Assembly (NCBI GenBank): GCA_013214945.1
Contig: JABSRT010000022.1
Coordinates: 1 to 64,000 of the forward strand
Source: Gammaproteobacteria bacterium
GTDB lineage: Bacteria > Pseudomonadota > Gammaproteobacteria > Enterobacterales > Psychrobiaceae
Length of the DNA: 64,000 nt
Direction: 5' to 3'
A program made the position numbers and the translations under genes. Below, in pieces: positions 1-64,000 of this stretch. Position 1 is the stretch's first letter; the number at the start of each line of letters is the position of its first letter. The notes beneath the pieces are model-generated. The model did not search any database. It saw nothing but the letters and a program-made list of their open reading frames with translations, and had not been told where the DNA came from.

Positions 1-95
1 TTTAATATTAGTTGTGCCTAAATAAGCGGTGACACAACCAATAAGATAAAAAGTATCTAAATTAACTTATTTACTGGGTTTGAAAAATCAACGAT

Positions 96-851
96 TTATA
101 CAAACATTCCGCCTGAGGCTTCAATACGTTGTGCGGTTATCCAAGTGGCATCTTCAGACAGTAATAGACTGATAGCGCGGCCGATGTCATCGGGTAAGCC
201 AGCTCTACCGAGCGCTGTTTTACTGGCAATAAGCGCATTTAGATCAGGATTGTCACGTACTGCACCCCCGCCAAAGTCGGTTTCTATTGCACCGGGTGCC
301 AAGGTGTTTACCCGAATTTGGTGCGGCCCTAGCTCTTGCGCTAAGTAACGCGTCATCACTTCTAATGCACCTTTCATCATGGCGTATGCGCAGTAGCCCG
401 GTAAACTAAAACGGGTCAATCCGGTCGATATATTGACAATGCTGCCACCGTCTTTTATCAGCGGCAGCAATTGCTGCGTCAGAAAGAAAGTCCCTTTTAC
501 ATGCACATTCATTAATGCGTCAAACTGCGCTTCACTGGTCTGCTCAAACGATGCATGGATTCCCATGCCTGCGTTGTTTAGCAGATAATCAAAATTAACC
601 CGTGCAAACTCGGTGTCGAGCAATGCCACTAAATCTTGATTAAATTGTGCGAAGCTAGTGTGGCAACTAAGATCCAAATGCAGTGCAAATGCTTTGCGCC
701 CCATTTGCTGGATTTGTTTAACTACTTGCTCAGCTGCATCAAAATTTGATTGATAGGTGATAATTACATCTAGGCCTTTTTCGGCTAATGTCAGCGCTGT
801 GTTTTTACCTAAACCTCGGCTGCCGCCGGTAATGAGAACTAACTTTGTCAT
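96..851 (-). CDS. SDR family NAD(P)-dependent oxidoreductase
   Basis: This is a classical short-chain dehydrogenase/reductase of about 251 residues. The N-terminal Rossmann motif TGGSRGLGK, the NNAG motif and the catalytic YxxxK (YAMMK, after SIVNIS) are all visible, and the C-terminus GGMFV is typical of 3-oxoacyl-ACP-reductase-like members. The substrate cannot be read from sequence. An upstream ATG at 938 exists, but 851 is preferred because AGGAAG lies just before it and the Rossmann fold starts there. The gene is divergent from a LysR regulator with a palindromic site between them, the usual arrangement for a LysR-controlled oxidoreductase. Confidence 0.88.
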   Translation of the reverse strand: MTKLVLITGGSRGLGKNTALTLAEKGLDVIITYQSNFDAAEQVVKQIQQMGRKAFALHLDLSCHTSFAQFNQDLVALLDTEFARVNFDYLLNNAGMGIHASFEQTSEAQFDALMNVHVKGTFFLTQQLLPLIKDGGSIVNISTGLTRFSLPGYCAYAMMKGALEVMTRYLAQELGPHQIRVNTLAPGAIETDFGGGAVRDNPDLNALIASKTALGRAGLPDDIGRAISLLLSEDATWITAQRIEASGGMFV

Positions 852-930
852 TTTATCTTCCTGTAGTTGGTGAATTGAGGCTAGTTTAGATAAAGTATTA
901 CAGTTGATAAACATGGTGAAAGTGTTAGGT

Positions 931-951
931 TTGTTCATATTTTATGAACAA
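931..951. promoter_or_regulatory. Perfect 9-3-9 palindrome, probable LysR operator
   Basis: TTGTTCATA and TATGAACAA flank three Ts, and the core TTCAT-N5-ATGAA fits the T-N11-A rule for LysR sites. It lies between the divergent SDR and LysR genes. It overlaps the upstream ATG at 944, which argues for the LysR start at 974. Confidence 0.6.
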
Positions 952-973
952 TGAACGGCAGATAAAAGAGCTA

Positions 974-1873
974 ATGAATAAATTTGAGGCGATGCAGCGT
1001 TTTTTAGTGGTGGCGCAAACCGGAAGTTTTACCAAAAGCGCCGAGCAATTAGGTTTGCCAAAATCAGCCGTGTCACAGTCGGTTCAGCTACTGGAAAAAA
1101 GCCTAGGCACGCGCTTGTTTCAGCGCAGTACTCGCCGTGTCACATTAACTGACGACGGTGAACAGTTTTTACCTAAATGCCGAGCTATTTTGCACGATTT
1201 AGATTTGCTCGAAAGCCAGTTTCAACAAGGTGGCGATGAAATAAAGGGCAGTATAAAAGTGGACATGCCCGGACGTTTTTTGTGTAATTTTGTCTTGCCT
1301 CACCTAGAGCAATGGCGACAAACATACCCAAACGTTACGTTAAAGCTAAGCAGTAATGACTATCAAGTTGACTTAATTAAGCAGCAAGTTGATTTTGTGG
1401 TTAGAGTGGGCGAGCTTAATGATAGTGCATTGATATGTCGTAAACTGACCCAATTTAGCATGTTAAATTGTGTCAGCCCCAGCTACATTAAAAAGTATGG
1501 CATGCCACAAAAACTTGAAGATTTACAACATCACCTTTTGATCGACTACAACGCTACGCTTGGCAGCAGACTGGCGACGTTTGACTATCAAGATCAACAC
1601 GGCAATCCGCAGCAAGTCGCAATGGCAAGTTCAGTTTCTGTTAATACCACAGAAGCTTACCTTACTGCCTGTGAGGCGGGTTTAGGGATCATCCAAGTGC
1701 CAAAAATAAGCGTTGATAAAGCGATTTTAGCGGGTGAACTGGTGAGTGTGCTAGATGACTATGTATATCAGAGCATGCCGGTGTCAATGCTTTATCCCTC
1801 AAGAAGACAGGTGCCAAAACGGGTTCAGCTTTTTATGGATTGGCTAGATGCGCTGGTGATAAAAGAAGGTTAA
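974..1873 (+). CDS. LysR family transcriptional regulator
   Basis: A LysR-type regulator of about 299 residues. The N-terminal winged HTH (AMQRFLVVAQTGSFTKSAEQLG, then SAVSQSVQLLEKSLGTRLFQR) is followed by a LysR substrate-binding domain to the end. The start at 974 is chosen over 944 because AAAAGAG precedes it, and because 944 lies inside a palindrome that looks like its own operator. It is divergent from the SDR gene and probably controls that gene and itself. The effector is unknown. Confidence 0.88.
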   Translation: MNKFEAMQRFLVVAQTGSFTKSAEQLGLPKSAVSQSVQLLEKSLGTRLFQRSTRRVTLTDDGEQFLPKCRAILHDLDLLESQFQQGGDEIKGSIKVDMPGRFLCNFVLPHLEQWRQTYPNVTLKLSSNDYQVDLIKQQVDFVVRVGELNDSALICRKLTQFSMLNCVSPSYIKKYGMPQKLEDLQHHLLIDYNATLGSRLATFDYQDQHGNPQQVAMASSVSVNTTEAYLTACEAGLGIIQVPKISVDKAILAGELVSVLDDYVYQSMPVSMLYPSRRQVPKRVQLFMDWLDALVIKEG

Positions 1874-1950
1874 AGAGTTGGGCGATGAGTGTTTGCCAAT
1901 CATCGCCGCCGCTTGTGGTCGATAAGTTATAATTTCACTTCTTGTTTCTC

Positions 1951-2838
1951 TTACAATTTAACTTCTAACTTCATAAACTCTATAAATGAGCTTACTCGTT
2001 TCGATAACTCTCTATTGCGGTAATAAACAATGTTAATTGGTTTTTCAATGTTTAATGTCGAGTTGACAAATAGCTGAACCAAACGACCCGCTTGTAAATC
2101 TTTACTAATAACAAAATCTGATAAACAAACAATACCCGAGTCGCATAAAGCAAGCTGCCTTAATGTTTCACCACTGTCTGCTTTTATATTTGGTTGAATA
2201 TGTAGCAAGTTGTTAAATTGATCGTAAATAGGCCAGTCGTTTAAACTTTCGAAGCCACTAAAGCCTAATAAATAATGGTCATTTAAATCTTCAACTTTTT
2301 TGGGCGTGCCGTATTTTTTTAAATATTTAGGACTGGCAACAATACGGATTTTGGTCAAGCCTAGCGGTGTTGCACTTAATGACGAATCTTTTAATTGTCC
2401 GACCCGAATTGCAATATCTGTTCGCTGCTCTAATAAATCGATTAAATTTTCATTGTTCACTAACTCGATGTCGACATGAGGATAGGCTTTACTGTATTTA
2501 TCGATTATTGGCACAATAACATTAAGCATAAATGGGGTTGCCGCATTAATGCGTAGTTTACCCGATGGTATATCCTTGCGCTGTAATAGCATATCTTCAG
2601 CTTCTTCAAGATCGTATAAAATATTACGCACTCGCGATAAATACTTTCCCCCTTCTTCAGTCAGCTCTAAACGCCGGGTATTACGCCTAAATAACGTGGT
2701 GTTTAATTTTTTTTCTAATCTTGATAATGAACGGCTAGCTGCTGATACGGTGATTTCTAACTCTTCTGAGGCCAGACTTATTGTGCCTTTATCGACAATG
2801 TTTATGAACGTATAAAGTTCGTTAATCGTGACTTTCAT
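1951..2838 (-). CDS. LysR family transcriptional regulator
   Basis: A 295-residue LysR-type regulator with the HTH at residues 1-60 (SAASRSLSRLEKKLNTTLFRR) and a co-inducer-binding domain after it. AAGGATC precedes the ATG at the expected distance. It is divergent from the aldo/keto reductase and mdaB genes and is the likely regulator of that pair. MdaB-type quinone reductases are often under LysR regulators that sense electrophiles or quinones, but the ligand here is not visible. Confidence 0.88.
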   Translation of the reverse strand: MKVTINELYTFINIVDKGTISLASEELEITVSAASRSLSRLEKKLNTTLFRRNTRRLELTEEGGKYLSRVRNILYDLEEAEDMLLQRKDIPSGKLRINAATPFMLNVIVPIIDKYSKAYPHVDIELVNNENLIDLLEQRTDIAIRVGQLKDSSLSATPLGLTKIRIVASPKYLKKYGTPKKVEDLNDHYLLGFSGFESLNDWPIYDQFNNLLHIQPNIKADSGETLRQLALCDSGIVCLSDFVISKDLQAGRLVQLFVNSTLNIEKPINIVYYRNRELSKRVSSFIEFMKLEVKL

Positions 2839-2873
2839 TGTTGATCCTTGTGCAAATGTATTTTGATCTTTAG

Positions 2874-2906
2874 TGACTTTTTGTCAATCATAGCTTGCTC
2901 TATAAT
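2874..2906 (+). promoter_or_regulatory. Candidate promoter and T-N11-A site for dkgB-mdaB
   Basis: A 13-bp T-N11-A dyad (TGAC, five Ts, GTCA) at 2874-2886 is followed by a perfect -10 box TATAAT at 2901-2906. The dyad covers the -35 region, as expected for LysR activation at a promoter with a poor -35 box. Confidence 0.4.
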
Positions 2907-2956
2907 CCTGTCAAATCAATCGACACATTTATAGATAAAGTTTAGGAAAATAGATT

Positions 2957-3769
2957 ATGACAGTTCCAGCATTTGGCCTAGGTACTTTTAGATTACAGGG
3001 TGACACGGTTATTCACTCTGTTACGAACGCACTAGAATTGGGTTATCGAGCGATAGATACAGCGCAAATATACGATAATGAAAAAGAAGTAGGAATTGCG
3101 ATTAAAAATAGCGCTGTTGCTGCTGATGATATTTATTTAACCACCAAAATTTGGGTTGATAACTTATCAAAAGAAACGTTAATACCAAGTTTAAAGGACA
3201 GCTTAAATAAATTAAATGTTGATGCCGTTGATTTGACATTAATTCACTGGCCAGCTCCTTCTAGTCCGATTCAACTTGAAGAGTATATGACGGCATTACT
3301 TGAAGCAAAGACCTTAGGCCTGACTAAAAAAATAGGGGTTTCTAATTTTAATATTGACCTATTAAAACAAGCAATCGCTGTTGTGGGTGCTGAAAACATT
3401 GAAACGAATCAAATCGAATTAAGCCCTTATTTGCAAAACCGTCAGTTAGTAGAATTTATGGGTCAGCAAGGTATTAAAGTGACCTCTTATATGACGCTTG
3501 CCTATGGCAAAGCATTGCAAGAGCCAGTTATACGAGCAATTGCGAAAACTAACCAGCAAACACCAGCCCAAGTTATTTTAGCTTGGGCACTTGCTAAAGG
3601 TTATGCCGTGATCCCATCTTCAACAAAAAGAGCAAACTTAGCCAGTAACTTACAAGCCCAGTACATCACGTTAAGCGACCAGCAATTAATGAAAATTGAT
3701 CAGCTAGATGCGAACAGTCGAGAAGTAAACCCAGAAGGTCTAGCACCAGCTTGGGATCAATCAATTTAA
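2957..3769 (+). CDS. dkgB: Aldo/keto reductase (DkgB-like)
   Basis: A 270-residue aldo/keto reductase of the 2,5-diketo-D-gluconate reductase type, close in length to E. coli DkgB (267). The catalytic tetrad is visible: Asp in RAIDTAQ, Tyr in IYDNE, Lys in TTKIW and His in LIHWP. The NADPH-binding end motif [13 protein letters not shown] is also present. AGGAAAA precedes the ATG. It is followed closely by mdaB, which suggests a two-gene unit for detoxifying carbonyls and quinones (inference). The true substrate may be a reactive aldehyde such as methylglyoxal. Confidence 0.85.
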
Positions 3770-3789
3770 TTGCAACAAGGTATATAATC

Positions 3790-4392
3790 ATGAAAAAAAT
3801 ATTAATTTTAAACGGCGGTAAAAGTTTTGGCCATTCAAAAGGTGAACTTAATGACACGATGACAAATGTTGCCCAGCAACATTTACTGAGCTTAGGTCAT
3901 GAGGTTCAAGTAACTGTTATTGATGAAGGTTACGATGTTGACGCTGAAATAGACAAGTGGGTTTGGGCTGATGTCATCATTCAACAAACACCGGCTTGGT
4001 GGATGGGAGCGCCATGGACCGTTAAAAAATACATTGATGAAGTTTTCACTATTGGGCATGGCCGTTTGTATCAAAGTGATGGGCGATCGCGTGAAAATTC
4101 AGCACATAAATATGGCTCTGGTGGTTTATTACAGGGTAAAGAATACATGCTGTCAGTTACTTGGAACGCCCCGGCGGAAGCATTTACCGATCCAACTCAG
4201 TTCTTCGACGGAGTAGGTGTTGATGGCGTTTATGTCGCAATGCATAAAGCACATCAATTTTTAGGGATGACACCACTGGCAACATTCATGAGTAATGATG
4301 TTATTAAAAACCCAAGTATTGATAGTGATATTAAACGTTATAAAGAACACTTAAGTGAATTATTGGGAAGTGAACTATTGGGACACACATAA
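3790..4392 (+). CDS. mdaB: NAD(P)H quinone oxidoreductase MdaB
   Basis: About 200 residues of the flavodoxin-like fold, matching MdaB through most of its length (LILNGGKSFGHSKGELND, WWMGAPWTVKKYIDEVF, KYGSGGLLQGKEYMLS, GVGVDGVY). MdaB carries out two-electron reduction of quinones with an FAD cofactor. An in-frame upstream ATG at 3751 overlaps dkgB. The start at 3790 is chosen because the fold begins there and AAGG precedes it. The 3' end is odd: the last codons and the following sequence are duplicated in tandem, so the C-terminal tail may have been reshaped by the repeat. Confidence 0.88.
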   Translation: MKKILILNGGKSFGHSKGELNDTMTNVAQQHLLSLGHEVQVTVIDEGYDVDAEIDKWVWADVIIQQTPAWWMGAPWTVKKYIDEVFTIGHGRLYQSDGRSRENSAHKYGSGGLLQGKEYMLSVTWNAPAEAFTDPTQFFDGVGVDGVYVAMHKAHQFLGMTPLATFMSNDVIKNPSIDSDIKRYKEHLSELLGSELLGHT

Positions 4393-4557
4393 TTATGTAA
4401 TTGATTTAAAGGCTATCTAGCTATATTAGGGGCCTTTTCATTGTCATGGCCTATACTCTCCAAGTGAAACTATTGGGACACACATAACTATGTAATTGAT
4501 TTAAAGGCAATCTAGCTATATTAGGGGTCTTTTCATTGTCATGGCCTATACTCTCCA
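4368..4557. repeat. Tandem direct repeat, two copies of about 95 bp
   Basis: Two near-identical units (about 4368-4461 and 4462-4557) differ by a handful of substitutions and one inserted base. The first unit starts inside the mdaB 3' end. Each contains AAAGGC...GCCTTT (one pair weakened in the second copy), able to form a hairpin that may act as a terminator for mdaB. The repeat ends 29 bp before the transposase gene, so it may be the element's recognition sequence. Confidence 0.8.
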
Positions 4558-4586
4558 GTGCTACATTCTACTAGTTGAGGTGAGCC

Positions 4587-5573
4587 ATGACCCGCGCAAG
4601 ACATTCTCAAATTGATTTAACCGCCACCAGTTTTTATCACGTTATCAACCGCTGTGTACGCCGCAGTTACTTATGTGGCGATGATAAGGTTAGCGGTAAA
4701 AACTTTGACCATCGCAGGCAATGGCTAGTCGAGCGCTTTACAATGTTATCTGATGTTTTTTCAATTAATATTGCCGCTTATGCTGTAATGAGCAATCACT
4801 ATCATCTGGTGCTTCAGGTCGATAAAGTAGCTGCTGATACATGGACAATGGATGAGGTAATAGAACGTTGGTACCGTTTGTTTAATGGCCATTTGTTAGT
4901 TGACCGTTATTTAACTGAGGAAACAATTAGTCCAAGTCACTTGGAGGCCGTCGAAAAGTTAGTAGCGCTTTGGCGAGCAAGGCTTTACGACATATCTTGG
5001 TACATGAAATGTCTCAATGAACACATTGCACGGCAAGCCAATAAAGAAGATAAGTGTACCGGGCGTTTTTGGGAGGGCCGCTTTAAATCACAAGCGCTGC
5101 TTGATGATATTGCCTTACTTAGCTGCATGGCTTATGTAGATTTAAACCCTATCCGAGCAGGGGTCGCCCCCAACTTATCGGAAAGTCATTTCACCTCGAT
5201 TCAAAAGCGTATTGCGCAATATAAATCCCATCAAAAACAGATAACCAAGAACAATAGTGATATATCCGTGCCTGAACAGCCGAAGACCTTACTGCCGTTT
5301 TCTGGCACTGATAACACCCAAGCCATTCCATTTAGTTATAGCGATTATTTTGAATTGGTTGATTGGAGCAGCCGCCATGTTGATCCTAATAAATCAAGCT
5401 ATGTCGATTCAGGTGAGCCCCAAATACTAACAACCCTAGGTATTGATGAAGATGATTGGCTAACGGCTGTCAAACATTTTAGACGGCAATATGGTAGCTT
5501 CGCGGGTACTACTGAACATCTGCGCGACTTTGCACATCACCACGGTAGAAGCTGGTGTAAACACCCGAGCTAA
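4587..5573 (+). mobile_element. REP-associated/IS200-type tyrosine transposase
   Basis: A 328-residue Y1 (HUH) transposase of the REP-associated (RAYT) type. The metal-binding HUH motif is in SNHYHLVLQ, the nucleophile tyrosine is probably in ISWYMKCLNEHIARQ, and the conserved GRFWEGRFKSQALLD block follows. Such enzymes act on single-stranded hairpin DNA and are domesticated partners of REP/BIME repeats. The gene is flanked by two different repeats (95-bp tandem on the left, 24-bp pair on the right) and sits against a truncated tctC relic. It probably arrived by insertion. The reading frame looks intact. Confidence 0.85.
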
Positions 5574-5769
5574 TCAATCGAGTATCGATACCATTACAAC
5601 GATAAAATCGATAATATGAGATAAGCTCAGGCACCAGTACGTCTAAATTCTAACAAAACTCTAATCAATCAACTTATGTCGATAAAATTATAGACCAATA
5701 CGTTCGGCCGTATTCGATTCGAGCTACTTTTGACAGTTTGGTAGCATCTTGAAATTATTTTTATCAACG

Positions 5770-5825
5770 ATTTAGTTATGGCTGTCCCTAGTTAAATGCT
5801 TATTTAGTTATGGCTGTCCCTAGTT
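5770..5825. repeat. Pair of identical 24-bp direct repeats
   Basis: The 24-bp sequence at 5770-5793 (core TTTAGTTATGGCTGTCCC) recurs exactly at 5802-5825, a period of 32 bp. It lies between the transposase gene and the truncated TctC relic and marks the right-hand junction of the insertion. Confidence 0.85.
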
Positions 5826-6122
5826 TTAAGCAAAGAGTACGGTGTATGGAAAACCTTCTTTATTGCAGGTTTTTCCGCCCAAAAAGGTATTTTCTTACCC
5901 AGTAAAACCTCGCCAGAGATTATTGAAGCATGGCGTAATGCTGCAGCAAAAGTTATTTCTAAAGAAGGCTTTAAGCAAGAATCTGAAGCTGTGTTAGGAC
6001 AGTATCCTCAATTAGTTCATCAAGACGCCATGAAGGTATTAAATGCCGCGTTGAGCATTTCTGATGAAGATAAAGACTGGGTTAGAAACTTCTTAACTGA
6101 AAAATATAACGCAAGATTTTAA
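5826..6122 (+). pseudogene. TctC-type substrate-binding protein, 3' remnant
   Basis: An open frame encodes about 96 residues ending KYNARF and has no usable start codon near its beginning. The text (VWKTFFIAGF, KGIFLPSKTSPEIIEAWRNAA, GFKQESEAVLGQYP) resembles the C-terminal lobe of Bug/TctC-type solute-binding proteins. The full family length is about 320 residues, so two thirds of the gene are missing. The frame begins at the second 24-bp repeat beside the transposase and is followed by the TctA-TctB permease gene. It is therefore probably the permease's former partner, cut by the insertion. Confidence 0.72.
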
Positions 6123-6262
6123 TTGCTTATCGCAATAACTCTGCAGTAACAATGCCGTCGTTAATGACTTTAGACCAAACTTCACTCTCATTAGTTGACG
6201 GCATATATTTGTAACAAAATTGGCGCTTTAACGAGCTAAATTATTCTAATAAGGAGAACAGT

Positions 6263-8251
6263 ATGCTTGATGCATTTTTAGTAGCATTGCAAACTATTCT
6301 TACCCCGACCCATTTAATGTATCTTAGTGGCGGCGTGTTTTTAGGCCTGATCATTGGTATTTTTCCCGGGCTTGGTGGCATTGCTGGTTTATCGCTACTG
6401 TTACCGTTTCTATACGGTATGGAGCCGATTTCTGCGTTAGCGATGTTAATCGGCTTAGTTGCCGTTATTCCAACGTCTGACACTTTCACCTCGGTCTTAA
6501 TGGGCATTCCGGGCTCAAGTGGCTCACAGGCAACCGTGCTTGATGGTTTCCCAATGTCGAAGAAAGGCCAAGCCGCCCGCGCTTTATCTGCAGCATTTGC
6601 ATCGTCCCTTTTTGGTGGCTTATTCGGCGCCGCTATTTTAACTCTGTTTGTACTAATTGCGCGGCCAGTTATTTTGGCGTTTGGCTCGGCAGAATTGTTT
6701 ATGCTAACGCTGTTAGGTCTAAGCATGGTTGGGGTACTTGCTGGTAACAGTTTAATCAAAGGACTTAGCGCCTGTGGTTTGGGGCTGGTACTGGGCACAT
6801 TAGGTGGCGCACCTGCGACGGGTGAATACCGCATGGCCTTTGATAATTCATACTTAATGGATGGCATTCCATTGGTGGTCGTTGGTTTAGGCATTTTCGC
6901 GTTACCTGAAATTATTGATTTATTACGTCAAAATCGTTCAATTTCCGAAGCCTCATCTTTGGGCACAGGTTGGCTCGATGGACTTAAAGATTTAGTGAAG
7001 CACAAATGGTTAGCTGTTCGTTGTGCCGTAATAGGTTGTATTGTCGGCGCATTACCTGGTTTAGGTGGTAGTGTCGTTGACTGGATTGCCTACGGACACG
7101 CGGTTCAAACCTCTAAAGATACGAGTGAGTTTGGCAAAGGGGACGTCCGTGGCGTTATCGCACCCGAAGCATCGAATAATGCGAAAGAGGGCGGTGGTTT
7201 AATTCCAACCTTGTTATTTGGCATACCAGGCTCTGGCAGCATGGCAGTGTTTTTAGGTGGCATGGTGCTGATTGGACTAGAACCTGGTCCGGCAATGATT
7301 ACGACCGATCTCGATGTTACCTATACCATCGTTTGGTCGTTGGCGCTGGCTAATGTGATTGGCGCGGGTGCCTGTTTACTTATTTCTAAATGGGTCGCAA
7401 AAATTACCACTATTCCATACGCCTTAATGGCACCATTTATGATAATGGTTATCTTTTTTGCCGCGTTCCAAGCAACTCGTGACTTAGGCGACTTAATGGC
7501 CTTGCTAGGTATTGGGGTGCTGGGTGTCTTAATGAAACGCTTTGGGTGGCCGCGTCCGGCATTTTTAATCGGCTTTGTGTTGGCTGGTGGAATGGAAACC
7601 TATTTATATCAAGCGATTCAGTTTGATGGTATTGGCTTTTTATTAAAACCTGGTGTGTTAATTATTGGTGCGTTAATCGTATTGTCGATATTTTTTGCCG
7701 CACGCCACGCAATTAAAGAAAGCAAGGAAAGCGCAGAGCATGAAGCGACTGAGCCAAGACGTCTAAAAGCAACTAATTTACAGCCTCAAGTGTATTTTGC
7801 TGGTGCGGTCAGTTTTGTGTTCGCTTATGGTTTATACGACGCTTTTCAGCAGTCATTCCTCGGTGGGGTTTTCCCTGCGGTGGTCTGTGGATTAATGTTG
7901 CTGCTGTCACTCGTCATCGTGTTCAAGTTGGTCAATAACCAAGTTGATGATGCGGTCAATTTCGATAATGAAGTCGAAGCGGGTTACGTTAACAACTTAA
8001 GCATCACCGGCTTGTGGCATTACGTTTATTGGTTATGCGGTTTGGTTGCTGGCTGTTTTTTAATTGGTTATGTATTTTCAATCAGCGTTTTCTTCGTGTT
8101 GTTTTTATTGATTAAGGCTCGAGCGTCAATCACCAGAACCTTGGTATTAACGACCAGTGCGTTAACATTTTTACTCACGCTGTCTCATGTGATGGTATTG
8201 GAACTACCGACAGGTTATCTGCAAGAAGCAATCAACTTCCCATCATTTTAG
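6263..8251 (+). CDS. Tripartite tricarboxylate transporter permease, TctA-TctB fusion
   Basis: A 662-residue inner-membrane protein. Residues 1-500 are a TctA large permease subunit, with the signature GIFPGLGGIAGLSLLLPF near the N-terminus, GIPGSSGSQATVLDGFP, and a second half-site ALPGLGGSVVDW. Residues 510-662 add four hydrophobic segments like TctB, the small subunit usually encoded separately. TTT systems import carboxylates using a periplasmic TctC protein and an ion gradient. A strong AAGGAG precedes the ATG. The adjacent tctC is truncated, so transport may depend on a binding protein encoded elsewhere. The substrate is not predictable. Confidence 0.88.
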   Translation: MLDAFLVALQTILTPTHLMYLSGGVFLGLIIGIFPGLGGIAGLSLLLPFLYGMEPISALAMLIGLVAVIPTSDTFTSVLMGIPGSSGSQATVLDGFPMSKKGQAARALSAAFASSLFGGLFGAAILTLFVLIARPVILAFGSAELFMLTLLGLSMVGVLAGNSLIKGLSACGLGLVLGTLGGAPATGEYRMAFDNSYLMDGIPLVVVGLGIFALPEIIDLLRQNRSISEASSLGTGWLDGLKDLVKHKWLAVRCAVIGCIVGALPGLGGSVVDWIAYGHAVQTSKDTSEFGKGDVRGVIAPEASNNAKEGGGLIPTLLFGIPGSGSMAVFLGGMVLIGLEPGPAMITTDLDVTYTIVWSLALANVIGAGACLLISKWVAKITTIPYALMAPFMIMVIFFAAFQATRDLGDLMALLGIGVLGVLMKRFGWPRPAFLIGFVLAGGMETYLYQAIQFDGIGFLLKPGVLIIGALIVLSIFFAARHAIKESKESAEHEATEPRRLKATNLQPQVYFAGAVSFVFAYGLYDAFQQSFLGGVFPAVVCGLMLLLSLVIVFKLVNNQVDDAVNFDNEVEAGYVNNLSITGLWHYVYWLCGLVAGCFLIGYVFSISVFFVLFLLIKARASITRTLVLTTSALTFLLTLSHVMVLELPTGYLQEAINFPSF

Positions 8252-8338
8252 CGTTAATTCGTTAAACAATTTTAGCGGGTAGCATCTTTTATAAGGTGTT
8301 GCCTGCTAAGCCATTTCTAGTTTGAAAAGGATAACAAA

Positions 8339-9199
8339 ATGATTTCACCTAAACTCATCTTAATGCCGCTATCAACTAGCGGCCATGTGACTGAGCGTCT
8401 AACTGGCGGGTTGGCCATTGCCAAGTATTTCAATGCCCACCTCGATGTTTTACATTCACAGATTGACCCGCGTACTTTTTTACCCAATGATCAATTGGGG
8501 CTGCCGGTGAAGCTGGTGCGGGAATTAGCCAGTTTTGCTGGAAAGTTTTCTCAGTCTGAATCGGTTGATTTAAAAAAGAAATTTATCGATTTGTGTGTTG
8601 CGCAATCGATTGAATATAACGCTAGCGGCGAGTTTTCTGCCACCGCCACCGCCGCTTGGCACGAGCTCAGTGGTTTACGCAGTGAAATAGTGGCTGAAAA
8701 AGGAAAAGTCGCCGACTTAATTATTATCCCGCAATCGAAAGACGGTAAGTCCACTTCGACGTTTGAAGCGTCGGTGATGCGCAGTGGTAAGCCCATATTA
8801 TTAGTGCCAAGAGCCCTAACCACATTTAATCCAAATACCGTGGTTGTCGGTTGGAATGCGAGTACCGAAGCGGCAAGGACGTTATCTTTTAGTTTACCGT
8901 TATTAAAATCTGCGCAAAAAGTGATTATTGCGACTAGTGCTAAGCGGGTTAATAATAATCCCAATGGTAACGACGTGGTCCAATATCTGTTACGACACGG
9001 CATTGATAGTCAGTTTTTAACATTTGATACCAGTAAACAATCAACCGCTGAGGCATTTTTAAGTTTTGCGCACAGTCATGCTGCTGATTTACTGATCACT
9101 GGGGCATTTACCCATCGCCGCTTACATGAGCAGATCTTTGGTGGGGTAACTAGCCATATGCTGGCCAAGACAAAATTGCCAATTTTAATGGCGCATTAA
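8339..9199 (+). CDS. Universal stress protein (UspA family)
   Basis: A 286-residue protein with two UspA-like halves. The second half is clearer (TVVVGWNASTEAARTLSFSLP, ADLLITGAFTHRRLHEQIFGG, KLPILMAH). The G-2x-G-9x-G(S/T) ATP-binding motif is only partly kept (GAFTHRRLHEQIFGGVTSHML). AAAAGG lies upstream of the ATG. It follows the TctA-TctB gene by 87 bp on the same strand, so the two may be co-transcribed. USP genes next to TTT or TRAP transporters are common, and a regulatory role on the permease is possible but inferred. Confidence 0.85.
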   Translation: MISPKLILMPLSTSGHVTERLTGGLAIAKYFNAHLDVLHSQIDPRTFLPNDQLGLPVKLVRELASFAGKFSQSESVDLKKKFIDLCVAQSIEYNASGEFSATATAAWHELSGLRSEIVAEKGKVADLIIIPQSKDGKSTSTFEASVMRSGKPILLVPRALTTFNPNTVVVGWNASTEAARTLSFSLPLLKSAQKVIIATSAKRVNNNPNGNDVVQYLLRHGIDSQFLTFDTSKQSTAEAFLSFAHSHAADLLITGAFTHRRLHEQIFGGVTSHMLAKTKLPILMAH

Positions 9200-9321
9200 C
9201 TTTTTTAAATTGACTAACGCATTGCTAAATATAGTGAAGGTGTAATCGAGTTGAGCTATTGATTTACTTTATATTAAGCATAACGAATGTAAATTAGGTG
9301 GGGAATGCTCATTAAACCTAA

Positions 9322-9359
9322 GGTGAATCTAGAGAAATATTACATCCTCTAGATTCACC
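9322..9359. terminator. 13-bp perfect stem between convergent genes
   Basis: GGTGAATCTAGAG and its exact complement flank a 12-base loop. The hairpin lies between the 3' ends of the usp gene and the chemoreceptor gene, as expected for a bidirectional terminator. No long T run follows on either strand, so termination strength is uncertain. Confidence 0.5.
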
Positions 9360-9378
9360 AGCTCAGACTATTGATGGG

Positions 9379-11013
9379 TTATAGTTTAAAACGGTCAACC
9401 ACCGCAGACATTTTTGTACTGCTGCTCTTGAGCTCTTGGCTGGCGGTGGCGAGATTTTCAGTATTTGTTACCGACTCATCGGTCATCGCAGCTAATTCAT
9501 TAATTCGTAAATTTACTTCATCTGCTGCTTGGGTTTGTTGTTCGGTAGCACGTGCGATGTGGTTACTCATTTCAGATATATTACTAATTAAACGGTCTAT
9601 TTCGTTAAGCGAGGTATCCGCTTTTGCAGCTTGTTCAACCGTGCTATTGGAAATACTTTTACTGGTATTTACTGCGGCAACTGCTTCTTGAGCGCCAGCC
9701 TGTAAGCGCAAAATCATTTGTTGTATTTCATCGGTACTTTTGCCGGTTCGACTCGCTAATGTTCTCACTTCATCGGCGACGACCGCAAAACCTCGTCCTT
9801 GTTCACCAGCCCTTGCCGCTTCGATAGCGGCATTTAGCGCGAGTAAATTGGTTTGCTCTGCAATGCCTCTGATGACATCAAGTACTGCGCCGATATTATC
9901 AGTTTCAGTAGCTAAGTTGCTGATTACTCGACTTACTTCGTTAATGTTAGTTGAAAGGGACTCTATTTGTTCGATAGTCGTGGAAATAATCTCTTTGCCA
10001 TCGGTGGTGTTTATCAATGCTTGATTAGCGGCCTGATTGGCGGCGTCGGCACTGCTACTGACTTCTCGAATATTTGACGTCATTTGCTCCATGGCCGTCG
10101 CTACTTGAGTCGTATTGTCACGCTGTAACTGGATGAAATCATTACTCGTTTGACTTGTTTGAGATAAAAAATCAGCTTGTGCCCTTACTTCTGCAGAGTT
10201 TTGGGAAACTTCGATTAGCGAGCTGCGCATTTTTTCAGTAAACAAATTAAAGTAATAAGAAAGCCGCGACACTTCGTCGTTGGCATTCGCGTCGAGTTTT
10301 TTGGTAAGGTCACCATCACCTTGAGCAATATCTTTCATTAAATCACTCGCGGCCCTCGTCGGAGTAATAATACTTTTTCCAATAACGTAACTTAAAAGAA
10401 TGGTTAAGGCTGCGGCTATTAAGGTTTCAATGATTAACGAGTCACGTTGTTTTTTAAAGATGACATCGACATTATCAATATAGATCCCGGAACCAATTAT
10501 CCACTGCCAGGGGCTAAAACCTTTAACAAAAGCTATTTTATCAACCGGGGCATCGGCACCAGGTTTTGGCCATTTATAATGTACAAAGCCTTCGCCTTCT
10601 GCACGCACGACTTTGACCATTTCAACGAAAATCGCCACGCCATCGGGATCTTTAACATTAGCAACAGATTTGCCGTTAAGTGAGGGTTTAATTGGATGCA
10701 TGATTACTCTTGGTTCGTCGTTGTTAATCCAAAAATAATTGGTTTTGTCATAACGGATATCTTGAATAACGAGTAATGCCTTTTCCTTTGCCGCTTGCTC
10801 AGTCAATTTCCCTTGTTGCTGGAGCTGATAAAAGTGATTTAATATGCTGTGACTATTTTGTACCAGTTGTTTAACTTTTTCATATTGTTGGCCATTCAGA
10901 GATTGATATTGACTATAAAGGTTACTACTACTTTGCAGAATTAATCCCAAAATGATCAGGGCGACCATAATAGCAAGGCGTTGTTGAATGCTAAATTTTC
11001 TTAGTATATTCAT
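9379..11013 (-). CDS. Methyl-accepting chemotaxis protein with single Cache domain
   Basis: A 544-residue chemoreceptor. TM1 is at about residues 12-30. A periplasmic sCache_2-type sensor follows ([33 protein letters not shown]), then TM2 near 195-213, a HAMP domain, and the cytoplasmic coiled coil with the MCP signature hairpin ([19 protein letters not shown], then [13 protein letters not shown]). It relays ligand occupancy to CheA/CheW. sCache_2 receptors often sense small carboxylates, which would suit the neighbouring TTT genes, but this is inference. No C-terminal CheR-tethering pentapeptide is seen. It appears monocistronic. Confidence 0.93.
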
Positions 11014-11304
11014 ATAAACTCACTCATCATTAATTACATTGAATTTTAGTCGTTATTTGTAAAACTTCACGTTGGCTCTTAATTATTTTTATGGTTTTGC
11101 AAAAGTAAATCTAATAAAGGTCTGAAACAGTGATTAGAAATGACAGCTGTATCATTACTTTGATTATCATTTTTGATAAATAAAAGGAGTCTCCCTGTCG
11201 TTGCACTAAGGAAATTTACTATATTCAACTCAGCATGGATAGCTGGAAAATGGTCGTATCAATAATTGGGTAAATAGACTTTTAACATAAATCGGAAGGT
11301 AAGT
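11014..11304. other. Intergenic stretch upstream of the chemoreceptor
   Basis: AT-rich sequence holding the chemoreceptor promoter region. I see no convincing open reading frame or RNA. The far end is taken by the pyrD-operon terminator. Confidence 0.5.
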
Positions 11305-11354
11305 AAAAGCCAGTTAACTATTGGGTGTCACTTCATTATGGTTAACTGGCTTTT
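11305..11354 (-). terminator. Intrinsic terminator of the pyrD operon
   Basis: A perfect 14-bp stem (AAAAGCCAGTTAAC with its complement) and a 22-base loop end in TTTT on the minus strand. It starts four bases after the stop codon of the small YeaC-like gene. Confidence 0.8.
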
Positions 11355-11358
11355 GGTA

Positions 11359-11529
11359 TTAATGGAATTGAGCTTGTTGATTACCCTCTTGATAAAACAG
11401 GGCTTGCTCACAAGTACGCCTTTGCTGTTCGGTTAATCTTAAGCCGTTGCTCCATGCCCCGCGCATTAACGCGAGGCGAAATTCACTGCATATCTCAACG
11501 GGCAAGTGAGTTGCTACTTGCTCAAACAT
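11359..11529 (-). CDS. Small YeaC-like (DUF1315) protein
   Basis: A 56-residue frame starting MFEQVATHLPVEICSEFRLA and ending FYQEGNQQAQFH. The pattern of a short acidic helix, an RGAWSNGLRLTEQQRRTCEQA block and FYQE resembles the DUF1315/YeaC family, whose function is unknown. Its ATG lies one base from the pyrD stop codon. GAGG precedes it and a strong terminator follows immediately, so translational coupling to pyrD is likely. It is shorter than E. coli YeaC (about 90 residues), so the assignment is moderate. Confidence 0.62.
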   Translation of the reverse strand: MFEQVATHLPVEICSEFRLALMRGAWSNGLRLTEQQRRTCEQALFYQEGNQQAQFH

Positions 11530-11530
11530 A

Positions 11531-12751
11531 TTAGGCAACCTCGCCAGAATGTTGCTCGGATGGCGTTAGTTCTTCCGGTGTAGTGAGCTCTAATGCCGGT
11601 AACGGATTTCTAGAACCTACCGCTTGTTCTAATGTGGTGAAGCCATCTTCTTTTAATAACAGAACCAAGCCGCGGTTAATTTCGCTAATATTTTGCGGAC
11701 CATCGAAAATTAATGTCGTGATCATATGTAAAATACTGGCTCCTGAGGTTATTTTTTCGTAAGCATCTTTTGCGGTAAAGATGCCGCCAACCCCGATAAT
11801 AGTTAATTCACCCCGAGTACGACGATAAACATGACGGATAACGCTGGTCGAAATGCGTTGCAGCGGCAGTCCACTCATTGCGCCTTTACCTTGAGGTAAT
11901 ACGCCAAGATTAGAGGGGTATTCAGCTGCAATATGTTCTTGATTTGTTTCTGGTTTGGCAAGGTTAGTTAATACAACACCATCCATTTTGTGCTCAATAC
12001 AACCGTCAATGATGACATTAATTTCATCAATAGTGAGATCTGCTGCGAGTTTGACATAAATAGGCTTACTAGATATTGGGCGAATTCGCTCATTGACCGC
12101 GTTAAGCAATGTAGACAAATTTTTCTCATTAACAAAGGGTTCACCATCTTGAGTATTAGGGCAGCTAATGTTTATGGTGAAATAATCTCCGATATCTTTA
12201 AACAAGGTCAGCGTTTTAAGGTAATCACGAATTGATTCTTCTAGGACAAAGTCGGGTGATACATTTGATTTAGCCGCGTTAATACCAACCCGTAACTGTC
12301 CAAAATTAACATCGGTTAAGCGCGTTGAAATTTTCTCTGCACCGAGATTGTTTAGTCCGTACCAAACAACAATAGATTTTGACTTTACCATTCTAAATAA
12401 GCGTTTACCTGGATTACCTGGGCACACTTCACCGGTGAATGACCCAAGTTCAGCCAAGCCAAACCCCAGCGCGGGATAGATTTTTGTTAACTCACCGTCT
12501 TTATCGAACCCTGCTGACAGACCCAGCGGATTGCGATATTTGATGCCATCGACTTCAATATTTAAGCTTTTGTGCTCGTAGTTAAATAACAATGACGTTA
12601 GTTGCCTAGTCAAGGGGTTGCTTCCTAAAAACACCCCAATCTTCTTCAGGCTATAGTGTGCTTGTTCAGGATCCATTAAAAATATTACCGGACGAAAGAT
12701 CCGGTATAGTACTTTTAAAAATAAATTTCTTAGCCCAACGATAAAGCTCAT
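11531..12751 (-). CDS. pyrD: Dihydroorotate dehydrogenase, quinone-type, atypical
   Basis: A 406-residue protein with an N-terminal hydrophobic/amphipathic extension (FLKVLYRIFRPVIFLMDPEQAH) typical of membrane-associated class 2 PyrD. It also has the FMN-barrel motifs GLSAGFDKDGE, NNLGAEK, GINAAKS and the phosphate-binding IGVGGIFTAKDAYEKI. It would oxidise dihydroorotate to orotate with quinone as acceptor. It is odd in two ways. The catalytic-loop sequence is NISCPNT, with Cys where class 2 enzymes have Ser, and the protein is about 70 residues longer than E. coli PyrD. The ATG at 12751 (AAGGAC upstream) is preferred to a TTG six bases earlier. Confidence 0.82.
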   Translation of the reverse strand: MSFIVGLRNLFLKVLYRIFRPVIFLMDPEQAHYSLKKIGVFLGSNPLTRQLTSLLFNYEHKSLNIEVDGIKYRNPLGLSAGFDKDGELTKIYPALGFGLAELGSFTGEVCPGNPGKRLFRMVKSKSIVVWYGLNNLGAEKISTRLTDVNFGQLRVGINAAKSNVSPDFVLEESIRDYLKTLTLFKDIGDYFTINISCPNTQDGEPFVNEKNLSTLLNAVNERIRPISSKPIYVKLAADLTIDEINVIIDGCIEHKMDGVVLTNLAKPETNQEHIAAEYPSNLGVLPQGKGAMSGLPLQRISTSVIRHVYRRTRGELTIIGVGGIFTAKDAYEKITSGASILHMITTLIFDGPQNISEINRGLVLLLKEDGFTTLEQAVGSRNPLPALELTTPEELTPSEQHSGEVA

Positions 12752-12795
12752 AGTCAATGTCCTTAGTTATGTGTAATGAGTGATGTGCACAACAA

Positions 12796-12832
12796 TGCAA
12801 TGCGAATGATAATCGATCTCGTTCGTATTGCA
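12796..12832. promoter_or_regulatory. Inverted repeat upstream of pyrD, partly Fur-like
   Basis: TGCAATGCGAA and TTCGTATTGCA form a 10-of-11 match around a 15-base centre that contains GATAATCGATC. It lies about 45 bp before the pyrD start and may bind a dimeric regulator. The centre resembles half of a Fur box only loosely. Confidence 0.35.
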
Positions 12833-12859
12833 AGTGTGGGATAAACTTTTTTATTGTTG

Positions 12860-13130
12860 ATGTGCTACCTCGGAGATTTTCTGGCCGTTGCTAGCGCTGA
12901 AATTATGCCAGTTAAAGAGGTTTTAAATTTCTCAAATACTTATACGCGCTTGGGGGCATTTAGCGAAAAAAGTTTAACGGCATTGTAAATGGGCGGATAA
13001 TGTCTTGGTCGTTTATCGCCAATATGACGTGCGACTTAGCAGTCTGAGGGAGTTGTCTAATAAGTCGGTAGTGGGTTTTAAGCGTTCGACTCAAATTATG
13101 CGCTTGATGGATGCACCAAAAATTTTATGA
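12860..13130 (+). pseudogene. Possible decayed solute-binding protein fragments
   Basis: Two short frames in different registers read like a damaged secreted binding protein. 12860-12988 gives a hydrophobic start then ASAEIMPVKEVLNFSNTYTRLG. 12981-13130 gives ADNVLVVYRQYD, then SLRELSNKSVVGFKRSTQIM. The second piece resembles the hinge region of SBP_bac_3-type proteins (a VYR/SLxxL/KxVVGF pattern). A frameshift and stops separate them and both ends are missing. The remainder of the 485-bp gap shows nothing else that I can support. Confidence 0.35.
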
Positions 13131-13236
13131 TTAGCTAGCAATGAGAGCTGGGTGCATTCAACTCACTCGGTTTGATAACACGGCTCGTCGGTTATGTTTT
13201 TAATAGTTAGTATCTAGCGCATTAACACGTTTAATT

Positions 13237-13521
13237 TCAGTGGCAGATAAATATTGCTGCCAGGACTGGCGTTAAATCATAAAGGCGCTGGATAGCAAGT
13301 GATTCAAACACCTGGTAGAAAATTTCGGATAGCTGTTGATTTTGTGCGGGAGATAAGTTGTTCTTTTCTGTGATAAGAGCTTGTTTTAACATGTAGTCTT
13401 CGTCTTGCTGGTATTGATATCTTGATTCACCAATTTCATTAAGGTATAGAAAACATCCACTTAATATAGACAAATATTGATCTAAAGCTGGGTTAATAAG
13501 CAACGGTTGATAAAACTCCAA
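13237..13521 (-). CDS. Hypothetical protein downstream of phhB
   Basis: An open frame of up to 94 residues, rich in Leu, Gln and Tyr, and predicted mostly helical (SILSGCFLYLNEIGESRY, LSPAQNQQLSEIFYQVFESL). I do not recognise it. It follows phhB by 28 bp on the same strand, so it may be the third gene of the phh operon. The only start near the 5' end is TTG at 13521, without a good ribosome-binding site. An internal ATG at about residue 44 is possible. It could be spurious. Confidence 0.35.
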   Translation of the reverse strand: MEFYQPLLINPALDQYLSILSGCFLYLNEIGESRYQYQQDEDYMLKQALITEKNNLSPAQNQQLSEIFYQVFESLAIQRLYDLTPVLAAIFICH

Positions 13522-13549
13522 ATGGAATTTTTCAACCGTGTGTTATCAC

Positions 13550-13891
13550 TTAATCTTTTAACAAATCATCTGTTTTCGCCGCGCAAATAAAGTCATTTTT
13601 ATGTAAGCCTTTAATCGCATGAGTCCAGTAAGTTACTGTTACTTTGCCCCATTCAGTTAAGATGCCCGGGTGATGAAATTCAGCTTCAGCAAGCTCGCCA
13701 ACTTTATTGGTAAACGCTAAGGCGAGTTTAAAGTTTTTAAATTTGAATTCACGCTCTAGTTGCATAACGCCATCGCGTACCACAGGGACCCAGTCAGGGA
13801 TCATTTTTATTAGTTCGGCTAACTCTTGATCTGAAACTTGAGGGGCATCTGCCTGACAGGCCTCACATTGTTGTGCACTTAAATTAGACAT
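13550..13891 (-). CDS. phhB: Pterin-4a-carbinolamine dehydratase PhhB
   Basis: A 113-residue pterin-4a-carbinolamine dehydratase. The active-site segment [15 protein letters not shown], followed by [18 protein letters not shown], is characteristic. It dehydrates 4a-hydroxytetrahydropterin made by phenylalanine hydroxylase so the cofactor can be recycled. AAAGGAT precedes the ATG. It starts 10 bp after phhA on the same strand, a standard phhAB operon. Confidence 0.94.
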
Positions 13892-13901
13892 TATTTATCC
13901 T

Positions 13902-14711
13902 TTAACTTGCGAGTGGTTGTTGAGTCGTTTTTTTTGCCTTAAACAGCGGTTGATGCAACCCAAGTTTTTTGGCTTTTTCGACTAATGACAATAAATCCAT
14001 ATTTGATATATCAAAGAGATCATCAATGGAGTTGATCGTGTGGTAAATGGGTTGAATAATATCAATCCGATACGGCGTGCGAAAGACGTTGAGCACATCG
14101 AGCTCGATTATTTGTGGTTGGCCCGAGTAAACATACTGGGTTTCCCCTGGACTTGATAAGATGCCACCGCCATAAATCTTAATTTTTTCGTTAACTTTCA
14201 TCAAGCCAAATTCGACAGTAAACCAGTATAGTCGAGCTAAGTAAACACGATCTTGTTTATTGGCTTGCAAGCCAATTTGGCCGTATTTATGGGTGAAATC
14301 AGCAAAGGCTTGGTTGGTTAACATGCCACAGTGGCCAAATATCTCATGAAAAATATCTGGCTCGGTCAGGTAATCAAAGTCTTCGCTGCTACGAATAAAA
14401 GTAGCGACCGGAAATTTTTTATCGGCTAACAGTGCGAAAAACTTATCGAAGCTGATCAAGGCTGATACTGGCGCACATTCCCAACCTGTAGTGGCACGTA
14501 ATACCTTGCTGACATCTTCAAGTTGCGGAATACGATCGATTGGTAATTGCAGTTTTTCGAGCCCTTGCAGGTACTCATCACAAGCTTTGCCTTTAATGCA
14601 TTCAAGTTGGCGGGTGATTAATTGGGACCAGATCTTATTTTCTTGATCGCTCCAATTGATGAAACCATTTTCATCGGACTGTTTAGAAATGTATTGAGAT
14701 GACTTTGACAT
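13902..14711 (-). CDS. phhA: Phenylalanine-4-hydroxylase PhhA
   Basis: A 269-residue monomeric bacterial phenylalanine hydroxylase without the mammalian regulatory domain. The iron ligands are visible as His122 and His127 in FHEIFGHCGML and Glu168 in FTVEFGLM. It converts phenylalanine to tyrosine with tetrahydropterin and O2, feeding the homogentisate pathway encoded from 16.7 kb. AGGG precedes the ATG. A TyrR-like half-conserved box lies about 160 bp upstream. Confidence 0.96.
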   Translation of the reverse strand: MSKSSQYISKQSDENGFINWSDQENKIWSQLITRQLECIKGKACDEYLQGLEKLQLPIDRIPQLEDVSKVLRATTGWECAPVSALISFDKFFALLADKKFPVATFIRSSEDFDYLTEPDIFHEIFGHCGMLTNQAFADFTHKYGQIGLQANKQDRVYLARLYWFTVEFGLMKVNEKIKIYGGGILSSPGETQYVYSGQPQIIELDVLNVFRTPYRIDIIQPIYHTINSIDDLFDISNMDLLSLVEKAKKLGLHQPLFKAKKTTQQPLAS

Positions 14712-14872
14712 GTTAACCCTTAAATCATTATGAATTTGAAAGCTTAAATAACGAAAAAACTAACTTATAAATTAACCAAAGATGTGCTTTCAACGTGTTG
14801 TATCATGTTATTTTAGCGTGCAAAGTAATCAAGTTTTAGTCGCTTAATTAAACTAAGCTCAAAGACTTGCTC

Positions 14873-14890
14873 CGTAACCATATATTTACA
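14873..14890. promoter_or_regulatory. Candidate TyrR-type box upstream of phhA
   Basis: On the minus strand the sequence reads TGTAAA-N6-GTTACG, against the TyrR/PhhR consensus TGTAAA-N6-TTTACA. One half is perfect and the other matches four of six. It lies between phhA and the NSS transporter terminator. The rest of this 300-bp gap shows no gene. Confidence 0.35.
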
Positions 14891-14965
14891 GTAGCTCTTG
14901 TTAAGAACAGTCTTAATAACTGTTATAAGACATATTGTTTAGAAAAATAACATGTTAGATACAGA

Positions 14966-15000
14966 GATAAGTGACCCGTTTGGGAAACGGGTCATTTATC
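14966..15000 (-). terminator. Terminator of the NSS transporter gene
   Basis: GATAAGTGACCCGTTT pairs with AAACGGGTCATTTATC (one non-Watson-Crick position) around a 3-base loop, just after the stop codon of the transporter gene. Confidence 0.7.
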
Positions 15001-15011
15001 CTGAATTAAAA

Positions 15012-16415
15012 TTACAACGAAATTACACCAAGTGCGTTAAGGAATACCACCACGATCCCGATTGGAGTCAGATAACGCATGGTCAATTGCCATAACTTAA
15101 AGCATATACCTTTGCCCAGTCCTAATTCCTGTTCGGCAACTTTGCTGTTGATTACCCATGCTGAGAAAATTGCGACTAATAAACCGCCTAATGGCATCAT
15201 TAGGTTTGCGGTTAAGAAGTCGATAAGCTCAAAGAAGTTCTTGCCGAATATTTTGTGTTGTTCCCAGATATTAAATGAGAACACGGTACCGACACCTAAG
15301 ATCCATAATACAAAACCCGAAGTAACACAGGCTTTAAGGCGTGAGTATTTACATTTTTCGGTTAACCAAGAAACGGCCGGTTCAATTAAAGATATTGCCG
15401 AGGTTAGTGCTGCGATAGACAACATCACAAAGAACAGGGTGCCAAATACGATACCAAAAGGCATTTGACCAAAGGCGATAGGCAAGGTCACGAAGATTAG
15501 ACCTGGACCTGCGCCCGGCTCTAATCCGTAAGCGAACACGATTGGGAAAATTGCCATGCCAGCGAGGAGGGCAACCACGGTATCTACTATCGCAACTGCG
15601 ATTGATGTTTTTACAATTGACGTGTCTTTCGGTAAATAAGAGCCGTATGTCATGATCGCGCCAGACGCTAAGCTTAAGGTGAAAAATGCATGACCTAACG
15701 CGACTAACACGCTTTCGGTGCTCAGTTTGCTAAAATCAGGTGCAAACAAAAACTCAACACCTTCAATGAAGTGGCCTGTGCTCATAGCGTAACCGACCAT
15801 GATCAAAATAAGAATCAACAAGCCCGGCATCAAATAGTTAACGGCTTTTTCTAAACCAGCGTTAACGCCTCGACCCACGATATACATTGTCATGATAACC
15901 ACTAGAGTGCTCCAAGAGAGCAAACGAATAGGATCGGCTAACATATCTCCAAACATGGCACCGGCTTGATCGGGTGTTATATCAGTAAAAGCACCGCTGC
16001 CTGAGGTGAAAATATAAGAAACGGCCCAGCCTGCAATCACGGTGTAGAAGCTTAAAATTAAAAAACCGGTAATAACGCCCATCCAGCCAACACCCTTCCA
16101 AAACTTACTGGCCTTGGCTTCTAGCGCTAAAGCTGCCATCGCATCTGCGGGATTTTTCTGGGCGCGGCGACCAATCATAATTTCGGCCATCATCACGGGA
16201 ATGCCGATCAATAAAATACAGGCTAAGTAAACTAAAACAAAAGCGCCACCACCATTTTCACCAGTGATATAGGGAAATTTCCAAATATTACCCAGGCCAA
16301 CGGCTGAACCTGCCGCCGCCAGAATAAACGCCATTCGGCTCGACCACTGGATCCGTTTTTTACCTGTTGCAACGCTATCGACGGGCACGCTGCCAGCCAC
16401 TGTTAAATCAGACAT
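15012..16415 (-). CDS. Sodium-dependent NSS family transporter
   Basis: A 467-residue neurotransmitter:sodium symporter homologue with about 11-12 membrane segments. The TM1 signature GSAVGLGNIWKFPY, which forms the Na+/substrate site, is intact. Bacterial NSS proteins such as LeuT and TnaT import amino acids with Na+. It lies between phhA and hpd and its promoter region is shared with the divergent hpd operon, so tyrosine, phenylalanine or a related compound is the likely cargo (inference). AAGGAAAG precedes the ATG. It has a dedicated terminator. Confidence 0.92.
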   Translation of the reverse strand: MSDLTVAGSVPVDSVATGKKRIQWSSRMAFILAAAGSAVGLGNIWKFPYITGENGGGAFVLVYLACILLIGIPVMMAEIMIGRRAQKNPADAMAALALEAKASKFWKGVGWMGVITGFLILSFYTVIAGWAVSYIFTSGSGAFTDITPDQAGAMFGDMLADPIRLLSWSTLVVIMTMYIVGRGVNAGLEKAVNYLMPGLLILILIMVGYAMSTGHFIEGVEFLFAPDFSKLSTESVLVALGHAFFTLSLASGAIMTYGSYLPKDTSIVKTSIAVAIVDTVVALLAGMAIFPIVFAYGLEPGAGPGLIFVTLPIAFGQMPFGIVFGTLFFVMLSIAALTSAISLIEPAVSWLTEKCKYSRLKACVTSGFVLWILGVGTVFSFNIWEQHKIFGKNFFELIDFLTANLMMPLGGLLVAIFSAWVINSKVAEQELGLGKGICFKLWQLTMRYLTPIGIVVVFLNALGVISL

Positions 16416-16555
16416 AAATCTTTCCTTAATTTTTATTTTTTAGTTAGCTAATGTCGGGCCGTTTACCTGCTGTAGATAACGATTAATCGCTGTTTTTTAT
16501 AATATTGGTAATAGGTTTCCGCTTAGCTGCTTATTATTTATTGTTGAATTCACAT

Positions 16556-16573
16556 GTTTACGTCAACGTAAAC
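16556..16573. promoter_or_regulatory. 18-bp perfect palindrome, LiuR-like site
   Basis: GTTTACGT-CA-ACGTAAAC is a perfect palindrome in the hpd/NSS divergent promoter region. Its inner 16 bp match, at 15 of 16 positions, the reverse complement of the site at 53495-53510 before the ivd operon. The pattern resembles sites of MerR-family LiuR regulators of amino acid catabolism. Confidence 0.55.
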
Positions 16574-16684
16574 CCGATCATCTTTACTCAAAAGACGATA
16601 TAATAAAAGAATTATGTTTGACTTAACTCAATCTAATAAATAGATTGTTATTGTTGTGGGATATTTATTGAAGCAACCTTGACA

Positions 16685-16735
16685 TTAGTAACTTATGATA
16701 CTAATGTTGGGTGCATAAGTAACGTCTGTTACTAA
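16685..16735. promoter_or_regulatory. Two MarR-type operators before hpd
   Basis: 16685-16704 reads TTAGTAACTTATGATACTAA and 16716-16735 reads TAAGTAACGTCTGTTACTAA. Both fit TTAGTA-N8-TACTAA (one mismatch in the second). The starts are 31 bp apart, about three helical turns, and lie just before the hpd start. The same pair occurs next to the marR gene at 20.8 kb. Confidence 0.7.
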
Positions 16736-16760
16736 TTTAATTAAGCATTAGGAGAATGGA

Positions 16761-17837
16761 ATGGCAGATTTATTTGAAAATCCGATGGGATTAGATGGTT
16801 TTGAATTCGTTGAATTTACCGCGTTGGAACGAGGTATTCTCGAGCCGGTTTTTGAACTGATGGGTTTTAGCTTAGTGGCCAAACATCGTTCTAAAGCCGT
16901 TGAATTATGGCGTCAGGGAAATATTAACTTTATTACTAATTATGAGCCAAAAAGCCACGCCGCTTATTATGCACAAGAGCATGGCGCCTCTGCTTGTGGC
17001 ATGGCTTTTCGTGTTAAAGACGCTGAGTTTGCTTACACCAGTGCGTTAGAAAAAGGCGCTCAACCGGTTCATATTGACACTGGCATCATGGAATTACGCT
17101 TACCGGCGATTAAAGGCATTGGCGGTGCAACCCTCTACCTTATTGATCGTTATGAAGAAGGTAAGTCAATTTATGACATCGACTTTATTTGGATCGATGG
17201 CGTTGACAAGAATCCAGAAGGCTGTGGTTTTCATACCTTAGATCACCTTACGCATAACGTGTACCGTGGCAGAATGGATCATTGGGCTAACTATTATGAA
17301 GATCTGTTTAACTTCCGCGAAATTCGCTATTTCGACATTAAAGGTGAATACACTGGGTTGTTATCAAAAGCATTAACAGCGCCCGATGGCAAAATCCGTA
17401 TCCCGCTTAATGAAGAAGCTGGCAGCGGTGGCCAAATTGAAGAGTTCTTAATGAAATACAACGGTGAGGGTATTCAGCATATTGCCTTTGCTTGTGATGA
17501 TTTGTTCGCTTGTTGGGATCGTCTCAAAACTAAGGGCATAAAGTTCATGACCGCGCCTCCAGAAACCTATTATCAAATGCTCGATCAGCGTTTGCCTGGG
17601 CATGGCGAACCTATTGGCGAACTACAATCACGTGGCATTTTGCTGGACGGCACCACCGAAGGTGGAGAAACCAAGCTACTATTGCAAATATTCTCAGATA
17701 CCTTGCTGGGTCCAATATTTTTTGAGTTTATTCAACGTAAAAAAGACGACGGTTTTGGTGAGGGCAACTTTAAAGCCTTGTTTGAATCGATTGAACGTGA
17801 CCAAATTGAGCGTGGTATTATTGGTAAAACAGCCTAG
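16761..17837 (+). CDS. hpd: 4-hydroxyphenylpyruvate dioxygenase
   Basis: A 358-residue enzyme of the two-domain VOC fold, matching Pseudomonas-type Hpd. The three Fe(II) ligands are in place: His162 (LDHLTH), His240 (GIQHIAF) and Glu322 (IFFEFIQR). It converts 4-hydroxyphenylpyruvate to homogentisate. A purine-rich AGGAG precedes the ATG. It is the first gene of the hpd-VOC-fahA operon, with two MarR-type operators and a LiuR-like palindrome upstream. Confidence 0.97.
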
Positions 17838-17847
17838 GGGATAACAC

Positions 17848-18414
17848 ATGAATATTCAACGAATTCATCATGTCGCTTACCGTTGTAAAGATGCTAAAAC
17901 CACGGTAAATTTTTATCGTGATTTACTCGATATGGATTTTTTATTGGCGATTGCAGAAAACGAAGTGCCATCGACCAAAGAGCCTGATCCTTATATGCAT
18001 GTTTTTTTAGATGCAGGTCAGGGCAATGTCTTAGCCTTTTTTGAAATTCCTAATTCTCAAGCGATGGGCAAAGATCTTAATACGCCGGAGTGGGTCCAGC
18101 ATATTGCGTTTGAAGTTGGCACGATGGATGAACTATTAGCGGCCAAAGACAAATTGATTGCGGCGGGGTTAAGCGTGCTTGGCCCGACCGATCACACCAT
18201 TTTTAAATCAATTTACTTCTTTGATCCTAACGGTCACCGCATTGAATTGGCGGTTAACACGGCAAAACCTGGTATGTTAGATGAACTAAAACGTGTGGCA
18301 CCAGCGATGTTGGACGAATGGGCTATAACAAAAAAAGCCCCTCAGCACGCTGCTTGGTTACATAATGGCGACGATTTCCCGAGTGCATCACATTCTACAG
18401 GAGAAAAAATATGA
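17848..18414 (+). CDS. VOC family protein, candidate homogentisate ring-cleaving enzyme
   Basis: A 188-residue single-module vicinal oxygen chelate protein. A 2-His-1-Glu metal site is visible: His8 (RIHHVAYR), His85 (VQHIAFEV) and Glu133 (GHRIELAV). The segment TDHTIFKSIYFFDPNGHRIEL (His116, Tyr123) is like extradiol dioxygenases. The C-terminal 50 residues are an extension beyond the usual glyoxalase fold. It lies 10 bp after hpd and overlaps fahA by 4 bp, exactly where hmgA sits in the Vibrio hpd operon. A role as homogentisate dioxygenase is an inference. It could instead be an accessory lyase or isomerase. Confidence 0.85.
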   Translation: MNIQRIHHVAYRCKDAKTTVNFYRDLLDMDFLLAIAENEVPSTKEPDPYMHVFLDAGQGNVLAFFEIPNSQAMGKDLNTPEWVQHIAFEVGTMDELLAAKDKLIAAGLSVLGPTDHTIFKSIYFFDPNGHRIELAVNTAKPGMLDELKRVAPAMLDEWAITKKAPQHAAWLHNGDDFPSASHSTGEKI

Positions 18415-19421
18415 AACTTGCAAGCATTAAGGCAGGTCGAGACGGCGCGTTATATGTGGTTAAAAGTGATTTAACCACCATGGTTTCAGCGCAAGACATT
18501 GCGCCGACAATGCAAGCAGCATTAGACGACTGGGCAGCGATTGAACCCTTGTTAAACGCTCGTTCTCAAGCGTTAGAGTCTGGCGTAATAGCCGGTGAAA
18601 CATTTGACCAAACCGCTTGTGCTTCACCATTACCACGGGCATATCAATGGGCCGATGGCAGCGCTTATGTTAACCATGTTGAGTTAGTGCGCAAAGCACG
18701 TAATGCTGAAATGCCAGCGACTTTTTGGACCGAACCATTGATGTATCAAGGTGGTTCAGACACATTTTTAGCGCCTCATGATCCGATTGTAATGCCGCAA
18801 AGCGAAGGGTTTGGCATTGATTTTGAAGCTGAAATAGCCGTGATCACCGATGATGTTCCGATGGGCGTCGATGCCGATGACGCACTGAACTATGTTCGTT
18901 TGGTGATGTTAGTAAATGACGTCTCGCTACGAGGTTTAATTCCTGGAGAATTAGCTAAAGGTTTTGGTTTTTTCCAGTCAAAACCATCGAGTGCCTTTAG
19001 TCCTGTTTGTGTCACGCCACAAGAGTTAGGCGAAACATGGCAAGGTGGTAAGTTATCATTGCCATTACAGTCTCATTTTAATGGCGAGCTGTTTGGCAAG
19101 CCAGATGCTGGCATTGACATGACTTTCCATTTTGGTGAATTAATTGCTCACGCCGCTAAAACCCGTCCGTTAGCTGCTGGCACCATTATTGGTTCTGGTA
19201 CCGTATCGAACAAACTCAATGATGGCCCGGGTAAATCTGTGCTAGACGGTGGGGTTGGTTACAGCTGTATCGCTGAAGTTCGAATGATTGAAACCATTGA
19301 ACAAGGCAAGCCGAGTACTGCGTTTATGGATTTTGGTGATTCAATTAAGATTGAAATGTTTGACCAACAAAATAAATCAATTTTTGGTCAAATTGATCAG
19401 ACAGTCACTAAATCCGAGTAA
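18411..19421 (+). CDS. fahA: Fumarylacetoacetate hydrolase family protein
   Basis: A 336-residue FAH-fold hydrolase with the metal-binding acidic residues in IDFEAEIAV and LVNDVSLR and the glycine-rich IGSGTVSNK near residue 265. It splits fumarylacetoacetate to fumarate and acetoacetate, the last step of tyrosine degradation. The start overlaps the VOC stop codon (ATGA) and AGGAG precedes it, which indicates translational coupling. A terminator follows the gene. Confidence 0.92.
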   Translation: MKLASIKAGRDGALYVVKSDLTTMVSAQDIAPTMQAALDDWAAIEPLLNARSQALESGVIAGETFDQTACASPLPRAYQWADGSAYVNHVELVRKARNAEMPATFWTEPLMYQGGSDTFLAPHDPIVMPQSEGFGIDFEAEIAVITDDVPMGVDADDALNYVRLVMLVNDVSLRGLIPGELAKGFGFFQSKPSSAFSPVCVTPQELGETWQGGKLSLPLQSHFNGELFGKPDAGIDMTFHFGELIAHAAKTRPLAAGTIIGSGTVSNKLNDGPGKSVLDGGVGYSCIAEVRMIETIEQGKPSTAFMDFGDSIKIEMFDQQNKSIFGQIDQTVTKSE

Positions 19422-19450
19422 GCTCCGCCTTTAAGTAGCTGTCATTATCA

Positions 19451-19485
19451 ACAGGTCTCGGTGTTTTTCATCGGGACCTGTTTTT
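19451..19485 (+). terminator. Intrinsic terminator between fahA and maiA
   Basis: ACAGGTCTCGGTG pairs with CATCGGGACCTGT (11 of 13 positions) around five Ts, followed by TTTTT. It sits between two genes of the same pathway, so maiA may be expressed by read-through or from its own promoter. Confidence 0.65.
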
Positions 19486-19522
19486 GTTAAAGTGTTATAA
19501 TTCAATCAATGAGATAGCTCCT

Positions 19523-20164
19523 ATGATTTTATATGATTACTGCCGTTCATCCGCGTCATACCGCGTTAGAATTGCGCTCAATTTAAAACAAATACCTTAC
19601 CAGCAAATAGCCATTAACTTAGTCACTGGTGAACAATGCTCGGCGTCACACACACAACGTAATGCTCAGCAATTAGTACCGGCGATCGATGATAACGGCG
19701 TTAAGCTGACGCAGTCTTTGGCTATTTGTGAATACCTTGATGAGGCTTATTTTCAAACGCATCAACTTATTTATGGTAATGCCGCGCAGCGCAGCGAAAT
19801 TAGAGCGTTTGCATTAGCGATTGCCTGTGAAACAGCTCCGGTTAACAATCTGCGGGTATTAAAGTACTTAGTAGCTGAGATGGCGGTTGATGAAGATAAG
19901 AAATTACAATGGTATCAGCATTGGGTTAACACCACGTTCACCGCATTAGAAGCGCAATTAGCCGCACGTACTGTGCAATCAACGTTTTGTTTTGGTGAGC
20001 TGCCATCGCTCGCTGATGTGTGTTTAATTCCGCAAATATTTAACGCCAAACGCTTTCATATCGACATGAGTGCTTACCCCATTCTGAGTGAAATTGATCG
20101 GCAGTGCCAGCGTATTGCAGCGTTTGCTAAGGCGCATCCCGACCAACAAGCCGACGCCCAATAA
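19523..20164 (+). CDS. maiA: Maleylacetoacetate isomerase MaiA
   Basis: A 213-residue zeta-class glutathione S-transferase. The signature YDYCRSSASYRVRIALNLK contains the active-site serines, followed by PAIDDNGVKLTQSLAICEYLDE, the glutathione-binding cis-Pro and Ser region. It isomerises maleylacetoacetate to fumarylacetoacetate using glutathione. The ATG at 19523 matches the family start. A longer frame from 19484 would begin inside the terminator stem. A weak GAGAT is the only ribosome-binding candidate. Confidence 0.93.
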   Translation: MILYDYCRSSASYRVRIALNLKQIPYQQIAINLVTGEQCSASHTQRNAQQLVPAIDDNGVKLTQSLAICEYLDEAYFQTHQLIYGNAAQRSEIRAFALAIACETAPVNNLRVLKYLVAEMAVDEDKKLQWYQHWVNTTFTALEAQLAARTVQSTFCFGELPSLADVCLIPQIFNAKRFHIDMSAYPILSEIDRQCQRIAAFAKAHPDQQADAQ

Positions 20165-20190
20165 CGCTATTTTAGCGCCTATCTACGTTG

Positions 20191-20236
20191 CCTCCACGGA
20201 CGGAGGTACTTGAGTTCTGCTTGGAGCAGAGAACTC
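20191..20236. repeat. Two short hairpins after maiA
   Basis: CCTCC-acggac-GGAGG (20191-20206) is followed by GAGTTCTGCT with AGCAGAGAACTC (20212-20236, two extra bases in one arm). They may end transcription of the convergent maiA and marR genes. No T run is present. Confidence 0.4.
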
Positions 20237-20323
20237 GTGATAATCACTAAAGTTTCGTCACTGGAAGTTAATAATATTTGTATTCATTTTATTTGACCTG
20301 CTAAAAATTCAGGTTGAATAAGC

Positions 20324-20779
20324 TTATTTACTCGTCGGTTCGAGCAAGCCACTTAACTTCAGGGTTAAGCTTTTTAATTGCAGGCGCTCTGACGTCGTTA
20401 ACCCCTCGAGCAATCGTAATTCTTGTGCTTGCACTAAAGGTATAATCTCTTGGTACAAAGCTTTACCTTTAGTTGTGAGGTTTAATCGATTGGTGCGACG
20501 GTCAGTATCGCTGGTATGTTGTGACAGCACACCTGACGCCATTAGTTTGCTAATGGCTCGGCTCACTTGCATTTTATCGAGTCGAGTAAATAGGCAGATA
20601 TCACGCGCTGATATTTCACTGTGCTGGCCGACGGTCGCTAAAATACGCCATTGAATTTTTGACAAGTCATATTTTTTGTATATTTGGGCAATAAACTCAC
20701 TCATTTGTTGAGCCAAGATCGAAAACTGGTAAGGGAAAAAACCATTAAGATCTAATAGTACTTCATCATTGATAGCCAT
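20324..20779 (-). CDS. MarR family transcriptional regulator
   Basis: A 151-residue MarR protein with the winged-helix core (SARDICLFTRLDKMQVSRAISKL) and the wing DTDRRTNRLNLTTKG. It is divergent from the aromatic aminotransferase gene. The shared promoter holds two copies of a 20-bp operator that also occurs twice before hpd. It is therefore the likely autoregulated repressor of the aromatic catabolic island, with a pathway intermediate such as 4-hydroxyphenylpyruvate or homogentisate as a plausible ligand (inference). Confidence 0.9.
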   Translation of the reverse strand: MAINDEVLLDLNGFFPYQFSILAQQMSEFIAQIYKKYDLSKIQWRILATVGQHSEISARDICLFTRLDKMQVSRAISKLMASGVLSQHTSDTDRRTNRLNLTTKGKALYQEIIPLVQAQELRLLEGLTTSERLQLKSLTLKLSGLLEPTSK

Positions 20780-20844
20780 TTAACATACACTCAGTTGAAC
20801 CAAATGATTATATTACAATAGCGATGGCGCCATTGTCATTGACT

Positions 20845-20896
20845 TTAGTATCGAACGTTACTAACATTGTAAAACATTGGTAACGTTTGATACTAA
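20845..20896. promoter_or_regulatory. Two MarR-type operators between marR and aminotransferase gene
   Basis: 20845-20864 reads TTAGTATCGAACGTTACTAA and 20877-20896 reads TTGGTAACGTTTGATACTAA. The two are near-mirror images, 32 bp apart start to start, and match the pair before hpd. Confidence 0.72.
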
Positions 20897-21010
20897 CTTT
20901 GAGCGTCATCCTAATTTCAACAATTACATTAAATTTATGATCAAGCACCGGTGATCACTTAATTAATGGGATTGGCATTATATAAAATTTCGATAAGGTA
21001 ACAGTGAATC

Positions 21011-22201
21011 ATGTTTGAACATCTTAATGCTTTACCCGCAGATCCGATCCTTGGTTTGATCACTGCATGTAATCAAGACAGTAATCCGAATAAAGTCGAC
21101 CTAGGGGTTGGGGTTTATAAAGATGAGTCTGGTCATACTCCTATTTTGCAGTGTGTTAAAACCGCTGAACAATTTAGAACCGATACTGAAACATCGAAAG
21201 TATATATCGGCCCCGCGGGAGACGCTGGTTTTAATCGCCAAATGAGCTCGCTTATATTCGGTGAGCATCAAGTTCTTGAGCAAAACCGTAGCCGTACCTT
21301 GTCAACCCCTGGCGGTACTGGGGCGCTGCGCGTTGCAGCCGAGTTTATTAAGGCCTGTAAAAGTGATGCAACTATTTGGGTCAGTAACCCAACGTGGGCT
21401 AATCACCAGAGCTTATTCAATGCGGCTGGCGTTAAAGTAGCATCTTATCCATATTACGATTATGAAACTAAGACGTTAGACTTTTCTGCAATGATGGCGA
21501 CATTGTCACAAGTTGGTCCCGGTGATGTTGTGTTACTGCACGCTTGTTGTCATAACCCTAGTGGCATGGACTTAACTCAAGAGCAATGGCAGCAGGTTAC
21601 AGCGCTGGCCAAGCAACAAGGTTTTACGCCGTTAATTGATATGGCATATCAAGGTTTTGGTCAAGGTTTAGAACTCGATGCCTATGGTCCACGTCTAATG
21701 GCCAATGAGTTGCCTGAAGTATTACTGTGCAGCTCGTGTTCAAAGAATTTTGGCCTGTACCGTGAACGTATTGGCGCTTTTACGCTGGTAGCCAAAGATA
21801 GCGTGCGGGCCGATATTTCATTTTCAGTCGCACTTGCTGTTGTGCGAGGTATTTACTCGATGCCGCCAGCGCACGGCGCGGCATTAGTTAATACTATTTT
21901 GAGTTCAGATGAATTAACTGGGCAATGGCATAACGAATTAGCGGTAATGCGGGAACGCATAGCCTTTAATCGTCAAATGCTGGTGGATAAACTCATTGCC
22001 AATGGCGTTGAACGCGACTTTAGCTTTATTACTCGTCAATCGGGCATGTTTTCATTTTTGGGCATAACACCAGAGCAGGTTGCACGACTAATGAATGATT
22101 ACAGTATTTATATGGTTGATTCATCACGAATTAGCATTGCTGGAATTAGCCGAAACAATGTCGACTACTTAGCTAAATCGATTAGCGAAGTCATAAAATA
22201 A
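21011..22201 (+). CDS. tyrB: Aromatic amino acid aminotransferase
   Basis: A 396-residue class I aminotransferase of the AspC/TyrB branch. The substrate motif VDLGVGVYKDESG is present. The PLP lysine is in SSCSKNFGLYRERIG, and the conserved NPSG is in HACCHNPSGMD. Its neighbours (hpd, phhA, a MarR regulator with shared operators) point to tyrosine to 4-hydroxyphenylpyruvate as the physiological reaction. Sequence alone does not exclude aspartate activity. A strong terminator follows. Confidence 0.9.
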   Translation: MFEHLNALPADPILGLITACNQDSNPNKVDLGVGVYKDESGHTPILQCVKTAEQFRTDTETSKVYIGPAGDAGFNRQMSSLIFGEHQVLEQNRSRTLSTPGGTGALRVAAEFIKACKSDATIWVSNPTWANHQSLFNAAGVKVASYPYYDYETKTLDFSAMMATLSQVGPGDVVLLHACCHNPSGMDLTQEQWQQVTALAKQQGFTPLIDMAYQGFGQGLELDAYGPRLMANELPEVLLCSSCSKNFGLYRERIGAFTLVAKDSVRADISFSVALAVVRGIYSMPPAHGAALVNTILSSDELTGQWHNELAVMRERIAFNRQMLVDKLIANGVERDFSFITRQSGMFSFLGITPEQVARLMNDYSIYMVDSSRISIAGISRNNVDYLAKSISEVIK

Positions 22202-22236
22202 CAAACAAAACATTATTGAGTGGCTTACCAATAAAG

Positions 22237-22279
22237 GCCCAAAAACCTGTCAATTAAGTGCTGGTTTTTGGGCTTTTTT
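22237..22279 (+). terminator. Intrinsic terminator of the aminotransferase gene
   Basis: GCCCAAAAACC and GGTTTTTGGGC form a perfect 11-bp stem around a 15-base loop, followed by six Ts. Confidence 0.88.
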
Positions 22280-22304
22280 ACCGAACGAGTTAGCCTGTTT
22301 TTTG

Positions 22305-23201
22305 TTATTGCCTTAGCAGGGTGCGAAAAAAACCTTTGGTAATAACAGCTAAGTAAATACCAGAAAAAATCAATAAAATTCCCAGTAGATGAAAATACTC
22401 CACCCGTTCATTAAGAAAGGTCGCGCTAAGGATGATTCCGTACATCGGCATTAAATGAATAAAAAGTCCTGCTTTAGCTGCACCAAGCTCAGCGATGCCC
22501 CGATTCCAAAATAAATAAGCTAAAATCGAAGGGAATATCGCCATATAGCCTATTGTTGCTGCCGAGCTGATACTAAATTGAATGGCTGGTGCCGTTTGCA
22601 ATTCCAGCAAGGCCAGCGGCCATAACACCACAACAGTTACGGTAACGGTAATACCAAACAGGGTAAAACCATCAATTTCCTGTGGGCGCCAGCGTAATAA
22701 AATGGAATATACCGCCCAGCACAAAACAGCTGCTAGGATCCACAAATCGCCATCGTTTATCTGTAATGCCAATAAATTGCTAAAATCGCCTTTGCTGATT
22801 AGCAGGAGCACCCCGAGGGTTGAAATGCCAACGCCAGTCCATTGGCGTTTACTGATGTTTTCTCTTAACACCGTGGCCGATAAAATCAAGATCATGATTG
22901 GAATAGCAGATTGCAACAAGGTGCCATTAGTGGCGGTTGTTAATTGAAGCCCACAATATATTAAGGTGTTAAAACTCGCGACGCCAATAATCGATAAGGC
23001 CAGTAATATTTTATAATGTTGGCGGATTACTGACCATTGCGCGATTATTTTGGGAATAACAAAAGGAGCAATCAACAACCAAGCCAAACTCCAGCGTAAC
23101 GTGGCCATGGTAACTGGTGGAATATCAAGGTGAAACATGCGAGCGAGCACAAAATTTCCCGCCCAGAATAATGTGGTCAGTGCCAGTAGTAGATAAGCCA
23201 T
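22305..23201 (-). CDS. DMT superfamily (EamA) permease
   Basis: A 298-residue integral membrane protein with ten predicted helices arranged as two EamA repeats (TLFWAGNFVLARMF in the first and a related WAVYSILLRW in the second). Members export or import amino acids and other small metabolites. The start at 23201 is chosen because AGGGAC precedes it and TM1 begins there. An upstream in-frame ATG lacks such a site. The substrate is unknown. It is convergent with the aminotransferase gene. Confidence 0.88.
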   Translation of the reverse strand: MAYLLLALTTLFWAGNFVLARMFHLDIPPVTMATLRWSLAWLLIAPFVIPKIIAQWSVIRQHYKILLALSIIGVASFNTLIYCGLQLTTATNGTLLQSAIPIMILILSATVLRENISKRQWTGVGISTLGVLLLISKGDFSNLLALQINDGDLWILAAVLCWAVYSILLRWRPQEIDGFTLFGITVTVTVVVLWPLALLELQTAPAIQFSISSAATIGYMAIFPSILAYLFWNRGIAELGAAKAGLFIHLMPMYGIILSATFLNERVEYFHLLGILLIFSGIYLAVITKGFFRTLLRQ

Positions 23202-23381
23202 AAATTGTCCCTTAAACATCAAGTTAGGCAAAATTGTTAGTATATCTGCAGCGGCGTTTAATAGCTCTACTACTTTGGTGATTACGAGATTAATCGAGTA
23301 TTGACGATGACGGTGGTAGTACGTGAAAGGAAATAATCAGCTGATAAAACGAGGAATGGCGACCTGCTAATAAAATAAATT

Positions 23382-24506
23382 TCATGGTGACGTAGTGAGT
23401 GCGTTCGCACGCTTTTTAGCGGCTTTTATCGCGTCATTTTTAGCAAGTTTCTTTAAGCCGTTCTTAGTGTAAGCGACCCCGGTTGAGTGGGCTATATCTC
23501 GGATAACAGCCCAATCCTTTTGGTACGTGACGGGATAAAATCGATCAGCACCGCCGAAAGTTTCAGACATTTGGGCCGAGAAACGAAAGCTAGTAAAAGC
23601 GAGTTTAATCTTTTCAACTAATTTAGGGTTTAGATCGTGAGCATAACCAAATGCGGACGTTGGGAAACGTGGGCTGGTGTAAATGATCCTAAAATCATCG
23701 GCTTTAATTAGACCGGCATTTATCATGCGTTCAAAGACATCTGAGGCGACAGGAGCTGCATCGTAGTGACCAGCGAGTACTCCCATAATTGATTTATCAT
23801 GTTTGCCTGAATATTTTACGGTGTAATCTTGGCCTGGGGTGATGCCAAGATATGGAAAAATGGCCCGGGGAGCCAAGTTGCCCGAATTTGACGATGTTGA
23901 TGTATGAGCGACTATTTTACCGTTTAAATCTGTCATCGCTTTGATCGCGCTAGCGCTCTTAACGACAGTAATTAAGTTATAGCCATGAAAATTATCAGCG
24001 GTACCTCTGGCGACAAAGGGTACAAAACCACCGAGGTTAACTGCATAACCCGTTGTGCCAGTTGAAAAGCCAGCAATGTGTAAACGACCCGAGCGAATCG
24101 CTTCAATTTGAGCCGCATTAGAGTGCACCGTATAATAAACTACTTTTTTACCGGTTAATTTACTTAAATAATTTTGAAATTCGACAAAGGCGGCTTTATA
24201 AATCGCTGGGTTTTCAACCGGCGTATAGGTAAAGATCAGAGGATTTGGATCTGCCCATTGAGCAGAGTCTGTTGGTGAGTCGGCGACTAAATCTTTGTTG
24301 TGATCACAATACTTATCATCTAACACCCCACGGTGATTACATTCTTGTGCCTGAGTGATGCTCGGGGTTAGCAGCAACGAGATTGTAAGCAGCAATATTG
24401 AAAGTACTGACTTTGAAATCACAGGGATTGAACGTACTGATTTTGAACGTACTGAGCCTGAAAGTGCAAGCCCCGATACTAGCTTGGGTACATTGAGAGT
24501 ACTCAT
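23382..24506 (-). CDS. PhnD-like phosphate/phosphonate-type periplasmic binding protein
   Basis: A 374-residue secreted protein. A signal peptide (hydrophobic stretch SILLLTISLLLTPSITQA) is followed by a cysteine-bearing segment and then a PhnD-type fold (LIFTYTPVENP, QIEAIRSGRLHIAGFSTG, IVAHTSTSSNSGNLAP, VLAGHYDAAPVASDVFER). No permease or ATPase gene is adjacent. It is divergent from a hybrid histidine kinase, so it may act as a periplasmic sensor subunit rather than a transporter part (inference). The n-region carries a repeated KSVRS/SKSV pattern encoded by short DNA repeats. AGGTGAG precedes the ATG. Confidence 0.85.
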   Translation of the reverse strand: MSTLNVPKLVSGLALSGSVRSKSVRSIPVISKSVLSILLLTISLLLTPSITQAQECNHRGVLDDKYCDHNKDLVADSPTDSAQWADPNPLIFTYTPVENPAIYKAAFVEFQNYLSKLTGKKVVYYTVHSNAAQIEAIRSGRLHIAGFSTGTTGYAVNLGGFVPFVARGTADNFHGYNLITVVKSASAIKAMTDLNGKIVAHTSTSSNSGNLAPRAIFPYLGITPGQDYTVKYSGKHDKSIMGVLAGHYDAAPVASDVFERMINAGLIKADDFRIIYTSPRFPTSAFGYAHDLNPKLVEKIKLAFTSFRFSAQMSETFGGADRFYPVTYQKDWAVIRDIAHSTGVAYTKNGLKKLAKNDAIKAAKKRANALTTSP

Positions 24507-24830
24507 GATCTCACCTGTAATTGCTCTTGTTATATTGAGTTATCACCTTGAGTATAGATTGAATTTCGGTTGAGCAAGCAAAGATATTGCAAGTGGGCTG
24601 TGGCATATTATTTGGCTGGCCTAATCGGCAGGATACTGGGCTAGTTTTTTTTATTTAAAAGTCTGATTTGGATCGGTGACTGATTTTATCGCAGCAAGCC
24701 ACAAATCCCTTAAGATATTATTGGTAACTTAGTCAACTATATGGCAACTTGTTGGCTATATGTTAGATATAGGCATGATGCCTGTGGTCATTATTGTTTT
24801 AAGTCGTAAAAGGATATTACGAGGAAGCAA
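24507..24830. other. Divergent intergenic region, phnD-like gene and hybrid kinase
   Basis: No gene is seen. It contains a small palindrome AGGCATGATGCCT at 24771-24783, about 48 bp before the kinase start, and GAGGAAG as the kinase ribosome-binding site. Confidence 0.5.
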
Positions 24831-27662
24831 ATGAAAATATCGATAATTACCCGAAATACTATTATTGTCTGTTTTTTATTAGGCAACATGTCGATATTGT
24901 TAATGCTATTTATGATGAATAGCATTGATGACGAACGCCATTATAACGACCGACAAGTTGAATTGTCGGCGTTGGGTAATCAGTTAGCAAGTGCCAGTGA
25001 TTTATTGACTAGAGAGGCTCGACGTTATACGCAATTTGGTGATAAACAACACTTAGCGGCTTATTGGCGCGAAGTAAACCAAACGAGAAGTCGCGATAAG
25101 GTGGTGCAACGTTTGCGAGAACTGCGAGCACCAGTTAATGAACTTAAGTTAATTGAACTGGCGAAAGCCAACTCTGATGCATTGATTTCAATTGAAAAAG
25201 AAGCTTTTGAGGCGGTTGCCGCTGGTGAACTTGAGCGAGCACAACACCTGATGTTTGATCATATTTATGATCGAAACAAAAGTAAAATCATGGAGCCAAT
25301 TAAGCAGTTTCAACAACTAATCAGTCAACGGGCATTACGTGAAACGAACCAGGCTCGCCAGCGTGCGACGATGTTATTATGGGCCTCCTGCTTTTTCATT
25401 TTTTTATTTACCGGAGTGATGTTATCGGTACTTTACTTTGTATTTAGCCGTCGCTTAGTTAATCAGCTCAATCAAATGACAACCGCGATGAGTGATATCG
25501 TTGCCGGGAAAATCAGCATCGACATTCCTTATGCCGATCAAAAAAATGAAATCGGCAATCTAGCGCAAGTAGCTATCGTGTTAAAAAATAGTTTGCTGGA
25601 CAATCAACAATTGTCCAGCAAGTTGTCACAGCATAAAGAACAACTCGAGCTTAAAATTTCTGAAAGGACCCAAGAACTGGTATTGGCAACCAAAGAAGCC
25701 GAACAAGCCAATGCTGCCAAGTCTTTATTTTTAGCCAACATGAGTCATGAAATAAGAACGCCAATTAGTGGAGTTATTGGCATGAGCAATTTGTTACTCG
25801 ATACCCCGCTTGATAATCAGCAATATAAATTTATGCAAACCATTGCGCACAGCGCGGGTTCTTTACTTGAAATTCTTAACGATATTTTAGATTTTTCAAA
25901 AATTGAAGCCGATGTGCTTGAATTAGAGCCGATTGAATTTGATTTAGGTTTACTGCTTGAGCAGTTAAGCAATGCGATGCAGTTTCAGGCTGAAGAAAAA
26001 GGACTAGAGTTAATTTTTCCGGCAAATCCAGTGATCAACCAGAGATTTAAGGCCGACCCAGGCCGAATAGGCCAAATACTTACCAATTTAATTGGCAACG
26101 CCGTTAAGTTTACCCGTGAAGGTCAAGTCGCCGTGTTTATTACGATGGATGCTCAGAGCAATAATCGCACGCGTTTAACGTTCGAAATTAAAGACACCGG
26201 AATAGGTATTGGAGCAGAACAACAGCGCAAGATATTCTCTAAATTTATGCAAGCCGATAACTCGATCGCTCGCCAGTATGGTGGCACGGGATTAGGGCTT
26301 GCTATCTCGAAACGACTGGTGGAATTGATGGGCGGTGAAATTTGGGTTGAAAGTGAATTAAACCATGGTGCTACATTTGGTTTTAGCCTCTGCTTAGAGT
26401 CGATTGCAACCCTGCCGTTACCTGAGTTAATTGGCGATTTAACTGATCAAAAAGTACTGGTGGTTGACGATAACCAAACTAATCGTGAGCTGCTGATTCA
26501 ACTTTTAACGTTATGGCGGGTCGAACATCAAGTTGCAGCGAGTGGCGACGAAGCGTTAGGTTTACTCAAAGCTGCGGCAGGGCAACAGCAACCTTTTACG
26601 TTAGCTTTGCTCGATTATCACATGCCACCGATGAATGGCACTCAATTATGTCGGCAAATAAGACAATCGCTCAAGCTCACCGATATTCATTTAGTGTTAC
26701 TTAACTCGATTGGGCAATATAACGATGCCCAAAAATTGCAAGCAATGGGTTTTAGTGGTTGCATCGCCAAACCGGTAGCACAGTCGAGTTTACATCGAAC
26801 GTTAGTCGAGGTGGTTAACCAAGATATTGGCATTATCAATCACTCGTTGATCACCCCCAGTTTTGAGCAATACCAGAAGTTTAACGTCGATGTGCTGGTG
26901 GTAGAAGACAATTTAACCAACCAATTAGTCGCGACGAAAATGTTAGAAAAGTTAGGGGTGACTGTGACTGTTGTTGCAAACGGTCAGGAAGCTATTACGG
27001 CGTTGCAGGTCATGGATTATAGCTTGGTGTTTATGGACTGTTTAATGCCTGAAATGGACGGCTATCAAGCGACTAATATCATTCGTCAATCGCAATCACA
27101 GATGTCTAATAGCCAAGTGCCGATAATTGCGATGACCGCTAACGCTTTAAATGGCGATAAAGAAAAATGCTTAGCCGTTGGTATGAATGATTATTTGAGT
27201 AAACCACTTAATGTCAAAGTAGTGGCACAAATGCTAAGTACTTGGTTACCTCATGCTGTATGTGAGATGCAAAATTTCGGTGATTTTGAACCAAATTTAG
27301 CGGTAGCAGATTGCACAACGTCCGATCCTATTGTCTTGGACTTGGACAAATTGTCGATCCGTTTACTAGGCGACCAGTCGTTAGTCAAAGAAGTATTAGG
27401 CGCTTTTCAGCTCGACATTCAATGTCAGATGATTAAATTGTCGAGGCATTTTGGCAACGATAATTTAATCGCTGTCACCGAGCAAGCGCATTTAATTACC
27501 GGCAGTGCCGCTAATGTATCAGCGGTTCGATTTAGTGAAATCGCGCGAGTATTAGAGCATGCTGCCGCAGCGGGAGAATTGGCGACAGTGTTGCCGATTA
27601 TGGCTGATTTAAAACGTCAGTATACTTTATTGCAGCAAGAATTAGAGGGAGTATTAGCATGA
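24831..27662 (+). CDS. Hybrid sensor histidine kinase (HisKA-HATPase-REC-REC-Hpt)
   Basis: A 943-residue membrane kinase. TM1 is at about 8-30, a helical periplasmic domain runs to TM2 near 180-203, then come HAMP and a coiled coil. HisKA has His306 (MSHEIRTP). The ATPase domain has [16 protein letters not shown] and GGTGLGLAI. There are two receivers (Asp595 in [11 protein letters not shown], Asp736 in [11 protein letters not shown]) and a C-terminal Hpt with His887 ([13 protein letters not shown]). This is a full phosphorelay in one chain. It overlaps the next gene by 4 bp, so the REC-PP2C protein is the likely output. The divergent PhnD-like protein may supply the signal. Confidence 0.94.
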
Positions 27663-28768
27663 AGCTGCTGATAGCTGATGATGACTTTATATCACGTAAG
27701 ATGCTGATGGCCGTTACTAAAAAGTGGGGTTATCAACCAGTAGAGGCCGTTGACGGTGAAGACGCATGGAATATTTTACAACAAAGTAATGCGCCTAGTT
27801 TATTACTTGTTGATTGGATGATGCCAGGATTAGATGGTTTAGGCTTATGCCAAAGAATCAGAGAGCAGCTGGCAGCTAGTCCACCTTATATTATTTTGTT
27901 AACGGCTAAAAATGATTCTGAAAACGTCGTTAATGGCTTAGCGGCAGGGGCTAATGATTACATCTGTAAACCCTTTGACAGTGCCGAATTAAAAGCTAGG
28001 CTCAATGTCGGCAGTCGCATGTTGATTTTGCAAAATGAATTAGTCGCCTCGAGGAAAAAACTTGAAGAAGAACGCCGAGTGATTGAAAATATTATTTTGA
28101 AAATGCGCTCAACTAATAATTTTAATCCGCACAATATCCGATTTATGCAGTCACCGGTTGAGCAAACGGCGGGAGATATGCTGCTAAGTGCTCATCGCCC
28201 GGATGGTAGCCAGCACATTATGTTAGGAGATTTTACGGGGCATGGCATCACTGCCGCGATTGGTGGGCCAGTGATTTCAGATACATTTTATGCGATGACT
28301 CAAAAAGGCATAACTCTCAAAGATATTGTTAACGAAGTCAATCGCCATGTCTTTGACAAACTACCAGCAGATTTATTCTTAGCCGCAATATTTATTGAAA
28401 TTGAGCCGGTTGATAATCGACTGCATATTTGGAGTTGTGGCATGCCTGACATCTTAATTTACCGCCACGATGAGTTAGTGCAACGTGTCTCATCAACGTA
28501 CTTTGCCTTGGGCATCGTTAATAAAGAGTTATTACCTCCGATCGAATTGTCAATGCAAGAGGGCGACCGTGTTTATTGTTACTCTGATGGCGTCACTGAA
28601 GCGATGAATTGCAATCAAGAGGAATATGGTCAACTTCGGCTTGAGCGGGTGATAGCGACGTTATTAGCACAAGAGGGCGAGATTGATATGGTGTATCAAT
28701 CGATGCAGCAATTTTGTGGTCCTGTGGTGCCATTAGATGATATTACCTTGATGGAATTGAGTTGTTAA
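27659..28768 (+). CDS. Response regulator with PP2C-type phosphatase output
   Basis: A 369-residue protein with a receiver domain at about 1-120 (Asp52 in [12 protein letters not shown], Lys in ICKPFDS), a short coiled linker, and a SpoIIE/RsbU-type PP2C phosphatase at about 170-367 ([49 protein letters not shown]). Such proteins usually dephosphorylate an anti-anti-sigma factor. No STAS or anti-sigma gene is nearby. Its start overlaps the kinase stop codon, so the two form a cognate pair. Confidence 0.94.
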
Positions 28769-28864
28769 CAGACTAGAGGGAAATTAAACTAATACTTTAC
28801 CCTGATGTACTGTTACTAATTAAATCTTTAATATTAGTGGTCAAACTTTAGGCAGGAGCGACAA

Positions 28865-29551
28865 ATGATTTCTATTAATCAATCGACAACTTCACTTAGT
28901 TTCATTGAGCGTATCCAAAAGGAACGCGATGATAAAACTGAGCAGCTTAGCTCTGGCTTAAAGATCAATAAAGCCAGCGATGATGCCGCTGGTTTACAGA
29001 TAGCTAATCGTTTGTCATCGCAAATATCAGGGCTAAGCCAATTAGCGGACAATGCGCGCGATCAAGTTAATTTAAATAATGTTGCAGATGCCCAATATAG
29101 TTCAATAACCCAAAGCTTGCAGCGCGCTAATGAGCTATCCATTCAATCGGGCAGTCCGCTCGGCAGTAATGGTGCGATTCAGGGTGAATTAGACCAACTG
29201 ACTGGCGAAATTAATGCGATTGCTGAGCAAGCGCTGGGCCAATCAAACTTTATCGCAGGTTTAGACGCTGGCGACCCTGCTGCAACACAAGCAGCGATTG
29301 AGCAGGTATTAAGTGCCATTGGCGAGCAAGCAACAAGTAATGGCGCAGACACCAACGCCCTTGCGAGCGAGATAAGTACTTACCAAGTGACCCGTGATAA
29401 TAGCAGTGCTTCACGTTCGCGGATTCAAGATACCGACTACGCCAGCGCGACCAGTGAGCAGCAAAAAAATGACTTATTATTGCAAGCGGCGTTGATTACC
29501 CAACGTAATGATCAAGAACGCAAAGGATTATTAATAAATCAGTTGGTGTAG
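28865..29551 (+). CDS. Short flagellin-like protein
   Basis: A 228-residue protein with the flagellin N-terminal D0/D1 helices (LSSGLKINKASDDAAGLQIANRL, QSLQRANELSIQSGS) and a C-terminal D1 segment (SRSRIQDTDYASATSEQQKND). It lacks a D2/D3 insert. The terminal D0 helix departs from the usual pattern: ALITQRNDQERKGLLINQLV is more charged than a normal flagellin end. It stands alone behind the REC-PP2C regulator with no flagellar genes nearby. GGCAGGAG precedes the ATG. It could be a minor filament subunit, a secreted signal or a nonfunctional paralogue. Confidence 0.88.
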   Translation: MISINQSTTSLSFIERIQKERDDKTEQLSSGLKINKASDDAAGLQIANRLSSQISGLSQLADNARDQVNLNNVADAQYSSITQSLQRANELSIQSGSPLGSNGAIQGELDQLTGEINAIAEQALGQSNFIAGLDAGDPAATQAAIEQVLSAIGEQATSNGADTNALASEISTYQVTRDNSSASRSRIQDTDYASATSEQQKNDLLLQAALITQRNDQERKGLLINQLV

Positions 29552-29617
29552 CTCCTAAACAAAAGCTTGGGTAATAGGTATAATGCGGCGATTTTTATTG
29601 TCGTATTAAGGTAGTTT

Positions 29618-30361
29618 ATGCACGCGGTTCAGCGTTTACATCAATATCGGGAAAGTATTAGCACCCGACCATTTAAAGGACGAGGTTACAAAACTGATCG
29701 TTGTCCTAACTGTCGAATTTCACGCAAGCATTGTATTTGCCCACATTGTCCAACTTGTCACAGCCAGGCGGCATTTCTGTTGTTAATGTGGGACGACGAA
29801 GTATTAAAACCTAGTAATACAGGGCGCTTAATTGCCGATTTAATTGACGATACTCATGCGTTTATCTGGCAGAGAACCGAGGTTGATCCCGCGTTACTAG
29901 CGTTGATCAATGATCCTCAATACCAAGCTTTTGTGGTTTTTCCGCAAGAATATGCCCATCCAGAACAACAAGTTGTTAATCAGGTTCCTAAGCTCGCCGC
30001 AAACAAGCGCCCCCTGTTTATCTTGCTTGATGGCACTTGGCGCGAAGCAAAAAAAATGTTTCGACGCAGCCCATATTTGAGTAATTTACCGCTGTTATCG
30101 ATCAATACCTCAAGTCACAGTGACCGCTATCGAGTACGCAAAGCGATAGCTGACGGTCAGATGGCCACAGCCGAAGTTGCAGCGCAGGTATTAAATAGTT
30201 TCGGTGAAAATGATAATGGCGCAATTTTAGATTTGTGGTTTGACGTCTTTAGTTATCACTATCAACACGGCGCATCACATCGTTATCAGGGCAATGAGCA
30301 AGCCCTTGCCCAATTACAAGAAGCCGTCGCGCAGCGTGATAGCAATAAGGTGTTGCCATAG
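29618..30361 (+). CDS. tapT: DTW-domain tRNA-uridine aminocarboxypropyltransferase
   Basis: A 247-residue DTW protein. A cysteine-rich N-terminus (CPNCRISRKHCICPHCPTC) is followed by the SPOUT-related core, with the signature LDGTWREAKKMFRRSP and the C-terminal YRVRKAIADGQMATAE. E. coli TapT (YfiP) adds the acp group of SAM to uridine 47 of tRNAs. The gene is convergent with the HD-GYP-like gene and separated from it by 12 bp. Confidence 0.9.
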   Translation: MHAVQRLHQYRESISTRPFKGRGYKTDRCPNCRISRKHCICPHCPTCHSQAAFLLLMWDDEVLKPSNTGRLIADLIDDTHAFIWQRTEVDPALLALINDPQYQAFVVFPQEYAHPEQQVVNQVPKLAANKRPLFILLDGTWREAKKMFRRSPYLSNLPLLSINTSSHSDRYRVRKAIADGQMATAEVAAQVLNSFGENDNGAILDLWFDVFSYHYQHGASHRYQGNEQALAQLQEAVAQRDSNKVLP

Positions 30362-30373
30362 TAATTGGCTTCG

Positions 30374-32146
30374 TTAAAGCGTGCAGTAGGGGGCTTGTTC
30401 TAGCGCGCCATCGACCAATTGTTTGATATCTTGATTAACCAGTTTCAATTGCTTAAATAAAGGTTTGGCGTGTCGGTTCAGTTTGGGCGCGTCGACACTG
30501 ATGCCATGAAATATATGGTGAGTTAAACACAACGCTAATTGGAAAATCTTGATAATTTCTTGTTGGTATAAGTTTGAGTTCGGCTCTGGATTCGCTAACA
30601 GCGCTAATGAATTGTGGGTTAATGCACGATTGTCCCAATGCTGGGCTAAACTGGCACTAATTTTGGTTTGTTGGCTGGTGGCCGTTAATGCCATTAAGCT
30701 ATAACCTTGGTTTAATAGCAGGTTGTCCAATTTGATTGCCGGGCGCGCTGGCATCTCGATAACGCGCCGTTCAAAATACAGTGGAGCCAGGTTTATTAAG
30801 GCAAACATTGCTGCTTGATGCGGTAAAACACAACTAGTAAATGTGGTGGTCAGGCGGCAAATAGCCATGACACAGTTTACTTTGGCACTGAGCATAGTGC
30901 GGACAGGAAAGTCATAATTATTTAACTGTTGCACTAAACCTAATTGGCCAATCAGTGCATTGGACTGCTCGAACCCCGCCATTTTTAGGGCATGAAAACT
31001 GCTATTGAATTGGCGATTTGGGTGCTGTTGACTTAATTGGTTAATCAATTGCTGACCAATTTCAGTTTGTTGATTAATTAAATCTTCAATCTTTTGTTTA
31101 TCGGGTGGTGAGCTACTGAGGTGATTACGCAGCTGCGCTAACGCCGATTGTGGTTTTAGGCGCGAACCACAACTGCTGCGATCTGCGACCTGTTCATCGC
31201 TTATTTGAGCCCAATGCTGAGTAAAAATTGTTTCGTTATATAGCGCATTGTTCGTTGTTAGTTGGCTGACAGCGGACAACTTTACCTGGTTAATACTCTG
31301 GCCGAAAAATAGCCCTTGCTGCTCATGATTTACCAGTTCAAGCACCGATAAAGTATCGCTCTCTAGATTTTGGTTGATTACGAGGCCTTGCTGTTGCCCG
31401 CTATAGGTAATAATCATCGCTGGTTTAGGTTGATTAATAATTGTCGCCAGTAAGCGCAGTAGTTGCGGGCAATATAAGGCATCACTTTGGGCTAACATAT
31501 TCAATATTTGGCGTAAATTGCTACCAGACTGATGATGCCCCAGATTGATTAACTCACTAAATTTGGCCACCAGAGACAGCATTTTACTCGGCGTGGATAT
31601 TTGATGATGGCGTAAGCCTTTAGGGAAACCCCGACCGTTTAATAATTCTTGATGCTCAATGACATACTTAAGGTAAGCTTTACTAATGATATTATATTTG
31701 TGCAAGTAACTCGCACTGGTTAGCGGATGATTACGATAATGCTGAAGCTGTTGCTTAGTTAACTTATTGACTTTAATTGGTTGATTTACCAGTGCCGGCA
31801 CCGTAAAACCTAAGCCGATATCCATGGTCAACGCACAACTAATCAGCGCCTTGGCACTCAGACCATGCCAGTTCAGTTGGTGACATAACCGGCTGGTTAA
31901 TATTGCGCTGCAAAATGCACGATTAGATAAGTCTGAGTACTTATCTGGGTGATATAAGGATAACGAACTGACTAGGTCGCTATTGCTGGGCGATAATTCC
32001 CATAACCATTGCGAAATGATTAAAACTTGGGCTTTGAGTTGATTGGCACTCGCTAGTGACAGCCCCGAGATAGCGGCGTCAATGGTATTATTTAAATGTT
32101 GACGGTGCTCAAACACACAAGTTAGCAGTGATTTATCGCGGCTCAT
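30374..32146 (-). CDS. Degenerate HD-GYP domain protein
   Basis: About 590 residues. The N-terminal third looks like an HD-GYP phosphodiesterase that has lost key residues: MDIG stands where HDIG is expected, and EHQELLNGRGFPKGL where HHE-x-GxGYP is usual. The C-terminal 350 residues are helical with no recognised motif. A catalytic c-di-GMP phosphodiesterase role is unlikely, and a binding or scaffold role is possible (inference). The ATG at 32146 is preferred (GAAGAG upstream). It overlaps the xni 3' end by 14 bp, suggesting coupling. Confidence 0.68.
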   Translation of the reverse strand: MSRDKSLLTCVFEHRQHLNNTIDAAISGLSLASANQLKAQVLIISQWLWELSPSNSDLVSSLSLYHPDKYSDLSNRAFCSAILTSRLCHQLNWHGLSAKALISCALTMDIGLGFTVPALVNQPIKVNKLTKQQLQHYRNHPLTSASYLHKYNIISKAYLKYVIEHQELLNGRGFPKGLRHHQISTPSKMLSLVAKFSELINLGHHQSGSNLRQILNMLAQSDALYCPQLLRLLATIINQPKPAMIITYSGQQQGLVINQNLESDTLSVLELVNHEQQGLFFGQSINQVKLSAVSQLTTNNALYNETIFTQHWAQISDEQVADRSSCGSRLKPQSALAQLRNHLSSSPPDKQKIEDLINQQTEIGQQLINQLSQQHPNRQFNSSFHALKMAGFEQSNALIGQLGLVQQLNNYDFPVRTMLSAKVNCVMAICRLTTTFTSCVLPHQAAMFALINLAPLYFERRVIEMPARPAIKLDNLLLNQGYSLMALTATSQQTKISASLAQHWDNRALTHNSLALLANPEPNSNLYQQEIIKIFQLALCLTHHIFHGISVDAPKLNRHAKPLFKQLKLVNQDIKQLVDGALEQAPYCTL

Positions 32147-32972
32147 GAGTCTCTTCGCTTGGTCTTTGAACATCGGCGCCAGCGGGCTGATATCGAATGC
32201 TTTTTAAATTTATAGCCAGCTCTAAGTCAGTTCTTAGCTTGACGAGTTTATAACTTAATCGTGCTTGGTCTTTGTTTTGTTGTAATTTTATCAGTGGCTT
32301 TTCGGTCGCGGTAGGAGTGGCAGCAAAGGCGAGTTTTAAATTATCGTATTGGCTTAATATCTTCAGCGCTGCTTTCGGGCCTAAACCACTCACCCCTGGG
32401 ATCTTGTTGCCGCTTTGACCAACAATCGACCAGTAATCAAGTAGTTGTTCTGATTTGATGCCATACTTTTGTGAGACTGTTTTTTCGTCTACCCACTGAC
32501 TTGAAAAGTGATCCCAAATTTTTAGTCCCAATGGCAGCAGTTGATAAAATCCTTGATCGGTTGAGATCACGGTAACCTGACCGCCGGCATTGAGCATTTT
32601 TATACTTAACGTGGCGATAAGATCATCGGCTTCATCATGGTCAGTTAGTAATGAACTGACCCCTAACTGACGCCACTGCTGGCGAATGGGCTCGAGTTGC
32701 AGCGCTAAATCATCAGCCATAGGTTTACGGTTTTCTTTATAAGCCGGGTAGTGTTTTTTACGCCAATTATTACCGTCGCCATCAAATACAGCCACAATGT
32801 GGCTCGGGCAGTGGCCTCTGGCCAAGCGAGTGACTGCTTGGTTGGTTAATGAGATAAGTTGCGCAGTATCTAGGGTTGCCTGAGCCGAAAAGCCTCGTAA
32901 TGCCCCATCAATTCGGCGAATAAGATTTAGGGCATCAATGATGACGAGGTGAGGTGTTGCTGGTTTATTCAT
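32133..32972 (-). CDS. xni: Flap endonuclease Xni
   Basis: A 279-residue 5'-3' exonuclease-like protein (Xni/ExoIX family) with the acidic metal-site motifs IIDALNLIRR, AVFDGDGNNWRK, DHDEADDLIATL and STDQGFYQL. The helix-hairpin-helix segment IPGVSGLGPKAALKIL follows. It probably removes 5' flaps in repair. It overlaps ppnN by 8 bp, as in the conserved ygdH-xni pair. Confidence 0.92.
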   Translation of the reverse strand: MNKPATPHLVIIDALNLIRRIDGALRGFSAQATLDTAQLISLTNQAVTRLARGHCPSHIVAVFDGDGNNWRKKHYPAYKENRKPMADDLALQLEPIRQQWRQLGVSSLLTDHDEADDLIATLSIKMLNAGGQVTVISTDQGFYQLLPLGLKIWDHFSSQWVDEKTVSQKYGIKSEQLLDYWSIVGQSGNKIPGVSGLGPKAALKILSQYDNLKLAFAATPTATEKPLIKLQQNKDQARLSYKLVKLRTDLELAINLKSIRYQPAGADVQRPSEETHEPR

Positions 32973-34326
32973 TATTAATAATTTTATAACATGGGATATA
33001 TTGAGTACCGGGTAATTTCATGCGTTGTTGCTCGACGAAACGTTGTAATAAGACATCCATTTTTTCCATTAATTGCGGGTCGCCACTCAGAGAATACGGA
33101 CCAAGCTGTTCAATTGCTTTAATGCTGTCAAATTTAACATTGCCTGCTACTATGCCTGAAAAAGCGCGGCGTAAATTAGCAGCTAAGGCTTGGGGCTGCT
33201 GATTACTGCTAAGGTTTAATTGCGCCATATTAGCATGGGTTGGTTCAAAAGGACGCTGAAATTCGACCGGGATCGACAATGACCAATTGAATTGGTAGGA
33301 ATCTTCAGACTGTTTACGATAATCTCGAACCTTTTGCAGTCCTTGCTTCATGACTTGGCCGACTTGCTGCGGGTCATTGATTATAATTTGATACAATTGC
33401 TGTGCCTGTGATCCCAGTGTATTAGCAATAAACTGATCCACAACTTCAAAATATTCTCTGCTTTGCTCTGGACCTGTTAATACTAACGGAAATGGGTGTT
33501 GTGCATTGGCAGGGTCGAGTAAAATTCCTAAGATATATAATAACTCTTCAGCAGTGCCAGCACCGCCTGGGAAAATGACAATGCCATGGCCAACTCTGAC
33601 AAAGGCTTCAAGCCGTTTTTCAATATCTGGCAAGATAACTAATTCGTTGACCAGTTGATTCGGCGGTTCTGCTGCGATAATTGAAGGCTCGGTCAGCCCA
33701 ATATAGCGGCGCTGTTCAACCCGCTGCTTGGCATGGCCGATAGTTGCACCTTTCATTGGGCCTTCCATCGCGCCAGGACCACAGCCGGTACAAATATTAA
33801 GTTTGCGCAAGCCTAATGCGTAACCAACGTCTCGGGTATATTGGTACTCGGTATCATTAATTGAATGACCGCCCCAGCACACCACAATATTTGGATCGAT
33901 CGCTTGAGTAATGGTTTTGGCGTTACGCATGGCATGAAAGACACTGTCGGTGATAAAATCGCCATCAGGATTGTCAGTAAGCAAGGGTTGCTTAAAATAA
34001 TCATTGAGATAAATAATATCGCGCAGGGTCGAAAATAGATGTTCTTGAATACCGGTGATAATCTCACCATCAACAAAAGCGAGTTCCGGTGGGTTAATTA
34101 ACTCGAGTTGCACACCGCGCTCGCGAATTAAGACATTAATGTCGAAGCTGTGGTAAGTGGTTAAAATTTCTTGGCCGTCATCCGTTTGAATGCCAGAGCA
34201 CAATACTGCTAAGGCGCACTTGCGAAAGAGTTGATACAGATGACTATTGGCGTGTTGTTTTAGTTGCTCTGCTTCAAGTTGTGATAGTTGCTCTAAACTC
34301 CCTCTGGGGCTGATTTTTACAATCAT
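32965..34326 (-). CDS. ppnN: Nucleotide 5'-monophosphate nucleosidase PpnN
   Basis: A 453-residue PpnN (YgdH) protein. The LOG-type catalytic motifs GPGAMEGPMKG (183-193) and PGGAGTAEE (253-261) are visible and the N-terminus ISPRGSLEQLSQLEAEQLK matches E. coli. It cleaves purine and pyrimidine nucleoside monophosphates to base and ribose phosphate, and in E. coli is controlled by (p)ppGpp. It is the first gene of the ppnN-xni-HD-GYP-like unit. Confidence 0.94.
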   Translation of the reverse strand: MIVKISPRGSLEQLSQLEAEQLKQHANSHLYQLFRKCALAVLCSGIQTDDGQEILTTYHSFDINVLIRERGVQLELINPPELAFVDGEIITGIQEHLFSTLRDIIYLNDYFKQPLLTDNPDGDFITDSVFHAMRNAKTITQAIDPNIVVCWGGHSINDTEYQYTRDVGYALGLRKLNICTGCGPGAMEGPMKGATIGHAKQRVEQRRYIGLTEPSIIAAEPPNQLVNELVILPDIEKRLEAFVRVGHGIVIFPGGAGTAEELLYILGILLDPANAQHPFPLVLTGPEQSREYFEVVDQFIANTLGSQAQQLYQIIINDPQQVGQVMKQGLQKVRDYRKQSEDSYQFNWSLSIPVEFQRPFEPTHANMAQLNLSSNQQPQALAANLRRAFSGIVAGNVKFDSIKAIEQLGPYSLSGDPQLMEKMDVLLQRFVEQQRMKLPGTQYIPCYKIINNE

Positions 34327-34373
34327 AAAGCCTCCTGCTTTTTGGTTGAATATTGCTAATCGGTAATAAATTA

Positions 34374-35723
34374 TTAATCGATAACTATTTGGTCTCTACC
34401 TCGAGCTTTCGCCTTATATAATGCCCGATCGGCACGCTCAAAAGCAAATAACTCGCTAGGATCGCTCAGCTTTACTTGGGTAGCGCCCATTGAAACGGTG
34501 ATTTGAACATTATCGTCTTTAAACTTAAACGGCACTGACTTAACTTTATTTCTAACTCGATTCAGCATATTGCTTAAGGTCGTTTTGTTGATTTCAGGCA
34601 CTAAAATAACAAATTCCTCACCGCCAAATCGGGCAACAAATTCACTATTACGTAACGAACTGCTTAGCACCGAGGAAATGACTTGCAAGGTTTTATCACC
34701 AGCCGAATGGCCATAGCTATCATTGATTCTTTTGAAGAAATCAAGATCAGCAACAACGACCCATAGCAACATACCACTGTTTTTGACATGATTAAACTCG
34801 GTTTCAAATCGCTTATCAAGCGCAGCACGATTAGGTAGTTTAGTTAAACTATCTTGCATGCTCAGCACTTCTTGTTGCTCGAGTCTGGTTTTATAACCTT
34901 GCGCTTCGGCTTCAACAGCTTTTAATTGTTGTTCCATTTGTGCAAAATTACTTAATAATTGTTGCGCTTCTTTGTTATCGAATTTTTCTTTTATTTTAAG
35001 CGCCGCCAACATATGAGCCAGTTCATTAATTATTGGTGACTGGGGCGCGGGGCTGAGTTCGCTTTTGGTCAAGACACAAATTTTCTTGATCCGAGACTTT
35101 AATGCACTGTCCCATGATTTTCGATCTTGAGATGAGACTTTCGTTAATGATGAGCCGTTAGCGACAATATTTTTAACATCGAGTAGGGCGCTATTTAAGG
35201 CTTCTAAAAAGAATTTTGACGCTTCTTTTTCACCCTTGTTATTTAAGATTAGTAACTTAATAATTTCTTGAAAACTATCAAAAAGACTATTTGTTGATGT
35301 GATAGCTGTCAGCTGTAAATAGATGTTATCTAACTCACCTTGCAGTGCCGGAGTCAGATGGAAGTCATTGGCGATACTGGTTAATTGCTCAACGTAATCT
35401 TTTATTAACTGGTCGTTATTTTCGTGCATTAAACCCAGTGCATTATCAAGTTCAGTAACCGCAGATTGATATAAATTTAAGACTTCAACCAGTGAATCGA
35501 GCTGGTCATTAGTATTTGTTAATGCTTTAAATTGCTCAGGGATTGGCGCTAATTGCTGCTGAAGGTCGTCAGAAATGTGGCTTAGTTGTTGTAAGTCGCT
35601 AATTACATGACCAAGCACGCCTTGATACTTCAATAACGGAGCTTGTTGCTCATTATTGCGGCTTGTTGCAATTCGTTTTTTCCGCTCAGCTATTTTATCA
35701 GGCATTGGTAATAACGTTTCCAT
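34374..35723 (-). CDS. GGDEF domain diguanylate cyclase
   Basis: A 449-residue cytoplasmic protein. The N-terminal 280 residues are helical with a coiled coil. The GGDEF domain follows, starting at DSLTKLPNRAALD, with VVADLDFFKRINDSYGHSAGD and the active site FVARFGGEEF. The inhibitory site reads RNSE rather than RxxD, so product feedback may be weak. It should make c-di-GMP. A promoter with a perfect -10 box is 210 bp upstream. It is not close to an operon partner. Confidence 0.92.
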   Translation of the reverse strand: METLLPMPDKIAERKKRIATSRNNEQQAPLLKYQGVLGHVISDLQQLSHISDDLQQQLAPIPEQFKALTNTNDQLDSLVEVLNLYQSAVTELDNALGLMHENNDQLIKDYVEQLTSIANDFHLTPALQGELDNIYLQLTAITSTNSLFDSFQEIIKLLILNNKGEKEASKFFLEALNSALLDVKNIVANGSSLTKVSSQDRKSWDSALKSRIKKICVLTKSELSPAPQSPIINELAHMLAALKIKEKFDNKEAQQLLSNFAQMEQQLKAVEAEAQGYKTRLEQQEVLSMQDSLTKLPNRAALDKRFETEFNHVKNSGMLLWVVVADLDFFKRINDSYGHSAGDKTLQVISSVLSSSLRNSEFVARFGGEEFVILVPEINKTTLSNMLNRVRNKVKSVPFKFKDDNVQITVSMGATQVKLSDPSELFAFERADRALYKAKARGRDQIVID

Positions 35724-35935
35724 TTAAAAATTAGGGATGAGATCGAAGTGACTCTATCGTCACGCAGCGCCGATGAAGTCTTTTAGGTCTAATGCTGAAA
35801 TACATATCCGTCAATTAATGATATGGCGAGATGGTTAAGACATAATATTTAAGGCATAACCCCTAAGATAGTTACATTCTTTTTAAAAAGCAATAGCTTC
35901 ATTTCCACTCACACCTTGTTGTGCGACGCGAAAAC

Positions 35936-35963
35936 ATTATACAGAATACGAAGCCTAAACCAA
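35936..35963 (-). promoter_or_regulatory. Candidate promoter for the diguanylate cyclase gene
   Basis: On the minus strand TTGGTT and TATAAT are separated by 16 bp. The predicted transcript has a leader of about 200 bases in which I see no known riboswitch. Confidence 0.45.
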
Positions 35964-36010
35964 CCGTATTTTGGCTAGCTTAGGCTTGAGTTGTTAGATA
36001 AATAGCTGAT

Positions 36011-36922
36011 CTAAGCTGTGCGTTCTTCACCACCGAGTAAATCAAATAACGCGGGGATAAAATGTTCAAACTCACCCGCCATAATGGCGAAATCAGCGTC
36101 AAAACATGCGGCTTTATCGGCTTTGTCTTGATCTTCTTGTTGCTCAGAAACTACATCGCTAAATTTTACCCGTTTAATCGTTAAGTCTTCATTTAATACA
36201 AAGCTTAATGACTGGCTATAGTTCATTGCGATTTTTACTGCAAACATACCGTTTTCAATATGGGCTTTTATTTCATCGCAGATCAATTCTTGATTTTTGC
36301 AGCGGATCACCGCGCCATTTTCAAGTGGGCTTTTTAACTCAGCTTCTTCAAGTAACTCAAATGGCGCAATGGCAGAGTTATCGGTTAGCCATTGGGTCAT
36401 TGTGACATCAAGCGGGTTTTTACTTTGGACCGGTAATACCGCTAATGAGCCAATCGATTTTCTAAGCAGAGCGAGTAAATCTTCGGCTTTGTTATGGCTT
36501 GAGGCATTGACGAAAATTAGCCCTTGTGCCGGTGCGATATAAGCAAAGGTAGAACCAATTCGACTAAAGGCGCGCGGCAATAAGGTATGAACAATTTCTT
36601 CCTTCATTGCGTCTTTTTCTTTCTTTTTAACCGGGCGGCCTGTTTCTTGTTCGATTTGTTCGACTTTTTCGTCGAGTGCTTCTTTGATCACTGATGCGGG
36701 TAACATCTTGTCTTCTTTACGCGCACATACCATGATGTTGCCGTTAGTGACATGCAGTAATGAGCTGCCAATTTTACCCATAGGTTTGGCCCAACCATAT
36801 TTGCTTAGATCCTGAGAACCGCAGGGATGAAAAGCAAACTCTTCAAGTCGTGTTTCTAGTTGCTCTGGGCTTAAATCAATAGGATTGGATAAACGATAAA
36901 TAATCAGGTTTTTGAACCACAT
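36011..36922 (-). CDS. rdgC: Recombination-associated protein RdgC
   Basis: A 303-residue RdgC, the same length as the E. coli protein. The N-terminus MWFKNLIIYRL and FHPCGSQDLSKYGW match the family. RdgC forms a ring around DNA and modulates RecA activity. A GTG nine bases upstream is open, but the ATG at 36922 agrees with the family start. Confidence 0.95.
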   Translation of the reverse strand: MWFKNLIIYRLSNPIDLSPEQLETRLEEFAFHPCGSQDLSKYGWAKPMGKIGSSLLHVTNGNIMVCARKEDKMLPASVIKEALDEKVEQIEQETGRPVKKKEKDAMKEEIVHTLLPRAFSRIGSTFAYIAPAQGLIFVNASSHNKAEDLLALLRKSIGSLAVLPVQSKNPLDVTMTQWLTDNSAIAPFELLEEAELKSPLENGAVIRCKNQELICDEIKAHIENGMFAVKIAMNYSQSLSFVLNEDLTIKRVKFSDVVSEQQEDQDKADKAACFDADFAIMAGEFEHFIPALFDLLGGEERTA

Positions 36923-36999
36923 AATAGTCACTATGAAATTAGTAAAATCAGAGTGTATTTAAAATTAGTGCTAAGCGCAACAATGATAGGCCGCTAAGG

Positions 37000-38697
37000 T
37001 TATTTTGGCTTAGTCTGTGGCAAGCGAATACTATAACTTAAACCTTGGTCAGGCTTGCATGCAGCAACGATAGTGCCATGAAGCGATTGAGTCACCAAAT
37101 TATAGACGATATGAGTGCCTAGTCCGCTGCCGCCTTGACCTCGTTTGGTGGTGAAAAAGGGTTCAAATAAGGAATCTAAATGTTTTTGGGAAATACCGTT
37201 GCCAGTATCGTGATAATCAATGGTAATTAAATCACTAGTTTGCGAAATATTAAACACTATTTGGCCTTTGCTTATACCTTCAAAAGCATGGGTCAATGAA
37301 TTTAAAATTAGGTTGGTAAATATTTGCGCCAATGAACCTGCTTGGCAATTTATTGCGACTACTTCATCGCAATTGACGATAATTTTATGCTGAGTTGGTC
37401 TTAATATCGGTTGTAATGACTGGATTACTTCTTGCAAATAAGCGGGTAAATGGATGGTACGATACGCTTCACTGGTTTGGTCAACCGCAACTTCTTTGAA
37501 ACTTTGAATCAATTTAGAGGCTTTTTGTAAGTTGGCCACAACTAGCTTTGAGCTGTCTTTCGCTGTTTTGAGAAATTCGTTCATTTGTTTGTTGGTTAGT
37601 AATTTGTTGGTAACAGCGAGATCGAGTTCGCTAATCGCATCAGCCAAATAACTAACCGCCGTGACACCGATGCCAATTGGGGTATTTATTTCATGGGCAA
37701 TACCGGCGACCAAGCTGCCCAAAGATGCCATTTTTTCTGATTCGACTAATTGATCTTTAGTATCTTCTAACTGCTTTAGTGAGGCCTTTAATTCATCTTT
37801 GCTTTGTTCTAGATCTTCTTTTTGCTGGGCTAATTCACTGATAATTTGACTTAAACTTGCCGTTTTTCGAGTGACTTCTTGTTCCAGTGATAGGTTTTGC
37901 TGATCAAGTTGAAAATTGGCGTCGATCAGTTCTTGCTGAGTCTGTTTTAAGTGGTCTTGATACTCCTCAAGTTTAACCAACATTAAATTAAATGAATTGG
38001 CCAATAAACTCAGTTCATCATTTTGGGTTGATGAGACATTTAATTTTGATTGGTGTAATTTATCGAGATCCAAGCGACTAATATCTTGGCTTAATTTCTC
38101 TAGCGGCGTGGTTAATAATCGGTTAAAAAGTCGATTAACGAGATAAATGAGCAATGCCATGCCCACCATCATGCCAACGGTCGGAATGATAGCTTGGGTA
38201 ATAACTCGGGTGATCACTGTGGTGTTGCTCGAGTACAAGCTCAAAGCACCGACCCGATAAGTGGTATTGAGTTGGGCATTATTGGCCAAATTAAAACTAA
38301 GGGTTGAGGTAAAGCCAAATAACGAGCCGTTATCGTAGCTGGTAGTGTCTGTCGGTGAGCGAGGCGTTTGTTCGTTCGTTTGATTTATTTGGTTGATCAA
38401 TTGGCCACCTTGATAGATGACTTTGGCGCTTTCATCGTGAATAATAATTGCTTTAATGGTTGGCATTAAAGACAAGCTGTAACCGATGGCCACTAACTGG
38501 TTATCGTTTAATTCCCAAATCGCCTGACTAAGACTAGAGTTGATGGTGGAGTGCAATTGTTTTAACTCTTGCTCTATCTCATAGCGAACAGTGAAATAAC
38601 CTAAAACCAATTGGATAATAAAGATAAAAAAGGTCAAGATCACGAATGAGGTTAATACCTTGGTAAGAAGTTTATGAGAAATACTTACCATCTGCAT
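37000..38697 (-). CDS. Membrane sensor histidine kinase
   Basis: A 565-residue kinase with TM1 near 12-33, a periplasmic sensor of about 130 residues, TM2 near 170-192, HAMP, a coiled coil to about 320, an atypical phospho-acceptor region (SLVAGIAHEINTPIG, His335), and a HATPase domain (LTNLILNSLTHAFEG, DTGNGI, GQGGSGLGTHIVYNL). The ATPase is of the HATPase_c/HisKA type seen in orphan kinases. No response regulator is adjacent. GGGAGA precedes the ATG. The stimulus is unknown. Confidence 0.9.
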   Translation of the reverse strand: MQMVSISHKLLTKVLTSFVILTFFIFIIQLVLGYFTVRYEIEQELKQLHSTINSSLSQAIWELNDNQLVAIGYSLSLMPTIKAIIIHDESAKVIYQGGQLINQINQTNEQTPRSPTDTTSYDNGSLFGFTSTLSFNLANNAQLNTTYRVGALSLYSSNTTVITRVITQAIIPTVGMMVGMALLIYLVNRLFNRLLTTPLEKLSQDISRLDLDKLHQSKLNVSSTQNDELSLLANSFNLMLVKLEEYQDHLKQTQQELIDANFQLDQQNLSLEQEVTRKTASLSQIISELAQQKEDLEQSKDELKASLKQLEDTKDQLVESEKMASLGSLVAGIAHEINTPIGIGVTAVSYLADAISELDLAVTNKLLTNKQMNEFLKTAKDSSKLVVANLQKASKLIQSFKEVAVDQTSEAYRTIHLPAYLQEVIQSLQPILRPTQHKIIVNCDEVVAINCQAGSLAQIFTNLILNSLTHAFEGISKGQIVFNISQTSDLITIDYHDTGNGISQKHLDSLFEPFFTTKRGQGGSGLGTHIVYNLVTQSLHGTIVAACKPDQGLSYSIRLPQTKPK

Positions 38698-38806
38698 TGT
38701 GTTTGTCTCCCGCTTCTATCACAATTTAGGGTGTGCAATAATTTGCATTAAACATAGTTTATAACCTAAAAAATAGCAACGTCATGCCGTTGCAGCTTGG
38801 AGCGAT

Positions 38807-40045
38807 ATGCGCATTATTCACACCTCAGATTGGCACCTTGGTCATCAGTTACTGGGGATCTCTCGTCAGTTCGAGCAACAGCAGTTTCTCGATTGGTTAT
38901 TTGAGCAGTTAGTTCAACAAAAAATTGATGCCTTACTAGTGGCCGGTGACATTTTTGACAGTGCTAATCCGCCGGCTTGGGCTTGGCAATTGTTGTATCG
39001 TTTTTTAGCCAGGGTCAAACAGCAATTACCGCAATTAGACTTAGTTTTGGTCGCTGGCAATCATGATTCACCAAGCAAGCTCGATGCCCCCGACCAATTG
39101 TTTAAGGCGTTTGATATTCATTTAATTGGTTCGTTACCGCGTTTGGAAAACAATCAGCTTGATTTTGATAAGCTGATTGTTGAACTCACCAATAAAGAGG
39201 GCGTTGTCGCTGCCCGCGTTGCCGCGGTGCCATTTTTGCGTGCAGGCGATCTTGAACTTGGCTCCTTTGACGATGAGGTTCCTGATAAACTAATTGCCGG
39301 AGTCGAGCGAATTTATCAGCAGTTGGCGGCTAAAATCACCGAGCTAAACCAGCCTACTCAAGCTAGCATTGCGCTAGGTCATGCTTATATGGTCTCGAGC
39401 CAGATTAGCGAAATGTCAGAGCGACGTATTTTAGGTGGTAATCAGCATGCTTTACCAATCGACATGCTAACTCAGGGGTATGATTACGCTGGTTTAGGGC
39501 ATTTGCATCGCCCGCAGCAGTTAGGTGGCCAGGCTGTTTATTATTGTGGTTCGCCCATTGCGATGTCGCTGGCCGAGATTGACTATAAGCATCAAGTTAA
39601 GTTGCTTGAATTTAAAGATGGTGAGCTATTACGCGTTGACCCATTGCTAGTGCCAAGACGGGTCGAGTTGATAAAGGTGCCAGCAACGCCATTGCCTTTG
39701 TCGCAAGTGTTAAGTCTATTAGAAGACTTAACGGTGATAGACCAACCGCTTGAACAACAACCCTTGCTTGAAGTTCTGGTATTACTTGAGCAACCGCAAG
39801 CCATGCTGCGTGACAAGATTGCCGAGGTTATTGCCGATAAAGCGGTGCGTTTGGTCAAAATAACCACCAGTTATCTCAATGTCAGTGAAAATAACACCAA
39901 TTTTCCCGATGAGATGTTAAATCAGCTGGAACCGGAACAAGTTTTTTCACTCAAATATCAAGCTCAATTTAATGATAAACCGCCGGCCAAGTATACTCAG
40001 GCTTTTAGTGAATTATTAACCAGCTATCAACAACAAGATCATTAA
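38807..40045 (+). CDS. sbcD: Exonuclease subunit SbcD
   Basis: A 412-residue Mre11-type nuclease. The phosphoesterase motifs TSDWHLGH, AGDIFD, AGNHDSP, LGHAYM and GLGHLHRPQ are in order. With SbcC it opens and cleaves DNA hairpins and processes double-strand breaks. It is followed 6 bp later by sbcC. Confidence 0.96.
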   Translation: MRIIHTSDWHLGHQLLGISRQFEQQQFLDWLFEQLVQQKIDALLVAGDIFDSANPPAWAWQLLYRFLARVKQQLPQLDLVLVAGNHDSPSKLDAPDQLFKAFDIHLIGSLPRLENNQLDFDKLIVELTNKEGVVAARVAAVPFLRAGDLELGSFDDEVPDKLIAGVERIYQQLAAKITELNQPTQASIALGHAYMVSSQISEMSERRILGGNQHALPIDMLTQGYDYAGLGHLHRPQQLGGQAVYYCGSPIAMSLAEIDYKHQVKLLEFKDGELLRVDPLLVPRRVELIKVPATPLPLSQVLSLLEDLTVIDQPLEQQPLLEVLVLLEQPQAMLRDKIAEVIADKAVRLVKITTSYLNVSENNTNFPDEMLNQLEPEQVFSLKYQAQFNDKPPAKYTQAFSELLTSYQQQDH

Positions 40046-40051
40046 ACATCG

Positions 40052-43000
40052 ATGAAAATTATTAGTCTTAAAGGTCAAAACCTGGCGAGCTTAGCGGCCC
40101 CTTTTGATATCAATTTTGCCAGTGGCATTTTGGCTGACGCTGGTTTATTTGCAATTTGTGGCAATACTGGCTCGGGTAAAAGTACCTTGCTTGATGCCAT
40201 TTGCTTAAGTTTATTTGACGCGATGCCCCGTTTTAGCAGTGCGCGTCGCGGCCCGGCTATTGGCCATAGTCAAAGCCAAGAGAGTGAACGGTTAAAAAGT
40301 AACGATGTTCGTCATATTTTAACCCGAGGCGCAGCGAGTGCTTTTAGTGAAGTGATATTCGAGCTTGAAGACCAACGCCAATTTTGTGCTCGATGGTCGG
40401 TTAAACGCGCACGAAATAGCGCCACTGGCCGAATCCAAGCTCAAGAAATGAGTTTGACTGCACTGGCAAATGATAAGGTGATTGCGACTAAAAAAACCGA
40501 GGTACTGGCAGCCATCGAACAGTTGATTGGGCTTAATTACGATCAATTTCGTCGTTCGGTATTATTGGCGCAAGGTGACTTTGCCGCGTTTTTAAAAGCA
40601 CCTGCGAAAGAGCGATCTGAGTTATTAGAAAGGATCACCGGGACCAAGTTGTATTCAGCGCTGTCTAAACTCGCTTTTGTTCGGGCTAAAGAAGAAGAGC
40701 AGCAACTGACGTTGTTGACCGAGCGTCAAGGTGAAGTGACCTTGTTATCGAGTCAAGAGCAGCAGCAATTAATTGCTCAGCTGGGTCAGATTAATGAGTC
40801 GATGTCGGGCATGAACAACCAAGCCAGTCAATTGCAGTGGCTGGAACAGTGTTTAACCAAAAGTAAGCAGATTGAGCTGCAGTTAGTTGATACAACCGAG
40901 CAGTGTGTTATTGCCGAGCAAACCTTAGCGAGTCAGCAGCCGCTGGCGCAAAAAATTGAACAGGTTGAGCACGCGCAGCGCGCGCGCACGGTGGACGAAC
41001 AAATTAATGCCACCAAATTGCAACAACGCCAACAATATGAGCAGCTAGAAGCGCTAGATGGCACCTTACGCAGTGGGCAGACCAACGTTACCGAAATATC
41101 GCAACAGGTTAGTCAATTAAGCAATGCCAAGGGGCAAGCAGGCGTAGCCCTTGAACAACAATTACCCTTGTTAGAATCGGCGGTGATGCGCCAGCTCGAA
41201 ATGAACAACTTGCAGCAAATCTATCATGAAAAACATCAGCAACTCACGGACACCGAGCAGCAGCAACACGCCATTACGCGGCGACTGACTGGCAATGAGG
41301 CCAATCAGCAACGTCAGGCGACGTTACTCAATAAATTAGCAATTGACTTGGCTCAGCAACAGCATATTTCTGGGGTCGTTAACCAAATTACGCTGTTAGA
41401 GCAAGGCATTAATGACCATCAGCAGGCGGCGACTAACTTTGCGCAATATGCCCAGCAAATGGCCAACATTAAAACCACGGCCACCGATACACAGCAGCAA
41501 TTTCAGCAGTTTAATCAACAACTGCAACAGCTAAGTGCACATCAGCAAGGCTACCAGCAGCAAATTCAGGCTTATGGCTTGGCTTCGTCTGAGCCGGCAA
41601 TCGCAGCGCTTGAGCAACAACTGGAACACCATCAGCAGCAACTGGCGCAGTTAGCGACTAGCCAGCAGCAGGTTACTCAGGCATTGCAATACCAATCAAT
41701 GGTCACGGTTAAGCAACAACATTATCAAGAAACCACCGCTCAATTAGAGCAAACTAAAATTGATTATCATGCTCGCCGTCAGCAACGAGAGCAGCTGTTA
41801 CCGGCCTTGCAAGAAGCCGAGCATGCGTTGTTAAATGCGCAACAGATCATGTCATTATCAGAACATCGCTCGCAATTGGTGCCGCACCAAGCTTGTGCTT
41901 TATGTGGCAGTACCGAGCATCCATATGCTGGTGAAGTCAATTTAGGAGAACGTTTGGTTGATCAGCTAAGCGAGCGTTATAAACAGTTACAACAGCAAAG
42001 CCATGAGCTAACCAGTGCTTTATCGCAGCTCGAAGCCGTAGGCAACCAGCTTAATGAACAACAGAGTACTATTACCGCCGAGGTTGATGAACTTAATGGC
42101 TTGTTGCAAGCGCTCTCAAAACAGCCGATAACGCCGCAATTGCTGGCTCAAATTGAACATGATATGGCGAGGGTACAGCAGCAATTAGCCCATGATAAGC
42201 AACAGCATCAGGCGTTGCTTGAAACCGCCGAGCAACGGCGGGCGCTTGAGCAGCAGTTGCTTGAATCACAGCACCAAATTGACCTGGTTAATCAAAGTAT
42301 CGAGCAGTGTCAGCAGCAGTTGCAAAGCTGTAACAATGATCTGGCGCTAAATAGTCAATATCAAGACCAGCTTAACGGGCAAATGCAAGCGCGAGTTAAT
42401 CAATTAACCGAGCTGTACCCGCAAGCTAATTGGTCGCAGTTATTGCAGCAACCTGAGCAGCTCGAATCATTTAAGAAAAAATTAGCGACTGATATCGAGC
42501 AGTTCATTGAAAAATCGAATTATCAAAGTCAATTAAATACCGAACAAAGTGAGCTTGAACAACAGCACATTGCCCTAACGCAAGAGTTTAACCATTTTGA
42601 AAGTGTGTTGCAGCCGTTAAAACAGCAGTTAACGCAAGCACAGCAACAGATTAACCAATGGCAGCAAGAAATTGAAAGTGTCTGTCAGGGCCAAGATCCT
42701 AAGCAATTAAAAACCGAATTGATGAGCCATTTCGATCAATTAAATACCGCATTTCATAATGCTGAGCAAGCGCTAGTAACAGCTAAAAATCAGTTGTTAG
42801 TGATTCAAAATCAACAGCAGCAAATAAGCGAGCAAGCACAAGATTTAGCCGCGAAATTATCGCAACTAACCGAGCTATGGCAGCAATGGCTTCATCAACT
42901 GGTTTTAAGTCATGAACAGTTGGTCGAACTGCTCACTTATGATCACCAGTGGATTATTGAGCAGCGCCAACATCAGGCGCAAGTACTGCAGCAGCATCAC

Positions 43001-43792
43001 CAATACCAAGCCATATTAGCCGAGCAGCAACGCAGCGTTGTTCAGCTTAGGGATGAATTAGCAAGTCATCACCAACAGTTACTTGGCGCTTTACCGCAAC
43101 TTGCCCCTGAGCCAGCCCAAAGTAGTTCAGAGCAGCGTAACATGCTTAAATTGTCCATTGAGGCGGCGATAAAACAACAAGAGCAGCAGCAATTTGAATT
43201 ACGCAGCGGCCTTGAACGCCATAATCTAGCGATGATCCGCCATGGTGAGTTACAACAAGAAATAGAGTTACAGCGCAATGATGCGCATTTATGGATCGAG
43301 ATGAGAGAGTTAATTGGGTCGGCCGATGGTTCTAAGTTTCGAACTTTCGCCCAAAGCTTAACCTTGGAACAAATGTTGGTGTCGGCCAATCATCACCTTA
43401 AAGAATTGGCCCCGCGTTATCAACTGCAGCGGGTGCCTGGCGCTGAGCTAGACTTGCAAGTGATTGATCAAGACATGGGTGACGATGTGCGTTCGGTCGA
43501 GAGTCTTTCTGGTGGTGAAACTTTCTTAGTGTCATTGGCGCTAGCATTGGGACTTGGCTCGATTACCAGCTTGCAAACGCATATTAAAACATTATTTATT
43601 GATGAAGGTTTTGGTACGTTAGATCCCGACACCTTAGAAATTGCGTTAAGTTGCCTTGATTCTTTGCAAGCCAGTGGTCGTCAAATTGGCTTAATTTCAC
43701 ATGTTCAAGGCTTGGTCGAGCGAGTTGGCACACGCGTTCAAATCACCGCACAAGGCAATGGTCACAGTAAAGTGGAGCTATTTGCCCGATAA
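40052..43792 (+). CDS. sbcC: Exonuclease subunit SbcC
   Basis: A 1246-residue Rad50-type ATPase. Walker A is GNTGSGKST at 37-45 and a zinc-hook CxxC (CALCG) is near residue 615, at the tip of a very long coiled coil. The ABC signature LSGGE and Walker B LFIDEGFGTLD are near the C-terminus. The coiled-coil arms are unusually rich in glutamine, in both CAG and CAA codons, and read like expanded low-complexity coiled coil. It partners SbcD and is probably co-translated with it. Confidence 0.96.
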   Translation: MKIISLKGQNLASLAAPFDINFASGILADAGLFAICGNTGSGKSTLLDAICLSLFDAMPRFSSARRGPAIGHSQSQESERLKSNDVRHILTRGAASAFSEVIFELEDQRQFCARWSVKRARNSATGRIQAQEMSLTALANDKVIATKKTEVLAAIEQLIGLNYDQFRRSVLLAQGDFAAFLKAPAKERSELLERITGTKLYSALSKLAFVRAKEEEQQLTLLTERQGEVTLLSSQEQQQLIAQLGQINESMSGMNNQASQLQWLEQCLTKSKQIELQLVDTTEQCVIAEQTLASQQPLAQKIEQVEHAQRARTVDEQINATKLQQRQQYEQLEALDGTLRSGQTNVTEISQQVSQLSNAKGQAGVALEQQLPLLESAVMRQLEMNNLQQIYHEKHQQLTDTEQQQHAITRRLTGNEANQQRQATLLNKLAIDLAQQQHISGVVNQITLLEQGINDHQQAATNFAQYAQQMANIKTTATDTQQQFQQFNQQLQQLSAHQQGYQQQIQAYGLASSEPAIAALEQQLEHHQQQLAQLATSQQQVTQALQYQSMVTVKQQHYQETTAQLEQTKIDYHARRQQREQLLPALQEAEHALLNAQQIMSLSEHRSQLVPHQACALCGSTEHPYAGEVNLGERLVDQLSERYKQLQQQSHELTSALSQLEAVGNQLNEQQSTITAEVDELNGLLQALSKQPITPQLLAQIEHDMARVQQQLAHDKQQHQALLETAEQRRALEQQLLESQHQIDLVNQSIEQCQQQLQSCNNDLALNSQYQDQLNGQMQARVNQLTELYPQANWSQLLQQPEQLESFKKKLATDIEQFIEKSNYQSQLNTEQSELEQQHIALTQEFNHFESVLQPLKQQLTQAQQQINQWQQEIESVCQGQDPKQLKTELMSHFDQLNTAFHNAEQALVTAKNQLLVIQNQQQQISEQAQDLAAKLSQLTELWQQWLHQLVLSHEQLVELLTYDHQWIIEQRQHQAQVLQQHHQYQAILAEQQRSVVQLRDELASHHQQLLGALPQLAPEPAQSSSEQRNMLKLSIEAAIKQQEQQQFELRSGLERHNLAMIRHGELQQEIELQRNDAHLWIEMRELIGSADGSKFRTFAQSLTLEQMLVSANHHLKELAPRYQLQRVPGAELDLQVIDQDMGDDVRSVESLSGGETFLVSLALALGLGSITSLQTHIKTLFIDEGFGTLDPDTLEIALSCLDSLQASGRQIGLISHVQGLVERVGTRVQITAQGNGHSKVELFAR

Positions 43793-43857
43793 CATCTTAG
43801 CGTAATTTAATCGGTGCCAGCCGTAAACTGGCGTCGATTCTATTAGATTAAATCTCT

Positions 43858-45030
43858 TTATTGCTTGGCTGGCTCAGCCTTAGCTGCGCTAAGGTCTGGA
43901 ATATGAATTAGCTGGGCTAATACCAGTGAACAAACCGCAATGGCAGCGCCAGTTATAAAGACCAATGATGGATTGGTTAGCCAAATCACCCCAAAAAAGG
44001 CGGGGATCACCACGGCTGCAATATGGTTAATGGTAAAACTAACCCCTGAGGTTGCCGCTATATCTCGCGGATCAGCTATTTTTTGAAAGTAGGTTTTTAG
44101 GGCAATTGCCATGGCAAAAAATAGGTGATCGATAACATAGAGGCCACTGGCAATATATTGATTTTCTACCAGAGCGTAACCACTAAAGACCAAAATTAAA
44201 CCAATGTATTCGAAAGTCAGCGTTCGTTTTTCACCAATTCTTTCAATTAACGACCCAAGCTTTGGCGCGAAATAAAGACTGGCCAAGTGGTTGGCAATAA
44301 AAAGTAACGCCATGTCAGATGCATCATAGCCAAACTTCTCAACCATCATGAAACCAGCAAATACGACAAAGATTTGACGGCGAGCGCCACTTAAAAAGAC
44401 CAATAAGTAGTAAAGCCAATATTTTTTTCGTACCAAGAGTTTTTTATGTTGGCTGACTCGATTATTAAACGTTGGCATCACCAGCACGAGCGATAGTACG
44501 AGGGCCAAGCCCAGTAAACCAAAGACCAAATAGATGGTGGAAAACTGCCAAGCTAAGACTGAAACAGCCAACCAGATAGCGGCGTAAGTCGCCAGCGAGG
44601 TCATTGATTTTATCGCAATCATTTTACCTAAAAATGACGGGGTTTTTTCTTTATCAATCCATTGTAACGTTAATGAATTATTGATGGTTTCAAAATAATG
44701 AAAACCAATCGACATTAAAACAGTCGTCGCATATAACCCATATTCAAAGGGGAAAAGACCGGTAATTGCTACGCCAATGCTAAGTAAACACAAGGCTAAT
44801 AAAATTAAGGTTTGCTCGGTCATCGCCAGCAATAAAAAGATGGCGGTAAAGGCTAAAAATCCAGGTATTTCACGCAGGCTTTGCAATAATCCGATTTGCG
44901 CGCCGCCAAAATTGACTTGCTCAATCGCAAAATTATTTAACAGCGCGCCCCAAGCTGAGAAGCACAGTGCGGTAATAATGGTGGCAATGATTAAAAATGT
45001 TTGTTCATTTTGCCAAGATTTTTTGAGCAT
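43858..45030 (-). CDS. MFS transporter
   Basis: A 390-residue permease with about twelve hydrophobic segments and a central cytoplasmic loop (NNRVSQHKKLLVRKKYWLYY). No substrate motif is recognised. It lies 41 bp after tesB on the same strand and could be co-transcribed. The ribosome-binding site before the ATG is weak. A short GCCAG/CTGGC hairpin at 43816-43832 separates it from the convergent sbcC. Confidence 0.85.
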   Translation of the reverse strand: MLKKSWQNEQTFLIIATIITALCFSAWGALLNNFAIEQVNFGGAQIGLLQSLREIPGFLAFTAIFLLLAMTEQTLILLALCLLSIGVAITGLFPFEYGLYATTVLMSIGFHYFETINNSLTLQWIDKEKTPSFLGKMIAIKSMTSLATYAAIWLAVSVLAWQFSTIYLVFGLLGLALVLSLVLVMPTFNNRVSQHKKLLVRKKYWLYYLLVFLSGARRQIFVVFAGFMMVEKFGYDASDMALLFIANHLASLYFAPKLGSLIERIGEKRTLTFEYIGLILVFSGYALVENQYIASGLYVIDHLFFAMAIALKTYFQKIADPRDIAATSGVSFTINHIAAVVIPAFFGVIWLTNPSLVFITGAAIAVCSLVLAQLIHIPDLSAAKAEPAKQ

Positions 45031-45071
45031 AGTGTTAGCGCCTACAGCGAGAGGTTATAAATGAGTACCCG

Positions 45072-45935
45072 TTATTTTTTTGACCAGCGTAATACGCCTT
45101 CTTGAGCGGTGCTGGCAACCAAACGGCCTTGGCGATCATAGATCCGGCCAGTAACAAAACCGCGACCACCACTGGCACTCGGGCTTTCAATTTGATAGAG
45201 CAACCAGTCGGCGAACCGAAAATCACGATGAAACCACATGCTGTGGTCGATGGTGGCCATTTGCAACTTTGGCGTCATGAAAGAAACACCGTGGGGCTGT
45301 GCGGCAACGGCTAACATCGAAAAGTCAGACGCATAAGCAAGCAAACTTTTATGAACTCGTAAATCGTCAGGTAGTTGACCATTGGCACGCATCCAAACAT
45401 GACGCACTGGTGCCATTTTTTGCGGATTGGCAATGTTAACGGGTTCAACTGGGCGGATTTCGATTGGCTTATCAGAGGTAAATTGAGCACGGACGGGCTC
45501 TGGAATCAAATGCTCAAATTTACGTGCTATTTCAACTTCAGACATTAGCCCTTCAGGTGGAGCCACCTCAGGCATGGGGGCCTGATGGTCAAATGCTTGG
45601 TCGGGTAAATTAAACGAGGCAGTCAGGTAGAAAATAGGCTTGCCATACTGAATCGCTTTAATTCGGCGCGTTGCGATGGAGCGGCCATCACGAATTGACT
45701 CGACATCATAAACAATGGGTTTGGCTGAATCACCCATCCGTAAAAAATAACAATGAAACGAATTAATTGCCCACTGCTCGTCAAGAGTCTGTTTGGCAGC
45801 GCTTAGTGCTTGGCCAATAACTTGACCGCCATAGACCCGACCAAAACCTAAATCTTGGCTGTTGCCTCGGTAAATGCCATCTTCAATTTTCTCTAAGCTT
45901 AATAAATCTAATAGTTGGCTTAATACTTGGGCCAT
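45072..45935 (-). CDS. tesB: Acyl-CoA thioesterase II TesB
   Basis: About 287 residues, close to E. coli TesB (286). The double hot-dog fold is recognisable from LDLLSLEKIEDGIYRGNSQDLG and VYGGQVIGQAL. The catalytic Asp is probably in TIDHSMWFH, and the Gln in TAQEGVLR near the C-terminus. It hydrolyses medium and long-chain acyl-CoA. An upstream ATG at 45950 adds five residues. 45935 fits the family start better. Confidence 0.93.
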   Translation of the reverse strand: MAQVLSQLLDLLSLEKIEDGIYRGNSQDLGFGRVYGGQVIGQALSAAKQTLDEQWAINSFHCYFLRMGDSAKPIVYDVESIRDGRSIATRRIKAIQYGKPIFYLTASFNLPDQAFDHQAPMPEVAPPEGLMSEVEIARKFEHLIPEPVRAQFTSDKPIEIRPVEPVNIANPQKMAPVRHVWMRANGQLPDDLRVHKSLLAYASDFSMLAVAAQPHGVSFMTPKLQMATIDHSMWFHRDFRFADWLLYQIESPSASGGRGFVTGRIYDRQGRLVASTAQEGVLRWSKK

Positions 45936-46059
45936 AACATGCTCATCCATTACTTAAGATAAGCTCTATTGTACACAGTATGAAAAATAAAGAATTAACT
46001 AATACTAATTGATTGATTCGGTTGGGGTTACAGTGGTTTAGGTAACTAACGGCTGTCCG

Positions 46060-46090
46060 CTATTGTTGCGTGTTATGGCTGCAACAATAG
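46060..46090. terminator. 10-bp hairpin after cobO
   Basis: CTATTGTTGC and GCAACAATAG form a perfect stem around 11 bases, 36 bp after the cobO stop codon. No T run follows, so it is only a candidate terminator. Confidence 0.4.
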
Positions 46091-46125
46091 TCGAGGATAA
46101 TAGGGTAAAGACTAGATAGCAGGCA

Positions 46126-46725
46126 TTAGTAGTCAAAACCAACTTGGGCTTTAATGCCATTGTCGAATGCATGTTTAGTGGGTTTCACTTCACTAATAGT
46201 ATCTGCAATCTCGAGTAGGGCGCGGTGACAAGCGCGCCCTGTTATGATGACATGCTGAGACGCTGGCCGATTTAAAATTGCTTTAACAACGCTATCAACA
46301 TCAATATAATGGTAACTCAGCATGTAGGTGATTTCGTCGAGCAGCACCAGATCAATGCTCGGGTCGCTCAGCATGCGTGTCGCATGTTGCCACGCTAATT
46401 GAGCTGCTTGGGTGTCGCCAGCTTTATCTTGAGTATCCCAAGTAAAACCTGTGGCCATGACATGAAATTCAACCCCGAGTTTTTCTAATATATTGCGCTC
46501 GCCACAAGGCCATTGGCCTTTGATAAACTGCACGACACTGGCGCGTTGATCATGGCCAACACAACGCAATACCGTACCAAAGCCAGCGGTTGTTTTGCCT
46601 TTGCCATTACCGGTCAAGATCATAAAAATGCCTTGCTCTTGATCCGCTTTAGCAATTTTTTCGTTAACACTTTGCTGGAGTTTTTGTTGGCGTGCCTGAT
46701 GACGTTGTTGGTTATCTTGCGACAT
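46126..46725 (-). CDS. cobO: Cob(I)yrinic acid a,c-diamide adenosyltransferase
   Basis: A 199-residue CobO/BtuR-type corrinoid adenosyltransferase with the ATP-binding loop LTGNGKGKTTAGFG and the motifs VVQFIKGQWPCGE and DLVLLDEITYMLSY. It adds the adenosyl ligand to cobalt and acts in cobalamin salvage. It lies 107 bp after cobS on the same strand. Confidence 0.94.
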   Translation of the reverse strand: MSQDNQQRHQARQQKLQQSVNEKIAKADQEQGIFMILTGNGKGKTTAGFGTVLRCVGHDQRASVVQFIKGQWPCGERNILEKLGVEFHVMATGFTWDTQDKAGDTQAAQLAWQHATRMLSDPSIDLVLLDEITYMLSYHYIDVDSVVKAILNRPASQHVIITGRACHRALLEIADTISEVKPTKHAFDNGIKAQVGFDY

Positions 46726-46832
46726 AGTTATTCCTGATTAATCATACTTTAGAGTTAGCTTGGTATTTGTTTGCTAAAATTTTGTGACTTGTTTGGTATT
46801 AGTTTGGTATTAATTAGCGAATAGCTAGGTAA

Positions 46833-47621
46833 TTAACGCCAAGCTACAAGTAAAATGAGATAACACAACAGCTCACAAAGTTGTTGAGCGCAGCCAAGCA
46901 AGTCACCAGTATAGCCACCAATTTGCTGACGGTACCAGCGAATTAACAACCCCCGCAGCAGCCAAACACTTACTATCATCAATAGGGCTAAATTAAGTGA
47001 TAAAAAGAGCAACGGCAGGGTCGCAGTTAGCAATAAAATCGCCAATTGCAACGAGGTTAGCTGCTCGGTCAGCGGTTTAATTTTGCTTGAGTCGTCGTCT
47101 CTGACATAAGGTTGGTCATACATCAAACTAACGGCCATGACACGGCTAAGACAGTGACCAATGATTAAGGCCTGCGCGACACCCGTTAAGACGGAGCTAA
47201 GGTGACTGAGCTCGAGCAATAAGAAAAATTTCAGCAATAAGGCCAGCGCTAAAGCTAATGCGCCGTAGGTGCCCAGGCGAGAATCTTTCATGATGGCGAG
47301 TTTTTTAGCAACAGTCCAACCACCGCCAAAGCCGTCAAAGGTGTCGGCCAGACCATCTTCGTGAAAGCCACCTGTTAACATAATGCTGGCGATCATGGCC
47401 AAAATAATGGCGATGCTCGCGGGTAATATCAGACCTGCGCTCAATAATACTAAGCCACTAAGACAGCCAACGAGCAGACCAACCACGCCATAGTAACTGT
47501 TTGCTTGATTAAGCCAGCGAGCTTCGAAGTTTTTAAATGTTGGCACCGGAATTCGGGTCATAAAGCTTAAGGCAACTAGCCACAACGTCCATTGCTGGCA
47601 TAGTAGCGCTTTGATTTTCAT
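46833..47621 (-). CDS. cobS: Adenosylcobinamide-GDP ribazoletransferase CobS
   Basis: A 262-residue membrane protein with several helices and the conserved GGFHEDGLADTFDGFGGG motif (about residues 84-101), which holds the metal-binding acidic residues. It joins alpha-ribazole to adenosylcobinamide-GDP in the last step of nucleotide loop assembly. It follows cobT by 3 bp. Confidence 0.95.
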   Translation of the reverse strand: MKIKALLCQQWTLWLVALSFMTRIPVPTFKNFEARWLNQANSYYGVVGLLVGCLSGLVLLSAGLILPASIAIILAMIASIMLTGGFHEDGLADTFDGFGGGWTVAKKLAIMKDSRLGTYGALALALALLLKFFLLLELSHLSSVLTGVAQALIIGHCLSRVMAVSLMYDQPYVRDDDSSKIKPLTEQLTSLQLAILLLTATLPLLFLSLNLALLMIVSVWLLRGLLIRWYRQQIGGYTGDLLGCAQQLCELLCYLILLVAWR

Positions 47622-47624
47622 ATT

Positions 47625-48659
47625 TTATATTACGTCGGTAACATCAGCTTGTTCAAAACTGGCCATTTCGTTATAAAAAGCCAACGCGCTTTGCAATAGC
47701 GGCAGTGCGAGCGGACAACCTGAGCCCTCACCAAGACGCAAATCAAGATTGAGCAGCGGATCGGCTTGCAGTTCTTTTAACAACAAATGATGACCAAGCT
47801 CTTTAGAGCAATGGCTAAAGATCATGTAATCTCGCGCGGCGGGGTACATTCTTACCGCGAGCAGGGCGGCAACACTGGAAATGAAACCGTCAATTAGGAT
47901 AACTTTTTTGGCTTGAGCAATGGCTAGAATTGCCCCAGTCATTTGCACTATTTCAAAACCACCTACGGCGGCCATAATCGCAATGGGAGACGTTAAACTA
48001 TCGCTGTGTAACAATAAGGCAGTGTGAATAATTTCTTTCTTGCGGGCAAGGCAATCGTTGTTAACGCCTGTGCCACGGCCAACACAGTATTCAAGATCAA
48101 GATCTGTTAATGCGATCATGATTGCCGAAGCTGATGTGGTATTACCGATGCCCATTTCACCGATGCCGATGATGTTAACGCCATTATTCAATTGCTGATT
48201 AGCGATTTTAGCGCCAAAATCTAATCCAACCATTACATCCTCATCGGACATTGCTGGCGTTAGGTTAAACGGTTCAGTGCAATCACCTAAACGCTGTTTG
48301 ACTAATAGTGGATGTTCAACTTGTTCAAACTCGGTGCCACAATCAATAATTTTTAAATCCATTTTCGATTGACGACAAAATACATTGATCGCAGCGCCAC
48401 CGGCACAAAAGTTGCTGATCATCTGGCCTGTAACTTCGCTGCTCGCAATGGAAATACCAAACTCTGCCACGCCATGGTCACCAGCAAAGATAAGTTGCGT
48501 TGGTTTGGTTAACACAGGTGTGTCACCGCCTAAAATTAGCGCCAGTTGTTGTGCTAATGATTCTAGCTTGCCCAGTGACCCTAATGGTTTGGTTTTTGTA
48601 TTTATCTGGTGCTCAATTTTAGATAAATTATCAGTGGCTAGCGGCTCAATTGAAAACAT
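47625..48659 (-). CDS. cobT: Nicotinate-nucleotide-DMB phosphoribosyltransferase CobT
   Basis: A 344-residue CobT. The family motifs KPLGSLGKLE, FAGDHGVAEFGIS, IGEMGIGNTTSASAI and GFEIVQMTGA are present, with the catalytic Glu in RLGEGSGCPLALPLL near the C-terminus. It makes alpha-ribazole phosphate from dimethylbenzimidazole and NaMN. It heads the cobT-cobS-cobO unit. The kinase/guanylyltransferase CobU is not in the window. Confidence 0.95.
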   Translation of the reverse strand: MFSIEPLATDNLSKIEHQINTKTKPLGSLGKLESLAQQLALILGGDTPVLTKPTQLIFAGDHGVAEFGISIASSEVTGQMISNFCAGGAAINVFCRQSKMDLKIIDCGTEFEQVEHPLLVKQRLGDCTEPFNLTPAMSDEDVMVGLDFGAKIANQQLNNGVNIIGIGEMGIGNTTSASAIMIALTDLDLEYCVGRGTGVNNDCLARKKEIIHTALLLHSDSLTSPIAIMAAVGGFEIVQMTGAILAIAQAKKVILIDGFISSVAALLAVRMYPAARDYMIFSHCSKELGHHLLLKELQADPLLNLDLRLGEGSGCPLALPLLQSALAFYNEMASFEQADVTDVI

Positions 48660-49113
48660 AATATCTCACAGTGTGGTACTTAGTGGCTAAAATATGGATA
48701 AGAGAAATAGGCAGCAAGAACAGACTAATCATGCCAAGTGTTATTTCTTTATGTGTAAATAATTTTTGGTGAACCAATACCAATAAAGTAAGCAAAGGAT
48801 CACTTTACCGCACAAACTGGTATGTGGCAGTATAATCGCCAACCCGTCGGTTTAAGTATGGGATCTCGCGCTTAACTAAGCCGCTTTATTACAAATCCCT
48901 ATGCTTAGCAATGATATTAGCTATTCGTTGTTGCTAGGCATTGCCGTAGCAAAACGGAGCCGGTGCGACCAACAAAATTGTAATGGCTAAGAGTATCAGT
49001 CTTATGTCTCAAAGCCTAGTGATTAAGGAGGTTGGGCTTTAATCTACTGAGTAAAAAGAATATGCAACCAGCGACAAATAACAGCATTTACTTTGATGAG
49101 TTAAGTTCAATTA
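48660..49113. other. 450-bp intergenic region upstream of cobT
   Basis: No gene is seen. I looked for a cobalamin riboswitch on the minus strand and did not find the B12 box or the GCCACTG core. Short hairpins such as AACCCGTCGGTT are present. Confidence 0.5.
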
Positions 49114-49716
49114 TTAATGCACTGACCAATGAATAGTTGGCCACACTACATTATCATCATCGACTGTGATGCTAATTTTAATCAGCGCAGCATGGGGAAT
49201 ATCAAGTGCGGTTAAATGACGAGTGCCGGGCAAGGGCATCCCTAATATTTTGGCGATAAAATATCGAATAACGCCGCCATGGCAAATAACGAGGCTTGAG
49301 CCTGATTGTTGCAGTAACGATTGCCAAGCACTATCGAGGCGTTGGCAAAAATCTGCGACTGCCTCACCGTTAGGTGGGGTCTGTTGCCAAGGATCGCGAT
49401 AAAAGGCCTCGAGCTGAGCATTAGGTTGCTGCCAAAGGGCATCGTGAGTATGGCCATCCCAGATCCCAAAATCGAGTTCTTGCAACATCGGCTCAATTAA
49501 TAAAGGGCAAGCGTTTGATTTTGCATATTCAGTGGCAAAGTCATGACAACGAATTAGCGGTGATGTAATAATTTGATCAAAGTGCAACGATGTAGTTAAT
49601 GCGTCACTCATTTGTTGCCAGCCTATCGCTGATAATGGAACGTCAGTGCGGCCGAGTAAATGCTGATTATGAGTCGTTTGACCGTGGCGTAATAAAAAAA
49701 CAGTTAATTGACGCAT
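49114..49716 (-). CDS. cobC: Histidine phosphatase, probable alpha-ribazole phosphatase CobC
   Basis: A 200-residue phosphoglycerate-mutase-like phosphatase with the RHG motif (LLRHGQTTHN), the second catalytic His in VICHGGVIRYF, and Glu in LQELDFGIWDGH. The position beside cobT/cobS supports alpha-ribazole-5'-phosphate as the substrate. Sequence alone would allow other phosphate esters. It is divergent from pgi. Confidence 0.8.
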   Translation of the reverse strand: MRQLTVFLLRHGQTTHNQHLLGRTDVPLSAIGWQQMSDALTTSLHFDQIITSPLIRCHDFATEYAKSNACPLLIEPMLQELDFGIWDGHTHDALWQQPNAQLEAFYRDPWQQTPPNGEAVADFCQRLDSAWQSLLQQSGSSLVICHGGVIRYFIAKILGMPLPGTRHLTALDIPHAALIKISITVDDDNVVWPTIHWSVH

Positions 49717-49838
49717 TTGATGGCCAAATGACTATTTTTTGTAATTTTATTACATAAATCGGTTGTCATGGTTTAGGTATTTCACTTAGTATGAGAGCTT
49801 AAGTGTCTTATTGTAACTCTATTAATGTAGGTCAACCA

Positions 49839-51488
49839 ATGAAAAATCGTGACGAATTAGCAAGCTGGCAGTTTTTGACCGAGCACGCTAAAGAGATGAA
49901 GCAGTGCCACCTAAATAATCTTTTTGCTGATGATCCAGCAAGATTTGATAAATTTTCCCTCAAACTACCACAGCTGTTATTAGATTATTCAAAAAATCTG
50001 GTGACCGAGCAAACCTTAACAGGCTTGATTAAGCTGGCTAAAGAGTGCGATGTTGAACAATGGCGTGACAAGATGTTTGCCGGTGAAAAGATTAATATGA
50101 CCGAAAACCGTGCGGTGTTGCATACCGCATTGCGCGATCGTTCAGGCAAAGAACTAATTGTTGATGGCGAGAATGTTACCGACGCTATTTCTGGCCAGCT
50201 TGATAAGATGGAAGCTTTTGTTAAGCAGGTCCGACAAGGGCAATGGTTAGGTTATTCGGGCAAGCGAATTTCTGATGTGGTTAATATTGGTGTCGGCGGT
50301 TCGAACCTTGGGCCGCAAATGGTCACCGAAGCGTTAAAACATTATAGCGATAATAGCGTTAGGGTACATTATGTTTCTAATGTCGACGCTGCCCAAATTG
50401 CTGAAGTGCTGCGGCCATTAGATCCGGCAACGGTATTGTTTGTTATTTCGTCTAAAACATTTACCACCACCGAGACTATTACTAATGCTAATACCGCTAA
50501 AAACTGGCTAAGGGCTGCTTCGTTTGATGATGATGCCACCAAGCACCATTTTGTCGCGGTAACCGCCAATGTCGAAAATGCCGTTAAGTTTGGTATTGAT
50601 GCCGAGAACATCTTTTCGATGTGGGATTGGGTTGGTGGCCGATTCTCTTTGTGGTCAGCGATTGGTTTGCCCATTGCGTTAGATATGGGATTTGAAAAGT
50701 TTTTGCAATTGCTCGACGGTGCCAATCAAATGGATCAGCATTTTTGTGATGCACCTTTAGAGCAAAATGCGCCAGTGATTCTGGCGTTAATCAGTTTATG
50801 GAATACCACTTTTTTAGGCTCGCAATCACAAGCCATTTTACCCTATGATCAAACGCTGCATATGCTGGCAGCTTATCTGCAACAAGCAGAGATGGAGTCT
50901 AACGGTAAGTCAGTTAACTGGGAAGGTCAGAATATAAACTACCAAACAGTGCCTTCTATCTGGGGCGGATTGGGCATTGATGGTCAGCATGCCTTTTATC
51001 AGTATTTACATCAGAGCAAAAACATTATACCAGCCGACTTTATTGGTTCAATTGAAAGTTCAACCCCAATTGGCAGCCACCACGATACCTTAATGAGCAA
51101 CTTCTTTGCTCAGACCGAGGCACTAATGAGTGGTGTTAATGAAAAGCATGTTCGAGAAGACTTAAAAGCTAAAGGACGTACGCCAGCCTATATTGATCAG
51201 TTAGCACCGCATAAGGTCCATCAGGGTAATCGCCCGACCAACACCATTTTGCTCGATCGGGTTGATCCGCATAGCTTGGGCCGAATTATTGCATTATATG
51301 AGCAAAAGATTTTTGTTCAGGGCATTATTTTACAAATTTGTTCTTTTGATCAGTGGGGCGTTGAGCTTGGCAAAGGTCTGGCCGCTAAAATTAATCAGGA
51401 ATTGCATCAAGACAGCGAGATAGCAAAACACGACTCATCGACCTTTAATTTGATTAAATATTACAAAGAAATCAAACATGGTAAGTAA
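49839..51488 (+). CDS. pgi: Glucose-6-phosphate isomerase
   Basis: A 549-residue Pgi, the family's usual length. The sugar isomerase motifs VNIGVGGSNLGP, SKTFTTTET and DQWGVELGKGLA are visible, and His and Lys of the active site lie in GIDGQHAFYQ and near the C-terminus. It interconverts glucose- and fructose-6-phosphate. A GTG at 49803 is open upstream, but the ATG at 49839 agrees with the family start and has AGG before it. Confidence 0.96.
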   Translation: MKNRDELASWQFLTEHAKEMKQCHLNNLFADDPARFDKFSLKLPQLLLDYSKNLVTEQTLTGLIKLAKECDVEQWRDKMFAGEKINMTENRAVLHTALRDRSGKELIVDGENVTDAISGQLDKMEAFVKQVRQGQWLGYSGKRISDVVNIGVGGSNLGPQMVTEALKHYSDNSVRVHYVSNVDAAQIAEVLRPLDPATVLFVISSKTFTTTETITNANTAKNWLRAASFDDDATKHHFVAVTANVENAVKFGIDAENIFSMWDWVGGRFSLWSAIGLPIALDMGFEKFLQLLDGANQMDQHFCDAPLEQNAPVILALISLWNTTFLGSQSQAILPYDQTLHMLAAYLQQAEMESNGKSVNWEGQNINYQTVPSIWGGLGIDGQHAFYQYLHQSKNIIPADFIGSIESSTPIGSHHDTLMSNFFAQTEALMSGVNEKHVREDLKAKGRTPAYIDQLAPHKVHQGNRPTNTILLDRVDPHSLGRIIALYEQKIFVQGIILQICSFDQWGVELGKGLAAKINQELHQDSEIAKHDSSTFNLIKYYKEIKHGK

Positions 51489-51513
51489 CTAAGTAAAATA
51501 TCTCGTGAACGAT

Positions 51514-51546
51514 AAAAAGCCAGCATTGATTAAATGCTGGCTTTTT
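51514..51546. terminator. Bidirectional terminator after pgi
   Basis: AAAAAGCCAGCATT and AATGCTGGCTTTTT form a perfect 14-bp stem with A and T tracts on its ends. It lies between the convergent pgi and lipoprotein genes. Confidence 0.85.
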
Positions 51547-51577
51547 ACGTGGTAATAAATCGTTTAAATAGCCACGA

Positions 51578-52693
51578 CTACAATCTGATGGCTTGTTTAG
51601 GGTTAGTGAATTGCACACCAGCAGACTCTTTTTTCCATAATACAAAATCGAGTAACGAGTCTTGGCTTGAATCGGGGGCGAAATGTTCGAAAGTCATTAA
51701 GACATATGGCTGCTTAGCTAGCGTTAAGTCAGAAAATAGCAGTGTTGTCGGCGCGTAGTTATTAGCGGGAGAGGCTATTTCTAAGGTCAGTTTTTTTGTT
51801 TCATCACCAAACCAGCTAGTTTCAAAGATATCGGCCGCCATTTCTTGACTGATGTCGCTACAATGGGTCGCGTCAACTATCACCGAGCCTTGTTGCTGCG
51901 CGAGATCATTAAGTGTCATGGTTAGGCTGCATTGCTCATCGCGGGTCAGTAATAACGGTTGCAGCAGTGCTGGTGACGTTACTGTGATGGGTGTTATCAG
52001 ATTAAGCACCGTGTCACGTTGCATGCCGTTTTCGTCTTGCTCGATGGCGAAGATAGTATCAGTACCTAATCCTTTGGTCAGTTTGAGAGTAAACCATTGA
52101 TCGTCAAAAACGATCAGCAAATTTTTATCTTTATCAATGGTCCATTGCGCTTGTTGCCGATCAGAACTTTGATGATCGAACTGATACTTTATATTCATTA
52201 CCTCAAGTATTGAGTCAGCAGAAAAATTAACTAACAGCGTTTCTTCGTCATCGTTAATTAAGTAACTATTCCCTTGCAATAGTTTGGTATTGGTTGAATC
52301 GGCAATAATTTTTGGCGGCTGTTTAGGCTCTGTGTCAGACGGTTCTGCTAAGGCAACCCAGTGGTGTGAATCCTCATCCTGATTTTGACCAGGCATCGCT
52401 TTGACCAACAGCTGTACTTTCGATAAATCGATGCTAGGGTCTAGCTGACTAAATTGATAAGCGCCATGGTCATCTGTCATCGCGCAAGGTTCATTGCTGT
52501 CACGCAAAGCATTATTGTTAATATCTAAACAGACTAAAGCGCCTTTAAGCTGGCCATCGCCCGCTTGACTCGAAAAAGAGTTTATTGCGGCTGAATCGCT
52601 GTCACAATTCGTTAATACGAGTGCCAAAGAAACGGCAATACCGAGCTTTAATCGCTTCAATTTTTTTGTACAGTTACGCCGTTGTTGTACCAT
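51578..52693 (-). CDS. Predicted surface lipoprotein under c-di-GMP riboswitch
   Basis: A 371-residue exported protein. Residues 1-30 form a lipoprotein signal with the lipobox LTNC (Cys30; Asn before Cys is atypical). Residues about 50-75 (GALVCLDINNNALRDSNEP, then DDHGAYQFS) resemble an SdrD-B-type repeat found in adhesins. The remainder is not recognised. Four further cysteines may pair. A GEMM-I c-di-GMP riboswitch lies in its 5' leader, so it probably acts in attachment or biofilm. GGGGA precedes the ATG. Confidence 0.8.
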   Translation of the reverse strand: MVQQRRNCTKKLKRLKLGIAVSLALVLTNCDSDSAAINSFSSQAGDGQLKGALVCLDINNNALRDSNEPCAMTDDHGAYQFSQLDPSIDLSKVQLLVKAMPGQNQDEDSHHWVALAEPSDTEPKQPPKIIADSTNTKLLQGNSYLINDDEETLLVNFSADSILEVMNIKYQFDHQSSDRQQAQWTIDKDKNLLIVFDDQWFTLKLTKGLGTDTIFAIEQDENGMQRDTVLNLITPITVTSPALLQPLLLTRDEQCSLTMTLNDLAQQQGSVIVDATHCSDISQEMAADIFETSWFGDETKKLTLEIASPANNYAPTTLLFSDLTLAKQPYVLMTFEHFAPDSSQDSLLDFVLWKKESAGVQFTNPKQAIRL

Positions 52694-52821
52694 TTTATCT
52701 AATCCCCAAACAAGTTCTTATAACCAACCTAAAAACTGAGGAAGACAACGCACCAGGACAAAATACGAGTGTATTTTGGATCTTTTGGTAACCCCGCTAT
52801 CGTTGAATTAAGTTAATTGAT

Positions 52822-52890
52822 TCATTAGACCGGTGGCTTTGCGTCCCAACCTTTCGGATGGTTTGCCTTTATCAGTGGCAGCATTATTAG
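52822..52890 (-). promoter_or_regulatory. c-di-GMP-I (GEMM) riboswitch
   Basis: The minus strand carries the GEMM-I core. GGCAAACC is followed by a GAAA tetraloop (CCGAAAGG), then GGGACGCAAAGCC and CCGGTCTAA as the tetraloop receptor. This is a full match to the conserved positions of the class. It lies about 130 bases before the lipoprotein ATG. A hairpin CAAAATAC/GTATTTTG at 52759-52778 in the leader may be part of the expression platform. Confidence 0.93.
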
Positions 52891-53015
52891 CTTTCGATAA
52901 ATAAAAAGCAATCAATAAGTTAGCTCAGTGATAAAAATAACATCAGCGCTGTTATTAGGCTATAAGTCAGCATGAACATAACTAATGTTCTGTTGCAATT
53001 TCAAACAGTCGCCGC

Positions 53016-53342
53016 TTATTTTTTTCCCGGTAAACACGCTTGCTGCAGTTGCAACATACTATGTAAAACAGTATGTTGGGTTTCAGTTAACGGTGAAAAC
53101 TTTAAAATAGAGCTGTCAGATTCAATTTTGACCACTTGGCACTCAATAATAACGACACTGCCATTTCGATGGGATAACTCAACGGCTAAGTTCGGTAGTT
53201 CGCTGGTTATTTTATGACTTAACCGTAACCCTGCCAGATTGATTGAGAATACTTCACAAGGTATTTTAGTATCTAAAATAACGGCTTTAATATCTCTATT
53301 AACGGCTACTCTAACGCCATCTCTTCGATTAATTGGATCCAT
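53016..53342 (-). CDS. PilZ domain protein
   Basis: A 108-residue single-domain protein. The N-terminal RRDGVR fits the PilZ RxxxR c-di-GMP motif, and FSINLAGLRLSH fits the D/NxSxxG strand only loosely. It probably binds c-di-GMP. AAGGAA precedes the ATG. It is divergent from the ivd-type operon and lies beyond the riboswitch of the lipoprotein gene on the same strand, though separated from that gene by 320 bp. Confidence 0.75.
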   Translation of the reverse strand: MDPINRRDGVRVAVNRDIKAVILDTKIPCEVFSINLAGLRLSHKITSELPNLAVELSHRNGSVVIIECQVVKIESDSSILKFSPLTETQHTVLHSMLQLQQACLPGKK

Positions 53343-53494
53343 ATTATTCCTTATGGTAGTAACTTTTCGATTACAGCACGAGCCAAGTTACTACTTTTGT
53401 ACAGCTATTAATAACTACAAACTATAGTGCATAGTTGGATATTCGAAAGATTTGAATAACGATTGTTTATTTTGGCGATTATAGTGGCTTTTTC

Positions 53495-53510
53495 TTTACG
53501 TTGGCGTAAA
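53495..53510. promoter_or_regulatory. LiuR-like palindrome before the ivd operon
   Basis: TTTACG-TTGG-CGTAAA, 63 bp before the thiolase ATG. Its reverse complement matches the core of the palindrome before hpd at 15 of 16 positions. LiuR, a MerR-family regulator of branched-chain amino acid degradation, is the best candidate. Confidence 0.6.
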
Positions 53511-53572
53511 CGGAAGGTATAAGTAGGTTAGATGTTATCCTTTTCGGATAAATTAATTTATGGAGTGATCTT

Positions 53573-54757
53573 ATGACCAATCTCGATCCTATTGTTATTG
53601 TTGCTGCAGCCCGTACCCCAATGGGCGGATTTGGCGGTTGCTTCAGCAGTGTCAGTGCCCCTGAACTTGGCAGCGTTGCTATTGCGCAGTTGGTTGTCAA
53701 CACCGGCTTGAGCAACGATCAGATTGATGAGGTTATTATGGGCTGTGTCTTACCCGCTGGGCTGGGTCAAGCGCCAGCCCGCCAAGCAGCGTTGAAAGCC
53801 AACTTAGCCAAAAGTACCGCTTGTACCACAATCAATAAGGTCTGTGGTTCGGGCATGAAAGCGGTAATGATGGCGCATGACTTTGTGCTAGCAGGTAGTG
53901 CTAAAGTCGTTATTGCTGGTGGCATGGAAAATATGAGTCAATCACCTTACCTACTGCCTAAGGCACGCAGCGGTTATAGAATGGGTCATGGTGAAGTTAA
54001 AGATCATATGTTTCTCGACGGACTCGAAGATGCATACACTGCTCGTTCAATGGGCACGTTCGCCCAAGAAACGGCCGACAGTGAAGGTTTTACTCGTCAG
54101 CAAATGGATGAGTTTGCAATAAGCTCGCTTAACCGTGCCAATGACGCGATTGGCTCGGGAGCGTTTGTCGATGAAATCGCTCAGGTAACGGTGACTAATC
54201 GCCGTGGCGATATCGTGGTCGATACCGACGAACAGCCGGGCAATGCCCGTATCGATAAAATCGGCTCGCTCCGTCCTGCGTTTGCAAAAGAAGGCACGAT
54301 CACCGCGGCAAACTCAAGTTCTATTTCCGATGGTGCATCGGCCTTGTTAATTATGCGGCTAAGCGAAGCAACTCAGCGGGGTTTAACCCCAATGGCGAAA
54401 ATTGTCGCTCATGCAACGCATGCCCAACAACCGAGTGAGTTTACCGTCGCCCCAATTGGTGCCATGACCGCGTTGTTAGCTAAAGCAAGTTGGTCGGTCG
54501 CTGATGTCGATTTATTCGAAATTAACGAAGCCTTTGCCATGGTGACGATGCTGGGTATGAAAGGACTGGCTATTGATCACGCTAAGGTTAATGTTAATGG
54601 TGGTGCCTGTGCGTTAGGCCACCCGTTGGGCTCGAGTGGCTCGCGGATTATTGTCACGTTATTGCATGCGCTTAAAGCGCGCGGTTTAACTAAGGGCATT
54701 GCTAGTTTGTGTATTGGCGGTGGCGAAGCGACAGCGATTGCGGTTGAAATGCTGTAA
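53573..54757 (+). CDS. Acetyl-CoA C-acyltransferase (thiolase)
   Basis: A 394-residue thiolase with the active sites Cys91 (NKVCGSGMKA), His350 (GGACALGHPLGSSG) and Cys380 (CIGGGEATA). In the matching Shewanella ivd operon the thiolase cleaves 2-methylacetoacetyl-CoA in isoleucine degradation. Acetoacetyl-CoA is also likely. It is the first gene of the operon, downstream of a LiuR-like site. A 133-bp gap before the next gene lacks the mmsA gene normally found there. Confidence 0.93.
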   Translation: MTNLDPIVIVAAARTPMGGFGGCFSSVSAPELGSVAIAQLVVNTGLSNDQIDEVIMGCVLPAGLGQAPARQAALKANLAKSTACTTINKVCGSGMKAVMMAHDFVLAGSAKVVIAGGMENMSQSPYLLPKARSGYRMGHGEVKDHMFLDGLEDAYTARSMGTFAQETADSEGFTRQQMDEFAISSLNRANDAIGSGAFVDEIAQVTVTNRRGDIVVDTDEQPGNARIDKIGSLRPAFAKEGTITAANSSSISDGASALLIMRLSEATQRGLTPMAKIVAHATHAQQPSEFTVAPIGAMTALLAKASWSVADVDLFEINEAFAMVTMLGMKGLAIDHAKVNVNGGACALGHPLGSSGSRIIVTLLHALKARGLTKGIASLCIGGGEATAIAVEML

Positions 54758-54890
54758 CGACACTGCTGTGCGCTGTAGTTGTATGACGATAAGCAGTGAA
54801 AGCTGAATTGTTCAATACCGTTATTCAATACAGCTGTTTAATACAAAGTTGTTCAAAGCAAGTTGTGTAAGAGAAGCAAGGGGAACATTA

Positions 54891-56048
54891 ATGAATTTTA
54901 ATTTAAGCCAAGATCAAATCATGTTTAGTGAAACAGCAAAACAGTTTGCTGATAATGAATTAGCCCCTCATGCCGCCGCATGGGATCGCGATCATTTCTT
55001 TCCAATAGACGTGATGAAGCAAGCCGGAGAACTTGGCTTTTGTGCACTGTACACGCCCGAAGAGGCTGGTGGTTTGGGGTTGTCACGGTTAGATGCATCG
55101 ATAGTTTTTGAGCAGTTAGCCACGGGATGCACCGCGACGACAGCCATGTTGACTATCCATAACATGGCTACTTGGATGGTCGCGACTTGGGGCACCGAGC
55201 AGATAAAACAAACCTGGTGCCCGGGATTAACCACTGGAACGCAATTGGCTTCATATTGCTTGACCGAACCCGGGGCGGGATCTGATGCCGCATCACTAAC
55301 AACGACAGCAACACGCGAAGGCGATTATTATATTATTAACGGTGCCAAGGTGTTTATCTCTGGCGCTGGGGCGACCCAAGTACTTGTTGTGATGGTACGA
55401 ACTGGTCAAGCTGGGGCTAAAGGAATTTCGGCGCTCGTGATCCCCGCTGATGCCCCTGGCGTGAGTTACGGTAAAGCGGAAGAAAAATTAGGTTGGAATG
55501 CCCAGCCAACTCGGACTATTACCTTTGATAATGTAAGAATCCCGGTCGATCATTTATTGGGCAAAGAAGGCCAAGGGTTTACCTTAGCAATGTCTGGTCT
55601 TGATGGTGGTCGCATTAATATTGCCACTTGTTCAATCGGTACAGCGCAAGCGGCGCTCGATGCAGCAACAAGCTATATGCACGACCGCAAACAATTTGGT
55701 AAAGAGTTGGCTCAATTTCAGGGCTTGCAATTTAAGCTAGCTGATATGGCCACCGAGCTCGTTGCAGCACGTCAGCTGGTACGATTAGCTGCGTTTAAAT
55801 TAGATCAAAATGATCCGGAAAAAACCGCATATTGCGCGATGGCGAAACGCTTTGCCACCGATGTTGGTTTTTCGGTCTGTGACCAAGCACTGCAAATTCA
55901 CGGCGGTTATGGTTACATTAAAGAATATCCTTTAGAGCGTTACTTTCGTGATGTACGAGTGCACCAAATACTCGAGGGCACCAACGAAATTATGCGGGTG
56001 ATTATTGCTCGTCGTTTGTTAGATCAAGACGCCAGCGCTATTTTATAA
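54891..56048 (+). CDS. Acyl-CoA dehydrogenase (isobutyryl-CoA type)
   Basis: A 385-residue FAD-dependent acyl-CoA dehydrogenase. The signatures CLTEPGAGSDAASL and QIHGGYGYIKEYPLERYFRD are present, with the catalytic Glu in QILEGTNEIMR. Its operon position with HIBYL-CoA hydrolase and hydroxyisobutyrate dehydrogenase suggests isobutyryl/2-methylbutyryl-CoA as substrates. The ATG at 54891 has AAGGGG before it. A longer in-frame start at 54849 is unlikely. Confidence 0.93.
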   Translation: MNFNLSQDQIMFSETAKQFADNELAPHAAAWDRDHFFPIDVMKQAGELGFCALYTPEEAGGLGLSRLDASIVFEQLATGCTATTAMLTIHNMATWMVATWGTEQIKQTWCPGLTTGTQLASYCLTEPGAGSDAASLTTTATREGDYYIINGAKVFISGAGATQVLVVMVRTGQAGAKGISALVIPADAPGVSYGKAEEKLGWNAQPTRTITFDNVRIPVDHLLGKEGQGFTLAMSGLDGGRINIATCSIGTAQAALDAATSYMHDRKQFGKELAQFQGLQFKLADMATELVAARQLVRLAAFKLDQNDPEKTAYCAMAKRFATDVGFSVCDQALQIHGGYGYIKEYPLERYFRDVRVHQILEGTNEIMRVIIARRLLDQDASAIL

Positions 56049-56102
56049 ATAATAACAATCCCGGTTGTATCGGGATTACTATCACAATTGAAGGAAGTTA
56101 TC

Positions 56103-56879
56103 GTGACAGATTTATTAAAAGTCGAATATCAAGAGCATACCGCATTAATTACTATTGCTAACCCGCCGGCTAATACCTGGACCGCCGCTAGTTTGGCACA
56201 ACTACGAGATATTGTTGTCGAACTTAACGCCGATAAAAACATTTATGCACTGGTGCTAACGGGTGCTGGTGAAAAATTCTTTTCTGCCGGGGCCGATTTG
56301 AATTTATTTGCTGATGGTGATAAGGGAGTCGCATCAGATATGTCACGTATTTTTGGTGAGGCATTTGAAACCCTGGCTAATTTTAACGGGGTGTCGATTG
56401 CTGCAATTAATGGTTATGCGATGGGTGGTGGTTTAGAAGTTGCACTGGCTTGTGATATTAGAATTGCAGAGCAACAAGCACAACTGGCATTACCGGAAGC
56501 GAGTGTGGGTTTATTGCCTTGTGCTGGTGGCACTCAAAACTTGAGCTTACTGGTGGGAGAAGGTTGGGCTAAGCGAATGATTTTATGTGGAGAACGCATT
56601 AGCGCTGACAAAGCAGAGCAAATTGGTTTAGTCGAAGAGGTTGTTGCTAAAGGTGAGTCATTAACGGCTGCTTTAGCCTTAGCAAAAAAAGTAGCAAACC
56701 AATCACCGTCGAGCGTTAGTGCATGTAAAACATTGATTCAGCAGGGGCGAGATGGCTCAATTAATAGTGCCTTGCCGCTAGAACGCGAGAGATTTGTCGC
56801 GCTTTTTGATACAAAAGATCAACAAGAAGGGGTGGCGGCATTCCTTGAGAAACGTAAACCACAATGGATTAATGGCTAA
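56103..56879 (+). CDS. Enoyl-CoA hydratase
   Basis: A 258-residue crotonase-fold hydratase. The oxyanion-hole motifs AGEKFFSAGADLNLF and GYAMGGGLEVALACDIRIAE, and the catalytic-Glu region ALPEASVGLLPCAGG, are present. In this operon it should hydrate methacrylyl-CoA. The start is probably GTG at 56103, preceded by AAGGAAG; a TTG upstream lies inside that site. The stop overlaps the next ATG (TAATG). Confidence 0.92.
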   Translation: MTDLLKVEYQEHTALITIANPPANTWTAASLAQLRDIVVELNADKNIYALVLTGAGEKFFSAGADLNLFADGDKGVASDMSRIFGEAFETLANFNGVSIAAINGYAMGGGLEVALACDIRIAEQQAQLALPEASVGLLPCAGGTQNLSLLVGEGWAKRMILCGERISADKAEQIGLVEEVVAKGESLTAALALAKKVANQSPSSVSACKTLIQQGRDGSINSALPLERERFVALFDTKDQQEGVAAFLEKRKPQWING

Positions 56880-57994
56880 TGACTAATAATTGCGCCGTAA
56901 TTTATACTCACCACCGGATAGCGGATGATAAAACCTTTATTCAGGCAACGCTTAACAGTGAAAAGTCACTTAATGCTTTAAGCCAAGCGATGGTTGATTC
57001 GTTATTACCGCAGTTAGTCGCGTGGCAACAAGACCCGTCAGTCGTTGCTATTTTACTCGATAGCGCTGGAGACAAAGCCTTTTGTGCCGGTGGCGACATT
57101 GTTCAAATGTACCATGAAATGGCGGCGAAGCCAGGTTGTGCCGTGCCCTATGTCGAAGACTTTTTCACCAAGGAATATCAACTCGATTATCTCATTCATA
57201 CCTATAGCAAACCCATTATTGTATGGGGCAATGGCTTTGTAATGGGCGGCGGACTAGGCTTAATGGCAGGTGCTAGCCATCGGGTAGTCACTGAAAATTC
57301 ACGAGTTGCGATGCCAGAAGTAAGCATTGGTTTATATCCTGATGTTGGCGGCACCTATTTTTTAAATAGAATGCCAGACCAGCTAGGGCTCTTTCTGGGG
57401 CTGACGGCAGCTCAAATCAATGCGGCAGATTGTCTCGAAGTACAGCTCGCTGATCACTTTTTATTACATCAGCAAAAAAGTCAGTTAATTCAATTGATGA
57501 CCGAGCATGATTTTAGCGGCGATGCCGCGACAATAGTGACCGCATTATTAACTCAGCTCAGTGCTCGTGTTATCGCTGAGATACCGGTGGGCAATATTGA
57601 GGCGCATCGAAGTACATTAACCGAGATATTAAGCAGCGATCAGCTGCTTGATGTCGTACAGGCAATTACCGAATTAGAGACCCCAGACAAGTGGCTGCTT
57701 AAAGCCCAAAAATCACTAAGCCGTGGCAGTGCTATTTCGGCACATATTGTGGCGCGGCAGCTTAGCATTGGCAAAAAACTGACATTAGCGCAATGTTTTC
57801 AGCTTGAATTGTCACTGTCGGTGCGCTGTGGTCAACTGGGCGAGTTTGCAGAAGGTGTCCGCGCTTTACTGATTGAAAAAGACAATCAACCCGCGTGGCG
57901 TTTTAATACGGTCGCTGACGTCGACAATGAGATTATTGACCAATTATTTAGCCCGATTTGGAGTGATGAAGATCATCCACTAAACGCATTATAA
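56879..57994 (+). CDS. 3-hydroxyisobutyryl-CoA hydrolase
   Basis: A 371-residue crotonase-superfamily hydrolase of the HIBCH type, recognised by AFCAGGDIVQMYHEM, GFVMGGGLGLMAGASHRV, and the Glu/Asp pair in MPEVSIGLYPDVGGTYFLNR. It releases free 3-hydroxyisobutyrate from its CoA ester in valine breakdown, preventing build-up of methacrylyl-CoA. It is translationally coupled to the preceding hydratase and precedes mmsB by 13 bp. Confidence 0.94.
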   Translation: MTNNCAVIYTHHRIADDKTFIQATLNSEKSLNALSQAMVDSLLPQLVAWQQDPSVVAILLDSAGDKAFCAGGDIVQMYHEMAAKPGCAVPYVEDFFTKEYQLDYLIHTYSKPIIVWGNGFVMGGGLGLMAGASHRVVTENSRVAMPEVSIGLYPDVGGTYFLNRMPDQLGLFLGLTAAQINAADCLEVQLADHFLLHQQKSQLIQLMTEHDFSGDAATIVTALLTQLSARVIAEIPVGNIEAHRSTLTEILSSDQLLDVVQAITELETPDKWLLKAQKSLSRGSAISAHIVARQLSIGKKLTLAQCFQLELSLSVRCGQLGEFAEGVRALLIEKDNQPAWRFNTVADVDNEIIDQLFSPIWSDEDHPLNAL

Positions 57995-58007
57995 CAAGGA
58001 GAATATC

Positions 58008-58898
58008 ATGGCAAAAGTTGGATTTATTGGCCTAGGCAACATGGGTGGCCCAATGGCAATCAATTTAGTGAAAGCTGGGCATCAAGTCGAGGTTTTTGAC
58101 TTAAGCACCAGTGCAATGGCCAGTGTGGTTGAGCATGGCGCGGTGGCAGCATCAAGCGCTAATGATGCGGCAATTGATAAGCAGTTTGTAATCACTATGC
58201 TGCCTGCTGGCAAGCATGTGGTTGGACTTTATTTAGGCGAGCAGGGTTTATTGAGCGTGGTTGATCATAACACCCTGATGATCGATTCGAGTACGATTGA
58301 TGCAGCGACAGCGAGATTGGTAGCGCAAGACGCGCAAGAGCGTGGTATTCCATTTATTGATGCGCCTGTTTCTGGTGGCGTTGGTGGGGCCGTAGCAGGT
58401 ACTTTAAGCTTTATTTGTGGCGGCGAAGTTGATCATTTTGACCACGCCCAAGTGGTATTAAATGACATGGGAAAAAACATTTTCCATGCTGGCGCAGTTG
58501 GCGCGGGTCAGGTCGCTAAAATATGTAACAATATGTTGTTATCCATTTTAATGGCAGGCACCTCAGAAGCTTTGCAAATGGGCATCGACAATGGTTTAGA
58601 CCCTAAAATATTGTCCGATATCATGGTCAAAAGCTCAGGTAAAAACTGGTGTTTAGAGTTATACAATCCGGTACCTGGGGTGATGGAACACGCACCTGCT
58701 AGTAATGATTATCAAGGTGGCTTTATGGTCGACTTAATGCTTAAAGATTTAGGCTTAGCGTCTGAGGCAGCTCAACTATCACAATCGAGTACACCACTCG
58801 GGACGTTAGCAAGGAGTTTATTTGCTTTACATGCACGCAGTGGTGCCGGCAGCCAAGATTTTTCAAGCATTATTGAGCTATACAAAAAACCAGATTAA
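58008..58898 (+). CDS. mmsB: 3-hydroxyisobutyrate dehydrogenase MmsB
   Basis: A 296-residue enzyme with the NAD motif GFIGLGNMGGPMA, substrate-binding DAPVSGGVGGA, and the catalytic Lys in AKICNNMLL. It oxidises 3-hydroxyisobutyrate to methylmalonate semialdehyde. A strong AAGGAG precedes the ATG. It is the last gene of the operon. A hairpin follows. Confidence 0.95.
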   Translation: MAKVGFIGLGNMGGPMAINLVKAGHQVEVFDLSTSAMASVVEHGAVAASSANDAAIDKQFVITMLPAGKHVVGLYLGEQGLLSVVDHNTLMIDSSTIDAATARLVAQDAQERGIPFIDAPVSGGVGGAVAGTLSFICGGEVDHFDHAQVVLNDMGKNIFHAGAVGAGQVAKICNNMLLSILMAGTSEALQMGIDNGLDPKILSDIMVKSSGKNWCLELYNPVPGVMEHAPASNDYQGGFMVDLMLKDLGLASEAAQLSQSSTPLGTLARSLFALHARSGAGSQDFSSIIELYKKPD

Positions 58899-58904
58899 CA
58901 GTCA

Positions 58905-58934
58905 CACCCACGATTAGATTGATAATCGTGGGTG
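58905..58934 (+). terminator. Hairpin ending the ivd-type operon
   Basis: CACCCACGATTA and TAATCGTGGGTG make a perfect 12-bp stem with a 6-base loop, six bases after the mmsB stop codon. The T run is weak. Confidence 0.65.
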
Positions 58935-59012
58935 GTTCGTTATTACTGTCGACAATTTTATTGTATATATTAAGGTTATGGTGATAAATATGCTGAAACT
59001 TAAGATCACAAT

Positions 59013-59936
59013 ATGGCAAAAATAGGCATTGCATTAGGCAGTGGCTCAGCCAAAGGCTGGGCTCATATTGGGGTGCTTAAAGCGTTGGCCCAATTAGGGG
59101 TTAAACCCGATGTCGTCGCCGGTTGTTCAGTTGGCGCATTTGTTGGTGCAGCTTACGCGACTGATAACTTAGCAGAGCTAGAACAATGGGTTAATGGCTT
59201 TTCGAGCTGGGATCTGGTTAGCATGCTCGATATAAGCTTACGGCGCGGTGGCTTGATGTCTGGTGAGAAAGTGTTTGAGCAAGCCAAATCGATGATTGGT
59301 GATATAAATGTTGAAGATCTCGAGTTGCCGTTTATCGCGGTGGCAACAGATTTGTACGGCGGTAACGAAGTGTGGTTAAAACGTGGTTGTTTGCAAGATG
59401 TGGTACGCGCTTCTTGCGCTATCCCCGGCTTGTTAGCACCTGTGCGTTTAGGAGAGCGTTATTTTATTGATGGCGCGGTGGTTAACCCTATTCCGATTAA
59501 TGTTTGTCGGGCGTTAGGAGCAGACGTTGTTATAGCTGTTGATTTATATGGTTATCCCGAGGTTGTTACTGATAGCCATCCAGTGATGCGCAGTGGTAAA
59601 AATGCGCTTAAATCAGACAATGAGCGCAGTCATTTTAATCACTTAATTAATCAGTCTCGTGATTACTTCAATGATTTTACCAAGCGGTTTGTTCGCAGTA
59701 ACCGCAGTGAACTCAACATGTTTGCGGTAATGACCAGTGCACTGGAAATTTTAGAATACCGACAAAAAAAATCGCGTTTAGCAGGCGACCCACCAGAAGT
59801 ACTAATCCAGCCTCAAGTGGCTCATATTGGTTCAATGGAGTTTAACCGGGCCTCAGAGTCTATCTTGGCAGGTGAACAGGCAGTTTATAAAATAAAGCAC
59901 TTAATCGAGAGTGAGTTAGTGCGTATTGGTCGCTAA
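59013..59936 (+). CDS. rssA: Patatin-like phospholipase RssA
   Basis: A 307-residue patatin-family protein. The oxyanion motif GSGSAKGWAHIG, the nucleophile elbow AGCSVGAF and the dyad Asp in FIDGAVVNP match E. coli RssA. The E. coli protein has no firmly assigned substrate. It stands alone between the ivd-type operon and a convergent kinase gene. Confidence 0.9.
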   Translation: MAKIGIALGSGSAKGWAHIGVLKALAQLGVKPDVVAGCSVGAFVGAAYATDNLAELEQWVNGFSSWDLVSMLDISLRRGGLMSGEKVFEQAKSMIGDINVEDLELPFIAVATDLYGGNEVWLKRGCLQDVVRASCAIPGLLAPVRLGERYFIDGAVVNPIPINVCRALGADVVIAVDLYGYPEVVTDSHPVMRSGKNALKSDNERSHFNHLINQSRDYFNDFTKRFVRSNRSELNMFAVMTSALEILEYRQKKSRLAGDPPEVLIQPQVAHIGSMEFNRASESILAGEQAVYKIKHLIESELVRIGR

Positions 59937-59976
59937 TACCAACGAAAAGGTTGCTAGTCTACTAATAGATTATTGT

Positions 59977-60615
59977 TTATTGATTGCTGATTATGTTCCG
60001 AGTATCTGAGTGATCTATCACCAGCTGTGCATTGGGTATGTCATTAGAATCTGCTTTGGTGGTAGCACCTTTGAGGTCGAAGCCTTGATCGAGCCAACGT
60101 GTGATTAATCGTTGTCGTAAAACTTCAATTGGTACGTCTAACAAGACGCTGGCATCAAAATACTGCGCGAGTCTTTGCCACCCCAGCTGCTTTAATAGCA
60201 AATAGTTTCCTTCGATCAAAATAATTTTAGTGTCATTGCTTATTGCAATTGCATCGTTGACGACTGCGTCGATATCTCGGTTAAAGATTGGGGCGAGCAC
60301 TGTTGCTTGATTGAGCTTTACCTTGGCTAATAGCTGTTCTAATGCCGTTAAATTAAAGGTTTGTGGTGAGCCTTTTACCGCCAGCAAGCCTTGTTGCTGT
60401 AAAGTCTCATTATCTAAGTGGAAACCGTCCATTGCAACGATTTGGCAACTCAATTGATGCTTGGTCTGTAACAGTAGTTGTAGTGATTGCACTAGGGTCG
60501 ATTTACCAGAACCGGGCGCGCCGGCAATGGCGAAGAGGTAACGAGACTTGTTGGCTGCATCTTTTATGATGCGGTTAGCGAGTTGTTCTAACTTGTCATA
60601 GCGCTGATGATTCAT
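59977..60615 (-). CDS. FrcK-like P-loop kinase
   Basis: A 212-residue uridine-kinase-like P-loop protein with AGAPGSGKST near residue 32, DGFHLDNETL, APIFNRD and EGNYLLL. It resembles the kinases encoded with the fructose ABC transporter in rhizobia (frcBCAK). It lies directly downstream of frcA here but is separated by an intrinsic terminator and probably has its own promoter. The substrate, a sugar or a nucleoside, is unproven. Confidence 0.72.
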   Translation of the reverse strand: MNHQRYDKLEQLANRIIKDAANKSRYLFAIAGAPGSGKSTLVQSLQLLLQTKHQLSCQIVAMDGFHLDNETLQQQGLLAVKGSPQTFNLTALEQLLAKVKLNQATVLAPIFNRDIDAVVNDAIAISNDTKIILIEGNYLLLKQLGWQRLAQYFDASVLLDVPIEVLRQRLITRWLDQGFDLKGATTKADSNDIPNAQLVIDHSDTRNIISNQ

Positions 60616-60661
60616 AGTTCACTTATAATTTAGTCGTTAAAAGCGCAACAGGGCACCAAAA

Positions 60662-60695
60662 AGCCAGCTAGCAGCTTAGTAACGGCTAGCTGGCT
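60662..60695 (-). terminator. Intrinsic terminator after frcA
   Basis: AGCCAGCTAGC and GCTAGCTGGCT form a perfect 11-bp stem with a 12-base loop. On the minus strand it is followed by a run of Ts. It separates frcBCA from the kinase gene. Confidence 0.85.
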
Positions 60696-60703
60696 GATAA
60701 CGT

Positions 60704-61477
60704 TTATGTTAGTGACGGATGAGGCTCTTTAGCACCAGTCATATAAGCGACAGCCTCTTCCATCGTGTGCTCCTTAGGGTTTAAGGTACACAGGCGACGA
60801 CCTAAACGGTGGACGTGAATACGATCTGCAACTTCGAAGACATGCGGCATATTGTGAGAGATAAGCACAATAGGAATGCCTTTTGATTTTACCTCGACAA
60901 TCAGATCTAATACCCGTTGAGACTCTTTTACCCCAAGTGCGGCCGTTGGTTCATCCATGATGATTACTTTAGATCCAAAAGCCGCCGCTCGAGCAACCGA
61001 GATCCCCTGGCGCTGGCCACCAGAGAGTGTTTCAACAGTTTGGTTGATGTTTTGAATCGTCATCAAGCCAAGTTCAGTCAGTTTATCACGGGCTATTTGC
61101 TGCATTCTAGGGCGGTCTAATTGACGAAATACTGTACCGAGTATACCGGGCTTGCGCAGTTCGCGACCCAAGAACATGTTATCGGCAATCGACAATGATG
61201 GCGACAGTGCTAATGTTTGATATACCGTATCGATGCCAGCATTTTGTGCGGCTAAAGGAGTGGCAAAGTTAACCTTTTCACCATCTAAAAATATATCACC
61301 GGAATCAGGTTGGACTGCGCCTGATAACGTTTTAATTAAGGACGATTTACCTGCACCATTATCACCTATCACCGCGAGGACTTCTCCTGGGTATAGGTCA
61401 AAGTCACAGTGATCTAAGGCAGTTACTCTGCCGTAGCGTTTAACTAAATTACGAACACTTAAAACAGGCTTACTCAT
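60704..61477 (-). CDS. frcA: Sugar ABC transporter ATP-binding protein FrcA
   Basis: A 257-residue ABC ATPase with a single cassette, as in FrcA, unlike the double cassettes of RbsA. Walker A is GDNGAGKSS, the signature is LSGGQRQ and Walker B is VIIMDEP. It powers the FrcBC importer. It overlaps frcC by 4 bp. Confidence 0.92.
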   Translation of the reverse strand: MSKPVLSVRNLVKRYGRVTALDHCDFDLYPGEVLAVIGDNGAGKSSLIKTLSGAVQPDSGDIFLDGEKVNFATPLAAQNAGIDTVYQTLALSPSLSIADNMFLGRELRKPGILGTVFRQLDRPRMQQIARDKLTELGLMTIQNINQTVETLSGGQRQGISVARAAAFGSKVIIMDEPTAALGVKESQRVLDLIVEVKSKGIPIVLISHNMPHVFEVADRIHVHRLGRRLCTLNPKEHTMEEAVAYMTGAKEPHPSLT

Positions 61478-62547
61478 GATGAAATCTTCCTAATCCATTG
61501 ATCTATTGCTACTGCACTAATGATTAATACCCCGATAAGCAGATAAGTCCACTGCGGATCAGCACCCATCAGACGAAGTCCTAGTGAGAATACGCCGACA
61601 ATTAGTGCGCCGAACAGCATGCCCATAATCGAGCCGCGACCGCCAAAGAGCGAGATGCCGCCGATTACCACGGCAGTAATGGATTCAATATTAGCTAACT
61701 GACCTGAAGTCGGTGAGATAGAACCGATGCGCCCGATTAGCGCCCAGCCTGCAAAGGCACAGATAAACCCAGCGAGCATGTAGACCGAGATCAACACTTT
61801 TTTAGTTTCAACGCCAGCTAGTTCTGCCGCTTCCGGATCATCACCTACGGCGTAAACGTGTCGACCCCAAGCTGTGTTATTTAGCACATAGGTTAAAATG
61901 ACGACTATTAAGACAAAAGCGATAACGCCATAGGTAAATATAGCTCCACCAATATTTATTTTTTCGCCAAAGAAATGGAACAAGGGTGCTGTTTTCTCTA
62001 TGTCTTGGCTACGAATTGTTTCGTTACCAGAGTACAAAAAGTTAGTCGCTAATACGATTTGCCAGACACCTAAGGTGACAATGAAAGGGGGCAGACGCAT
62101 TACGGCGACGAGCCAGCCGTTGATGTAGCCGAGTAAAGTACCACAAGCAAGGCCAATTCCTATCGCGGCTTCTGCGGGCAGGCCATAGCGGAATGTCATT
62201 TGTCCCATAATGACTGAAGAGAGCACCATAATAGCGCCGACCGATAAATCGATACCTGCGGTTAGAATGACTAAGCTTTGCGCAGCGCCAACGATACCGA
62301 CGATTGCTACTTGTTGTAATATCAAGGTTAAAGCAAATGGCGAGAAAAATTTACCGCCTAACAGGATGCCAAAGACGAGTAAAGATAACATCAGTACCAC
62401 GAGCGGGACTAGCGATGGGGTACGGTGTAATGTGTGTTGTATTTTATTGATAAAACTGCGGTTGTCGTTGTCGAAATTGGCAACTTTTTCATTAGCGCCA
62501 AGCTTGAGCGACGTCTGGTCAGTTGAGATCGCGGTTGGTTCAGTCAT
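61474..62547 (-). CDS. frcC: Sugar ABC transporter permease FrcC
   Basis: A 357-residue permease of the ribose/fructose family with about ten membrane segments and the EAA-like SVGAIMVLSSV and VIGGISLFGGRGSIMGMLFGALIV motifs. The N-terminal 50 residues are hydrophilic, as in FrcC. It overlaps frcA by 4 bp. The gap of 142 bp to frcB contains a stable hairpin. Confidence 0.92.
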   Translation of the reverse strand: MTEPTAISTDQTSLKLGANEKVANFDNDNRSFINKIQHTLHRTPSLVPLVVLMLSLLVFGILLGGKFFSPFALTLILQQVAIVGIVGAAQSLVILTAGIDLSVGAIMVLSSVIMGQMTFRYGLPAEAAIGIGLACGTLLGYINGWLVAVMRLPPFIVTLGVWQIVLATNFLYSGNETIRSQDIEKTAPLFHFFGEKINIGGAIFTYGVIAFVLIVVILTYVLNNTAWGRHVYAVGDDPEAAELAGVETKKVLISVYMLAGFICAFAGWALIGRIGSISPTSGQLANIESITAVVIGGISLFGGRGSIMGMLFGALIVGVFSLGLRLMGADPQWTYLLIGVLIISAVAIDQWIRKISS

Positions 62548-62641
62548 GGAGATTCTCGCTTAATTCTATAAACTAATTAATTTCAGTAATCTAATGGTTC
62601 AATCAGCTAAAGGGTAGTAGCGTGCGCCACCCAATAGTTAC

Positions 62642-62677
62642 TATCCTAAACAGAGAGCTTGCTTTCTGTTTAGGATA
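62642..62677 (-). other. mRNA hairpin between frcB and frcC
   Basis: TATCCTAAACAGA and TCTGTTTAGGATA make a perfect 13-bp stem with a 10-base loop, 12 bases after the frcB stop codon. It lacks a T run. Such hairpins behind binding-protein genes often protect the upstream mRNA or partly attenuate transcription. Confidence 0.7.
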
Positions 62678-62689
62678 AGTTAGGCTAAA

Positions 62690-63712
62690 TTAGCCCCAAC
62701 AGCGCGCTAGTCCTTGTTTGGTGTCCATTGATTGAACACCAGCGGCGGTTTGGTCCGTTACTAAGTTGACACCGGTATCAAAGAAAGCTTTGCCAGGTGT
62801 ATTCGCTGGCTTAGTGCCATCTTTGGCCCAAGTTGCTATTGCTTGGATACCTTTAGAAGCCATTAATAATGGATACTGTTGTGCTGTTGCGCCGATGACA
62901 CCGTCAACCACGTTTTGAATACCAGGGCAACCGCCATCGACAGATACCACTAAAACATCCTTTTCTTTACCGAAAGCTTTTAGCGTCTGGTAAGCACCCG
63001 CTGCAGCAGGCTCGTTAATGGTGTACACCACGTTGATGCCAGAATCGAGCGCAAGTAAGTTTTCCATCGCTTTACGGCCACCTTCTTCGTTACCAGCTGT
63101 TACTTCATGACCGATAATTCGTGGGTCAGTTTCATCGCCCCATTTATTTGGATCGCCCAAATCAATACCGAAACCTTTTAAGAAACCTTGGTCGCGCAAA
63201 ACACCTACTGACGGCTGACTTACTGCTAAATCAAGCATCGCGATTTTAGCTGTTTTAGCTTTGTCGCCAAGTGCAGCGGCAGCCCATTGACCGATTAGCT
63301 CACCGGCTAAAAAGTTATCAGTAGCAAACGTTGCATCAGCAGCGCTAACCGGATCAAGTGGTGTATCTAGGGCAATAACCAAAATGCCAGCGTCGCGCGC
63401 CTGCTTAACTGCAGGAACAATGCCGCTTGTATCAGAGGCCGTTAGCAGAATGCCTTTAGCGCCATCGGCAATACAAGTTTCAATCGCAGCAACCTGAGAT
63501 TCAGAATCACCATCAATTTTCCCTGCGTATGTCTTAAGGTCGATACCAAGCTCAGCCGCTTTAGCTTTAGCACCTTCTTTCATTTTCAAAAAGAAAGGGT
63601 TGGTATCAGTTTTAGTGATAAGACAAGCGCCGATACCTGCTTGAGCATTGAAGCTTAAAATACTGGTTAATGTAATAGCGCCGACCATAGATGCAATAAT
63701 TGTTTTTTTCAT
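62690..63712 (-). CDS. frcB: Fructose-type ABC transporter binding protein FrcB
   Basis: A 340-residue periplasmic binding protein of the ribose type. A signal peptide ends at about residue 25 (NAQA), followed by [21 protein letters not shown] and [19 protein letters not shown], close to rhizobial FrcB, which binds fructose, ribose and mannose. AGGGAAC precedes the ATG. It is the first gene of frcBCA. Confidence 0.9.
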
Positions 63713-63861
63713 CTTGTTCCCTACATTTGATTAGTTATTTATGTTGAACCTGCATTGGCATAGTTCAATTGAAATCATTCTGGTACTCAGTGTGGTTACT
63801 GCGTTTTTTTTGAACGTCCTAAACGCTGTGGTTAAAATTACCGCTAGAAAAGCATGATGTC

Positions 63862-63890
63862 AATTAATAAATCAAATTGATTTATTAATT
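63862..63890. promoter_or_regulatory. 14-1-14 perfect palindrome upstream of frcB
   Basis: Two perfect 14-bp arms, AATTAATAAATCAA and its complement, around a single A. It lies about 150 bp before the frcB start. Its AT-rich arms resemble ROK- or MarR-type operators. It is a candidate site for the fructose-system regulator, which is not in the window. A similar half-site, AATTAATCAA, recurs 36 bp further out. Confidence 0.55.
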
Positions 63891-64000
63891 AATTCTGGTA
63901 GTTTAATAACTACAAATCGGTGATCAATTAATCAATCTGTTGGTCGCTGAAATTACTTCGGGTGTTAATATAAGCGCCATAATAAAGTGGGCTGAGAAGT

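Follow-up and report, generated by a model that had tools for sequence, protein, structure and literature searches.

The 188-residue protein encoded between hpd and fah in the DNA analysed here is very probably (with a probability of about 0.92) the homogentisate 1,2-dioxygenase of the tyrosine pathway, where it replaces the unrelated cupin enzyme HmgA. The gene lies in a window of 64,000 nucleotides (positions 1 to 64,000 of contig JABSRT010000022.1, assembly GCA_013214945.1) and encodes a member of the VOC/glyoxalase fold. Gene order, protein family, conserved residues, the lack of an HmgA match in the genome and the complementarity of the two genes across sampled genomes are all observed directly. 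The genes of the window that bear on the pathway are as follows.

13550..13891, minus strand: small ORF adjoining phhA; its homologues adjoin phhA homologues in two relatives (L001, L002)
13902..14711, minus strand: phhA, phenylalanine 4-monooxygenase, which feeds tyrosine (TIGR01267, 316.2 bits; cut-off 264.75)
15012..16415, minus strand: sodium-dependent transporter, divergent from hpd (NF037979, 120.7 bits; cut-off 50)
16761..17837, plus strand: hpd, homogentisate-forming 4-hydroxyphenylpyruvate dioxygenase (TIGR01263, 386.6 bits; cut-off 277)
17848..18414, plus strand: VOC-family protein of 188 residues, proposed homogentisate 1,2-dioxygenase (ORF; PF00903; match to PDB 9u42; invariant residues)
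18411..19421, plus strand: fah, fumarylacetoacetase-family hydrolase of the 336-residue type (PF01557 and PF18288; match to PDB 3lzk)
19484..20164, plus strand: maiA, maleylacetoacetate isomerase (TIGR01262, 244.6 bits; cut-off 171.05)
20324..20779, minus strand: MarR-family regulator (PF12802 and other Pfam matches)
21011..22201, plus strand: aromatic amino acid transaminase, tyrosine to 4-hydroxyphenylpyruvate (NF006719, 569.7 bits; cut-off 377)

The small ORF is presumably phhB, pterin carbinolamine dehydratase. The transporter possibly carries aromatic amino acids and the MarR regulator perhaps controls the tyrosine pathway; a comparison of loci showed MarR-like genes near hpd and the VOC gene in many relatives too. 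The end of hpd (17837) is 10 bases upstream of the VOC ORF, and the VOC stop and the fah start overlap as ATGA (18411-18414). An earlier note, made from the sequence of this DNA, had placed a 188-residue VOC protein between hpd and fah, in an operon supplying the steps on both sides of ring cleavage. Both statements stand: the plus-strand ORF at 17848-18414 matches PF00903 and is followed, after fah, by maiA; hpd and maiA score above curated cut-offs and fah carries PF01557 and PF18288, with none of the five NCBIfam models listed for it at its own cut-off.

The earlier note had also described the operon as devoid of a cupin-type hmgA, and had called for a search of the whole genome. That search, over 4,699,491 bases (4.70 Mb) in 59 contigs with a completeness of 100, gave no match to PF04209, to TIGR01015 or to a profile (A1) built from two long and three short HmgA sequences. 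Profile A1 detects HmgA in two genomes that contributed members to it (G020, G031), as well as in G052 and five further genomes outside the profile; in the family to which the source belongs it matched none of nine genomes. An HmgA hidden elsewhere in the source genome, which the note had named as a refutation, was rejected after all three profiles failed to find a match. The VOC gene is present there in one copy.

The protein itself consists of a single domain of the VOC/glyoxalase fold (PF00903, 70.1 bits; Pfam cut-off 20.6). PF04209 is not among its three Pfam matches, and neither TIGR01015 nor TIGR01262 (the GST-fold maleylacetoacetate isomerase) is among the 25 listed of 30 NCBIfam matches, none of the 25 reaching the cut-off of its model. 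With 22 bits against a cut-off of 120 (TIGR00068), it is not a glyoxalase I by the curated threshold; against the two-domain extradiol dioxygenases (TIGR03211) it scores 43.7 bits, the cut-off being 320.2. A model of the protein was obtained with AlphaFold2 (pLDDT 86.4, pTM 0.77).

Alignment by phmmer to catechol 2,3-dioxygenase (PDB 1mpy) pairs H85 with H214, H116 with H246, Y123 with Y255 and E133 with E265. These residues of 1mpy we take to be metal ligands or second-sphere residues. H8 falls outside the alignment and is taken as the third metal ligand by its position just before the first strand (E9-13 in the AlphaFold2 model); the adjoining H7 is equally invariant. No variation is seen at H7, H8, H51, H85, H116, Y123 or E133 across the 97 aligned rows, a number that counts the window protein and includes one gene twice (L088, L089). 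The predicted metal site is formed by H8, H85 and E133, with H116 and Y123 in the second sphere, and the five residues that had been named at the outset are thus all in place: every row retains them, four have a partner in 1mpy, and H8 is assigned by position.

The closest known structure is PDB 9u42, the top Foldseek match (58% identity over 169 columns, E 6.3e-23, TM 0.79/0.88), released on 2025-07-23 under the title 'Crystal Structure of Homogentisate 1,2-Dioxygenase from Acinetobacter in Complex with Zn ion'. Its sequence matches that of the window protein with 225.7 bits (E 3.4e-66), and a profile of the family, searched against the PDB, finds 9u42 alone at E <= 1e-10 (296.8 bits). The two proteins have the same fold and the alignments show the site residues conserved, but 9u42 comes from a different organism (Acinetobacter). 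The molecule record is named 'Glyoxalase', and the title is therefore the depositors' claim as to the enzyme. No paper describing 9u42 or a VOC homogentisate dioxygenase was found, by title or by the start of the abstract, in the open-access literature. With a named structure deposited, the VOC type is no new kind of enzyme, though it occurs widely and has gained little recognition.

Type I extradiol dioxygenases (1mpy, TIGR03211; homoprotocatechuate 2,3-dioxygenase) share the VOC fold, and 1mpy shares with the window protein an aligned site of His, His, Tyr and Glu; those enzymes comprise two VOC modules, cleave catechols and are about 300 residues long (307 in 1mpy), as against 188 here. The L-DOPA dioxygenase of Streptomyces sclerotialus (6on1, 6on3) resembles it as a chain of about 145 residues with a Foldseek E of about 1e-8, but is only some 20% identical and acts on a catechol-type substrate. 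LinE and PcpA, VOC hydroquinone 1,2-dioxygenases, cleave the ring of a para-diol, a substitution pattern that homogentisate shares, and are larger, two-domain proteins with substrates other than homogentisate. Cupin HmgA (TIGR01015; PDB 1ey2, 3zds), whose fold is that of the cupins, has the same inferred reaction and in a short form of about 380 residues stands where the VOC gene does, between hpd and fah; it has no detectable sequence relation to the 188-residue VOC protein and is roughly twice as long.

The sharing of one slot by two unrelated proteins is evident in four genomes of the same order as the source, from two genera (L083-L086), in which the order is hpd, a cupin HmgA of 376-381 residues, fah and maiA. 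Since fah and maiA of these genomes are homologues of those in the source genome, it follows that the VOC gene occupies the slot of the short HmgA.

The distribution of the two genes across genomes was determined in a sample of 148 genomes from the order, with HmgA identified by TIGR01015, the VOC family by a profile (A2, E <= 1e-30) and hpd by scores above the TIGR01263 cut-off. HmgA was found in 58 genomes (in two of them above the TIGR01015 cut-off), VOC in 15 and hpd in 71. Among the 71 genomes with hpd, 57 have HmgA only, 13 have VOC only, one has both and none has neither. The overlap expected by chance is 11.4 genomes, against the one seen (hypergeometric P 2e-13); counted by genus, there are 17 with HmgA, eight with VOC and one with both (P 2e-5), kinship being incompletely corrected for in either test. 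The sole double genome (G052) carries hpd-HmgA-fah-maiA and hpd-VOC clusters on separate contigs. The mutual exclusion that the earlier note had proposed to survey is thus near-perfect in the order, holding for 70 of 71 hpd-bearing genomes.

A sample of 370 genomes from the class, in which first-look candidates were scored partially in some genomes (e.g. 16(4)), gave 60 with hpd: 47 with HmgA only, 10 with VOC only, none with both and three with neither (G202, G236, G481). Two of the 10 VOC-only genomes (G239, G345) hold just a sister VOC family, which scores 165-169 bits against 295-346 for the other genomes and lies away from hpd; counting the family proper alone, eight genomes are VOC only and five have neither. 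A further ring-cleaving enzyme, a broken pathway or missed matches must be allowed for in these five. HmgA occurs in 12 class genomes in which hpd was not found, and VOC in one (G279); G279 and G079 both carry the VOC gene and lack a full match to hpd.

The sister family itself (L122, 6643-7125, minus strand; L123, 6652-7134, plus strand) is 45-47% identical to the window protein, has the same site residues and stands away from hpd; it was found in two hpd-bearing genomes where the HmgA search gave no match. A more distant second paralogue (L100, 6229-6657; 36% identical, 113 bits) occurs in a genome (G090) that also has a normal hpd-VOC pair.

Looked at from the side of the VOC gene, the picture is similar. 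Relatives of the protein were sought across a genome collection; 582 were confirmed, of which the best 80 loci were used. Two of these (L046, L071) share one genome and several lie on short contigs. In none of the 80 was an HmgA homologue found. Fifty VOC-bearing genomes from this set were tested for HmgA, picked before the result was known in a way that favoured isolates and spread: 45 gave no match and five have the gene. Record titles divide the fifty into 30 isolates, 26 of them with no HmgA match, and 20 metagenome-assembled genomes (MAGs) or uncultured assemblies, 19 of them with none, where absence is the weaker observation. The five exceptions are four Microbulbifer and one Parvularcula, in which HmgA lies apart from the VOC locus, clustered with fah, maiA or both.

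These distributions bear on the possibility that the VOC protein has only a helper role, glyoxalase-like or in quinone detoxification, and that homogentisate is cleaved by an unrecognised, third kind of dioxygenase. Weak NCBIfam matches to glyoxalase I, Fos thiol transferases and methylmalonyl-CoA epimerase lend this some colour, as do the three hpd-bearing class genomes with neither HmgA nor VOC. Those matches, however, are far below curated cut-offs (25 listed of 30 families), mutual exclusion with HmgA in 70 of 71 hpd-bearing genomes is not what one would expect of a helper, and the nearest structure is titled a homogentisate dioxygenase. We consider a helper role very unlikely.

The genes that surround the VOC gene in its relatives bear on the pathway. 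Among the best 80 of 582 loci, 70 have an hpd homologue, 55 a fah of the type seen in the window, five a fumarylacetoacetase of a long type, and 76 one or more of the three. A chance position of the VOC gene was rejected on the frequency of hpd. In five congeners of the source (G016, G041, G061, G079 and G139, the last with both of its copies) the VOC gene adjoins a fumarylacetoacetase of about 440 residues, six loci in all (L089, L091, L105-L108), with no hpd homologue seen beside it. The long enzyme of G041 was read from the ORF list; that of G016 (L089), the only one tested, scores 541.2 bits with TIGR01266 (cut-off 375.3). The order in two class genomes (G273, G451) is hpd, long fumarylacetoacetase, VOC gene, maiA. 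The VOC genes of four other genomes (family f7: G006, G072, G134, G147; L093, L095, L101, L104) lie in stretches, as fetched, without hpd or fah, and hpd is found elsewhere in these genomes.

A homologue of maiA is present at 26 of the best 80 of 582 loci, and 30 have homologues of hpd and fah with none of maiA at 1e-10. The latter figure, and the fact that VOC enzymes include isomerases, would suit a maleylacetoacetate isomerase that works without glutathione, or some other helper at the fumarylacetoacetase step. Yet such a role would leave the genome still without a homogentisate dioxygenase, and it is with HmgA that the VOC gene is complementary; moreover, maiA homologues do accompany the gene at those 26 loci, and the operon in the window has a maiA of its own above the curated cut-off. 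On account of that maiA the isomerase was rejected as the identity of the window protein, and we judge the whole of this alternative highly improbable.

The loci without hpd may point to other routes. Among the best 80 of 582 there are 10, of which eight have an FAD hydroxylase, close to the VOC gene in seven; the four hydroxylases tested score 548.9-863.2 bits with NF006002 (cut-off 416). Pairs of a VOC gene and an FAD aromatic hydroxylase, with no hpd, were seen at L049, L060, L062, L064, L068, L071, L075, L079 and L124. Kordiimonas sediminis has one VOC copy with hpd (L046) and another with the hydroxylase (L071). One hydroxylase homologue is found close to a gene of the sister family (L122) as well, and the link is therefore not unique to the main VOC family. 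The hydroxylase loci perhaps represent another entry into homogentisate, such as 6-hydroxylation of 3-hydroxyphenylacetate as a putative substrate; according to the title of a reference cited in PMC11945678, P. putida uses the homogentisate pathway for 3-hydroxyphenylacetate.

That some VOC copies adjoin a hydroxylase of unassigned substrate could be taken to mean that the protein opens the ring of another diol, e.g. catechol, gentisate or hydroxyquinol. Its site matches that of catechol 2,3-dioxygenase, and the single-domain L-DOPA dioxygenase (6on1, 6on3) is among its fold neighbours. Against this, the hpd homologues at 70 of the best 80 loci and the TIGR01266 fumarylacetoacetase of a congener fit homogentisate and its products, and make another diol extremely unlikely as the substrate.

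Taken together, the exchange of genes within one slot, the complementarity with HmgA, the association of the VOC gene with two families of fumarylacetoacetase and the 58%-identical 9u42 argue for a non-orthologous replacement of HmgA. This had been the reading offered from the sequence of the window, and it gains from each of the four.

From these data we infer the substrate, metal and product of the 188-residue protein, along with the roles of its residues and its oligomeric state. The small VOC-fold protein, probably an oligomer, would bind a divalent metal via H8, H85 and E133; Fe(II) is expected, Zn being present in the Acinetobacter crystal. Homogentisate and O2 would bind to the metal, and H116 and Y123 would play the parts that their counterparts have in type I extradiol enzymes. 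Cleavage of the ring between the carbon that bears the side chain and the neighbouring hydroxylated carbon would yield maleylacetoacetate. MaiA would then convert maleylacetoacetate to fumarylacetoacetate, which Fah would split.

The history of the cluster appears to be one of movement. In a tree of VOC proteins, the window protein groups with those of two MAGs labelled Nitrincolaceae (L001, L002; support 99/95), while copies from congeners fall elsewhere. The two MAGs share with the source the order hpd-VOC-fah-maiA-MarR, and their hpd is 90% identical. Given this grouping and the different neighbours of the VOC gene in congeners, horizontal exchange or replacement of the whole pathway cluster in the source species is likely.

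Work on Acinetobacter baumannii provides a further point of contact. PMC7646211 reports that no hmgA homologue was found in strain AB4353; hmgC and hmgR of that strain flank a gene whose product has a type I ring-cleaving dioxygenase domain, and in 2020 this gene was judged probably non-functional, a verdict that speaks against the present reading. According to PMC9431530, disruption of hmgA by Tn2006 accompanies pyomelanin in A. baumannii, and the pigment is lost when hmgA is supplied on a plasmid; should this hmgA and the VOC gene be one and the same, the result would be genetic evidence in a relative. An hmgA reference of 633 bases is given in PMC11945678; it is too short for cupin HmgA, and may be the VOC gene or maiA.

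We think it probable, more broadly, that the VOC-fold homogentisate 1,2-dioxygenase is a second, independently evolved enzyme; that among Gammaproteobacteria and in some Alphaproteobacteria, often marine ones, it is a main alternative to HmgA; that it moves between clusters; and that it is used on the hpd route into homogentisate as well as on one through an FAD hydroxylase, perhaps from 3-hydroxyphenylacetate. Two unrelated proteins, with very probably the same reaction, replace each other in one operon slot, and the VOC enzyme would close the gap at ring cleavage in the phenylalanine and tyrosine breakdown of bacteria without hmgA. The absence of a cupin hmgA need not then amount to a pyomelanin-forming defect, as it was read for an A. 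baumannii strain in 2020 (PMC7646211). The libraries searched know the protein as a general VOC/glyoxalase: neither Pfam nor NCBIfam has a specific model for the family among the matches seen (25 listed of 30 weak matches), and one relative (L126) has no NCBIfam match at 1e-10. If our reading is true, genomes with the VOC gene alone can be misread as blocked at homogentisate and, given the lack of a specific model, many annotations could be put right by a single new one.
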